NCBI GenBank assembly: GCA_022843175.1
Contig: JALHOE010000074.1
Span: 1 to 38,151, forward strand
From: Deltaproteobacteria bacterium
GTDB lineage: Bacteria; Myxococcota_A; Polyangia; Polyangiales; JADJMO01
DNA length: 38,151 nt
Direction: 5' to 3'
Position numbers and translations under genes: made by a program. Below the pieces are notes generated by a model, which did no database searches, was not told the DNA's origin, and saw nothing but the letters and a program-made list of their open reading frames with translations. Below are positions 1 through 38,151 of the stretch, in pieces. The first letter of the stretch is position 1. Every line of letters begins with the position of its first letter.

Positions 1-269
1 CGCGGCGCCGCCGACGCGGCCGAGCTCGCGGCCGGCGCGGGCGCCGGGGGTTCGGGCTGCTTGTCGAAGAAGCGCGTCTTGATGAGATACGCCGCGAGCA
101 GGAACAGGGCGGTGTCGAACACCCAGTGGTACCACTGGCGGCCCTTCTTCTTCTTCGGCTTCTCCGAGGTGTCTTCGCTCGCCTCGCTGCGCTCCTTTGC
201 ACGGCGCGCCATGACGCGCTCGGCGCGCTCACGCATCGCGACGACCTCGGGATCCTCCGGCTCGGTCAT
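1..269 (-). CDS. Truncated single-pass membrane protein of unknown function
   Basis: An open frame on the minus strand starts at the ATG at 269-267 and runs off the left edge, giving 89 visible residues. It opens with a charged, Glu/Arg-rich segment (start MTEPEDPEV), then a Lys-rich patch (KPKKKKGRQW), then one hydrophobic segment (FDTALFLLAAYLI, about residues 49-61), followed by a Pro/Ala-rich linker (EPPAPAPA) that continues past the edge. This predicts a cytoplasmic N-terminus, one membrane helix and a longer extracytoplasmic domain that is not visible. It lies 23 bases downstream of the EEP lipoprotein gene on the same strand and may share its transcript. I do not recognise the family; the missing C-terminal domain would decide it. 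Confidence 0.6.
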   Translation of the reverse strand, partial: MTEPEDPEVVAMRERAERVMARRAKERSEASEDTSEKPKKKKGRQWYHWVFDTALFLLAAYLIKTRFFDKQPEPPAPAPAASSAASAAP

Positions 270-292
270 GGGCGGGGAGTGTAACCCCCTTT

Positions 293-1480
293 CTACTCGT
301 AGAAGAACAAGGCGCGCCGAGCGCGGTGCTCCGAGTAGTTGCTCGTGACGTCGTTGAAGCCGTGGGTGCCGATCCGGTTCGAGAGCTGATCGCTCCCGGT
401 GACGGCTTTGTCGGCCGCGTCTCCGTCGGCGTAGGTGATCAGGTTGTAGCCCGCGGTGCGCGCCGGCTTACCGCCCTGGATGCGCCCGAACACAAAGTCG
501 ATGTTGCTCTCGGCGCTGACGCAGGCCTTGTCGCCCTTGCACTTGTCGTAGACCGGGTCGGCGAAGCCGAGGTTCGGGTGACTCGCGCACATCTCGCCGC
601 CGAGGCCCGCGACCATGACGCGATACCAGCACTTGTAGTCGCCGCCCGAGTCGAACGCCGGGCCGTTGAAGTCGCCGCCAACCAGCTGCAGCCCGACGTC
701 CGGCATCGGCGCGTGCGCGCTCGCGCCGGTCTTCTGTCCGTCGACCATCTCCAGCATGTTGACCAGCGAGCAGTCCATCCAGGTCCAGTGGCGCAGGCTC
801 GCCGCGGCGACCTCCTTCTTGGCGAGGGTGTCCTCGAGCCGGACGCGAATCGTCTCGTAGCCGGAGTGCGGCGCGCGCGTCGCGCAGGTGTGGCCGCCCA
901 TGCCGTCGCGATCTCCGAACGGAAACCAGCTCTCGTGACTGAGGTATCGGAACCGCGCCGCGCGCCAGATCACGCCGGTGGTGACCGTCGGTCGCGGCGT
1001 CACCTCGCCCTGGAACCGCTGATCGGTCGGGTTGTTCTGCGCGACCACGCCGGCGTACTTCTCCCCGAGGCGCGCGCTCATGAAGTCGGCGAGCTCGTCG
1101 AGGCGCTTCTTGTCGGTCATCTGCTGCACGAGGAGGACGTCGACGTTGCGCGCGTCGCGCTCCATCACGTGGACGAGGTCCTTCCAGTCGAAGATCATGT
1201 TCTCGATGTTGACCGAGTACACGAGGACGCTGCTCGCCGAGGCCGGCGCGTCGGCGGGCGTGTCGAGCGGCGGCGCGTCGGCGGGGGGCGCTGCGCTGTC
1301 GGGCGCAACCGAGTCGTCGACCGCCACGCCCGTGTCCACGACGCTCGTCGTGTCCGCGCCGGAGTCCTCTGCGGTGACGTTTGGCTCTGCGGCTTGACCG
1401 CCACACCCGACGAGCAAGCCCAGCAACAGGAATCGGTGCACGGAGCCAGCGTAGCTGAATGCAGCGCGGCGGCTCGACAC
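293..1480 (-). CDS. Secreted lipoprotein with endonuclease/exonuclease/phosphatase (EEP) fold
   Basis: A lipoprotein signal ends in LLVGC (Cys26), followed by an Asp/Ala/Pro-rich linker to about residue 82 and an EEP-like domain to the end (395 aa). EEP landmarks are visible: SVNIENM (Asn91), GGDFNGP (Asp270, Asn272), SNIDFVF (Asp328) and a C-terminal SEH (Glu384-His385). The usual metal-binding Glu of the LQE motif is Gln here (VQQM, residues 118-121), and the usual SDH is SEH, so classic Mg-dependent phosphodiesterase activity is uncertain. Several Cys residues in the second half may form disulfides, in keeping with an outer or secreted location. The start at 1480 is nearly back-to-back with the divergent gene; a GTG at 1441 would give a shorter, tidier signal peptide. 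Substrate unknown. Confidence 0.75.
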   Translation of the reverse strand: MSSRRAAFSYAGSVHRFLLLGLLVGCGGQAAEPNVTAEDSGADTTSVVDTGVAVDDSVAPDSAAPPADAPPLDTPADAPASASSVLVYSVNIENMIFDWKDLVHVMERDARNVDVLLVQQMTDKKRLDELADFMSARLGEKYAGVVAQNNPTDQRFQGEVTPRPTVTTGVIWRAARFRYLSHESWFPFGDRDGMGGHTCATRAPHSGYETIRVRLEDTLAKKEVAAASLRHWTWMDCSLVNMLEMVDGQKTGASAHAPMPDVGLQLVGGDFNGPAFDSGGDYKCWYRVMVAGLGGEMCASHPNLGFADPVYDKCKGDKACVSAESNIDFVFGRIQGGKPARTAGYNLITYADGDAADKAVTGSDQLSNRIGTHGFNDVTSNYSEHRARRALFFYE

Positions 1481-1491
1481 CGGACTGAGTG

Positions 1492-1956
1492 ATGCGCACC
1501 GCTCTTGCCGCCGCGATCCTCCTCCTCGTCTCCACCGCCTCCGCCGAGACCTCGATGCGCTACCGCGTACTCGGCCCCTGCCGCGTGCGCACCACCGAGG
1601 GCCCCGCGTACGACAAGACGGTTCAGGCAGAGCTCGACGTCGCGATCTCCGGCCCCGACGACGCGGTGCGACTCGAGCTGAGTAGCAAGCGCAACGCGAC
1701 GTGCGTGCTCCGCGGAAAGCGCGCCGGCGCGACGATCACGCTGCTCCCCGGCCAGAAGTGCCCGCAGAAAGTGGACGACGGCCTCGCGCACGGCGAGCTC
1801 ATCGGAGTGCTGCAGAGCGGGCGGGCGACGAGCAACGGTGCCTCGGTGGCGGTGGTCACCAACTGGAAGCTCGAGGGCGACGTGAAGGTGTTGTTCCGCA
1901 CCATCCACATGAAGGGCACCCTCGACACCAACCTCGTGGGCAAGCGCCGCGACTGA
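1492..1956 (+). CDS. Small secreted protein of unknown function
   Basis: Starting at the ATG at 1492, the product is 154 aa with a clear Sec signal peptide (MRTALAAAILLLVSTASA, cleavage likely before ET). A GTG directly upstream at 1489 is an alternative start. The mature part (about 136 aa) has three Cys residues and alternating polar/hydrophobic strands (for example YRVLGPCRVRTT and VAVVTNWKLEGDVKV), which suggests a beta-rich periplasmic protein. It is divergent from the EEP lipoprotein with almost no intergenic space, and ends 2 bases before the stop of the convergent CLC-F gene. I do not recognise a family and assign no function. Confidence 0.7.
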   Translation: MRTALAAAILLLVSTASAETSMRYRVLGPCRVRTTEGPAYDKTVQAELDVAISGPDDAVRLELSSKRNATCVLRGKRAGATITLLPGQKCPQKVDDGLAHGELIGVLQSGRATSNGASVAVVTNWKLEGDVKVLFRTIHMKGTLDTNLVGKRRD

Positions 1957-1958
1957 CG

Positions 1959-3245
1959 TCAGTCGGGCCCGGTGTCGGGCTCCGCCGGTCGATCCGGCTC
2001 GCGGAAGTCGCGGAGGGCGATCGCCTCGGGCAACGGCTCGCCGCCCTGCTTTCGGCGCGTGAGCCGCTGCGCGGGGTAGATGCCGCGGTGGCCAGAGAGC
2101 AGGTAGGCGACGACGCAGACGATCACCACGTGGGGAAACGCCGGCGCGCCGAGCAGCTCCACGGCCATGACCGAGAGCGCGAGCGGAGTGTTCGCCGCGG
2201 CCGCGAACACCGCGGCGAGCCCGACGCCGGCGCCGAGCGCGATCGGCAAACCCAGCAAGCGCGCCGCGACGCTGCCGAGCGCGGCGCCGACGAAGAACAA
2301 CGGGGTGACCTCGCCGCCGAGAAACCCGCTGCTCAGCGTGATGGCGGTGAACACCAGCTTGGCCGCGAACGCATACCAGACGAGGTTCGGATCGGAGAAC
2401 GCGCGCACGATCGTCGGTACGCCGAGGCCGAGGTAGTCGTCGGAGCCGACCAGCTTCCATACGACGAGCAGCGCGCAGCCGCCGACGAACATGCGGATCG
2501 GCAGGCGCGGGATGCGTAGCTCGAGCGTGCGCTTGAGGCGATGGGTGAGCTCGACGAACGCGATCGTCGCGAGCGCCATCGCGACGCCGATGACCAGCAG
2601 CTTGCCGAACACCAGCGGCGTGAGGTCGACGACGGGCGCCGCGGGATACGCCGTGTGCACCACGCCGAGGCTCCTCGTTACGTAGTCGCCCACCAGCGAG
2701 GCGATCAGCGCGGGGACGAGCGCCTCGTACTCCATGCGCCCGATCGAGACGACCTCGAGCCCGAAGATCGCGCCGGCCACCGGCGTCCCGAACACCGAGC
2801 CGAAGCCGCCCGCGATGCCGGCGGCGAGGAGCTGCCGGCGCGCCTCGCGGCGGATCCGAAAGCGATGGGCGATCTCGTCGGCGAGGCTCGCGCCCATCTG
2901 CACCGCCGTGCCCTCGCGGCCGGCGCTGCCGCCGAAGAGGTGGGTGAGCACGGTGCCGAGCAGCACCATCGGCGCCATGCGCAGCGGGATCTGCTCGCTC
3001 TGCTCGTGGATGGTGTCGATGATGAGGTTGTTGCCGCCCTTGATCGGCTGGCCCCACCGCTCGTACACCAGTCCGAGCAACAGGCCGGCGAGCGGCAGCG
3101 CGTAGACGATGACGACATGGGTCTCGCGAAACCGCGTGGCGCGATCGAGCAAGAGGAGGAAGGCGCCCGAGGCGAGCCCGCAGGCGATGCCCGCGGCGGC
3201 TCCGAGCCACGTCCACTGAACCAGTGCTTTTGCGCGATCCCTCAT
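1959..3245 (-). CDS. CLC-F type fluoride/proton antiporter
   Basis: A 428-aa polytopic membrane protein of the CLC family. The gating-glutamate motif is present as GREGTAVQMG (Glu111), and the second anion-pathway motif as SSGFLGGEVTP. The usual chloride-selective GSGIP is replaced by KGGNNLII (Asn72-Asn73). Asn or Met in place of the chloride-coordinating Ser is the hallmark of the fluoride-specific CLC-F clade, so this is most likely a fluoride exporter that swaps F- for H+ across the inner membrane. The fluoride riboswitch in its leader supports this independently. The start is taken as the ATG at 3245-3243 because a Shine-Dalgarno-like AGGTG lies about 7 bases upstream, inside the riboswitch expression platform; a GTG at 3254 is in frame but overlaps that site. 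A plain chloride channel is the less likely alternative. Confidence 0.9.
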   Translation of the reverse strand: MRDRAKALVQWTWLGAAAGIACGLASGAFLLLLDRATRFRETHVVIVYALPLAGLLLGLVYERWGQPIKGGNNLIIDTIHEQSEQIPLRMAPMVLLGTVLTHLFGGSAGREGTAVQMGASLADEIAHRFRIRREARRQLLAAGIAGGFGSVFGTPVAGAIFGLEVVSIGRMEYEALVPALIASLVGDYVTRSLGVVHTAYPAAPVVDLTPLVFGKLLVIGVAMALATIAFVELTHRLKRTLELRIPRLPIRMFVGGCALLVVWKLVGSDDYLGLGVPTIVRAFSDPNLVWYAFAAKLVFTAITLSSGFLGGEVTPLFFVGAALGSVAARLLGLPIALGAGVGLAAVFAAAANTPLALSVMAVELLGAPAFPHVVIVCVVAYLLSGHRGIYPAQRLTRRKQGGEPLPEAIALRDFREPDRPAEPDTGPD

Positions 3246-3284
3246 CGTGAGCACCTACGGAGCCGTGAATGGCACTGCCGTAGG
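3246..3284 (-). promoter_or_regulatory. Riboswitch expression platform sequestering the ribosome binding site
   Basis: The 3' end of the aptamer (CCUACGG, minus strand 3284-3278) is perfectly complementary to CCGUAGG (3260-3254), with a further GUG/CAC pairing inside the loop. The downstream arm contains the likely ribosome binding site (GUAGGUG) for the ATG at 3245. Without fluoride this hairpin would hide the ribosome site; with fluoride the CUCCUAC strand is held in the aptamer and the site is freed. This predicts translational ON control. There is no U-tract, which argues against a transcription-termination mechanism. Confidence 0.75.
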
Positions 3285-3335
3285 AGTCATTGGCTCCCCC
3301 GCCGGGGGTCGCGGTTATCGGCGGACTCCACCGCC
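3280..3335 (-). promoter_or_regulatory. Fluoride riboswitch aptamer (crcB motif)
   Basis: Read on the minus strand, this 56-nt segment has the crcB-motif layout: a 5-bp stem GGCGG/CCGCC closing the loop UGGAGU, then GAUAACC, a hairpin with CCCCC/GGGGG arms, and the conserved 3' strand CCAAUGACUCCUAC. The loop GGAGU can pair with ACUCC near the 3' end, which is the pseudoknot that forms the fluoride pocket. It sits in the leader of the CLC-F gene, a classic target of this riboswitch class. Called from conserved primary sequence and pairing; a covariance model search was not possible. Confidence 0.9.
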
Positions 3336-3396
3336 ATCGCGATCATGCTCGCGAACGGTGGCGTCGCCGTCAAGGTGTGACGAGAATGCGCTCCCC

Positions 3397-4170
3397 ATGG
3401 CCGGCCCCGACGACCCGTCGATGATCCGCGAGACGCTCGATTCGCTGAGCGAGGGGCTCCAGATCCTCTCGCGCGAGTGGCGCTACCTCTACGTCAACGC
3501 CGCGACGGCGCGACAGGGCCGCAAGTCGCCCGCCGAGCTGCTCGGGAAGACGATGTTCGAGTGCTACCCGGGCATCGAGCGCACGCCGCTGTTCGCCACG
3601 CTCGAACGCTGCCTCGCGCGGAGCGAGACGACCACGCTCGAGACCGAGTTCACCTTCGAGGACGGCAGCCGCGCGTGGTTCGAGCTGCGCATCCAGCCGT
3701 GCCCCGCCGGGCTCGTGGTCGTCTCGCTCGACATGAGCGAGCGCAAGGGCGTCGAGCTCAAGCTGCGCGACGCCTATCACCAGGCGCTCCACGATCTGAT
3801 CACGCCGGTGATCCGCGTGCACCAGGGCGTGTTGCTGGTGCCGGTCATCGGCGCGCTCGACCACTTGCGCGCGCGTCAGATGACCGAGTCCGTCCTCTCC
3901 CGCAGCATCGAGGAGCGCGCCAAGGCCGTGATCTTCGACATCGCCGGCGTCCCCGAGGTCGACACCGCGGTCGCGAAGCACCTCCTCGAGGCCGCCGCGA
4001 TGATCCGCCTCCTCGGCGCGCGCACCGTGCTGACCGGCCTCTCGCCGTCCGCGGCGAAGACGCTGGTGCACCTCGGGCTCGACCTCTCCGCGATGGAGAC
4101 CACCGGCGAGCTCGCCGAGGGCATCGAGCTCGCACTCGGCACCGTAGGCAAGAAGATCGTCGGTCGTTAG
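3397..4170 (+). CDS. PAS-STAS regulator, RsbR/stressosome-like
   Basis: A 257-aa soluble protein. Residues about 10-120 form a PAS-like sensor domain (SEGLQILSREWRYLYVNAAT, then a FELRIQP strand and SLDMSERK exit). Residues about 138-250 form a STAS domain with the DIAGVPEVDT motif. Thr190 in this motif lines up with the phosphorylatable Thr/Ser of RsbR-type stressosome proteins and anti-sigma factor antagonists. The VHQGVLLVPVIG start of the STAS domain is typical of RsbR C-termini. The ATG at 3397 is chosen because it begins just before the PAS domain; extending further would overlap the fluoride riboswitch leader on the other strand. No kinase, phosphatase or sigma factor partner is adjacent. 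It converges with the glutaredoxin-CcdA gene, 3 bases between stops. Confidence 0.8.
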   Translation: MAGPDDPSMIRETLDSLSEGLQILSREWRYLYVNAATARQGRKSPAELLGKTMFECYPGIERTPLFATLERCLARSETTTLETEFTFEDGSRAWFELRIQPCPAGLVVVSLDMSERKGVELKLRDAYHQALHDLITPVIRVHQGVLLVPVIGALDHLRARQMTESVLSRSIEERAKAVIFDIAGVPEVDTAVAKHLLEAAAMIRLLGARTVLTGLSPSAAKTLVHLGLDLSAMETTGELAEGIELALGTVGKKIVGR

Positions 4171-4173
4171 CGC

Positions 4174-5241
4174 TCACTGCAGCAGGTTCGGAGCCGCGAT
4201 GAAGGCGACGCCGAACAGCACGAGGAGCGTGCCGCTGATGGCCTTGAGCACCTTGGCGCCGCGCTCGCCGAGCGCGAGCCGGTGGAGCGTGAGCGCGTAG
4301 ACGCCGACGACCGTGGCCAGCGGCACCACGTACGCGACGTTGTAGAGCGCGAGCCAGGCGGCGCGCGCCCCGCCGCGCTGGGCGAGCAGGCGGGTATAGA
4401 TCGCTGGCAGGCCGAGCGTGCACCCGAGCTCGACGAGGTTCACGACGAACGCGAGCACCACGACGCCGGCCAGCGCCGCCGGCAGGCTCGTCGCCGCGGC
4501 GATCGCGCGCATGCGGCGAAACAGGCCCGGCTTGGCGCGATCGGGGATCATCAGCGAGGGCCCCTGCTTGAACCACACGAGCTCCTTGAGGTTGACGAGG
4601 CCCATCGCGACCAACCCCACGCCGAGCGCGATGGTGATCGCGCGCGACACCCCGGTCAGGGCGAACACCCCGAGCCACGCCGACATGAACAGGAAGTAGA
4701 CGACGCCCGACATCACCACGAACGTCCCGCCGAAGAGGAAGAGCCGCTTGCGCGAGCGCACGCGCAAGAGGATGGAGAGCAGCGCGAGGAGCACGTAGAT
4801 CGCGCACGGATTGATCCCATCGACGAGGCCGATCAGGAGCGTGAATCCGAGCCACGACATCCGCCCGGGGTCGACCGCGCCGAACACCGGCAGCGAGACC
4901 GTCTTCTCGACGCGCCCCTGCAGCATCGCGCGCACCTCGGCCTGCTGGTAGCCGACGACGTAGCGGTCGCCGAGCACGAAGAGCGGGATCCCCGGGGCCG
5001 TGATCGAGAGGCGCTTCACCTCGGCGTCAAACCGCGCGCGCCCGGCCGCGTCCCTGCGGATTTCGATCGACTCCACCCGCACGCCCTCGCGGCGCAGCTG
5101 CTCGACCCACGGCTGTGCTTCTTCGCAGTGCGGACAACCGACGCCCCAGAAGAAGAGCAGGGGGTCGTCTGCCGCGCGCGCGCGGCTCGCGAGCAACGCG
5201 ACGACGGCGGCGACGACAAGCACGAGCACGCGGCGCAGCAT
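4174..5241 (-). CDS. Glutaredoxin/thioredoxin-like domain fused to CcdA/DsbD-type membrane protein
   Basis: A 355-aa protein with a signal-anchor (residues 1-24), a periplasmic thioredoxin-like domain with the active site CPHC (Cys36, Cys39) and the cis-Pro region GIPLFVLGD, then a membrane domain of about six helices from residue 128. The membrane part carries the motifs DGINPCAIY (Cys146) and ELGCTLGLPAIY (Cys274), a Cys pair expected to carry electrons across the membrane as in CcdA/DsbD. The likely role is passing reducing equivalents from the cytoplasm to a periplasmic thiol partner, for example in cytochrome c maturation or disulfide repair. The ATG at 5241 has an upstream GAGGGG and begins the signal peptide; a longer in-frame extension has no coding character. 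No cytochrome maturation genes are adjacent, so the partner is unknown. Confidence 0.82.
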   Translation of the reverse strand: MLRRVLVLVVAAVVALLASRARAADDPLLFFWGVGCPHCEEAQPWVEQLRREGVRVESIEIRRDAAGRARFDAEVKRLSITAPGIPLFVLGDRYVVGYQQAEVRAMLQGRVEKTVSLPVFGAVDPGRMSWLGFTLLIGLVDGINPCAIYVLLALLSILLRVRSRKRLFLFGGTFVVMSGVVYFLFMSAWLGVFALTGVSRAITIALGVGLVAMGLVNLKELVWFKQGPSLMIPDRAKPGLFRRMRAIAAATSLPAALAGVVVLAFVVNLVELGCTLGLPAIYTRLLAQRGGARAAWLALYNVAYVVPLATVVGVYALTLHRLALGERGAKVLKAISGTLLVLFGVAFIAAPNLLQ

Positions 5242-5356
5242 GGTCAGCCCCTCGCTACAGCACGATCCGTTCTCAACACGTCTGGCCCGCGTGGCCGCGG
5301 CGTGAATCCGACGCCCGATTGGACTCGGCACGGAGTTCTCATTCCGGTGCCGCACG

Positions 5357-6049
5357 ATGAAGAACCAGGAGCTCACCAACCTGCTCGGCGCGTTCGTCGC
5401 CGGCGCCGCCGCGATGTACTTCCTCGACGCCGCGAGCGGCGGGCGCCGCCGCGCGCTCGTCCGCGACAAGGCCGTGCGCGCCCAGCACCTGGCCATGGGC
5501 GCGGTGTCCGACGTCGAGCACGATCTCGAGAATCGCTCGCGCGGCGTGCTCGCACGCATCCACCGCGCGTTCGCCCGCGGTCCGGTCGACGACGAAGTGC
5601 TCGTCGAACGGGTGCGCGCCAAGCTCGGTCACGTCTGCTCCCATCCGTCGGCGATCGAGACGAAGGTCAGGGCACCGGGGTGCCTCGAGCTGCGTGGCCC
5701 GATCCTCGCGCGAGAGCGGCTGCACGTGCTCTCGACGCTCGCCCTGGTGCCGGGGGTGCGGATGATCGACGACGACCTCGAGGTACACGCCGAAGGAGAC
5801 ATCCCGGCGCTCGCGGGCGAGGCGCGCCACCCCTCGTTCGTTCAGCGCCACTGGAACCCGACCACCCGCTTCCTCGTCGGGGCCGCTGGCGTTGCGTGCT
5901 TCGCGCGCGGCCTGCTCGACGACGGGCTCCCCCGGAGCGGTCGCCTCGCGCTGGGGAGCGCGCTCATCGCGACGACGCTGGTGAGCTCGCTCTCTCCCGC
6001 GCATGCGCAGCCCGTTCGCGGCGGTGCGGAGATTGCGCCGACCGCGTAG
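5357..6049 (+). CDS. BON-domain membrane-associated protein
   Basis: A 230-aa protein. It opens with a short hydrophobic helix and a motif ending in a basic patch (GAAAMYFLDAASGGRRRA), as in many YtxH-like or BON-type envelope proteins of this phylum. Residues about 78-145 resemble a BON domain (LVERVRAKLGHVCSHPSAIE, then LELRGPI and a VPGVRMIDDDLEVH segment). The C-terminal part has one or two hydrophobic segments (RFLVGAAGVACFARGLL, LALGSALIATTLVSSL). BON domains are thought to bind membranes or help withstand envelope stress; the function here is inferred. Its stop codon directly abuts the stop codon of the convergent acyltransferase gene, so the two transcripts must overlap. Confidence 0.72.
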   Translation: MKNQELTNLLGAFVAGAAAMYFLDAASGGRRRALVRDKAVRAQHLAMGAVSDVEHDLENRSRGVLARIHRAFARGPVDDEVLVERVRAKLGHVCSHPSAIETKVRAPGCLELRGPILARERLHVLSTLALVPGVRMIDDDLEVHAEGDIPALAGEARHPSFVQRHWNPTTRFLVGAAGVACFARGLLDDGLPRSGRLALGSALIATTLVSSLSPAHAQPVRGGAEIAPTA

Positions 6050-7369
6050 TCACCGCGCGGCGCCCTCCGGCTGAGAGGGCCGGGAGTGCCTGCGCGGCTC
6101 GGTCGCGGTGACGCGGGAGAGCTCGGCGAGCGCACGATCGATCTCCAACGCGAGCTGCTCGGGATCGGGGACGACCTTGGCGTTGGCGAGCACGCCGCAG
6201 CGCAGCTCGCCGCCATAGCTCACCGCGGTGATCGAGAGCGCGAGGTCACCCGCGTAGGGCGCCCACACCATGATCGAGGTCACGTCCTGTCCCCCGATGC
6301 GCACGGTGAACGGCGGCCCGGGGACGTTGGTGAACACCAGCGACGCCTTGGCGGTGAACAACCGGATCGCGAACCGCTCCATCGCGGGGGTGACGCGACC
6401 GATGAGGCCGAGCAGCGCGACCGCGTTCGAGGTCTCCGACGTCGACTTGATCGCGTCCATCCGCCGCTTGGATTCGACGAGCCGGTCGCGCGCACCCTCG
6501 ATCGAGGTCGGCAGGGCGAGGTACACGAGACCGAACGCGTTTCCGAGCTCGGTATGGAACTCGTGGCCGCCGCGGAGGAACACCGGCACCATCGCGCGCG
6601 GCTCGGCGATGAGGGGGCGCCCATGGCTCTGTCCATAGGCCGCGAGGCCCCCCGCGATCCCCGCGACGAGCGTGTCGTTCAAATGGCCCTTCACGGCCGA
6701 GGCGATCCGCTTCGCCTCCGCCACCTTGAACGGCGCCGTCCACGCGACCCGTTTGGCCGCGCCGAGCGGCCCGCGCAGCACGCTCGGCGCGTCGGCGGAG
6801 AGGAACAACGTGCTTCCCAGGGTCGCGGCCTCTTCGGCGAGGTGGCTCGCGCGTGTACGCAGGCTGGTAGCGCTCGGCGGTGACCACCCGACCTCGTCGG
6901 GCTCGCCGGCATCGCCGCCGTCGACGATGCCGAGGAGCACACGCACGAGCGCGACGCCGTCGGCGATGCAGTGGTGGATCCGCGCGATGAGCGCCGAGCC
7001 CTCGCGCAGGCCGACCACGTGCAGATCCCACAGCGGCCGCGCGGGGTTGAGCGGCGCGCTCGCGAGCTCGGAGGTGAGCTCGGCCAGCGCGGCGTCGTCG
7101 CCCGGCGAGGGGGCGGCGATGCGATGAACGTGGTTGCTCAGATCGAAGAGCGGATCGGGCTCGAAGACGACCCCGCGCAGACCGCGGTCCACGACCCGCA
7201 TCCGAAAGGCGCTCTGCGTCGCGACCACGCGACGCAGCGCAGCCTCGAGCGCGACCAGGTCGATGGGGCCGGCCAGCTTCAGCACCGAGGTGATCAGCGC
7301 CTGCTGCGGATCGCGGTCCATCCGCCGCCACGCCGCGTCGATTCCCCGCATGAGTTGCGTCCGGCCCAT
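6050..7369 (-). CDS. Wax ester synthase/diacylglycerol acyltransferase (WS/DGAT)
   Basis: A 439-aa protein of the WS/DGAT family, which transfers acyl groups from acyl-CoA to diacylglycerol or fatty alcohols to make storage lipids. The catalytic motif HHCIADG (His132, His133, Asp137, Gly138) matches HHxxxDG. The C-terminal signature region (TNVPGPPFTVRIGGQ and PYAGDLALSITAVSYGGELRCGVLA) is also typical. Two starts are possible: ATG 7369 or the internal Met7. It is the third gene of a tight minus-strand unit (MetE-like, LPLAT-like, WS/DGAT), only 6 bases after the upstream acyltransferase, so neutral lipid or wax synthesis is the likely shared theme. Substrate preference cannot be read from the sequence. 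Confidence 0.88.
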   Translation of the reverse strand: MGRTQLMRGIDAAWRRMDRDPQQALITSVLKLAGPIDLVALEAALRRVVATQSAFRMRVVDRGLRGVVFEPDPLFDLSNHVHRIAAPSPGDDAALAELTSELASAPLNPARPLWDLHVVGLREGSALIARIHHCIADGVALVRVLLGIVDGGDAGEPDEVGWSPPSATSLRTRASHLAEEAATLGSTLFLSADAPSVLRGPLGAAKRVAWTAPFKVAEAKRIASAVKGHLNDTLVAGIAGGLAAYGQSHGRPLIAEPRAMVPVFLRGGHEFHTELGNAFGLVYLALPTSIEGARDRLVESKRRMDAIKSTSETSNAVALLGLIGRVTPAMERFAIRLFTAKASLVFTNVPGPPFTVRIGGQDVTSIMVWAPYAGDLALSITAVSYGGELRCGVLANAKVVPDPEQLALEIDRALAELSRVTATEPRRHSRPSQPEGAAR

Positions 7370-7375
7370 GGGCGT

Positions 7376-8323
7376 TCATGAAGCATCGACCATGCCCCCG
7401 CGCGGGCCGAGCCATGGCCGCCGATCATGGGTGATCGAGTCGAGGAGGCGCTGCATCGCGTCGCGGACCTCGTCGCGGCAGCGCCGCACGGTCGTGTCGT
7501 CGTCCCCTGCGTTCGACGGCAGCTCCGGCCACGCGAGCGGCGGCCCGAACGCCACGGTGGTCTGCGCGGGCAGCGGGACGTAGGGGAGGAACGCCGAGCT
7601 GATGCCCCACGGAAGCGACAGCGCGATCGGGCACACCTCGGTGCGAGCCCAGCGATGCAGCCGCAACAGCCGCGCGAGGCGATCACCGCGCGCGAGGATG
7701 ATGAGCTGTTCATGGGTGCCGGCCGACACGACCGGCACGATGGGGACGCGGGCGTGCAGGGCGAGCCGAACGAAGCCCATGCGCGGACCGAGCTCGATCT
7801 GGTTGCGGCGGGAGAACGGTCGAAAGGTGTCGAGGTCGCCGCCGGGGTACACAAGGACGAGGTCTCCCCGCGCAAACGCGCGCTGGGCAACGTCGTGGCC
7901 GGCGCGAATCGCCCCGAACCGCTGCGCGTAGCGGCGGAGCAGGGGGTCGTCGAAGACGAAGTCGTGCGCGAGCGGCCGGACGACCCGGGCGAGGCCGTGC
8001 CGATCGGCGATCGCCGCCATCGTCAGGTAGGTGTCGGTCGTGAGGAAGCCACCGTTGTGATTGCCGACCAGGAGCGCGGCTCCGTGCGCCGGCACGTGCT
8101 CCGCGCCGACGACCCGCGAGCGGAAGTAGTGGCGACCGAACCAGCGCGCGACGTCGAGCGTCACGGCGACGAGCTGTTCGTCGCGCGCGTCGAGGTCCTC
8201 GGCGACCTCGTAGCGGTTCACATGGAGGAGGTACGCGCCGAGCATCCTCGCGGCCCGATGCGGCAGCGTGAGCCGGAGCAGGTCGCTGACCGGCATCTGG
8301 GCGCGCGCGCGGGCGAGGAGCAT
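7376..8323 (-). CDS. Lysophospholipid acyltransferase-family protein
   Basis: A 315-aa member of the PlsC/LPLAT-like superfamily. The acceptor-site block is VGNHNGGFLTTD (His89, Asp97): the spacing is longer than the classic Hx4D, as in the DAGAT/MGAT-like branch. A second block, LVYPGGDLDTFRPF (about residues 157-170), corresponds to the glycerophosphate-binding FPEG-type motif, and a third is IVPVVSAG. It is expected at the cytoplasmic face of the membrane, adding an acyl chain to a glycerolipid. It sits between the MetE-like gene (9-base gap) and WS/DGAT (6-base gap), so it may supply diacylglycerol for WS/DGAT. The exact substrate is unknown. Confidence 0.8.
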   Translation of the reverse strand: MLLARARAQMPVSDLLRLTLPHRAARMLGAYLLHVNRYEVAEDLDARDEQLVAVTLDVARWFGRHYFRSRVVGAEHVPAHGAALLVGNHNGGFLTTDTYLTMAAIADRHGLARVVRPLAHDFVFDDPLLRRYAQRFGAIRAGHDVAQRAFARGDLVLVYPGGDLDTFRPFSRRNQIELGPRMGFVRLALHARVPIVPVVSAGTHEQLIILARGDRLARLLRLHRWARTEVCPIALSLPWGISSAFLPYVPLPAQTTVAFGPPLAWPELPSNAGDDDTTVRRCRDEVRDAMQRLLDSITHDRRPWLGPRGGMVDAS

Positions 8324-8332
8324 GGCTGGTCC

Positions 8333-9481
8333 CTAGGGTGCGCTGAGCGAGTGTCTCGCTACGGTGGTGCGGATCCGCGAGGATGCGAGGTGCGCGCCGG
8401 CCGCGAGGGCTTCGAGCTTGGACCAGGCGATCCCCGGGTCGACCGCGGTCATCCCGGCGAAGGTCGCGAACCCGCAGTCGGTGCCGGCCTGGACGCGCTC
8501 GGCGCCGACGGCGTTCACGTAGCGGAGGATCCGCTCGGAGACGAGCTCGGGGTGCTCGATGAAGTTGGTCGTCGAGTCGATGACCCCGGGGATGAGGTAC
8601 TTGTCCTCGGGCAGCGAAACGCCGAGCCACGACGCCCACTCATGCTCGTGTCGCGGATTGGCGGCCGCGAACGAGAGCCCGCTCGGGCGTGCGCGCAGCA
8701 ACTCCGAACGGATGTCGGCGATGGGGACGTCGCGATGGTGGGGGCCCTCGTAGTTTCCCCAACAGATGTGCAGGCGCATCCTTCGCGCCGGGATGTTCGC
8801 CGTCGCGGCGTTGATCGCGTCGACGTGGAGCTCGACGCGTCGCCGAAACTGGTTGAGGTCGGCCTTCGCCATCGTCATGTGGCGGTCCATGGCGAGGTCG
8901 GGCGCGTCGATCTGGAGGAGGAAGCCCGCGGCGTTGATCGCCTCGTACTCGGCGCGCATCGCCTCGGCGAGCGCCATCACGTAGTCGTCGTGGCTCCGGT
9001 AGTGTTCGTTGTGGAGAAACAGGGCGATGACGCCGGGGGACGCGGCGGTGACGAACGCGTCCTTCACGTCGAGCGCATCGGTCGCCGCCCGCAGGTTCTC
9101 GAGGTCGCGCTCGAGCGGGCGGCGATTCACGTAGGCGACCGGTCCGACGCAGAGCGGCGTCTGGAGCGCGGCGATCCCCGGATCGGAGAAGAGGCGCGCT
9201 TCGTAGGTCGGGAACTCCTCGACGTCGGCGGGCGCTGGCAAGCGGCCGCGCCCGGCGAAGCCGGAGAGCCGCTCGCTCACGTAGGTCGAGTAGGAGGGCT
9301 TGCTCAGCTCGCCGTCTCCGACGATGTCGACACCGCTCCGTACTTGCCGCTCGACGCAGGCCCGAACCGCTGCGCGGAGCTTCGGGTCTGCGTCGCCGTT
9401 GTGCTTCCCTGCCAATGCGGCCAGCAACTCGCTCGGCCGCGGCAGGCTGCCGGTATGGGTGGTGAGAATTCGGTGGGCCAT
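8333..9481 (-). CDS. Cobalamin-independent methionine synthase-like (MetE C-terminal domain) protein
   Basis: A 382-aa TIM-barrel protein corresponding to only the catalytic C-terminal half of MetE. It starts with the typical TTHTGSLPRP motif. The thiol-activating zinc ligands appear to be HIC (His238, Cys240), a Glu in PRHEHEW (around 279-281) and Cys336 in GTDCGF. Proteins of this short type include core methionine synthases, epoxyalkane:coenzyme M transferase-like enzymes and other thiol alkyl transferases, so the methyl or alkyl donor is not established. It leads a three-gene unit with two lipid acyltransferases, an unusual partner set for methionine synthesis. The start is the ATG at 9481; MAHRILTTHTG is the expected N-terminus. 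Confidence 0.85.
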   Translation of the reverse strand: MAHRILTTHTGSLPRPSELLAALAGKHNGDADPKLRAAVRACVERQVRSGVDIVGDGELSKPSYSTYVSERLSGFAGRGRLPAPADVEEFPTYEARLFSDPGIAALQTPLCVGPVAYVNRRPLERDLENLRAATDALDVKDAFVTAASPGVIALFLHNEHYRSHDDYVMALAEAMRAEYEAINAAGFLLQIDAPDLAMDRHMTMAKADLNQFRRRVELHVDAINAATANIPARRMRLHICWGNYEGPHHRDVPIADIRSELLRARPSGLSFAAANPRHEHEWASWLGVSLPEDKYLIPGVIDSTTNFIEHPELVSERILRYVNAVGAERVQAGTDCGFATFAGMTAVDPGIAWSKLEALAAGAHLASSRIRTTVARHSLSAP

Positions 9482-9530
9482 GGGGCCAAGGGAGGCAACG
9501 CGCGGACCGCGCGACCTCGCGTCGGAACCT

Positions 9531-9551
9531 CCCCGGACGTGACGCCCGGGG
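9531..9551 (-). terminator. Possible weak terminator hairpin after hsp20
   Basis: Six-base inverted repeat CCCCGG/CCGGGG with a 9-base loop lies 17 bases past the hsp20 stop on the minus strand, before the next gene in the same direction. There is no U-tract, so termination would be weak or factor-assisted. Confidence 0.3.
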
Positions 9552-9567
9552 ATGCTTCGACCTCGCC

Positions 9568-10056
9568 TCAGCCCTTCTTGGCGCCGATCGCGATCTTCTT
9601 GGTCTGTGCTCCGGGGAGCTTCTTGATCGACAGCGTGAGCACGCCCTTGTCGAGGTCCGCGTGCACCGAGCCCATGTCGACACCCTCGGGCAGGGTGAAC
9701 GAGCGCTGGAACGAGCCGTAGCTGCGCTCACAGCTGTAATAGGTGTCGCTCTTCTCCTCCTTCTCGCTCTCGCGCTTGCCGGAGACGGTGAGGCGATTGC
9801 CGGTCGTCGTGATGTCGAGATCGGACTCCTTCACTCCGGGGACGTCAGCCTTGAAGACGTAGCCCTCCTTGGTCTCCTTCACCTCGAACTGCGGGACGAA
9901 GCCCGCCGGGACCTGCGGCATGAACGGCGCGATCTCGCGGAAGGGATCCCAGCTCAACAGATCGCGAATCATTCGGTACGGCTCGAGTCGCGGCTCCGCC
10001 GTCGCGAGCTGCGCCGCCTTGCCGCCGTTTTCCTTGCGAACGTCGATGTTTGCCAT
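9568..10056 (-). CDS. Small heat shock protein Hsp20
   Basis: A 162-aa alpha-crystallin-type chaperone that holds unfolding proteins without ATP. The crystallin domain spans about residues 55-150 (FEVKETKEGYVFKADVPGVK, then RLTVSGKRE, then the YGSFQRSFTLPEGVD block) and is closed by the conserved GVLTLSIKK strand. An N-terminal region with WDPFREIAPF is typical of bacterial Hsp20. It lacks an obvious IxI tail but ends TKKIAIGAKKG, where IAI can serve as that motif. The start at 10056 is supported by an upstream GAGGTCACC; in-frame sequence further upstream is not convincing coding. It is divergent from the CPA2 antiporter with about 208 bases between starts, which must hold both promoters. 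No CIRCE or ROSE element was recognised. Confidence 0.93.
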   Translation of the reverse strand: MANIDVRKENGGKAAQLATAEPRLEPYRMIRDLLSWDPFREIAPFMPQVPAGFVPQFEVKETKEGYVFKADVPGVKESDLDITTTGNRLTVSGKRESEKEEKSDTYYSCERSYGSFQRSFTLPEGVDMGSVHADLDKGVLTLSIKKLPGAQTKKIAIGAKKG

Positions 10057-10264
10057 GGTGACCTCGTGGGTGATGTTCGGGGCGCGAAGTGGGCCCGAGA
10101 TCGGCGCACTCGCAGCGTCCGTGCCAATGCAGCAGGCGCGGTTCCGCGTCGCGTGCGCACACCGAACGCAGGTGCTGCACTTCCGCACGAAGAGCTTGCA
10201 GTTCGCGCTACCCTCAGCGCGTGCTCCTCGTGCGGCAGAAGTCGCATCTACCGGCGAAGGCTGG

Positions 10265-12268
10265 ATGAACCACGTCCCGCTGCTCGACGAGCTGGCCATC
10301 GTCATCGCGCTCGCGGTCGCGGTGACGGTGATCCTGTCTCGTCTCAAGCTCCCGACCGTCGCCGGGTTGCTTGCGGCGGGCGCGTTGCTCGGTCCGTTCG
10401 GCCTCGGCCTCGCGAAGTCCGTGCACGCCATCGAGGTGCTCGCCGAGGTGGGCGTCGTGCTCCTCCTCTTCTCGATCGGCCTCGAGTTCTCGCTCGCGCG
10501 CCTGCGTGACATCTTCCGGCAGGTCGCCCTCGGGGGCGTGCTCCAGGTCGGGCTCACCACCGCGGCGACCGCGGGCGTCGCCCACGCGGTCGGCCGGCCG
10601 ATCAAGCACGGGGTGTTCCTCGGCTTCGTGTTCGCCCTCTCGAGCACCGCGATCGTCCTCCGCGCGCTCACCGATCGCCGCGAGCTCGACGCTCCGCATG
10701 GCCGGTTCATCGTCGGCACGCTGATCTTTCAGGATCTGTGCGTGGTCCCGATGGTGCTCATCGTGCCGCTGCTCGGACCGCGCGTGCCCTCGGGCGGCGC
10801 AGCGACCGGCATCGCGCTCGCCATGGGCAAGGCCCTGTTCGTCATCGTGTTGATCATCGCGGTCGCGCGCTTCGTGGTGCCGAAGATCCTCGGCTGGGTC
10901 GACGCGAGCCGCAGCCGCGAGGTGTTCCTCCTCGCGATCCTCTCGCTCTGCATCGGCACCGCGTGGCTCACCGCGCTGGCCGGGCTCTCGCTCGCCCTCG
11001 GGGCGTTCCTCGGCGGCATGGTCGTCGCCGACACCGAGTACAGCCACCGGGCCATGGGCGACATCCTCCCGCTGCGCGACGCGTTCGTGAGCATCTTCTT
11101 CGTCTCGCTCGGCATGCTGTTCGACGTGCGGGTCGTCGCCGAGAGGCCGCTGGTGGTGGGCGCGCTCCTCGTGGGGTTCATCGTCGCCAAGGGTCTCATC
11201 GCCACCGGCGCGGCGATGGCGATGCGCTTCCCGTCGCGCGTCGCGTGGCTCGCCGGGGTCGGGCTCGCGCAGTTCGGCGAGTTCGGCTTTGTGCTCACCC
11301 GTCTTGGCGAAGCCCACGGCGTGGTCGATCAGAGCACCGTCAAGCCGCTCCTCGCCGCTGGGATCGGCAGCATGTTCCTCACGCCGCTCCTCGTCCGTGC
11401 CGCGCCGCACATCACCGCCGGCGAGCGGCTGCTCGCGCCGCTCGAGCGATTGATCGGCGTGCGCAGCATCGACGAGGCCGACGAGGGGCCGAACGAGCTC
11501 CGCGATCACGTGATCATCGTCGGGTTCGGCGTCGCCGGCCGCTTCGCGGCGCTGACCTTGGCCGCGTGCGAAGTTCCCTTCGTGGTGTTCGAGCTCAACG
11601 CCGACAACGTGCGGCAGGGAAAGCAGCTCGGGCTACCCGTCTACTACGGCGACGCGACCAGCGCCGAGGCGCTTGGTCACGCGCACGTCGCGGGCGCGCG
11701 GTTGCTCGTGCTCTTGATGAACGATCCCCAGGCCGCCCAGCGCGTCGTCGACACCGCGCATCGTGTCGCGCCCAACGTTCCGGTGCTGATGCGCACGCGC
11801 TACCTGCTCGAGCGCGGGAGCCTGCTCGCGATCGGCGCGCACGACGTGGTCGCCGAGGAGGTCGAGGGCGCGGTGGAGATCATCGCGCGCTTGCTGCGCT
11901 GGGTGGAGGTTCCGCGGAACCTCATCGACGAGCGCATCGCGGAGGTCCGCGCCCAGACCCAGACCACCGAGCGGAAGCAGACGGTCCCGCGCCCGACCCT
12001 CGGCGAGCTTCGCGGCCTCGACGAGCTGAAGATCGAGTCGGCGCTCGTCCGCGAGGGCAGCCCGGCGGCGAACCGCTCGGCTATCGAGCTCCGCCTCCGC
12101 AGCGAGACCGGCGCCCTCGTCGTCGGCGTCCGCCGCGGCGCTCACCTCCTGCAGACTCCCGATCCCGACCACGCCTTCGAGCCGGGCGACATCGTCTACT
12201 TCGTCGGCACGGGCGAGGCCGTGCACCGGGCGCTGCCGCTGTTCGATCCCCAGCGGTTCGCGGAATGA
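10265..12268 (+). CDS. CPA2-family cation/proton antiporter with RCK (TrkA-N/TrkA-C) domains
   Basis: A 667-aa KefB/KefC-like inner-membrane protein. The first 390 or so residues form a 12-13 helix antiporter domain (start LDELAIVIALAVAVTVILSR; internal GLEFSLARLR, FALSSTAIVLRAL, SLGMLFDVRVV and GLAQFGEFGFVL motifs typical of CPA2). A cytoplasmic RCK-N domain follows at about 412-530 (HVIIVGFGVAGRFAALTL, with acidic residue in FELNADN for nucleotide binding, then YYGDATSAE), and an RCK-C domain at about 575-660. The likely role is potassium or sodium efflux in exchange for protons, gated by nucleotide binding. The start at 10265 is the first Met before helix 1; upstream in-frame sequence lies in the hsp20 promoter region. 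No KefF/KefG-like partner gene is adjacent. Confidence 0.9.
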   Translation: MNHVPLLDELAIVIALAVAVTVILSRLKLPTVAGLLAAGALLGPFGLGLAKSVHAIEVLAEVGVVLLLFSIGLEFSLARLRDIFRQVALGGVLQVGLTTAATAGVAHAVGRPIKHGVFLGFVFALSSTAIVLRALTDRRELDAPHGRFIVGTLIFQDLCVVPMVLIVPLLGPRVPSGGAATGIALAMGKALFVIVLIIAVARFVVPKILGWVDASRSREVFLLAILSLCIGTAWLTALAGLSLALGAFLGGMVVADTEYSHRAMGDILPLRDAFVSIFFVSLGMLFDVRVVAERPLVVGALLVGFIVAKGLIATGAAMAMRFPSRVAWLAGVGLAQFGEFGFVLTRLGEAHGVVDQSTVKPLLAAGIGSMFLTPLLVRAAPHITAGERLLAPLERLIGVRSIDEADEGPNELRDHVIIVGFGVAGRFAALTLAACEVPFVVFELNADNVRQGKQLGLPVYYGDATSAEALGHAHVAGARLLVLLMNDPQAAQRVVDTAHRVAPNVPVLMRTRYLLERGSLLAIGAHDVVAEEVEGAVEIIARLLRWVEVPRNLIDERIAEVRAQTQTTERKQTVPRPTLGELRGLDELKIESALVREGSPAANRSAIELRLRSETGALVVGVRRGAHLLQTPDPDHAFEPGDIVYFVGTGEAVHRALPLFDPQRFAE

Positions 12269-12283
12269 CTTGGTCGAACACCG

Positions 12284-14878
12284 TCACTTCTCGAGGAACA
12301 CCGCGTTCGATACGGCGAACGGTTTACGGCCCGGGTGGAGCGGCGCGAGATCGCCCTCGGCGCGCGCGTGGAAGACCACCCAGTTGCGAGGCGCGGTCGG
12401 ATCGAGGCTCACCGCGACCTTCTGCTCGTAGTGCTTCGCGGGCCCGGCTCCCGTCGCCGTCAGCGGCGCGGTCGACACCGTCTTGCCGTTGACGATCGTC
12501 TCGAGCGTCACCGCGCCGACGAAGCTCGCCGACTCCACGACCACCGAGAGCTCGGCCGATCCGCTCGTTTTGACGACCTGCCCCGGTCGCTCGCCGCCCG
12601 GTCCGAGGACGGTCATGAACAGGCCTCCGCTCACCACCGCGTTGCCGGCCGCGACGACGTCGCGCACCGCGGTGGGGGTCAGCTTCTTCGGGTCGTCGTG
12701 CCCGAAGTAGAGGCACGTGCGCGGGTAGCCGACCGGCGAAGAGCGGAGGTGGTGGCTGTCGGAGCTCCCGACGGCGACCATCTTCTTGCCGAGGTTGAGG
12801 AACGCGAACCAGTCCGCGACGGACTCCTCGCGGTTCTCGTCGAGGCCGGAGTCGTTGAACACCTCGATGGCCTCGAACTGATCGGTCCACTTCTCGTCGC
12901 CCTTGTTGGTGTCGCGGTTCCAGCGCGCGCTGCTGAAGTAGCCGCCGAAGCCCTCGCTGCGCGGGTGGTTGACGATGATGATCGGCTTCTCGGGCAGCGC
13001 GTGCGTCTTCTGGAAGACCTGCGCCGGGGAGTTGCCGATCCACTCCACGGCGCCGTGATTCGTCGCGCCGTCCCGCGGCGTGAGCGGGACCACGCCGAAG
13101 TGGCCCCAGGTGAACGTCGTCAGCTCCGAGGACGCCATGCCGAACGCCCAGTCGGTGAGGCCGAGCTTGGCGATCTCCGGCTGGAAATCGATCACCCACT
13201 CGTGCTCGCTGGAGATGGGGATGTCGAGACCATCGGCGACGGCGCCCTTCACCTTGTGGACGACCGGATCGCTCGAGTCGGCCGAGTGCATAGAGTGAAT
13301 ATGGAAGTCGGCGCACATCACGCCGGTGGAGTCGACGCTGTGCACGAGCGACGCCTTCACCTCGGCGACCTCGCCCGCGTTGGCCGTCACCTTGGTGTCG
13401 AGCAGCTCCCACTCGTAGCCGCGGCTGACGATCACCCGGTACTCGCCGGGCGGGACGGGCAGGGTCGCGTCGCCGTTGACCGCGAATTCCTGGTGCAGCC
13501 GGCCGTTGGTCTCGTCGGTCACGCCCCACGCGGCGGGCGTCGCCGGCGGCGCGGCGCCGGGGATGATTTGCACGCGCACCGGCAGGGGCTTGCTCGTCGC
13601 GCTGTCGACGGCGGTGACGTGGATCGTCCCCTCGGGCTCGAACGCCAGCGCGACCTCACCCTCGGTGGCCGCGACGGTGGCGCCGGAGTGCGGGGGATAG
13701 CCGCGCTTCTGCGGCATGAGCGTGATCGGGGCGCCGGGCGGCGCGTGCAGCGTGAAGGTGCCATCGGCCGCGGTCTTGGTGCGCGTGAGGTACGCACCCC
13801 CGGCGTCGAGGCCGTGGATCCACGCGTCGGCGATGGCGGCTCCCTTCGCGTCCTTCAACGCGCCCTTGATCGTGCGCCACGCCGGCTCCTTCAGCGCCTC
13901 GCGCACGGCCTCGCGAAGGCCGTCGTACTCGGGGCCGCCGGCGATGATCTGCACGCGATCGACGAGCGTTCGCTGGCAGGCGGGGGCGACGAAGCCCTCG
14001 CTCGTATAGAGCTGGAAGCCGCTCTGGGTGATGCCGAAGCTCATCGACGGCTTGGTGGTGGTGCGCCACGCGAAGCCGAACGCGCCGCCGTCGAAGCCCG
14101 CCCACTCGGTCGTGTTCTTCGGCTTGGCGTAGCCCGTCTCGGGCGTGACCATCTGCGACTGGCTGGTCTGGAAGAAGCCGAAGAACTCCTCGGAGCCCGG
14201 TCGGTTGAGGCCGAAGTCGTAGTCGTCGGGGGTCGGGTTGATGACGCCGTAGCGGATCGTCACCATCGGCGATCCGGGGGTGAGCACGTAGTCGAACGCG
14301 AACTGTCCCTCGTAGGTGTTCGGGTAGAGCGCCTTGAGCGATTCGGCCATGAACGGGATCGTCTTGAGCGGTCCGGTGACGCGCACCACCGCTTCCTTGC
14401 CGTCGCTGCCGTCCTTCAGCACGCTGACGCTCGTGGGCTCGATGGTGTCGAACGCGAGACCCATGAGCGTCTCGTTGAACTTCGAGACGCCCATCGGTCG
14501 GCCGTCCTCGCCCACGCGATCGATCGCGAGGAGCTCGCCGCCGAACCGGCCGTAGCCGTCGCTCAGTCCCTTGTCCTCGATGACGACGGCGATGCGATCG
14601 TTGATCAACACGAAGTCGCCGGTCTCGATCCTTTGCCGGCCGTGCGCCGGCTGCGGGAACGTGGCGGCGTCCCGGATCCGTGACGCGCGAGCCTGGCCTG
14701 CGGCCCTGGCGCCGAAGGGATCGGCGTGGCCGTTGGCGTCGCCGACCTCGAAGCTCGTGGTCGCGAGCGCGCACGCGGGCGGGCTCGGCTTGTCGGACGG
14801 TGCTTCGTCGCTCGAGCATGCCGCGACGAGGGCCGCGAGGAGAACCGGAGACAAGTGGAAGGCAATTGCGCGGCGCAT
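12284..14878 (-). CDS. CehA/McbA-like PHP-domain metallohydrolase lipoprotein
   Basis: An 864-aa secreted lipoprotein (signal ending LVAAC, Cys21). The N-terminal half is a beta-rich domain of unknown role, followed by two carboxypeptidase-regulatory-like beta-sandwich segments (about 365-520: GALKDAKGAAIADAWIHGLD and VDSATSKPLPVRVQIIPG). The C-terminal part is a PHP-type metal-dependent hydrolase with CADFHIHSMHSADSSD (HxH motif near residue 525), SSEHEW, VNHPRSEG and SSDSHHL motifs, the set of metal ligands seen in the CehA/McbA family. Members include phosphodiesterase- and esterase-type hydrolases; the substrate is not predictable. The start is chosen at 14878, where the lipoprotein signal begins. 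It ends 15 bases from the convergent antiporter gene and has no operon partner. Confidence 0.82.
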   Translation of the reverse strand: MRRAIAFHLSPVLLAALVAACSSDEAPSDKPSPPACALATTSFEVGDANGHADPFGARAAGQARASRIRDAATFPQPAHGRQRIETGDFVLINDRIAVVIEDKGLSDGYGRFGGELLAIDRVGEDGRPMGVSKFNETLMGLAFDTIEPTSVSVLKDGSDGKEAVVRVTGPLKTIPFMAESLKALYPNTYEGQFAFDYVLTPGSPMVTIRYGVINPTPDDYDFGLNRPGSEEFFGFFQTSQSQMVTPETGYAKPKNTTEWAGFDGGAFGFAWRTTTKPSMSFGITQSGFQLYTSEGFVAPACQRTLVDRVQIIAGGPEYDGLREAVREALKEPAWRTIKGALKDAKGAAIADAWIHGLDAGGAYLTRTKTAADGTFTLHAPPGAPITLMPQKRGYPPHSGATVAATEGEVALAFEPEGTIHVTAVDSATSKPLPVRVQIIPGAAPPATPAAWGVTDETNGRLHQEFAVNGDATLPVPPGEYRVIVSRGYEWELLDTKVTANAGEVAEVKASLVHSVDSTGVMCADFHIHSMHSADSSDPVVHKVKGAVADGLDIPISSEHEWVIDFQPEIAKLGLTDWAFGMASSELTTFTWGHFGVVPLTPRDGATNHGAVEWIGNSPAQVFQKTHALPEKPIIIVNHPRSEGFGGYFSSARWNRDTNKGDEKWTDQFEAIEVFNDSGLDENREESVADWFAFLNLGKKMVAVGSSDSHHLRSSPVGYPRTCLYFGHDDPKKLTPTAVRDVVAAGNAVVSGGLFMTVLGPGGERPGQVVKTSGSAELSVVVESASFVGAVTLETIVNGKTVSTAPLTATGAGPAKHYEQKVAVSLDPTAPRNWVVFHARAEGDLAPLHPGRKPFAVSNAVFLEK

Positions 14879-15007
14879 CCCGTCACACGAGGGTACGGTC
14901 TGGCGGTCGCACGCGCCAATGAGCTCTGCCCTTCGCACCACCCGTCCTCAACCTCGCGATCGCCGGTCTCGGCCTGGTCTGGCTCGTCGCGCGTCTGCGC
15001 TGACCGC

Positions 15008-17206
15008 TCACGCCGCGTGGCTCGGACGCGAGCCGCGCTCTCTGGAGATCGGCAGCGAGAATCGAAAGGTCGTCTCCTCGTTGGGCTTGCTCTCGACCCA
15101 GAGCCGGCCCTCGTGCGCCTCGACGAGGCCCTTGGTGATGTAGAGGCCGAGGCCGATGCTGTCGCGAGACTTCCTTCCGCTGCGGGTGCGCTCGAAGCGC
15201 GAGAACAGCCGCGGGAGCTCGTCGGGCGCGATGCCGGCGCCGCGGTTGGTCACGGCCACCTCGACCGAGCCCGAGACCTCCTCGACCGCGACTCGGATCA
15301 CCGCGCCCGGCTCGCCGTACTTCGCGGCGTTCGACAACATGTTGAACAAGATTTGCTCGATGCGTCCTGCGTCGACCTCCACCGCGGGGAGCGGCTCCCG
15401 GATCGTGAGCTCGACCGCGGAGCCGCGCGTCACGGCGCTGGCGCGGCCGACGATGTCCCGCACGAGCTCGCCGAGGTCGATCGCGGTTCGCTCGACCGTG
15501 AGACGGTGCGCCTCGAGCCGGGACGCGTCCAGCAGATCGTTCGTCATCCGCTCGAGCCGCTGGCAGCTCGCCACGATGCGCTGGAGCGCGTGCGCGGTGA
15601 CCTTCGACGAGGCCGCGTGGCGCGCGGCCATCTGCGCCGCCAGCGAGATGACCGCGAGGGGCTGGCGAAGATCGTGCGCGACGATCGAGATCCACTGCTC
15701 GCGCTGGCGCTCGAGGTCCTTGAGCTCGGTGACGTCCTGGAAGACGGCCACCGCACCGTCGAACGCGCCGTCGTGACTCCAGATCGGCGTCGCGTTCGCG
15801 AGCACGATGCGCACTCGACCGTCCGGCCGCTTGATCTCGAGCTCGCGGTTCGAGGTCACCTCGCGCCGGAAGACGGCGCGAGAGAGCGCTTCATGGGCGT
15901 CGACGTCCAGCCCGCGGGCCGCGCGGTTCGCAGAGATGACCGTGCCCGACGCGTGGCTGACGACGACGCCATCGGGCAGCTGGTCGATGACCTCTTGCAG
16001 CCACGAGTGCCCGAGCGCCTCCAGCTGGTACAGGCGCGCAGCCTCGATCAGGCTGCCGACGCGATCGGCGAGCGCCGCGGCGAGCCGGATGTCCTCGACG
16101 GTGAACTCACCGGTCTCCTTGTCGGCCAGGTACAGGTTGCCGACGGGGCGACCGCGGCAGCGAATCGCGATGCCCACCAGGTTCTCGCGGCGCTCGACCG
16201 CCTCGTGGTCGCGCTCGTGGAGTAGTCGGATCGTTGCGTACCGCGCGTGCGTGAGCTGCTGCGCCTGGTCGACGATGGTCTTCAGCACCGTGGGGACGTC
16301 CGCATCCGGCAGCGCCCCGAGCGCCGCGCTCACCGCGTCGGTCGCGCTCATCACCGACTCCAGCCGCTCGCGCGCGGCGCGCTCGACGATGTGCAGCCGC
16401 TCCTCGACGCGGACGCGCGCCTGCTCGGTGCGGTCGAGCGCCTCGGCGTGAACGATCACCAGCGACAGCGAGACCGGCACGCTGGAGGCCCCGAGCAGCG
16501 CCAGCATCAGCGGGACGTCCTCGAGGCCGAGCGCGCGCACGCCGTGCACGACCGCGCCGATGAACGTGGGCGCGGCGAGCGCGACGAGCAGCAGTCTTCG
16601 CGCGGCGAACGCGCCGGTGCTCGTACCGCAGAAGACGCTGACCGGATGGCGCTCGGGGTGGGCGAACAGCAGCGAGAGCGAGAGCATGGCGATCGCGATG
16701 CCGGACCCGAGCGCCATCGAGCTCACCTTCACCCGGCCGAGCTCGTAGATGAGGCCGGTCCCGTACAGGTAGCCGGCGAGCGCGACGAGCGCGATGTAGC
16801 CGGCGACCAGCGTGAGCCCTGTCGCGATTCGCGGATGCCTCTGCAGCGCGAGCGCGCTCCCGAGACAGAGCAGCGCCGCGCCGGTCGGCGGCGAGACTCG
16901 GCCCGGGAACACGGACGTCAGCGGGAACTGGCCGAGCGCGTACTCCGCGATGATCGTCGCGCCGAACGCGGCGACGGCGCAGCCGGCGGCGAACGTAACG
17001 CGCGTGCGTCCGCCGAGGTGAGCGAGGACTGCGCAGCACGAGACCACGAGCGCGAACGCCGCCATCAGGTGCATCGGCGGCGCGCCGCGAACCGGTGCGG
17101 CGAGGCGCGCGACGTGGAGCACGCGGCCGAGCAACGTCGCGGCCGCCGCGACGAGCGCGACGACCACGCAGGCGACCGCGACGCGCCGCAGACGCTGCTG
17201 GAACAT
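15008..17206 (-). CDS. Orphan sensor histidine kinase (membrane, GAF, PAS)
   Basis: A 732-aa membrane kinase. The first 250 residues hold about seven or eight hydrophobic helices (MASE-like sensor of unknown ligand). A GAF-like domain spans about 285-390 (VLKTIVDQAQQLTHARYATI, VGNLYLADK), a PAS domain about 403-495 (QLPDGVVVSHASGTVISANR), and the kinase core from 500. The phosphoacceptor His511 lies in SIVAHDLRQPLAVI; the ATP-binding N box is NMLSNAAKYGEPG (Asn622, Asn626); the G boxes are NRGAGIAPDE and GLGLYITKGLVEAH. No response regulator is adjacent, so its output partner must be elsewhere, as is common in myxobacteria. Signal unknown. Confidence 0.88.
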   Translation of the reverse strand: MFQQRLRRVAVACVVVALVAAAATLLGRVLHVARLAAPVRGAPPMHLMAAFALVVSCCAVLAHLGGRTRVTFAAGCAVAAFGATIIAEYALGQFPLTSVFPGRVSPPTGAALLCLGSALALQRHPRIATGLTLVAGYIALVALAGYLYGTGLIYELGRVKVSSMALGSGIAIAMLSLSLLFAHPERHPVSVFCGTSTGAFAARRLLLVALAAPTFIGAVVHGVRALGLEDVPLMLALLGASSVPVSLSLVIVHAEALDRTEQARVRVEERLHIVERAARERLESVMSATDAVSAALGALPDADVPTVLKTIVDQAQQLTHARYATIRLLHERDHEAVERRENLVGIAIRCRGRPVGNLYLADKETGEFTVEDIRLAAALADRVGSLIEAARLYQLEALGHSWLQEVIDQLPDGVVVSHASGTVISANRAARGLDVDAHEALSRAVFRREVTSNRELEIKRPDGRVRIVLANATPIWSHDGAFDGAVAVFQDVTELKDLERQREQWISIVAHDLRQPLAVISLAAQMAARHAASSKVTAHALQRIVASCQRLERMTNDLLDASRLEAHRLTVERTAIDLGELVRDIVGRASAVTRGSAVELTIREPLPAVEVDAGRIEQILFNMLSNAAKYGEPGAVIRVAVEEVSGSVEVAVTNRGAGIAPDELPRLFSRFERTRSGRKSRDSIGLGLYITKGLVEAHEGRLWVESKPNEETTFRFSLPISRERGSRPSHAA

Positions 17207-17278
17207 CGCGGGCGTGCCTACGAGATTCGTGCCACGCGGCGACGGGCACGGCGCGCACGGAGCGCTTCCCGCGCGCGA

Positions 17279-18625
17279 TCAGCTGGCTTGCGTCTGCGGC
17301 GGTGCCGCGAGCGTCGCCGCGAGCGAGCGCGCGCCGCGGATGCAGCCCGCGATGCCCGGGCCATCGAAGGCGGCGCCGACGAGGTGAAGACCCGGGTGGC
17401 GCTCGACCTCGGCGCGGATCGCCGACACTCGTTGGCGGTGACCGACCTCGGGCACGGGGGACGCTGCCTCGAAGCGTTCGACGAGCGTCCAGCGCGGCGC
17501 GCCGAGTCCCTCTACGTACCGTCGAAGATCGGCGAGGACCTGCGCGACGAGGTCATCGTCGGTGCCCCGAAACAGCTCGGGCGCTCGGTCGGCTGCCACC
17601 ACCGCGCGGATGATCGCCACGCCGGGCGCGACGCGATCGGGCCACTTCTCGTGAACCCAGGTCGCCGCGACGAACGAACCGCCCTCGGGCCGCGACACGA
17701 GGAGCCCGTTGGCCTCGGGGAACATCGCCGCCTCGCGGTCGAACGCGAGGACCACGCTCGCGCTGGCGCGGACGCGGATCGTCGCGATCGCCTGCGAGAG
17801 CTCGCGATCGACGTCGGCGAGGAGCTTGGAGGCCACAGCGGGAGGGACCGCGAGGATCACGCGCTTCGCGGAGATCTCGCCGCGGGGAGTGGTGAGCACG
17901 AATCGGTCGCCGTCGCGGCGGAGCGTGCGCACGGGCGAGCGGGTGCGCAGCCGCTCCTCGCCGATCCCAGCGCACAGGCCGTCGATCAGCGCATCCATCC
18001 CGCGCCGCGGCGCGCGGACCGGCGACCCGCTCGACTTGGGCGCGCTCGCGAGCGCGCGGATCAGGCTCCCGCGCGACGAGGCGAGGGCGGGCATGACGAC
18101 CTCGGGATCGAGACGGTCGATGTGGCCGCCGTGCACGCCGCTCACGAGCGGCTCGACGAGCGCCTCCTTCACCTCGCGGCCCATGCGCTTCTCTACGAGC
18201 TCGCCGAGGCCGAGCCGTGCGGCGCTCTCGGGCAGCACGAGATCGAGCGCCGCGCGCAGCTTGCCGCGGAGCGTGAGGAGCGGCGTACGCGCGACGGTGG
18301 CGAACGAGCGCGGGACGCCAAAGACCAGCCCCTCGGGCAGCTCGTGGAGCCGCCCGCGATGCGCGACCAGCACCCGGCCGCCGCTCGGCTCGTCGAGCTC
18401 GTGCTCGAGCCCGAGCTCGCGGCACAGCGAGACCGCCGACTCCGGGCGCACGAGCAGCGCGTCGGGGCCGAGGTCGATCGTGCAGCCGTCCCGCCGCAAC
18501 GTGCGCACGTTGCCGCCGACGCGAGGAGCGCCCTCGAGCACGACGACGTCGCGCGCGCGCAGCTCGTATGCGGTGGCGAGACCGGCGACGCCGCCTCCGA
18601 CGATCGCGATCTCGTGGGTGGTCAT
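17279..18625 (-). CDS. hemY: Protoporphyrinogen oxidase, oxygen-dependent (HemY/PPOX type)
   Basis: A 448-aa FAD-dependent oxidase of the HemY type, which oxidises protoporphyrinogen IX to protoporphyrin IX in heme synthesis. The dinucleotide-binding motif GGGVAGLATAYEL starts at residue 10, followed by the VLEGAPRVGGNVRTLRRDG block typical of the PPOX/amine oxidase family. The PPOX-like FGVPRSF, VSGVHGGHIDRLD and GMDALIDGL motifs, and a C-terminal FAD block VGAAFDGPGIAGCIRGAR, support PPOX over generic amine oxidases. The start at 18625 gives the expected N-terminus. It follows the outer-membrane barrel gene by 53 bases on the same strand. This enzyme type uses O2, so the host is not a strict anaerobe unless another route exists. 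Confidence 0.88.
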   Translation of the reverse strand: MTTHEIAIVGGGVAGLATAYELRARDVVVLEGAPRVGGNVRTLRRDGCTIDLGPDALLVRPESAVSLCRELGLEHELDEPSGGRVLVAHRGRLHELPEGLVFGVPRSFATVARTPLLTLRGKLRAALDLVLPESAARLGLGELVEKRMGREVKEALVEPLVSGVHGGHIDRLDPEVVMPALASSRGSLIRALASAPKSSGSPVRAPRRGMDALIDGLCAGIGEERLRTRSPVRTLRRDGDRFVLTTPRGEISAKRVILAVPPAVASKLLADVDRELSQAIATIRVRASASVVLAFDREAAMFPEANGLLVSRPEGGSFVAATWVHEKWPDRVAPGVAIIRAVVAADRAPELFRGTDDDLVAQVLADLRRYVEGLGAPRWTLVERFEAASPVPEVGHRQRVSAIRAEVERHPGLHLVGAAFDGPGIAGCIRGARSLAATLAAPPQTQAS

Positions 18626-18678
18626 GGAGGGGCTACCTTGGTGGCAGCGCGCGCTCGAGGCGCTGATCTTTGTCACCC

Positions 18679-19605
18679 TCAGAACACGACGGGCACGTCG
18701 AGCTGCACGATGCGGTACCCGCGCGCGGCCATCGGGTCGTCGATGCCCTGGAAGTAGGCGAGCCCCGGGCGCGCGAGGATGGTGTCGCTGAGCGGAACGT
18801 TGAGGCGCGCGCCGCCGCCCACCGTCATCTGGTCGCGGAGCGTCGAGTCCTTGCTCACGGCGGCCGGCGTCGAGAGCCAGCGCTGGTAGTGCAGCTCCGC
18901 GCTGACGTTGACGATTCCGGCGATGAGGTAGCCGACCGAAGCGCCCGACGTGAAGTTGGTGCGCGACGCGTCGCTGTCGACCGCCGAGCCCTTCACCCGC
19001 AGCAGTTGGAGCACCGTCGTCTCGGCCTGCAGGGTCCAGCCGTGATCGATCCACGCGATGCCGACGCCGACCGTTGGCGTGAGGTAGTTGCTCGCGAAGA
19101 GCGCGTTGTCCATCGCTTGCCTGCCGTAGATGCCGGCGCCCATCGCGGCGCGGGTGCTGGCCGAGGGCTGGTTGCCGCCGCCCGCGCCGATCGGCAGCGC
19201 GACGCCGGCGAAGATCGGCAGGCGCACCTTCGGCGCGATCTGCGGCGAGTAGAGCGCGAAGGCGAGGGGGTTGGAGATCGCGAAGCCCGCGTCGGCGCCG
19301 CTCGGAGCGTTGCGCACGAGCGCGAGGCGCGCGTACACGCCGATGTCGGCGTGCAGCTTGCCGCCGGCGGTGAGCGTCGACGGCACCGTGGTCTGGCCGT
19401 CCTGCACCGCGAGCGGTGCGTCGATGCGCGCGAGGTTCGGCGGCGCGGCCGGCCGCATCGCGAACGGGAGCGAGTATTTGGCCTTGGCCTGGTTGGGCGT
19501 CGGCTTGGGCGCTGGCTTCGCCTCCGGCTCGTCGGGCCCCTGTGCGGCTGCGAGCGACGTGACGAGACCGAGCGAGAGAGCGAAGGAGGCGGCGAGGATT
19601 CTCAT
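18679..19605 (-). CDS. Outer-membrane beta-barrel protein, unknown substrate
   Basis: A 308-aa exported protein with a Sec signal (MRILAASFALSLGLVTSLAAA). The mature part has a short Pro/Lys-rich segment, then many amphipathic strands with alternating small and aromatic residues (for example LHADIGVYARLALV, TPTVGVGIAWIDHGWTLQAE, GYLIAGIVNVSAELHYQRW), ending in VQLDVPVVF, where a terminal Phe is typical of barrels folded by the BAM machinery. It is divergent from the had-led benzoyl-CoA operon, sharing a 188-base intergenic region, so co-regulation with aromatic degradation is possible but unproven. It does not look like a FadL- or TonB-type transporter. Confidence 0.7.
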   Translation of the reverse strand: MRILAASFALSLGLVTSLAAAQGPDEPEAKPAPKPTPNQAKAKYSLPFAMRPAAPPNLARIDAPLAVQDGQTTVPSTLTAGGKLHADIGVYARLALVRNAPSGADAGFAISNPLAFALYSPQIAPKVRLPIFAGVALPIGAGGGNQPSASTRAAMGAGIYGRQAMDNALFASNYLTPTVGVGIAWIDHGWTLQAETTVLQLLRVKGSAVDSDASRTNFTSGASVGYLIAGIVNVSAELHYQRWLSTPAAVSKDSTLRDQMTVGGGARLNVPLSDTILARPGLAYFQGIDDPMAARGYRIVQLDVPVVF

Positions 19606-19719
19606 TGCGCCGGCAAGCGCTCGCAATCCGCACGCCAAGCACGATTCCTCGGTGTCCCGGCCTCGCTCGCCGCACTTCACGCACGCTTTGCGCGGTGCTC
19701 CGAAACCCTGGCGCGATCA

Positions 19720-19731
19720 TGACAACAGTCA
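19720..19731. promoter_or_regulatory. Inverted repeat TGAC-N4-GTCA upstream of had
   Basis: A perfect 4-bp-arm inverted repeat lies in the middle of the divergent region between the barrel gene and the benzoyl-CoA operon. It could be a half-site pair for a dimeric regulator. The arms are short, so chance is a real alternative. Confidence 0.3.
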
Positions 19732-19763
19732 CGTCCGGGCGATGCGATCGGTCATGGCGATCC

Positions 19764-19779
19764 TTCATGTGTGAATGAA
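19764..19779. promoter_or_regulatory. Palindrome TTCAT-N6-ATGAA just upstream of had (candidate operator)
   Basis: A perfect 5-bp-arm palindrome ends 14 bases before the had start codon. It is AT-rich within otherwise GC-rich DNA and is placed where a regulator could block or assist transcription or translation initiation of the benzoyl-CoA operon. It resembles dyad sites of FNR/CRP-family and MarR/TetR-like regulators only in general layout; it does not match the FNR consensus TTGAT-N4-ATCAA. No regulator gene is nearby. Confidence 0.4.
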
Positions 19780-19793
19780 TTCTCTCCCTCACC

Positions 19794-20828
19794 ATGGGGG
19801 TCATCGCCGAGGTCTACCTTCTCGAATCGCCGCGCAGCGCGTTGCGCCGCACGCAGCTCACGCTCGAACCGCGCGACGGCGAGGCCGTCGTCGAGGTGCT
19901 CGCGTGCGGGCTCTGTCACACCGACCTCGGCTTCGCCGACGGGTCGGTCGCGCCCAAGCACGCGCTGCCGCTGGTGCTCGGTCACGAGATCGTCGGCACC
20001 GTCGTCGCAGGACGGCGCCCGGGGCGAAAGGTGCTCGTGCCCGCGGTGATGGGCTGCGGGCGTTGCGCGTTCTGCCTCGCCGGTCGCGACAACGCCTGCC
20101 CGAAGCAGGTGATGCCCGGCAACGACGCGCACGGCGGGTTCGCGACCCACGTGGTGGTGCGCGAGGACGCGCTGGTGGCGCTCGACGACGCGCCGGCCGA
20201 CCTCGATCTGCGCGAGCTCTCGGTCGTGGCCGACGCGGTGTCGACGGCGTACCAGGCGACCGAGCGCGCCGCGCTCACCGAGGGCGATCTCGCGATCGTG
20301 GTCGGCGCTGGCGGCGTCGGCGGCTTCCTCGCGCAGATCGCGCGCGCGCGCGGGGCGCGAGTGCTCGCGATCGACGTCGACCGGAGCCGCCTCGACCGCA
20401 TCGCGTCGTTCGCCACGCCGGTCGCCATCGACGCGCGCCCGGTCAAGGAGCTGCGCAAGGAGATCCAGAAGCTCGCGAGTGACGTCCCGACCTTCCGTCA
20501 TCGCATCTTCGAGTGCAGCGGCACCGCCGCCGGACAGCAGCTCGCCTACGCCCTGATCGGCTCCTGCGCGACCATGGTGCAGGTCGGCTACAGCCGCGAC
20601 CCGATCGAGGTCCGCCTCTCGAACCTGATGGCCTACGACGCGACCGTGCACGGCTCGTGGGGAGCGCCGTTGCGCGTCTTCCCCGAGGTGCTTCGGCTCG
20701 TCTTCGAGAAGAAGGTCGTCCTCACCCCGTTCGTCACCCACGCCTCGATGTCGTCGATCGACACGCTCCTCGACGACATGGCCCACCACCGTCTCGACAA
20801 ACGCGCGGTCCTCGACCCGCGCGCATGA
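19794..20828 (+). CDS. had: 6-hydroxycyclohex-1-ene-1-carbonyl-CoA dehydrogenase
   Basis: A 344-aa zinc-type alcohol dehydrogenase. Catalytic zinc site residues are visible (Cys38 in ACGLCHTD, His64-Glu65 in GHE), the structural zinc set is Cys88, Cys91, Cys94 and Cys102, and the NAD-binding glycine motif is GAGGVGG at 171-177. By context it oxidises 6-hydroxycyclohex-1-ene-1-carbonyl-CoA to the 6-oxo compound with NAD+, the third step of benzoyl-CoA degradation. It is the first gene of the had-oah-dch-bcrCBAD block. The stop TGA overlaps an ATG of the next gene (ATGA), so translation is probably coupled. The C-terminal DKRAVLDPRA is typical of Had. A general alcohol dehydrogenase would be the alternative without the neighbours. 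Confidence 0.93.
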   Translation: MGVIAEVYLLESPRSALRRTQLTLEPRDGEAVVEVLACGLCHTDLGFADGSVAPKHALPLVLGHEIVGTVVAGRRPGRKVLVPAVMGCGRCAFCLAGRDNACPKQVMPGNDAHGGFATHVVVREDALVALDDAPADLDLRELSVVADAVSTAYQATERAALTEGDLAIVVGAGGVGGFLAQIARARGARVLAIDVDRSRLDRIASFATPVAIDARPVKELRKEIQKLASDVPTFRHRIFECSGTAAGQQLAYALIGSCATMVQVGYSRDPIEVRLSNLMAYDATVHGSWGAPLRVFPEVLRLVFEKKVVLTPFVTHASMSSIDTLLDDMAHHRLDKRAVLDPRA

Positions 20829-20836
20829 GGTTCGCA

Positions 20837-21940
20837 ATGACCGAGCTCCACAACCACGAACTGCTCCCCGGCTACGAGTTCCGTCACATCCGCTACGAGC
20901 AGAAGCCGATCCCCGGTGTCGAGGGGCTGCACCAGGTGTGGATCGCGCTCGACAACGAGAAGCAGCTCAACTCGTACACCACGGCGGCGGTGAAGGACGT
21001 CATCCTCGCGCTCCGGCGCGCGAGCACCGATCGGCGCGCGGTCGCGGTGGTGTTCACCGGCGTGGGCAGCAAGGCGTTCTGCACCGGCGGCAACACCGCC
21101 GAGTACGCGACCTACTACGCGAACAGGCCGCACGAGTACCTCCAGTACATGCGGCTCTTCAACGACATGGTCACGTCGATCCTCCTCTGCGACAAACCGG
21201 TGATCTGCCGGGTTAACGGCATGCGCATCGGCGGCGGCCAGGAGATCGGCATGGCGTGCGACTTCTCGGTCGCCGGCGATCACGCGCGGTTCGGCCAGGC
21301 CGGACCGGTGCACGGCTCGGCACCCGACGGCGGCGCGACCGACTTCCTCCACCTCTACGTCGGTGCAGCGCGCGCGGCCGAGTCCCTCGTGCTGTGCGAG
21401 CCGTGGTCCGCGCACAAGTCGCTGCGGCTCGGCATGATCAACGAGGTCGTCCCGGTTCACCGCACCAAGGGCGGCGAGCTCATCGCGAACCCCACGGTGA
21501 TCACCGATCGGTACATCGACGAGCGCGGCAACCTCGCGTACGGCGAGTGGAAGACCGGCGCCGCCCTCGACGAGGGCAAGAAGCTCGCCGCCGAGTGCAC
21601 GGTCGATCTCGGCGAGCTCGATCGCGTCGTCGACAAGCTGGTCGTCAAGCTGACCAACACCTTCCCGGACTGTACCCGCAAGACGCTCGAGTCGCTCCGC
21701 AAGAAGAAGCTCGAGCACTGGTTCGCCAACATGGAGTCGAGCCGTTCGTGGCTTTCGCTCAACATGGCGACCGAGGCCGCGGCCGGCTTCCCTGCGTTCC
21801 ACTTCGGCGACCGCAGCGAGCGCGAGATCGACTTCGCGCTCCTCCGCCGCCGCATCGCCGAGGGCGCGCGCTTCGACGACGCGCTGGTGCGTGAGGTCCT
21901 CAAGCCGTCGGCCGCGGCGGGCTGGGAGAAGGCGCGATGA
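20837..21940 (+). CDS. oah: 6-oxocyclohex-1-ene-1-carbonyl-CoA hydrolase (ring-opening)
   Basis: A 367-aa crotonase-fold enzyme that adds water to 6-oxocyclohex-1-ene-1-carbonyl-CoA and cleaves the ring to 3-hydroxypimelyl-CoA. Signature blocks are FTGVGSKAFCTGGNTAEY (oxyanion-hole strand), VNGMRIGGGQEIGMACDFSV and GQAGPVHGSAPDGGATDFL, which set Oah apart from shorter enoyl-CoA hydratases; the length is close to known Oah proteins (about 377 aa). The start is placed at the ATG at 20837, which has a GAGG 6 bases upstream; an in-frame ATG at 20825 overlapping the had stop is the alternative (371 aa). The end overlaps the next start (ATGA at 21937). Confidence 0.94.
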   Translation: MTELHNHELLPGYEFRHIRYEQKPIPGVEGLHQVWIALDNEKQLNSYTTAAVKDVILALRRASTDRRAVAVVFTGVGSKAFCTGGNTAEYATYYANRPHEYLQYMRLFNDMVTSILLCDKPVICRVNGMRIGGGQEIGMACDFSVAGDHARFGQAGPVHGSAPDGGATDFLHLYVGAARAAESLVLCEPWSAHKSLRLGMINEVVPVHRTKGGELIANPTVITDRYIDERGNLAYGEWKTGAALDEGKKLAAECTVDLGELDRVVDKLVVKLTNTFPDCTRKTLESLRKKKLEHWFANMESSRSWLSLNMATEAAAGFPAFHFGDRSEREIDFALLRRRIAEGARFDDALVREVLKPSAAAGWEKAR

Positions 21941-22704
21941 TCCACACCTCCCTCATCGAGGACGGGACGATCCTCCGCATCGGGCTCGCGAGCCCGCGCG
22001 CGAACATCCTCACGAGCGAGGTGCTCCAGTGCATCTTCGACGTGCTCGGCCAGCACCGCGGCGATCCGCACCTGCGGATGGTGCTCATCCGCGGCTCGGG
22101 CGGGAACTTCTCCTACGGCGCCTCGGTCGAAGAGCACCGCGCCGAGCACGCCGCGCGCATGCTCGGTCGCTTCCACGACACCATCCGTCGCGTGGCGAGC
22201 TTCCCGGTGCCCGTCACGTGCGTGGTCGAGGGCCGCTGTCTCGGCGGCGCCTTCGAGCTCGCGCTGGCGTCGCACTTCGTGTTCGCCCGCCTCGACGCGA
22301 TCTTCGCCTGTCCGGAGATCAAGCTCGGGGTGATCCCCCCGGTGCTCGCCGCGATCGGCGGTCACCGGATGCCGCCCGCCATCGCCGAGCGGATGCTCCT
22401 CACCGGAGAGGAGATCGACGCGTCGACGGCGTCGACCTTCGGCTTCGTGACCAAGGTGCTCGTCGGGGACGCAGACCCCGAGGCCGCGACGCTCGAGTGG
22501 TATCGCGCGCAACTCCGGCCCTTGTCCGCCTTCGCGCTCCGCCAGGCCACGGCTGCCTCTCGACGAGATCTCCTCCGCGCGCTCGACGTCACGCTCCCCG
22601 AGATCGAGCACGACTACGTCGAGCGGATCGTCCCGAGCCACGACGGGAACGAGGGCATCGAGGCGTTCCTCGCCAAGCGCGCGCCGGTGTGGGTCGACGC
22701 ATGA
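21937..22704 (+). CDS. dch: Cyclohexa-1,5-diene-1-carbonyl-CoA hydratase
   Basis: A 255-aa crotonase-family enzyme that hydrates the dienoyl-CoA made by benzoyl-CoA reductase to 6-hydroxycyclohex-1-ene-1-carbonyl-CoA. Motifs: LIRGSGGNFSYGASVEEH (oxyanion-hole strand), CVVEGRCLGGAFELALASHFVFA, and PEIKLGVIPPVLAAIGG; the Dch-like FSYGASVEEH replaces the usual FCAGGDLK-type sequence of ordinary enoyl-CoA hydratases. The length matches Dch (about 258 aa). It overlaps oah by 4 bases and bcrC by 4 bases, so it sits inside one translationally coupled unit. Confidence 0.92.
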   Translation: MIHTSLIEDGTILRIGLASPRANILTSEVLQCIFDVLGQHRGDPHLRMVLIRGSGGNFSYGASVEEHRAEHAARMLGRFHDTIRRVASFPVPVTCVVEGRCLGGAFELALASHFVFARLDAIFACPEIKLGVIPPVLAAIGGHRMPPAIAERMLLTGEEIDASTASTFGFVTKVLVGDADPEAATLEWYRAQLRPLSAFALRQATAASRRDLLRALDVTLPEIEHDYVERIVPSHDGNEGIEAFLAKRAPVWVDA

Positions 22705-23864
22705 CGCCCTTCGATGCGCTGATGGCCAGGGCGCGCGAGGCGGTCGACGACCGGCACCTCGACCGCGTTCGCGCCTGGAAGCAGGAGCACCCCGGGGCCC
22801 TCGCGATCGGTCACATGCCGATCTACTCGCCGCGCCCGCTGCTCGAGGCGATCGGCTGCTTGCCGGTGGCGGTGTTCGGCGGCGGCGATCAGATCGACGT
22901 CATCCGCGGCGACGCCTACTTCCAGAGCTACATCTGTCACATCCCGCGGAGCACCATCGAGCTCGCGCTGCACGGCGATCTCGCGCCGCTCGACGGCATG
23001 GTCTTCCCGGCGATCTGCGACGTCATCCGCAACCTCGGCGGCATGTGGAAGATGCTCTTCCCGGAGAAGTGGTCGGGCTACCTCGACCTCCCGCAGAACT
23101 TCGACCACCAGCTCGGTGGCGCCTTCTACGCGAGCGAGCTCCGTCGCTTCGCGCGCGAGCTCGAGGCGCGCGGCGCCAAGCCGCTCGAGCCCAACGCCCT
23201 GGCGCGGGCGATCGCCGAGGAGAACGCGCGGCGGGCGGCCATCTTCGAGCTCGACGCCCTGCGGCGGGACGAGCCGTGGCGGCTGCGCGCGTCGGAGGCG
23301 TACCTCGCGGTGCGCGCCGGCTCGGCGATGACCGCGGTGGAGCACACCGAGCTGCTGCGCTCGATCCTCGCCGCCGCGAGGGCGCGCACAGTGCGCAAGC
23401 TCGACAACGTGCGGGTGGTCGTCGTCGGCGCGTTCTGCGAGCAGCCGCCGATCGATCTCATCGTCACGCTCGAGCGCGCCGGTTGCGACATCGTCGCCGA
23501 CGACCTGCAGCTCGGCATGCGCATGATCGAGGGCCCGATCGAGGGCGAGACGATCGAAGCCCTCGCCCGCGCGTACATCGACCGCGGCGCGGCGACGGCC
23601 TCTCGCTACATCGGCGATCTGGTGAAGGGCCGCGCGTTGATCGAGCGGGTGCGCGCGCACCGCGCCGAGGGCGTGGTGTTCGCGGCGGCGTCGTTCTGCG
23701 ATCCCGCGCTGCTCGACCAGCCGATGCTCGAGACGGCGCTCCAGCGCGAGGGCATCGCCTTCACGACGCTCAAGTACTCGGAGAACACCGGGCAGTTCCA
23801 GACGATCCGCGAGCAGGCCGGCGCCTTCTCGGACTCGGTGAAGTTGTGGGGAGGTGCGGCATGA
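22701..23864 (+). CDS. bcrC: Benzoyl-CoA reductase subunit C (class I)
   Basis: A 387-aa protein of the FldB/FldC (2-hydroxyacyl-CoA dehydratase-like) family, matching the length of known BcrC (about 386 aa). With BcrB it forms the substrate-binding half of the enzyme that carries the active-site iron-sulfur cluster and accepts electrons from BcrAD. Visible features: IGHMPIYSPRPLLEAIGCLPVAVFGGG N-terminal block, Cys residues in YICHIPRS, AICDVIRN and AFCEQPPID, and the terminal NTGQFQTIREQAGAFSDS block common to BcrB/C-type subunits. The ATG at 22701 overlaps the dch stop; the end overlaps the bcrB start. Context with Had, Oah and Dch rules out a simple hydroxyacyl-CoA dehydratase. Confidence 0.94.
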   Translation: MTPFDALMARAREAVDDRHLDRVRAWKQEHPGALAIGHMPIYSPRPLLEAIGCLPVAVFGGGDQIDVIRGDAYFQSYICHIPRSTIELALHGDLAPLDGMVFPAICDVIRNLGGMWKMLFPEKWSGYLDLPQNFDHQLGGAFYASELRRFARELEARGAKPLEPNALARAIAEENARRAAIFELDALRRDEPWRLRASEAYLAVRAGSAMTAVEHTELLRSILAAARARTVRKLDNVRVVVVGAFCEQPPIDLIVTLERAGCDIVADDLQLGMRMIEGPIEGETIEALARAYIDRGAATASRYIGDLVKGRALIERVRAHRAEGVVFAAASFCDPALLDQPMLETALQREGIAFTTLKYSENTGQFQTIREQAGAFSDSVKLWGGAA

Positions 23865-25138
23865 CGACCGACGGCAACCGTGACGCGAGCCAGAAGCGCC
23901 AGAAGGCGATGATCTCCGATCACTTCGCCAAGCTCTCGCGCGCGAAGGAGGACGGGAAGAAGGTCGTCTACACGTTCGTCCCCGGCAACCTCACCGAGCT
24001 GCTCTCGGCGTTCGACGTGCTGCCGGTGCTCCCGGAGATCAACGCGCTGCAGTCGGGGATGCGCGGGCGCTCGGGTAAGTACATCGCCGAGGCGGAGAAG
24101 TCCGGCCACTCCGAGGACGTGTGCACGTACGTGAAGTGCGATCTCGGGATGCTCAAGAGCGGCAACATCGGGCCCACGGGCGAGAAGCTGCCGCCGCCCG
24201 ATCTCCTGCTGCTCTCGTACACCGGCTGCTTCACGTTCATGAAGTGGTTCGAGCTGCTCCGCGAGGAGTACCAGTGCCCGGTGGTGATGCTCCAGGTGCC
24301 CTACCAGGCCGAGGGCGAGATCACCCCCGAGATGCGCAAGTACGTCGTCGATCAGCTGCGCAACGAGGTCATCCCCGCGCTCGAGCGGCTCACCGGCACG
24401 AAGTACGACGAGGACAAGCTGCGCGAGAAGATGAAGCTCTCGGCGCGCGCCGAGGACGATCTGGTGGCGGTGTGGGAGTCGGCGCGGCACAAGCCGTCTC
24501 CCGTCGACGGCTACTTCGGCGGCGTCTACTACACCGGGCCGATCTTCTCGTCGTTCCGCGGCAGTCAGGACGCGGTCGAGTACTACCGCGAGCTGCGCGA
24601 GGAGGTCGAGGCGCGCATCGCGCGCGGCGAGGGGCCGACGACGCCCGACGGCCCGCTCGGCAACGAGCGCTATCGGCTGGTGGTGGAGGGCCCCCCGAAC
24701 TGGACCAACTTCTTCGACTTCTGGCGGATGTTCTCCCGCGAGGGCGCGGTGGTGGTGGCGAGCACCTATACGCGCGTCGGCGGGCTCTACGACCGCGGGT
24801 TCCGCCACTCACCGGACAACCCGCTCGAGAGCCTCGCCGACTACTGCCTCGGTTGTTACACGAACCTCAGCCTGCCGAAGCGGCTCGATCTGCTCGAGCA
24901 CTACGTGAAGGAGTACTCGGCGGACGGCTTCCTCATCAACAGCGTGAAGTCGTGCAACTCGTTCAGCGTCGGGCAGCTGCTCATGCTCCGCGAGCTCGAG
25001 AAGCGCACCGGGGTGCCCGGGGGCTTCATCGAGAGCGACCTCGTCGACCCTCGCTACTTCGGTAAGGCCAACATCGAGAACCGCGTGCAGAGCTACCTGC
25101 AGATGCTCGCCGCGCGCATGCAACGGAGGGCGTCGTGA
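23861..25138 (+). CDS. bcrB: Benzoyl-CoA reductase subunit B (class I)
   Basis: A 425-aa FldB/FldC-family subunit, partner of BcrC and slightly shorter than the Thauera protein (about 438 aa). Typical elements are VYTFVPGNLTELLSAFDVLP near the N-terminus, the Cys-containing EDVCTYVKCDLGML, the LSYTGCFTFMKWFELLR block, CLGCYTNLSLPKR, and NSVKSCNSFSVGQ, whose Cys residues are candidates for cluster ligands by analogy with the dehydratase family. It also ends with the GFIESDLVDPRYF motif, where an acidic residue sits in the substrate pocket region in related proteins. The start ATG at 23861 overlaps the bcrC stop; the stop overlaps the GTG of bcrA. Confidence 0.94.
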   Translation: MTTDGNRDASQKRQKAMISDHFAKLSRAKEDGKKVVYTFVPGNLTELLSAFDVLPVLPEINALQSGMRGRSGKYIAEAEKSGHSEDVCTYVKCDLGMLKSGNIGPTGEKLPPPDLLLLSYTGCFTFMKWFELLREEYQCPVVMLQVPYQAEGEITPEMRKYVVDQLRNEVIPALERLTGTKYDEDKLREKMKLSARAEDDLVAVWESARHKPSPVDGYFGGVYYTGPIFSSFRGSQDAVEYYRELREEVEARIARGEGPTTPDGPLGNERYRLVVEGPPNWTNFFDFWRMFSREGAVVVASTYTRVGGLYDRGFRHSPDNPLESLADYCLGCYTNLSLPKRLDLLEHYVKEYSADGFLINSVKSCNSFSVGQLLMLRELEKRTGVPGGFIESDLVDPRYFGKANIENRVQSYLQMLAARMQRRAS

Positions 25139-26523
25139 AGTGCGTCGTCGGAATCGATCTCGGGTCGACGACCACCAAGGCCGTCCTCCTCGACGAAGAC
25201 GGTAGGCCGATCAGCCGCGGCATCACCAACAGCCGCAGCAACTACGGCGTCGCCTGCGCGGCCGCGCTCGACGAGGCCCGAACGGCGGCGCGGTTCTCCT
25301 TCCTCGAGCGCGGGGTCACGCTCCCGGCCGCGCGCGCCGAGCTGCCGCGCCTGCTCGACGGCTTCCGGCTCGCGCTCTACCTCGCCGAGCTCGCGGCCCT
25401 GCGCGAGACGATCCTCCACGAGCTCGATCGCAACCTCACCCGTCGCGTGCAGAAGAGCGTGCTCGCACCGGCGGTCGAGTCGATCCTCGCCGACGCCGTG
25501 CGCGCCGCGCCGGAGCTCTTCATCGACAGCAAGGCCCGCAAGAGCGAGTTCTTTCGCGACCTCGCCGGCGCTGCGTTCGTCGCGAGCGCCGAGCGGCTGG
25601 CGCGCGAGGGGGGCGTGCCGTTCGAGCCGCTCGTCGCGCTCTACGACCGCGCGATCCTCGAGGTCGAGACGCGGGTGCGTCCGCGCGACGAGGGGGCGCT
25701 CCTGCACGACGCGCTCGCCCGGAGCAGCGTCGCACCCGACGTGCGGGCCCACCTCGGCGACGCCATCGCGCGCGCGATCAACGAGCCGCTCGAGGAGATC
25801 GCGTTCACCGGCACCGGTTACGGGAGGCAGACGCTCCCGTTCCCCAAGTCGGCGATCCGCAGCGAGATCCTCTGCCACGGCCGCGGCGCGCACCGGCAGT
25901 TCCCCGGCACCCGCACGGTGCTCGACGTCGGCGGGCAGGACACCAAGGGCATCCAGGTCGACCAGCACGGCGTGGTGACGTCGTTCCAGATGAACGACCG
26001 CTGCGCCGCCGGCTGCGGACGCTACCTCGGCTACATCGCCGACGAGCTCGGCATCGGCCTGCACGAGCTCGGACCGCTCGCGCTCCAGGCCTCGCGCGTC
26101 GTGCAGGTGAACTCCACCTGCACGGTGTTCGCGGGCGCCGAGCTGCGCGAACGGCTGTCGCTCGGGCAGAAGCGCGAGGACATCCTCGCCGGGCTCCACC
26201 GCGGGATCATGCTGCGGGCGATGTCGATCCTCGCGCGCTCGGGCGGCGTGTTCAACGAGTTCACCTTCACCGGCGGCGTGTGCCGCAACGGGATGGCGGT
26301 GAAGCTGATCCGCGAGCTCGTGGCCGAGAGCTACGGCCCGGACATCACCGTCAACATCGACACCGACTCGATCTTCATGGGCGCGCTCGGGGCCGCGCTG
26401 TACGCGCTCGACGATCTGCGCGCGGGCAGCCCCCACCTCTTGCCGTCGTTCAACGCGGTCGAGAACCTGCCGCCGGGCGACCTCGTGCCGATGACCGCCC
26501 CGGCCTGCGCCTCTTGTGCCTGA
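25135..26523 (+). CDS. bcrA: Benzoyl-CoA reductase subunit A, ATP-hydrolysing electron activator
   Basis: A 462-aa ASKHA-fold ATPase that, with BcrD, uses ATP to drive electrons from ferredoxin into BcrBC. The first phosphate loop is GIDLGSTTTKAVLLD (residues 6-20) and the second is DVGGQDTKGI (264-273). The cluster-bridging cysteines are expected to be Cys290 (RCAAGCGRYLGY) and Cys329 (NSTCTVFAGAE), matching the HgdC/BcrA pattern. A long insertion at about 40-215 between the phosphate loops is what distinguishes BcrA from BcrD and from short Azoarcus-type or dehydratase activators. Start is a GTG at 25135 overlapping the bcrB stop. The end carries a Cys-rich tail PACASCA, unusual and of unknown role. 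Confidence 0.94.
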   Translation: MKCVVGIDLGSTTTKAVLLDEDGRPISRGITNSRSNYGVACAAALDEARTAARFSFLERGVTLPAARAELPRLLDGFRLALYLAELAALRETILHELDRNLTRRVQKSVLAPAVESILADAVRAAPELFIDSKARKSEFFRDLAGAAFVASAERLAREGGVPFEPLVALYDRAILEVETRVRPRDEGALLHDALARSSVAPDVRAHLGDAIARAINEPLEEIAFTGTGYGRQTLPFPKSAIRSEILCHGRGAHRQFPGTRTVLDVGGQDTKGIQVDQHGVVTSFQMNDRCAAGCGRYLGYIADELGIGLHELGPLALQASRVVQVNSTCTVFAGAELRERLSLGQKREDILAGLHRGIMLRAMSILARSGGVFNEFTFTGGVCRNGMAVKLIRELVAESYGPDITVNIDTDSIFMGALGAALYALDDLRAGSPHLLPSFNAVENLPPGDLVPMTAPACASCA

Positions 26524-26542
26524 CGTGCCTGATGGAGGCTCC

Positions 26543-27439
26543 ATGCGTCACCTGACCGCTGGTATGGATGTGGGGTCGAGCTCGGTGAAGGCGACGATCG
26601 TCGCGAGCAACGCCGGTGACGACGGCGAGGTGCTCGCGACGTCGGTGCAGCGCATCCGCCGCCGCAATATGCGCGACGTCGCGCGCTCGGCGCTGGAGGA
26701 GGCGTGCGCGATCGCCAAGGTCCCGTGTCCGCCGCGCGACGCCGAGACGCCGGCGCCCTTCGATTACATCGCCTCCACCGGAGAGGCCGAGCTGCTCGAC
26801 GGGATCACCGGCCACTTCTATGGGATGACGGCGCACGCCCGCGGCGCGCTGTTCCTCGACCCGGAGGCCATCGCCGCGCTCGACGTCGGCGCGCTGCACG
26901 CGCGCGCGATCCGCATGGACCCGCGCGGCAAGGTCCTTCGCCATCGCATGACCAGCCAGTGCGCGAGCGGCAGCGGCCAGTTCATCGAGAACATCGCGCG
27001 CTACCTCGGGGTGCCGCTCGAGGACGTCGGCGAGCTGTCCAAGCAGTCGAAGTCCGGCGAGGAGGTGTCGAGCATCTGCGCGGTGCTCGCCGAGACCGAC
27101 GTGATCAACATGGTCAGCCGGGGGATCTCCGCCGCCGACATCCTCAAGGGGATTCACCTGAGCCTCGCCGGCCGCTTGCTCCGCCTGCTCCGGGCGATCG
27201 GCGGCGACGGCAAGGTCGTGATCACCGGCGGGCTCGCGGTCGACGACGGCCTCGTCGCCGCGCTGCGCGAGGTCATCGCGGGCGAGAAGCGCGGACCGAA
27301 GGCGGTGGCGTCGACCATCGTGGCCGATCCGCGCGGCATCTTCGCGGGCGCGATCGGCACGGCGTTGCTCGGCGCCGTTCGCCCCGAGCAACTGCGGAAG
27401 CTCGGCGACGCGCGCATCGCGCCCTCGGCCCACGCCTGA
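26543..27439 (+). CDS. bcrD: Benzoyl-CoA reductase subunit D, ATP-hydrolysing electron activator
   Basis: A 298-aa ASKHA-fold partner of BcrA. The phosphate loop is GMDVGSSSVKATIV (residues 7-20), the ALDVGALHARAI segment (113-124) is the BcrD form of the second loop, and the expected cluster cysteines are Cys140 (SQCASGSGQFIE) and Cys179 (SSICAVLAETDVI). C-terminal KVVITGGLAVDDGLVAAL is the adenosine-site block. The ATG at 26543 is chosen because GGAGG lies 4 bases upstream; an ATG 27 bases earlier would overlap bcrA. Length agrees with Thauera BcrD (about 282 aa). This is the last reductase gene; no ferredoxin follows, unlike the arrangement in Thauera. Confidence 0.93.
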   Translation: MRHLTAGMDVGSSSVKATIVASNAGDDGEVLATSVQRIRRRNMRDVARSALEEACAIAKVPCPPRDAETPAPFDYIASTGEAELLDGITGHFYGMTAHARGALFLDPEAIAALDVGALHARAIRMDPRGKVLRHRMTSQCASGSGQFIENIARYLGVPLEDVGELSKQSKSGEEVSSICAVLAETDVINMVSRGISAADILKGIHLSLAGRLLRLLRAIGGDGKVVITGGLAVDDGLVAALREVIAGEKRGPKAVASTIVADPRGIFAGAIGTALLGAVRPEQLRKLGDARIAPSAHA

Positions 27440-27447
27440 CGGGCGTC

Positions 27448-28032
27448 ATGGTCGTCACCGCCGAACGACGCAAGTCTTCGAGCATGCGACCCACCGACGT
27501 CCTGCGCGCCGAGCACGATCACATCCTGCGCGGCTGCGCGATCCTCGAGGCGATGGCGAACAAGCTCGACGACGGCGCTGCCGTGCCCGTCGAGGACGCG
27601 ACGGCCATCGTCGACTTCATTCGCTTCTACGCCGACGGCCTCCATCACGCGAAGGAGGAACACGTGCTGTTCCCCGCGATGGAAGAGGCCGGCCTGCCGC
27701 GCGACGGCGGGCCGATCGGCGTGATGTTGTTCGAGCACGAGCGCGGGCGGGAGCAAGTGGCCAAGATGCTCGCGGCGATCCCCGCGCTCGCCACGCCCAC
27801 CGGCCGCCGCGGATTCGTCGAGGGCGCGCGCAACTTCGCGACGCTCCTCGAGCAGCACATCGCCAAGGAGAACATGGTGTTGTTCGTGATGGCCGAGCGC
27901 CTGCTCGGCCCGCTCCGCGACACCGCGATCCTCAACGCCTACGCCGAGCGCGAGGGCGCGGCGCGGGCGATCTGCGGGGACAAGGCGACGCACGAGGCGA
28001 AGCTCGCGGAGCTCACCCGGCGCTGGCTGTGA
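27448..28032 (+). CDS. Hemerythrin-domain protein
   Basis: A 194-aa all-helical protein with the hemerythrin di-iron ligand pattern: His in AEHDHIL, HHAKEEHVLFPAMEE, a central FEHERGRE, and LLEQHIAKENMVLF. Such proteins bind O2, NO or iron, and act as sensors, scavengers or di-iron repair factors. It starts 8 bases after the bcrD stop, so it is probably in the benzoyl-CoA operon, and lies just before the NO reductase module. I infer a protective role for the oxygen- and NO-sensitive iron-sulfur reductase. Two starts are possible, the ATG at 27448 or the ATG at 27484 (182 aa, MRPTDVLRAEHDH); neither has a strong ribosome site. Confidence 0.85.
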   Translation: MVVTAERRKSSSMRPTDVLRAEHDHILRGCAILEAMANKLDDGAAVPVEDATAIVDFIRFYADGLHHAKEEHVLFPAMEEAGLPRDGGPIGVMLFEHERGREQVAKMLAAIPALATPTGRRGFVEGARNFATLLEQHIAKENMVLFVMAERLLGPLRDTAILNAYAEREGAARAICGDKATHEAKLAELTRRWL

Positions 28033-28036
28033 AGCA

Positions 28037-28100
28037 GGCTAGGCGCCCGCCGACGCGCGCGCCTGCTCAGATAGGCGCGCGCGTCAGCGAGCGCCTAACC
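28037..28100 (-). terminator. Long 28-bp inverted repeat between convergent operons
   Basis: Two 28-base arms (28037-28064 and 28073-28100) flank an 8-base loop. They differ at three positions; read as minus-strand RNA all three are G-U pairs, so that RNA forms an unbroken 28-bp stem, while plus-strand RNA has three A-C mismatches. It lies 4 bases past the hemerythrin stop and 75 bases past the cytochrome stop on the other strand. It has no U-tract. It probably acts as a bidirectional transcript end or RNA-stabilising hairpin; calling it a terminator is inference. Confidence 0.5.
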
Positions 28101-28109
28101 GGCAATGCT

Positions 28110-28161
28110 GTTCGGCTAGCGAGCCCTCGGCGGCAGTGGAACCTCCGCCCACGAGCCGAAC
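28110..28161 (-). terminator. Second hairpin directly after the cytochrome c gene
   Basis: Outer arms GTTCGGCT/AGCCGAAC (8 bp, perfect) enclose an inner GGCGG/CCGCC stem on the minus strand, 14 bases past the cytochrome stop. No U-tract is present. It may terminate or stabilise the cytochrome transcript. Confidence 0.35.
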
Positions 28162-28175
28162 GGCCGTCGGTGTGA

Positions 28176-28556
28176 TCACTTCTTGAACGAGCGAATCTTC
28201 GCGACGAGGCCGTCGACCACCGCCGGCTTGCTCTCGAGATCGGGGTTCGGCGGCATGAGCGGGCTCTTTCCGACCGCGGCGCCGCCCTTGACGATCGTGG
28301 TGCGGAGCGCGTCGTCCGTCACGCTGCCCTGCCACGCCGAGTCGGTGTAGTCGCGCGGCTTGGGGTTGAGGTTCGCCGCCGCCGGGCCGCTGCCCTTGCC
28401 GTCGGTGCCGTGGCAGGTCGAGCAGCGCTGGGTGAACACCTCTTCGGCCTCGGGTGTGACCTTCGCCGCCGTGGAGCCGGTGCCGCCTTCTTCCTTCTTG
28501 GAGCAGGCGAGAGAGAACAGCGCTGCGCAAACGAGAGCGACGAGCGGAAGACGCAT
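28176..28556 (-). CDS. Monoheme c-type cytochrome lipoprotein
   Basis: A 126-aa lipoprotein: signal ending SLAC (Cys18), a Lys/Glu/Gly linker, then one class I cytochrome c domain with CSTCH (Cys45, Cys48, His49) and a likely axial Met101 in PLMPPNP. The linker tethers it to a membrane, so it can move electrons in the periplasm. It is divergent from norC, sharing a 116-base promoter region, which suggests it is the electron donor to the nitric oxide reductase or is co-regulated with it. The start at 28556 is preceded by GAGGTCACC; longer in-frame sequence would destroy the signal peptide. Confidence 0.87.
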   Translation of the reverse strand: MRLPLVALVCAALFSLACSKKEEGGTGSTAAKVTPEAEEVFTQRCSTCHGTDGKGSGPAAANLNPKPRDYTDSAWQGSVTDDALRTTIVKGGAAVGKSPLMPPNPDLESKPAVVDGLVAKIRSFKK

Positions 28557-28672
28557 GGGGGTGACCTCGTGAGGAAATGGGGCCTGTTCGACGCGCGCAG
28601 TGTGCGCCCGTTTCGGACGCAAGCGAACCTATTTGTGCACGCGCCGCGATGGCCTCGCGCGATGCCCATCCC

Positions 28673-29398
28673 ATGCGGTCGATGCTCACCAAGTCGGCAG
28701 CCCGAGCGTTCTTCGTAGTCGGGACGGGGGTGTGCTCGCTCGCCTTCATCGGTCTGACGATCGACAGCTTCCGTCAGGTTCCCGGGTTGACCAACGAGTC
28801 GGAGCTGTCGCCCGCGGTCGTGCGCGGCAAGCAGCTCTGGGAGCACCACAACTGCATGGGCTGCCACACGCTGCTCGGCGAGGGTGCGTACTACGCGCCG
28901 GAGCTCACCAAGGTGTTCGAGCGCCGCGGCGAGGCGTTCATCCGCGCGATGCTCAAGGACCCGGAGGGGATGTATCCCGGCGAGCGCAAGATGCAGAAGG
29001 TCGACCTCTCCGACAAGGACCTCGACGACTTCATCGCGTTCTTCAAGTGGATCGGGAAGATGAACCTGCAGGGCTTCCCGCCGCGTCCCTCCCTCAACCC
29101 GATCGCGGTGCCGACGGCCGCGGCGGGCACGCCGGCGGTGGCGGGCGCGAGCAACCGACCGCAGGTCTACAACCAGCTCTGCATCGCGTGTCACTCGCTC
29201 GGCGGGCAGGGCGGGCAGGTCGGGCCGCCGCTCGACATGGTCGGCTCCCGCTACGACGCTGCCTACATCAACAAGTGGCTCCACGACCCCGCCGCGGTGA
29301 AGGCGGGCGCGAAGATGCCGAAGCTCCCGCTCACCGACGAGCAGATCAACGAGCTCACCGCGTTCCTCTCGCAGCTCAAGACCGAGGTGAAGCCGTGA
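28673..29398 (+). CDS. norC: Nitric oxide reductase cytochrome c subunit, diheme variant
   Basis: A 241-aa protein anchored by one N-terminal helix (AARAFFVVGTGVCSLAFIGL), followed by the NorC domain with heme site CMGCH (Cys61-His65) in the typical HHNCMGCHTLLGEGAYYAPELT context. NorC normally ends near 150 residues; here an Ala/Pro linker (about 143-160) leads to a second cytochrome c domain with CIACH (Cys170-His174) and a likely Met215 ligand in AKMPKLP. The second domain resembles the C-terminal cytochrome fusions of some heme-copper oxidase subunits and could collect electrons from the divergent cytochrome lipoprotein. The stop overlaps the GTG of norB. Start Met is uncertain: 28649, 28673 or 28682. 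Confidence 0.88.
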   Translation: MRSMLTKSAARAFFVVGTGVCSLAFIGLTIDSFRQVPGLTNESELSPAVVRGKQLWEHHNCMGCHTLLGEGAYYAPELTKVFERRGEAFIRAMLKDPEGMYPGERKMQKVDLSDKDLDDFIAFFKWIGKMNLQGFPPRPSLNPIAVPTAAAGTPAVAGASNRPQVYNQLCIACHSLGGQGGQVGPPLDMVGSRYDAAYINKWLHDPAAVKAGAKMPKLPLTDEQINELTAFLSQLKTEVKP

Positions 29399-30786
29399 AA
29401 TACGAGTCCCAACGCGTTGCCTACTGGTGCTTCGCCGCGAGCATGCTGCTCCTGTCGCTGCAGATCGTCTACGGGTTCATCATGGCGTTCGCGCACGCCG
29501 GCTTCGACGTGCTCCACCGCGTGATCCCGTTCCACGTCGCCCGCACGACGCACACCAACCTGCTCTTGATGTGGCTGCTCCTCGGGTTCATGGGCGCGGC
29601 GTACTACATCATTCCCGAAGAGACCGACCGCGAGCTCATGTGGCCGAAGCTCGCCTACGTGCAGGTGATCGGGTTCGTCGCCGTCGGCGTGATCGCGATC
29701 GCCGGCTTCCACCTCAAGTGGTGGGAGGGCCGCAAGTTCCTCGAGATCCCGCTGCCGCTCGACTTCCTCGTGGTCATCGACGTGCTCCTGTTCGTCGGCA
29801 ACGTGGGGATGACGGTGTTCAAGGGACGCCGTCGCACGACGACCTCGTGGGTGCTCCTGTTCGGGCTCGCGAGCGCCGCGCTGCTCTACCTGCCCGGCAT
29901 GCTCCCGACGAAGAACCAGACCATCGACTCGTATTGGCGATGGTGGGTCGTTCACCTCTGGGTCGAGGGGGTGTGGGAGCTGATCATGGGCGGGATCCTC
30001 TCCTACCTGCTGATCAAGCTCACCGGCGTCGACCGCGAGGTGATCGAGAAGTGGCTCTACGTGATCGTCGGGCTCACGTTCCTCTCGGGGATCCTCGGCA
30101 CCGGCCATCACTACTACTTCATCGGCACGCCCTCGTACTGGAAGTGGGTCGGCGGCGTGTTCAGCGCGCTCGAGCCGCTCGCGTTCCTCGGCATGGCCAT
30201 CTACGCGGTCTCGATGGCGCGGCGGGGAGGGCGCAATCACCCCAACAAGATGTCGCTCAACTGGACCGTCGGCTGCGCGATCATGTCCTTCGTCGGCGCG
30301 GGCTTCCTCGGGTTCGCGCACACGCTCCCGCAGGTCAACGTCTACACCCACGGCACGCTCGTCACGGCGATGCACGGGCACATGGCGTTCTGGGGCGCTT
30401 ACGCGATGATCGTCCTCGCGGTCATCACCTACGCGATGCCGCTGCTCACCGGGCGCAAGCTCTACGACGCGCCGGCGGCCTCGTGGGCGTTCTGGGCGTC
30501 GAACATCGGGATGGTGTCGATGACGCTCGCGTTCGCGGTGGCCGGGGTCACGCAGGTGTACCTCGAGCGTCGCGTCGGGATGGACTTCATCACCGTGCAG
30601 AAGGAGATCGAGGTCCACTTCTACGGCCTCATCCTCGCGGCGTCGCTGTTCACGCTGGGCATCTCCGCGTTCGTCTACAACTTCATCCGTCACGGCTGGC
30701 CGCGAGGAGAGCTGCAGGCGCGCGGCGAGGAGCTGGTGGAGCCGGCGCCCGCCGCACCCGCCGTCGTCGTCGAGCAGCCGGCATGA
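29395..30786 (+). CDS. norB: Nitric oxide reductase catalytic subunit
   Basis: A 463-aa, 12-helix heme-copper superfamily protein that reduces NO to N2O at a heme b3/non-heme iron site. All cNorB key residues are present with a constant offset of 20 from the Pseudomonas protein: His187 and Glu191 in HLWVEGVWE, His238-His239 in GTGHHYYFIGTP, Glu260 in SALEPLAF, His327 and His329 in HGHMAFWGAY, and a low-spin heme ligand near His53 (TTHTN). The absence of an N-terminal extension rules out the quinol-dependent qNOR. The GTG start at 29395 overlaps the norC stop; the stop overlaps the norQ start, so norCBQD is a coupled operon. Confidence 0.96.
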   Translation: MKYESQRVAYWCFAASMLLLSLQIVYGFIMAFAHAGFDVLHRVIPFHVARTTHTNLLLMWLLLGFMGAAYYIIPEETDRELMWPKLAYVQVIGFVAVGVIAIAGFHLKWWEGRKFLEIPLPLDFLVVIDVLLFVGNVGMTVFKGRRRTTTSWVLLFGLASAALLYLPGMLPTKNQTIDSYWRWWVVHLWVEGVWELIMGGILSYLLIKLTGVDREVIEKWLYVIVGLTFLSGILGTGHHYYFIGTPSYWKWVGGVFSALEPLAFLGMAIYAVSMARRGGRNHPNKMSLNWTVGCAIMSFVGAGFLGFAHTLPQVNVYTHGTLVTAMHGHMAFWGAYAMIVLAVITYAMPLLTGRKLYDAPAASWAFWASNIGMVSMTLAFAVAGVTQVYLERRVGMDFITVQKEIEVHFYGLILAASLFTLGISAFVYNFIRHGWPRGELQARGEELVEPAPAAPAVVVEQPA

Positions 30787-31565
30787 CCGAGCGCGCGGCT
30801 CCGTACTACCGGCCGGTCGCGCGCGAGGTCGAGATCTTCGAGCACGCCCGCGAAGCGAAGCTCCCGTTGCTCCTCAAGGGGCCGACCGGGAGCGGGAAGT
30901 CGCGCTTCGTCGAGGCGATGGCGCACAAGGTCTCTCGACCGCTCGTCACGGTCGCCTGCAACGACGAGACGAGCGCGAGCGATCTCCTCGGCCGCTGGCT
31001 CGTCCGCGGCGGCGACACGGTCTGGCAGGACGGCCCCGTCACCCGCGCGGTGCGCGAGGGCGCGATCCTCTACCTCGACGAGATCGCCGAGGCGCGCGAG
31101 GACGTCGTGGTCGTGCTCCACCCGCTCTCCGATCACCGTCGCGAGCTACACCTCGACCGGCACAACGAGTCGATCCATGCGCCGCCGTCGTTCATGCTGG
31201 TCGTCAGCTTCAACCCCGGGTACCGCCGCGGGTTCAAGGAGCTCAAGCCGTCGACGCGGCAGCGGTTCATCTCGCTCGCGTTCGATTACCCGGCGCCGGC
31301 GATCGAGGCCGAGATCGTCGCCACCGAGTCCGGCGTCGACGCCGCGCGCGCGGGCAAGCTCGTCGCGCTCGCCGGCAAGATCCGCAAGCTCGAGGAGCTC
31401 GCGCTCGCCGAGACGGTCTCCACCCGGCTCCTCGTCGCCGCCGCGCAGCTCATGGTGCGCGGCGTTCCCCCGCGGCTCGCGTGCAGCGCCGCGATCGTCG
31501 AGTCGCTCACCGACGATCGCCCCACCGCCGCGGCCCTCCAGGACCTCGCCGATCTCACCTTCTGA
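30783..31565 (+). CDS. norQ: NorQ-type MoxR AAA+ ATPase for NO reductase maturation
   Basis: A 260-aa AAA+ protein of the MoxR/CbbQ/NorQ family. Walker A is GPTGSGKS (33-40), Walker B is AILYLDEIAEA (94-104), with the CNDETSASDLLGRW segment and the SFNPGYRRGFKELKPSTRQRF sensor block that are characteristic of NorQ/CbbQ. With NorD it is thought to remodel the NOR complex during insertion of the non-heme iron. The ATG at 30783 overlaps the norB stop and the gene ends on the TGATG junction with norD. Confidence 0.94.
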   Translation: MTERAAPYYRPVAREVEIFEHAREAKLPLLLKGPTGSGKSRFVEAMAHKVSRPLVTVACNDETSASDLLGRWLVRGGDTVWQDGPVTRAVREGAILYLDEIAEAREDVVVVLHPLSDHRRELHLDRHNESIHAPPSFMLVVSFNPGYRRGFKELKPSTRQRFISLAFDYPAPAIEAEIVATESGVDAARAGKLVALAGKIRKLEELALAETVSTRLLVAAAQLMVRGVPPRLACSAAIVESLTDDRPTAAALQDLADLTF

Positions 31566-33226
31566 TGTCCTGGGACCAGAAGCTCTTCGGCCGCGTCTTT
31601 CGGCTGTTTCAGCGCGAGGAGCCGGCGCCGATCGGCGTCCCCCTCGCGCCGCGGCGCGCCGAGCTGACCCTGCTCGCGAGCCTGGTCGCCGAGCGCGCCG
31701 TCACGCTGACGACCGCGGGTGGCGAGGGGGCGGCGCTGGGGGTCCCCGAGGTGCTCGACGCGCCCGAGGACGCCTGGCTCTATCGCGTGATCCACCAGGC
31801 CACGGCCCTCCGTCTCGGTCTCATGTCGCCGAGGGACGCGCCCGAGGGCGAGGTGGCCGCGTCCCTCGCCGCCGCCGAGATGATTCAGGAGGCGCTGTTC
31901 GCGGAGCTCCCGGGCGCGCGCGCGCTCTACGAACGGCTCGCGAAGACCACCGAGCCGTCGAAGCTGTTCGGCCTCCTGCCACGCCGCGAATCCAAGCCAC
32001 GCGCGCTGCCGCTCTCGCATGGCGCCGAGGGTGCGAGCGGCACCGAGCGCAAGGCGAAGAACGTCCACGCGAAGCGTCGGATCGAGCTGGAGGAGCAGAA
32101 GCAGGGCGAGAACCCGCTCGTGCACTCGTTCGAGAAGGTGCACACCGCCGAGGAGCGCAAGGGCGGCAGCAAGCGCGCGGACGCGAGCGACGAGATGGCC
32201 GAGCACGGCGAGGCGCTCGATGAGCTCGAGCTCGAGGAGGTCGTCCGTTCCAGCCAGCGCGCGCGCTCGATCTACCGCGCCGATCTGCAGATCGAGGGGC
32301 AGGTCGTCGAGACAGACGCGGGCGCCGCGGCGGCGGGGGTCCACTACGACGAGTGGGACGAGAGGGAGCGCGCGTATCGCCGTAACTGGTGCAGCGTCTT
32401 CGAGCAGGTGGCGCCCGCGGTCGACGCGACGCGCGCCGCCGCCGAGGTGCGCGCGCTGACTGCGCGCAGGGCGCGGGAGATCCGCGCCATCGAGGCCGAG
32501 CTCGCGCGGATCGATCGCGCCCACGCGCCGCGCCCGCGCCAGCCGGACGGCAGTGAGCTCGATCTCGATGCGATCGTCGATCGTCACGCCGCGCTCGCTG
32601 CGTCGGCGACGCCGCCCGACAAACTCTACGTGTCGCGGCGTCGACGCCCGCCGGACGTCGACGTGCTGGTGCTCCTCGACGCGAGCCTCTCCACCGACGC
32701 GTGGGTGCAAAACCGCCGCGTGATCGACGTCGCGCGCCAGTCGATCGTGGTGCTCGGCGCCGCGCTCCACGACGCGCGCATGCGCACGATGGTCGCCGCC
32801 TTCCACAGCAACACGCGCCGCGACTGCCGGTTCATCCTCGCCAAGCGCTTCGATGACGCCTGGACGCTCGCCGCGCGCCGCTTGCTGTCGATCGAGCCCA
32901 CGGGCTACACGCGCATCGGCCCGGCGCTGCGGCACGGCACGGCAAAGCTCGTCGCGGCCGGCGCCCGTCGTCGCGTGCTGCTCCTCATCTCCGACGCGAA
33001 GCCCACCGACACCGATCAATACGAGGGGCGCTATGGGATCGCCGACGTTCGCCAAGCGGTGCGCGAGGCGCGCGCCGAGTCGGTCGACGTGGTCGCGCTC
33101 GCGATCGAGGCGGCGTCCCGCGTGCACTTCTCGCAGATGTTCGGCGCGGGCCGCCACGCGCTGCTCCGGCGCCCGGACGAGCTCCCCGCCGCGCTCGGTC
33201 GGGTGTTTCTCGAGTTGTCGCGGTAG
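31565..33226 (+). CDS. norD: NorD-type von Willebrand A domain protein for NO reductase activation
   Basis: A 553-aa cytoplasmic protein with a C-terminal VWA domain. The metal-dependent adhesion site is DASLS (Asp372, Ser374, Ser376) in VDVLVLLDASLST, followed by the SDAKPTDTDQYEGRYGIADVR block typical of NorD/CbbO. The long N-terminal part is helical and charged, including a Lys/Glu-rich section at about 155-230. NorD pairs with NorQ as an ATPase-adaptor pair needed for active NO reductase. The start overlaps the norQ stop by one base (TGATG). A stretch of unusually acidic composition (DELELEEVV) precedes the VWA part and may be a disordered linker. Confidence 0.93.
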   Translation: MSWDQKLFGRVFRLFQREEPAPIGVPLAPRRAELTLLASLVAERAVTLTTAGGEGAALGVPEVLDAPEDAWLYRVIHQATALRLGLMSPRDAPEGEVAASLAAAEMIQEALFAELPGARALYERLAKTTEPSKLFGLLPRRESKPRALPLSHGAEGASGTERKAKNVHAKRRIELEEQKQGENPLVHSFEKVHTAEERKGGSKRADASDEMAEHGEALDELELEEVVRSSQRARSIYRADLQIEGQVVETDAGAAAAGVHYDEWDERERAYRRNWCSVFEQVAPAVDATRAAAEVRALTARRAREIRAIEAELARIDRAHAPRPRQPDGSELDLDAIVDRHAALAASATPPDKLYVSRRRRPPDVDVLVLLDASLSTDAWVQNRRVIDVARQSIVVLGAALHDARMRTMVAAFHSNTRRDCRFILAKRFDDAWTLAARRLLSIEPTGYTRIGPALRHGTAKLVAAGARRRVLLLISDAKPTDTDQYEGRYGIADVRQAVREARAESVDVVALAIEAASRVHFSQMFGAGRHALLRRPDELPAALGRVFLELSR

Positions 33227-33276
33227 AGCGTGCACACGCGCTGGGCTACTCGTCCCGCGCCGAGCATCCAACGGGC

Positions 33277-33456
33277 ATGTCGACACCGAGCACGCCCTCG
33301 CCGAACCCGTTCGAACCGAATCCGCAGCCGCCGCAGCCCCAGCCGTTGCCCGATCCCTCGCCGCAGCCGGCGGAGATGCCGCCCGGCCCGGGGACCGAAT
33401 TCGAGAAGCAGGTCCCCCATCCCCAGGGCGACGAGCCGGTCGCTCGGGAGCAATGA
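33277..33456 (+). CDS. Small proline-rich protein of unknown function
   Basis: A 59-aa frame opening MSTPSTPSPNPFEPNPQPPQ and ending with a charged tail (EFEKQVPHPQ, then DEPVAREQ). About a third of the residues are Pro. It begins 50 bases after norD on the same strand and could be cotranscribed. No strong ribosome binding site is visible, and Pro-rich frames arise easily in such GC-rich DNA, so it may not be translated. The non-random ending and the presence of a defined acidic/basic tail slightly favour a real gene. Confidence 0.4.
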   Translation: MSTPSTPSPNPFEPNPQPPQPQPLPDPSPQPAEMPPGPGTEFEKQVPHPQGDEPVAREQ

Positions 33457-33532
33457 TCGAGCAGCCTGCCTGATGCGTAGGGCCTCGCGGTACTAGCGCT
33501 TCCGTCGGCGGCCCTGCGCCGCACGGAGGCCC

Positions 33533-35263
33533 ATGTTTCGTCGCAGCCGCTCACTCTCGGTCGGGGTCTTGCTCCTTTGGGGCTGCGGCGGCAGCGCCGA
33601 CGCGGCGCCGGATCCGAACGCGGACGCGTCGATCGACGACGCGACGACGCCCGACGGCGCGGACGAGACGGGGACGGACACCGGGCTGGCCGGCGACGCG
33701 CCCGCCGGCGACTCCGCGGCCACGACGTGTCCGCCGTATCACGCGAACTGCGGCGGCGTCTGCGTCTGGACCGCCAACGATCCCGCCAATTGCGGCGCGT
33801 GCGGCGTGAAGTGCGCGCCCCCGTCGGTGTGCTCCGCCGGAGCCTGCGCAGACAAGTGCATGCCGGGACTCACGCCGTGCGCCGGGCGCTGCATCGACGC
33901 CAAGACCGACAACGACCACTGCGGCATGTGCGGGACCAAGTGCGCGGCCGGCACGGCGTGCGTGGACGGGGCCTGCAAGCCCGCGACGGTCTTCCCCGCG
34001 CCGCCCAAATGCGCGGACGGGCTCGGCCCGTTGCTCACCATCGAGGGCTCCGGCAAGGCGCCGTGCGCGGGCGACCTCGCGTCCACCACCTTCACGTGGG
34101 CGGTCTGCTCCTGCACCGACGTCGCGTTCACCGGTCGTGCGTTCGTCGACGGGTTCGACAGCTCGAAGGGACCCTACAAGCCCGGTGAGCTCGGAGCCGG
34201 TGTCGGCGCCAACGGTCGCGTGCGCGCCAGCAGCCAGGCCGACGTCTACGGGCAGCTGTGGGGCGCGTCGAAGTCGATGGGCATCGAGGCGACCTCGGTC
34301 TCGTCGGTGCACCACGACGTGCGCTCCGGCGGTCCGATGACGGTGGCCGACATGGCAGCGAAGCGCGACGCCTACGTCGCGGGCGCGATCAACGGCAAGC
34401 TCAACGTCACGGGCACGCTGCACATCTCTCCGGGCGCCGCCAAGGGCTCGGGCTCGATCGGGACGCTCGACGACAAGGCCGCCATCACCGTTCCGCCGCC
34501 GTGCGCGTGCACCTCGAAGCTGAACGTCGGCGCGATCGTGGCCGCGCACAAGACGGCGAACGACAACGCTGCGATCGGTCTCTCGCCCGATGTGCTGAGC
34601 AAGGCCGGCCACCCCGACCGCATCGATTTGCCGTGCGGCCACTACTACATCAACGGCTTCAAGCTCACGACCGGCTCCGCCATCGTCGTGCACGGCCGCA
34701 CCGCGATCTACGTCGACGGCGACATCGACGCGGGCGCGAACCTCGCGATCGCGCTCGACAGCAAGTCGGAGCTCGACCTGTTCGTCTCGGGCACGATCCG
34801 CGCGAGCTCCAACCTACGCATCGGCTCGACCAACGCACCGGCATCGACGCGGGTGTACGTCGGCGGCACCTCGCCGCTCGTCGTCAGCTCGTCGCTCCTC
34901 ATCGCCGGCAACCTGTGGGCGGGCAACGCCAAGGTGGTCTGGGAGAGCGAGACCGAGGCGTTCGGCGCGGTGTTCGCCAACGACTTCGAGTCGAAGTCGC
35001 TGTTGCTGCTCCACTACGACCGCAACGTCGTCAAGAAGGGGGACGACTGTCCCAAGACGCCGCCGCCGTCGACCGACGCCGGCGTTCCGGACGCCGCGCC
35101 GCCCGCGGCGTGCGGGCAGCCGAAGACCGCTTGCACCTCGTGTCGCGACTGCGGCAATCAAGCGTGCAACGGCGGTTCGTGCGGCGGCAACTGCGGAACG
35201 AGCGCGGACTGCTGCTCGCCGCTCGTATGCGTCGCGGGGTGCTGCATCAGCCCGATCAAGTGA
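33533..35263 (+). CDS. Cys-rich repeat lipoprotein, unknown function
   Basis: A 576-aa lipoprotein (signal ending LWGC, Cys18). After an Asp/Ala/Thr-rich linker come two copies of a Cys-rich module (about 64-145: CGACGVKCAPPSVCSAGACA and CGMCGTKCAAGTACVDGACK), a type common in Polyangia surface proteins. The middle part (about 150-500) is beta-rich, with repeating short strands (GRTAIYVDGDIDAGANLAIA, FVSGTIRASSNLRIGS) that suggest a parallel beta-helix-like or polymer-like surface domain. The C-terminus is again Cys-rich with many CxxC-type pairs (CRDCGNQACNGGSCGGNCG). It is likely displayed outside the cell and disulfide-stabilised. It converges with the M23 peptidase gene 7 bases away. Confidence 0.8.
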   Translation: MFRRSRSLSVGVLLLWGCGGSADAAPDPNADASIDDATTPDGADETGTDTGLAGDAPAGDSAATTCPPYHANCGGVCVWTANDPANCGACGVKCAPPSVCSAGACADKCMPGLTPCAGRCIDAKTDNDHCGMCGTKCAAGTACVDGACKPATVFPAPPKCADGLGPLLTIEGSGKAPCAGDLASTTFTWAVCSCTDVAFTGRAFVDGFDSSKGPYKPGELGAGVGANGRVRASSQADVYGQLWGASKSMGIEATSVSSVHHDVRSGGPMTVADMAAKRDAYVAGAINGKLNVTGTLHISPGAAKGSGSIGTLDDKAAITVPPPCACTSKLNVGAIVAAHKTANDNAAIGLSPDVLSKAGHPDRIDLPCGHYYINGFKLTTGSAIVVHGRTAIYVDGDIDAGANLAIALDSKSELDLFVSGTIRASSNLRIGSTNAPASTRVYVGGTSPLVVSSSLLIAGNLWAGNAKVVWESETEAFGAVFANDFESKSLLLLHYDRNVVKKGDDCPKTPPPSTDAGVPDAAPPAACGQPKTACTSCRDCGNQACNGGSCGGNCGTSADCCSPLVCVAGCCISPIK

Positions 35264-35270
35264 CCGGCGA

Positions 35271-36125
35271 CTAGGGGCAGTTCGGCGCGACGCGGCCGTC
35301 AGTGCCCGTGTAGACGTAGGCGTCGGAGACGTAGCCGCCGGCGACCTTGTCCCAGAGCGTCGAGGTCCCGAACGTGCCGGTCACCTTTTGGCCCTGCTTC
35401 TGGCAGGTGATCGTCACGCGCGCGCCGTCCGCGAGCGAGCCCACCGACGCGAAGCCGGTGCCCGGACCCGAGCGGATCGTGAGGCGAACGCCCGACGGCG
35501 TGTCGATGCGGCCGTTCCCGCTGCCGCCACCACCACCGCCGCCGCCATCGGTGCTGCAGTTCTTGCTCGCGTACGAGTAGGTGCCCCAGTAGCGGGCCGA
35601 GCTGCCGTTGAACTTCGCCGTCTGCGTGTAGCCGTAGCGGCGCTGCTCGTAGTGGAGGTGCGGACCGGTCGAACCGCCGGTGTTGCCGACTGTGCCAATC
35701 TTCTGCCCGCGAGCCACCCGTTGGCCGACGCTCACGACCTGCGTCGCGAGGTGCGCGTAGCGCGTGGTGTAGCCGTTGCCGTGGTTGATCTCGATCCAGC
35801 GGCCGTAGCTGGTGTTCCCGAGGTTGCTGACCCGCGAGATGGTGCCCGACGCGGCGGCGACGACGGTGTCGCCGAGATCGTCGGTGCGGTTGAAGTCGAC
35901 TGCGAGCTGCGGGCTGTGATCGGTGCGCGTCGATCCGAGCCAGCCCTGACCGCAGGGGAACGGCAGCTGGAAGTTCGGAGTGGCGGACGACTCGGTCTGC
36001 GCGCCGCGCTCGTCGTCGTCGGTCGCGCCCTCCCAGGGCTCGTCCTCTGCGTCGGTGCCGTTGGCGACGCACGCGGGAGCGAGAAGGCCGATGGCGAGGA
36101 TGGCGAAGAGGTGAGCTCGGTTCAT
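35271..36125 (-). CDS. M23 family metallopeptidase lipoprotein with SH3-like domain
   Basis: A 284-aa secreted lipoprotein (signal ending LAPAC, Cys19). The peptidase domain (about 50-180) carries a LytM-type zinc site: His-to-Asp in DHSPQLAVDF, His in TTRYAHLATQ, and the HLH of GPHLHYEQ. M23 peptidases usually cut peptide bridges of peptidoglycan. A nine-Gly run (about 195-203) links it to a C-terminal SH3-like domain (GVRLTIRSGPGTGFASVGSL), which often binds cell wall. The role could be wall remodelling or attack on other bacteria's walls. It is divergent from the ferritin-like gene. Confidence 0.9.
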   Translation of the reverse strand: MNRAHLFAILAIGLLAPACVANGTDAEDEPWEGATDDDERGAQTESSATPNFQLPFPCGQGWLGSTRTDHSPQLAVDFNRTDDLGDTVVAAASGTISRVSNLGNTSYGRWIEINHGNGYTTRYAHLATQVVSVGQRVARGQKIGTVGNTGGSTGPHLHYEQRRYGYTQTAKFNGSSARYWGTYSYASKNCSTDGGGGGGGGSGNGRIDTPSGVRLTIRSGPGTGFASVGSLADGARVTITCQKQGQKVTGTFGTSTLWDKVAGGYVSDAYVYTGTDGRVAPNCP

Positions 36126-36257
36126 CGAGCGGAGGGCACTGCACTGCGTATGCCGCGCGAAATCTGCGAGAATTCAGGTGAAACTACATCGTCGCCAGGG
36201 GTGGGGGTGGGGGCACATCGAGGTGACGATCGTTCGTCCGGTGAAACCAGAGACGAC

Positions 36258-36288
36258 GGGGCCCCGCGCGTATGCGCGCGGTTGCCCC
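36258..36288 (+). other. Strong hairpin in the leader of the ferritin-like gene
   Basis: Perfect 7-bp arms CCGCGCG/CGCGCGG around a TATG tetraloop, extended by an outer GGGGC/GCCCC pair with a small internal loop, about 53 bases before the downstream start. There is no U-tract. It could be a leader structure or a terminator for an antisense transcript; no role can be shown. Confidence 0.35.
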
Positions 36289-36340
36289 AACGCTCTTCGT
36301 GCGATCGACGCGCACCGAGGGTGATGGTTCGATTCGCGCG

Positions 36341-37198
36341 ATGCAGCCGTCCGTTAAGCAGGGCCTGGGCGCTCTTGCGCTCTCGCTCTTCGTGCTCCTG
36401 GCGATGCCCCTGGTGTTCGCGATCATGCCGCTTGTCTTCGGCCCGCGCGCCTACGGCACCACGATCATGTGGCTCGGGCCCCTCGGCGCCGTGATCTGGA
36501 TCGCCGCGATGGTCTTCGCCATCCGCGCGATCATCGTGGCCGGCCGCGCCGGCGAGTCCGCCGCGCTCGGGTGGGTGTCGGTCGTGCTGTCGGTGCTCGC
36601 GTTGGCGACGGGCGCCGCGGGCTGGGCGTTCGGCTTCCTGCTCGTAGCCGGCGGCGGCCCGCACGGGCGACCGTTCCGCGTCCGTGGTCGCAAGCTGCTC
36701 GCCGAGCGGAGCACGGACCGCGGATGGATCGACCCCGAGGTCGCGCCCGCGCTCGACGGTCTCGACGAAGAAGCCCGCGCAGCGCTCGCCGAGCGCTTCA
36801 CCCGCGAGGCGCTCGAGGAGCACGCGTCGATCCCGGCGTTCGCGCAGCTGTCGCTCGACCTCGTCGCGCTCGGCGCGCCGCCCGAGCTGATCGCGCGCGC
36901 GCACCGCGCGGCGCTCGAGGAGATCGAGCACGCACGCCTGTGCTTCTCGCTCGCCTCGGCGTACGCCGGACGCGCGATCGGCCCCGGGCCCCTCGGCACG
37001 ACCGACGCGGCGCGGGTGCTGCGCGAGTCGGTCCGCGACGGTCTGATCGGCGAGGGGCTCGCGGCCGAGCGCGCGCGTCGCGAGGTCGCCTCCGATCCGA
37101 CCGTGGCCGCCGTGCTCGCGCGGATCGCGCGCGAGGAGTCGGAGCACTCGCTGCTCGGTCGCGACGTCGCGCAATTTGTCGCACTGCGCGGGGATTGA
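36341..37198 (+). CDS. Membrane-tethered ferritin-like protein
   Basis: A 285-aa protein with three hydrophobic helices at residues 9-33, 41-66 and 76-103, then a soluble helical domain (about 140-282). The latter has ferritin/rubrerythrin-like di-iron residues: Glu-Glu-His at 159-161 (LEEHASIPAF), EEIEH at 193-197, Glu238 in IGEGLAAE and EESEH at 265-269. Similar domains occur widely in Myxococcota, mostly of unknown role; iron storage or peroxide handling at the membrane is possible. The start at 36341 directly precedes the first helix and is preferred over an earlier in-frame ATG at 36272. It is followed by the small barrel gene on the same strand. Confidence 0.8.
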   Translation: MQPSVKQGLGALALSLFVLLAMPLVFAIMPLVFGPRAYGTTIMWLGPLGAVIWIAAMVFAIRAIIVAGRAGESAALGWVSVVLSVLALATGAAGWAFGFLLVAGGGPHGRPFRVRGRKLLAERSTDRGWIDPEVAPALDGLDEEARAALAERFTREALEEHASIPAFAQLSLDLVALGAPPELIARAHRAALEEIEHARLCFSLASAYAGRAIGPGPLGTTDAARVLRESVRDGLIGEGLAAERARREVASDPTVAAVLARIAREESEHSLLGRDVAQFVALRGD

Positions 37199-37300
37199 TC
37201 CGCGTGATGACATTCTGGCGGCGCCCTTCGTCGCTTCGCCATGACGGCAATCGTTCGGCGTGCGGGAACATCACGCTCTCGGCAACACGTTCGGGGAGAC

Positions 37301-37897
37301 ATGAGAACGCTCTTCATCCTTGCAGTCTCGGTCACGCTCTCGGCCACCGCGTCCGCGGCGGAGGCCCCTCCCTCCAACACGATCGGCGAGGCCGGCACGG
37401 TGGGTGTCGGGGTCCAGCTCGGCGCGTCGCATTCGTCCTGGAGCTACGACGACAGGAGCGGCTCGCAGACGACGACCGCCGCGAGCCTGACTCCCTCCAT
37501 CGACGTCTTCGTCGCGCGCGGCCTCTCGCTCGGCGTGTCCGCGCCCTTCACCGTGTGGCACCTCGAGCGCCGTGATCCCTACGGCGTCGGCAAATGGGAC
37601 TACCTCACCCACGGCGGCTTCGCGCGCGTCGGCTACGCCATCCCGCTCGGCGACCGCGCAGCCTTCTGGCCGATCGCGCGCGTCGGGCTGACCCGTACTC
37701 CGATGCCCGAACAGGACGATCCCACCTCCGTCATCGTCGCCCTCGATCCGCAGCTCGTCGTCAACCTGACCAAGGGCGTCTACTTGATGGGCGGCATCGG
37801 CGGGCTGCAGTACTCCGTCACGCGCAACTACGCCGGCGGCGCGGAGCTGCCGGGAATCCGCGCCGAGATGTCGGCGGGCATCGGCGGCTGGCTCTGA
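37301..37897 (+). CDS. Small outer-membrane beta-barrel protein
   Basis: A 198-aa exported protein with a Sec signal (MRTLFILAVSVTLSATASA, cut before AEAPP). Strand-like segments with alternating residues run through the mature part (VGVGVQLGASHSSWSYDD, GLSLGVSAPFTVWHLE, FARVGYAIPLG, LDPQLVVNLTKGVYLMGGIG, IRAEMSAGIGGWL), which fits an eight-stranded barrel. The ATG at 37301 has a GGGGAG about 4 bases upstream, which settles the start. Function unknown; the neighbours give no clue. Confidence 0.75.
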   Translation: MRTLFILAVSVTLSATASAAEAPPSNTIGEAGTVGVGVQLGASHSSWSYDDRSGSQTTTAASLTPSIDVFVARGLSLGVSAPFTVWHLERRDPYGVGKWDYLTHGGFARVGYAIPLGDRAAFWPIARVGLTRTPMPEQDDPTSVIVALDPQLVVNLTKGVYLMGGIGGLQYSVTRNYAGGAELPGIRAEMSAGIGGWL

Positions 37898-37942
37898 GGC
37901 GACGGCTGCCCGGCCACGTGTGATAAACATGTCGGTCGGCGC

Positions 37943-38151
37943 ATGGGAGACGTCACCGCCGTCAGCATGGACGTGATCACCGAGAAATCGGGGCACGCCA
38001 TGACTCCGTGCGCGGTCAGCGTCTGCACCACCCCCGCGGCGCCGAGCCCGCTGCCGATTCCCTATCCGGTGATGGCGAACATCTCCGAGAAGAGCGTCGA
38101 CTCGGCGATGCGCACCAAGGTCAACGGCGCGAACGTCATCACGGTCGGCTC
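37943..38151 (+). CDS. PAAR-like DUF4150 domain protein, truncated at the window edge
   Basis: An open frame from the ATG at 37943 runs off the right edge (69 visible residues). The N-terminus has the DUF4150 pattern: small hydrophobic start, Pro and Cys in AMTPCAVSVCTTP, then PSPLPIPYPVMANISEKS and a polar KVNGANVITVG. DUF4150 is a PAAR-like fold that caps the tip of type VI secretion or related contractile injection spikes and is often fused to a toxin further along. The toxin or partner region lies outside the window, so only the N-terminal domain can be supported. Confidence 0.72.
   Translation, partial: MGDVTAVSMDVITEKSGHAMTPCAVSVCTTPAAPSPLPIPYPVMANISEKSVDSAMRTKVNGANVITVG

Follow-up and report, generated by a model that had tools for sequence, protein, structure and literature searches.

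Can the leader of a CLC-type transporter gene be read as a fluoride riboswitch, and does it control a fluoride exporter by hiding the ribosome binding site? An earlier note on this DNA had proposed such an arrangement within the window, by which we mean the whole stretch of 38,151 nt that was analyzed. The coordinates and strand that it gave for the riboswitch and the CLC gene were right, and the locus comprises the following features.

3274-3344, minus strand: fluoride riboswitch aptamer, RF01734 (34.6 bits, gathering threshold 34, E 4.5e-6, model positions 1-64 in full)
3320-3335, minus strand: P1 hairpin GGCG/CGCC, whose loop holds the pseudoknot 5' strand GGAGU (3329-3325) (model alignment, sequence)
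3293-3312, minus strand: P3 stem region GC-GA-CCCC / GGGG-GA-GC (model alignment, fold)
3283-3287, minus strand: pseudoknot 3' strand ACUCC (model alignment, sequence)
3331 and 3292, minus strand: aptamer positions 6 (G) and 38 (C), putative G-C form of a long-range pair (covariation)
3278-3284, minus strand: strand 1, CCUACGG, the 3' edge of the aptamer, including U48 at 3282 and common to the predicted off-state hairpin
3254-3260, minus strand: strand 2, CCGUAGG, the putative anti-aptamer strand, holding the 5' part of the Shine-Dalgarno sequence (pairing, energetics, covariation)
3252-3256, minus strand: Shine-Dalgarno sequence AGGUG, complementary to CACCU of the 16S 3' end (accessibility)
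1959-3245, minus strand: gene assigned to the CLC-F type of fluoride/proton antiporters (bit scores, tree, PF00654)

Organization of the locus

The CLC gene, 428 codons long, runs from the ATG at 3245 to 1959, and a spacer of 28 nt separates its start from the end of the aptamer at 3274. An in-frame GTG at 3254 was also considered as the start; it lies inside the Shine-Dalgarno sequence and is less likely, and the ATG is preferred. Back to back with the leader, the plus strand carries a PAS-STAS regulator (3247-4170), weakly YtvA/RsbR-like, whose true start probably lies within the listed open reading frame. Because this neighbor is divergent, the leader can serve the CLC gene only. No sigma-70 promoter was recognized by a scan of a kind that is not informative in this lineage.

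The aptamer and its variation

The covariance-model search that the earlier note had suggested returned a significant match to the fluoride riboswitch family at 3344-3274, 34.6 bits against a cut-off of 34 (E 4.5e-6), and this is the sole RF01734 match above threshold in the 9.75-Mb genome assembly. The crcB-motif core is present as described, including the pseudoknot between the loop and the 3' strand, in which GGAGU (3329-3325) pairs with ACUCC (3287-3283), and P1, P3 and the pseudoknot are all intact. The conserved bases A40 (3290), U41 (3289), G42 (3288) and U48 (3282) are found at the aligned positions, in a numbering that we take to follow the T. petrophila fluoride riboswitch. The stability of the whole-leader fold was not unusual (z -0.48) and was dropped as evidence.

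The score clears the cut-off only narrowly, since three positions in this clade deviate from the RF01734 consensus: nt 6 is G for A, nt 38 is C for U, and nt 39 also differs, being A in the window aptamer and G in the consensus. Positions 6 and 38 presumably correspond to the long-range reversed Watson-Crick pair of the T. petrophila structure, which is A-U in the consensus. Across 22 aptamers of the phylum, the two positions covary (15 G-C, 6 A-U and 1 A-C), with counts that are phylogenetically clustered. Such a joint change is what a working aptamer would be expected to show, and it suggests that the long-range pair is present in the window in a changed form, G6-C38; this putative G-C version is clade-wide.

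The distribution of the element was examined in 61 genomes of the order that carry a close CLC-F. A pattern search found the aptamer at 14 loci. Another 40 had no match reaching the Rfam cut-off, and these include the two homologues nearest to the window protein, at 76% identity. Upstream of CLC-F in L029 and L030, the closest homologues, from the same family and the same genus, no fluoride riboswitch was found at the cut-off or at E values up to 1; regulation is therefore not essential to the gene. The riboswitch is absent from most CLC-F genes of the order.

The genome also holds a second, decayed copy of the fluoride riboswitch (L206, about 1500-1591, minus strand; contig C1:122321-122411). 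This copy is 74% identical to the window leader and reaches just 15 bits with Rfam, and its 3' strand, AUACUCGUACGG, has lost one conserved base and changed another. It retains the GGCGCCGUAGG strand and precedes a Cys-rich open reading frame, with no exporter gene adjoining.

The window aptamer could itself be decayed, G6 and C38 having abolished binding and left the leader as a relic. Its low Rfam score, the clearly decayed copy in the same genome and the absence of the element from the nearest CLC-F homologues would fit such a history. However, G6 occurs with C38 in 15 of the 22 aptamers and A6 with U38 in 6, as expected of a working pair, and, in contrast to the decayed copy, the window aptamer preserves nt 40-42 (AUG), U48 and the pseudoknot. 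We regard decay as very unlikely.

The CLC-F protein

The window CLC scored 252.5 bits against the structurally solved CLC-F fluoride/proton antiporter of Enterococcus casseliflavus (Eca; 6d0j) and 33.6 bits against the chloride transporter ClcA (1kpl). In place of the GSGIP of chloride CLCs it carries GNNL, with GREGT around the external glutamate and GGEVTPL around a second one, and the latter two motifs align with Glu-ex and the extra near-filter glutamate of Eca CLC-F (E118 and E318). The substitution of GGNN for GSGIP had thus been read correctly, and in the alignment Met79 of Eca CLC-F stands opposite the first N of GNNL. The Eca equivalents M79, E118 and E318 have been described, and Met79 corresponds to the chloride-coordinating Ser107 of CLC-ec1 (PMC12035849).

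A tree of 33 rows placed Eca CLC-F, 13 CLC-F proteins of myxobacteria and the window protein in one group at 100/100, separate from ClcA and from the chloride-type CLCs, among them the second CLC encoded by this genome. A long-branch warning concerns single rows such as Eca and ClcA, and the split is plain from bit scores and motifs too. Tree placement, the other computational check that had been proposed, thus sets the protein with CLC-F and apart from chloride CLCs. That the gene encodes a chloride or broad-anion transporter standing behind the leader by chance might be argued from its Pfam name, which is only Voltage_CLC (PF00654), and from NCBIfam chloride models, which match it below their cut-offs. 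Against this stand the 252 versus 34 bits for CLC-F and ClcA, the GNNL and GGEVTPL motifs and the 100/100 clade with Eca CLC-F, and we hold a chance association of this kind to be extremely improbable. The gene is accordingly classed, by its sequence, as a putative CLC-F fluoride/proton antiporter, with transport as expected of the known family.

The RNA and protein evidence, claimed to agree independently, does so, as both the aptamer match and the CLC-F assignment are confirmed. No CrcB/Fluc was detectable in the assembly, which is 95% complete; of the two bacterial exporter families known, this CLC-F is therefore the sole member found there.

Predicted competition for the Shine-Dalgarno sequence

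Strand 1, CCUACGG (3284-3278), and strand 2, CCGUAGG (3260-3254), form seven Watson-Crick pairs with no mismatch, and their hairpin alone has a free energy of -13.6 kcal/mol; the perfect complementarity claimed between the aptamer 3' strand and the segment holding the ribosome site is therefore real. Strand 2 runs into and overlaps the Shine-Dalgarno sequence AGGUG (3256-3252), with 8 nt from AGG to the AUG at 3245. Pairing of the aptamer strand and of the Shine-Dalgarno strand is predicted to be mutually exclusive. In folding calculations, opening the Shine-Dalgarno sequence cost 8.3 kcal/mol with strand 1 free and 2.0 kcal/mol with strand 1 held by the aptamer, a difference of 6.3 kcal/mol (ddG) that was equalled in 1 of 60 dinucleotide shuffles of the spacer. 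Three fragment lengths gave the same direction, with differences of 6.8, 4.1 and 2.0 kcal/mol; in the longest, the opening costs were 5.0 and 3.0, just 2 kcal/mol apart. As the effect varies among fragments, its size depends on the amount of coding sequence included.

A pattern scan of 84,980 species genomes yielded 84 loci with 85 aptamers of the window variant. Downstream of 23 of the 85 lies a perfect complement of at least 8 nt to the aptamer 3' strand, compared with about 1 expected in shuffles. At nt 49, which was omitted from the search, an A is opposed by U in 33 of 37 leaders and a G by either C or U, 11 times each, in 22 of 23, some of these loci being near-duplicates. Because the partner of nt 49 follows the A/G change, the competing strand seems to be retained for its pairing; it is conserved and covaries in about 60 related leaders. 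Three arrangements of strand 2 are seen: it precedes a T-run (L134, L135, L160 and L162), overlaps the Shine-Dalgarno sequence (the window and L152), or sits 40-60 nt ahead of the start.

The hiding of the ribosome site put forward in the earlier note is supported by the folding energetics, by the way in which the competing strand is conserved and covaries among relatives, and by the lack of any terminator-like site or intrinsic terminator in the window. We computed the aptamer match, the exclusive pairings and their energetics, the conservation and covariation of the competing strand and the CLC-F clade membership, and the best explanation, in our view very probably the right one, is a translational ON-type fluoride riboswitch in which fluoride induces translation of the exporter through release of the Shine-Dalgarno sequence. 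Without fluoride, CCUACGG would leave the pseudoknot and pair with CCGUAGG, the Shine-Dalgarno sequence of the CLC-F gene would be buried, and little antiporter would be made. With fluoride, the aptamer would retain strand 1 in the pseudoknot and the linchpin pair, the Shine-Dalgarno sequence would be exposed, and the antiporter, once translated, would pump fluoride out. Fluoride binding, the direction of switching in vivo and transport are features that we infer from the known families.

The aptamer might act on transcription instead of, or besides, translation, a hidden ribosome site leaving the mRNA untranslated and open to Rho-dependent termination. Rho is often used by high-GC genomes, and the T-run that sometimes follows strand 2 in related leaders (e.g., L134, L135, L160 and L162) makes a terminator-like arrangement, which suggests that the hairpin is used for termination elsewhere. 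In the window, however, strand 2 is followed by UGCUCACGAUG, without a T-run, no terminator-like site was found, and strand 2 overlaps the Shine-Dalgarno sequence. Action on transcription is thus unlikely here, and translational control by release of the Shine-Dalgarno sequence is the preferred reading.

Possible relay-type leaders in relatives

In leaders with strand 2 located 40-60 nt before the start, strand 2 (e.g., GGCGCCGUAGG) can pair with a third strand, CCUCCGGCGCC, which can also pair with the Shine-Dalgarno sequence. Complements of at least 6 nt between strands 2 and 3 occur in 17 of 31 leaders, compared with about 6 expected, and compensatory versions of the two strands were seen (GCGCCG/CGGCGC and GCACCG/CGGUGC). 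Only in 12 of 29 leaders, one of them that of the window, did strand 1 alter the predicted exposure of the Shine-Dalgarno sequence more than it did in shuffles; a four-strand relay was for this reason not accepted as a general rule for the relatives and is kept as a hypothesis with some support.

In all seven leaders checked (L016, L020, L031, L041, L052, L057 and L058, of which the L058 stretch analyzed ends before GREGT), a first open reading frame of 10-123 codons has its stop overlapping the CLC-F start (ATGA/GTGA). These small frames are mutually unlike except for those of L052 and L057. Their stops over the CLC-F start probably couple the switch to the exporter through translation.

Like the relay-type leader L024/L032, the window leader contains CAGUGCCAU, but it has GGCUCCGUAGG where L024/L032 has GGCGCCGUAGG and is missing the rest; it therefore looks like a shortened form. 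We tentatively suggest, while doubting it somewhat, that many myxobacterial fluoride riboswitches are four-strand translational relays (aptamer : anti-aptamer : anti-Shine-Dalgarno : Shine-Dalgarno), often opening a tiny upstream open reading frame with its stop over the CLC-F start and so coupling translation. The window leader would then descend from such a relay by shortening, its anti-aptamer strand having itself turned into the Shine-Dalgarno sequence.

Other genes behind fluoride aptamers

Of 102 loci with a fluoride aptamer, 13, spread over several phyla or classes, have a dynamin-like GTPase gene within about 160-1020 nt behind it (L005, L006, L007, L021, L100, L116, L121, L123, L134, L138, L154, L160 and L166). 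The dynamin-like gene is sometimes the first gene and sometimes follows a Fluc gene (L138 and L154), and the four proteins scanned matched Dynamin_N with E values of 1e-22 to 1e-30. The motif of these GTPases is G-Q/H-FKRGKS. Among the papers searched, none named both the fluoride riboswitch and dynamin. These genes possibly encode a fluoride-regulated membrane GTPase. In L004, a fluoride aptamer that scores a strong 57 bits is immediately followed by a gene for a Na+/H+ exchanger (217-1419, minus strand; PF00999, E 3e-26).

Comparison with known systems

Riboswitch-controlled CLC-F antiporters are known (Stockbridge et al. 2012, PNAS, as cited in PMC11077948), and Pseudomonas syringae and Burkholderia pseudomallei have accepted fluoride riboswitches of the translational type (PMC13273304). 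In studied fluoride riboswitches, the 3' pseudoknot strand is common to the aptamer and the expression-platform hairpin, and in well-studied transcriptional members, opening of U48, the partner in the linchpin pair A40-U48, permits strand exchange (PMC11077080). The window riboswitch belongs to the same aptamer family as the translational crcB riboswitches of P. syringae and B. pseudomallei and would likewise act on translation, not intrinsic termination (PMC13273304), again through competing partners of the pseudoknot 3' strand. Judged at the level of the aptamer consensus, it differs in having G6-C38 and A39 in place of A6-U38 and G39.

With riboswitch-controlled CLC-Fs and Eca CLC-F (6D0J), the window protein shares the family, Glu-ex in GREG, the second glutamate in GGEVTPL, the loss of the chloride-coordinating serine and the linkage to a fluoride riboswitch; unlike Eca CLC-F, it has Asn (GNNL) in place of Met79 (GMNL) and GREGT in place of GREGV. 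Other Myxococcota CLC-F leaders (L024/L032, L120, L122, L164, Minicystis rosea L117 and Polyangium fumosum L097) have the same aptamer variant and the same strand 2 (GCCGUAGG or ACCGUAGG), but they are about 30 nt or more longer, with strand 2 at 40-60 nt before the first start and third-strand pairing possible. Several of them have a small open reading frame over the CLC-F start, whereas the window lacks the longer leader, the third strand and the small frame. Among the papers searched, none named both the fluoride riboswitch and Myxococc-.

Both halves of the locus are of known kinds, a riboswitch-controlled CLC-F and a translational fluoride riboswitch, and the arrangement, documented elsewhere, gains here a further example with a few features peculiar to the clade. 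Though ordinary, the case is clean, the evidence from the RNA and from the protein pointing the same way. As no Fluc/CrcB channel was found in the genome, fluoride export in this organism probably rests on a single regulated antiporter. The relatives form a natural series of expression platforms behind one aptamer, from direct hiding of the Shine-Dalgarno sequence to relay-like and terminator-like arrangements, and this series would let a laboratory ask how one type of switch becomes another.
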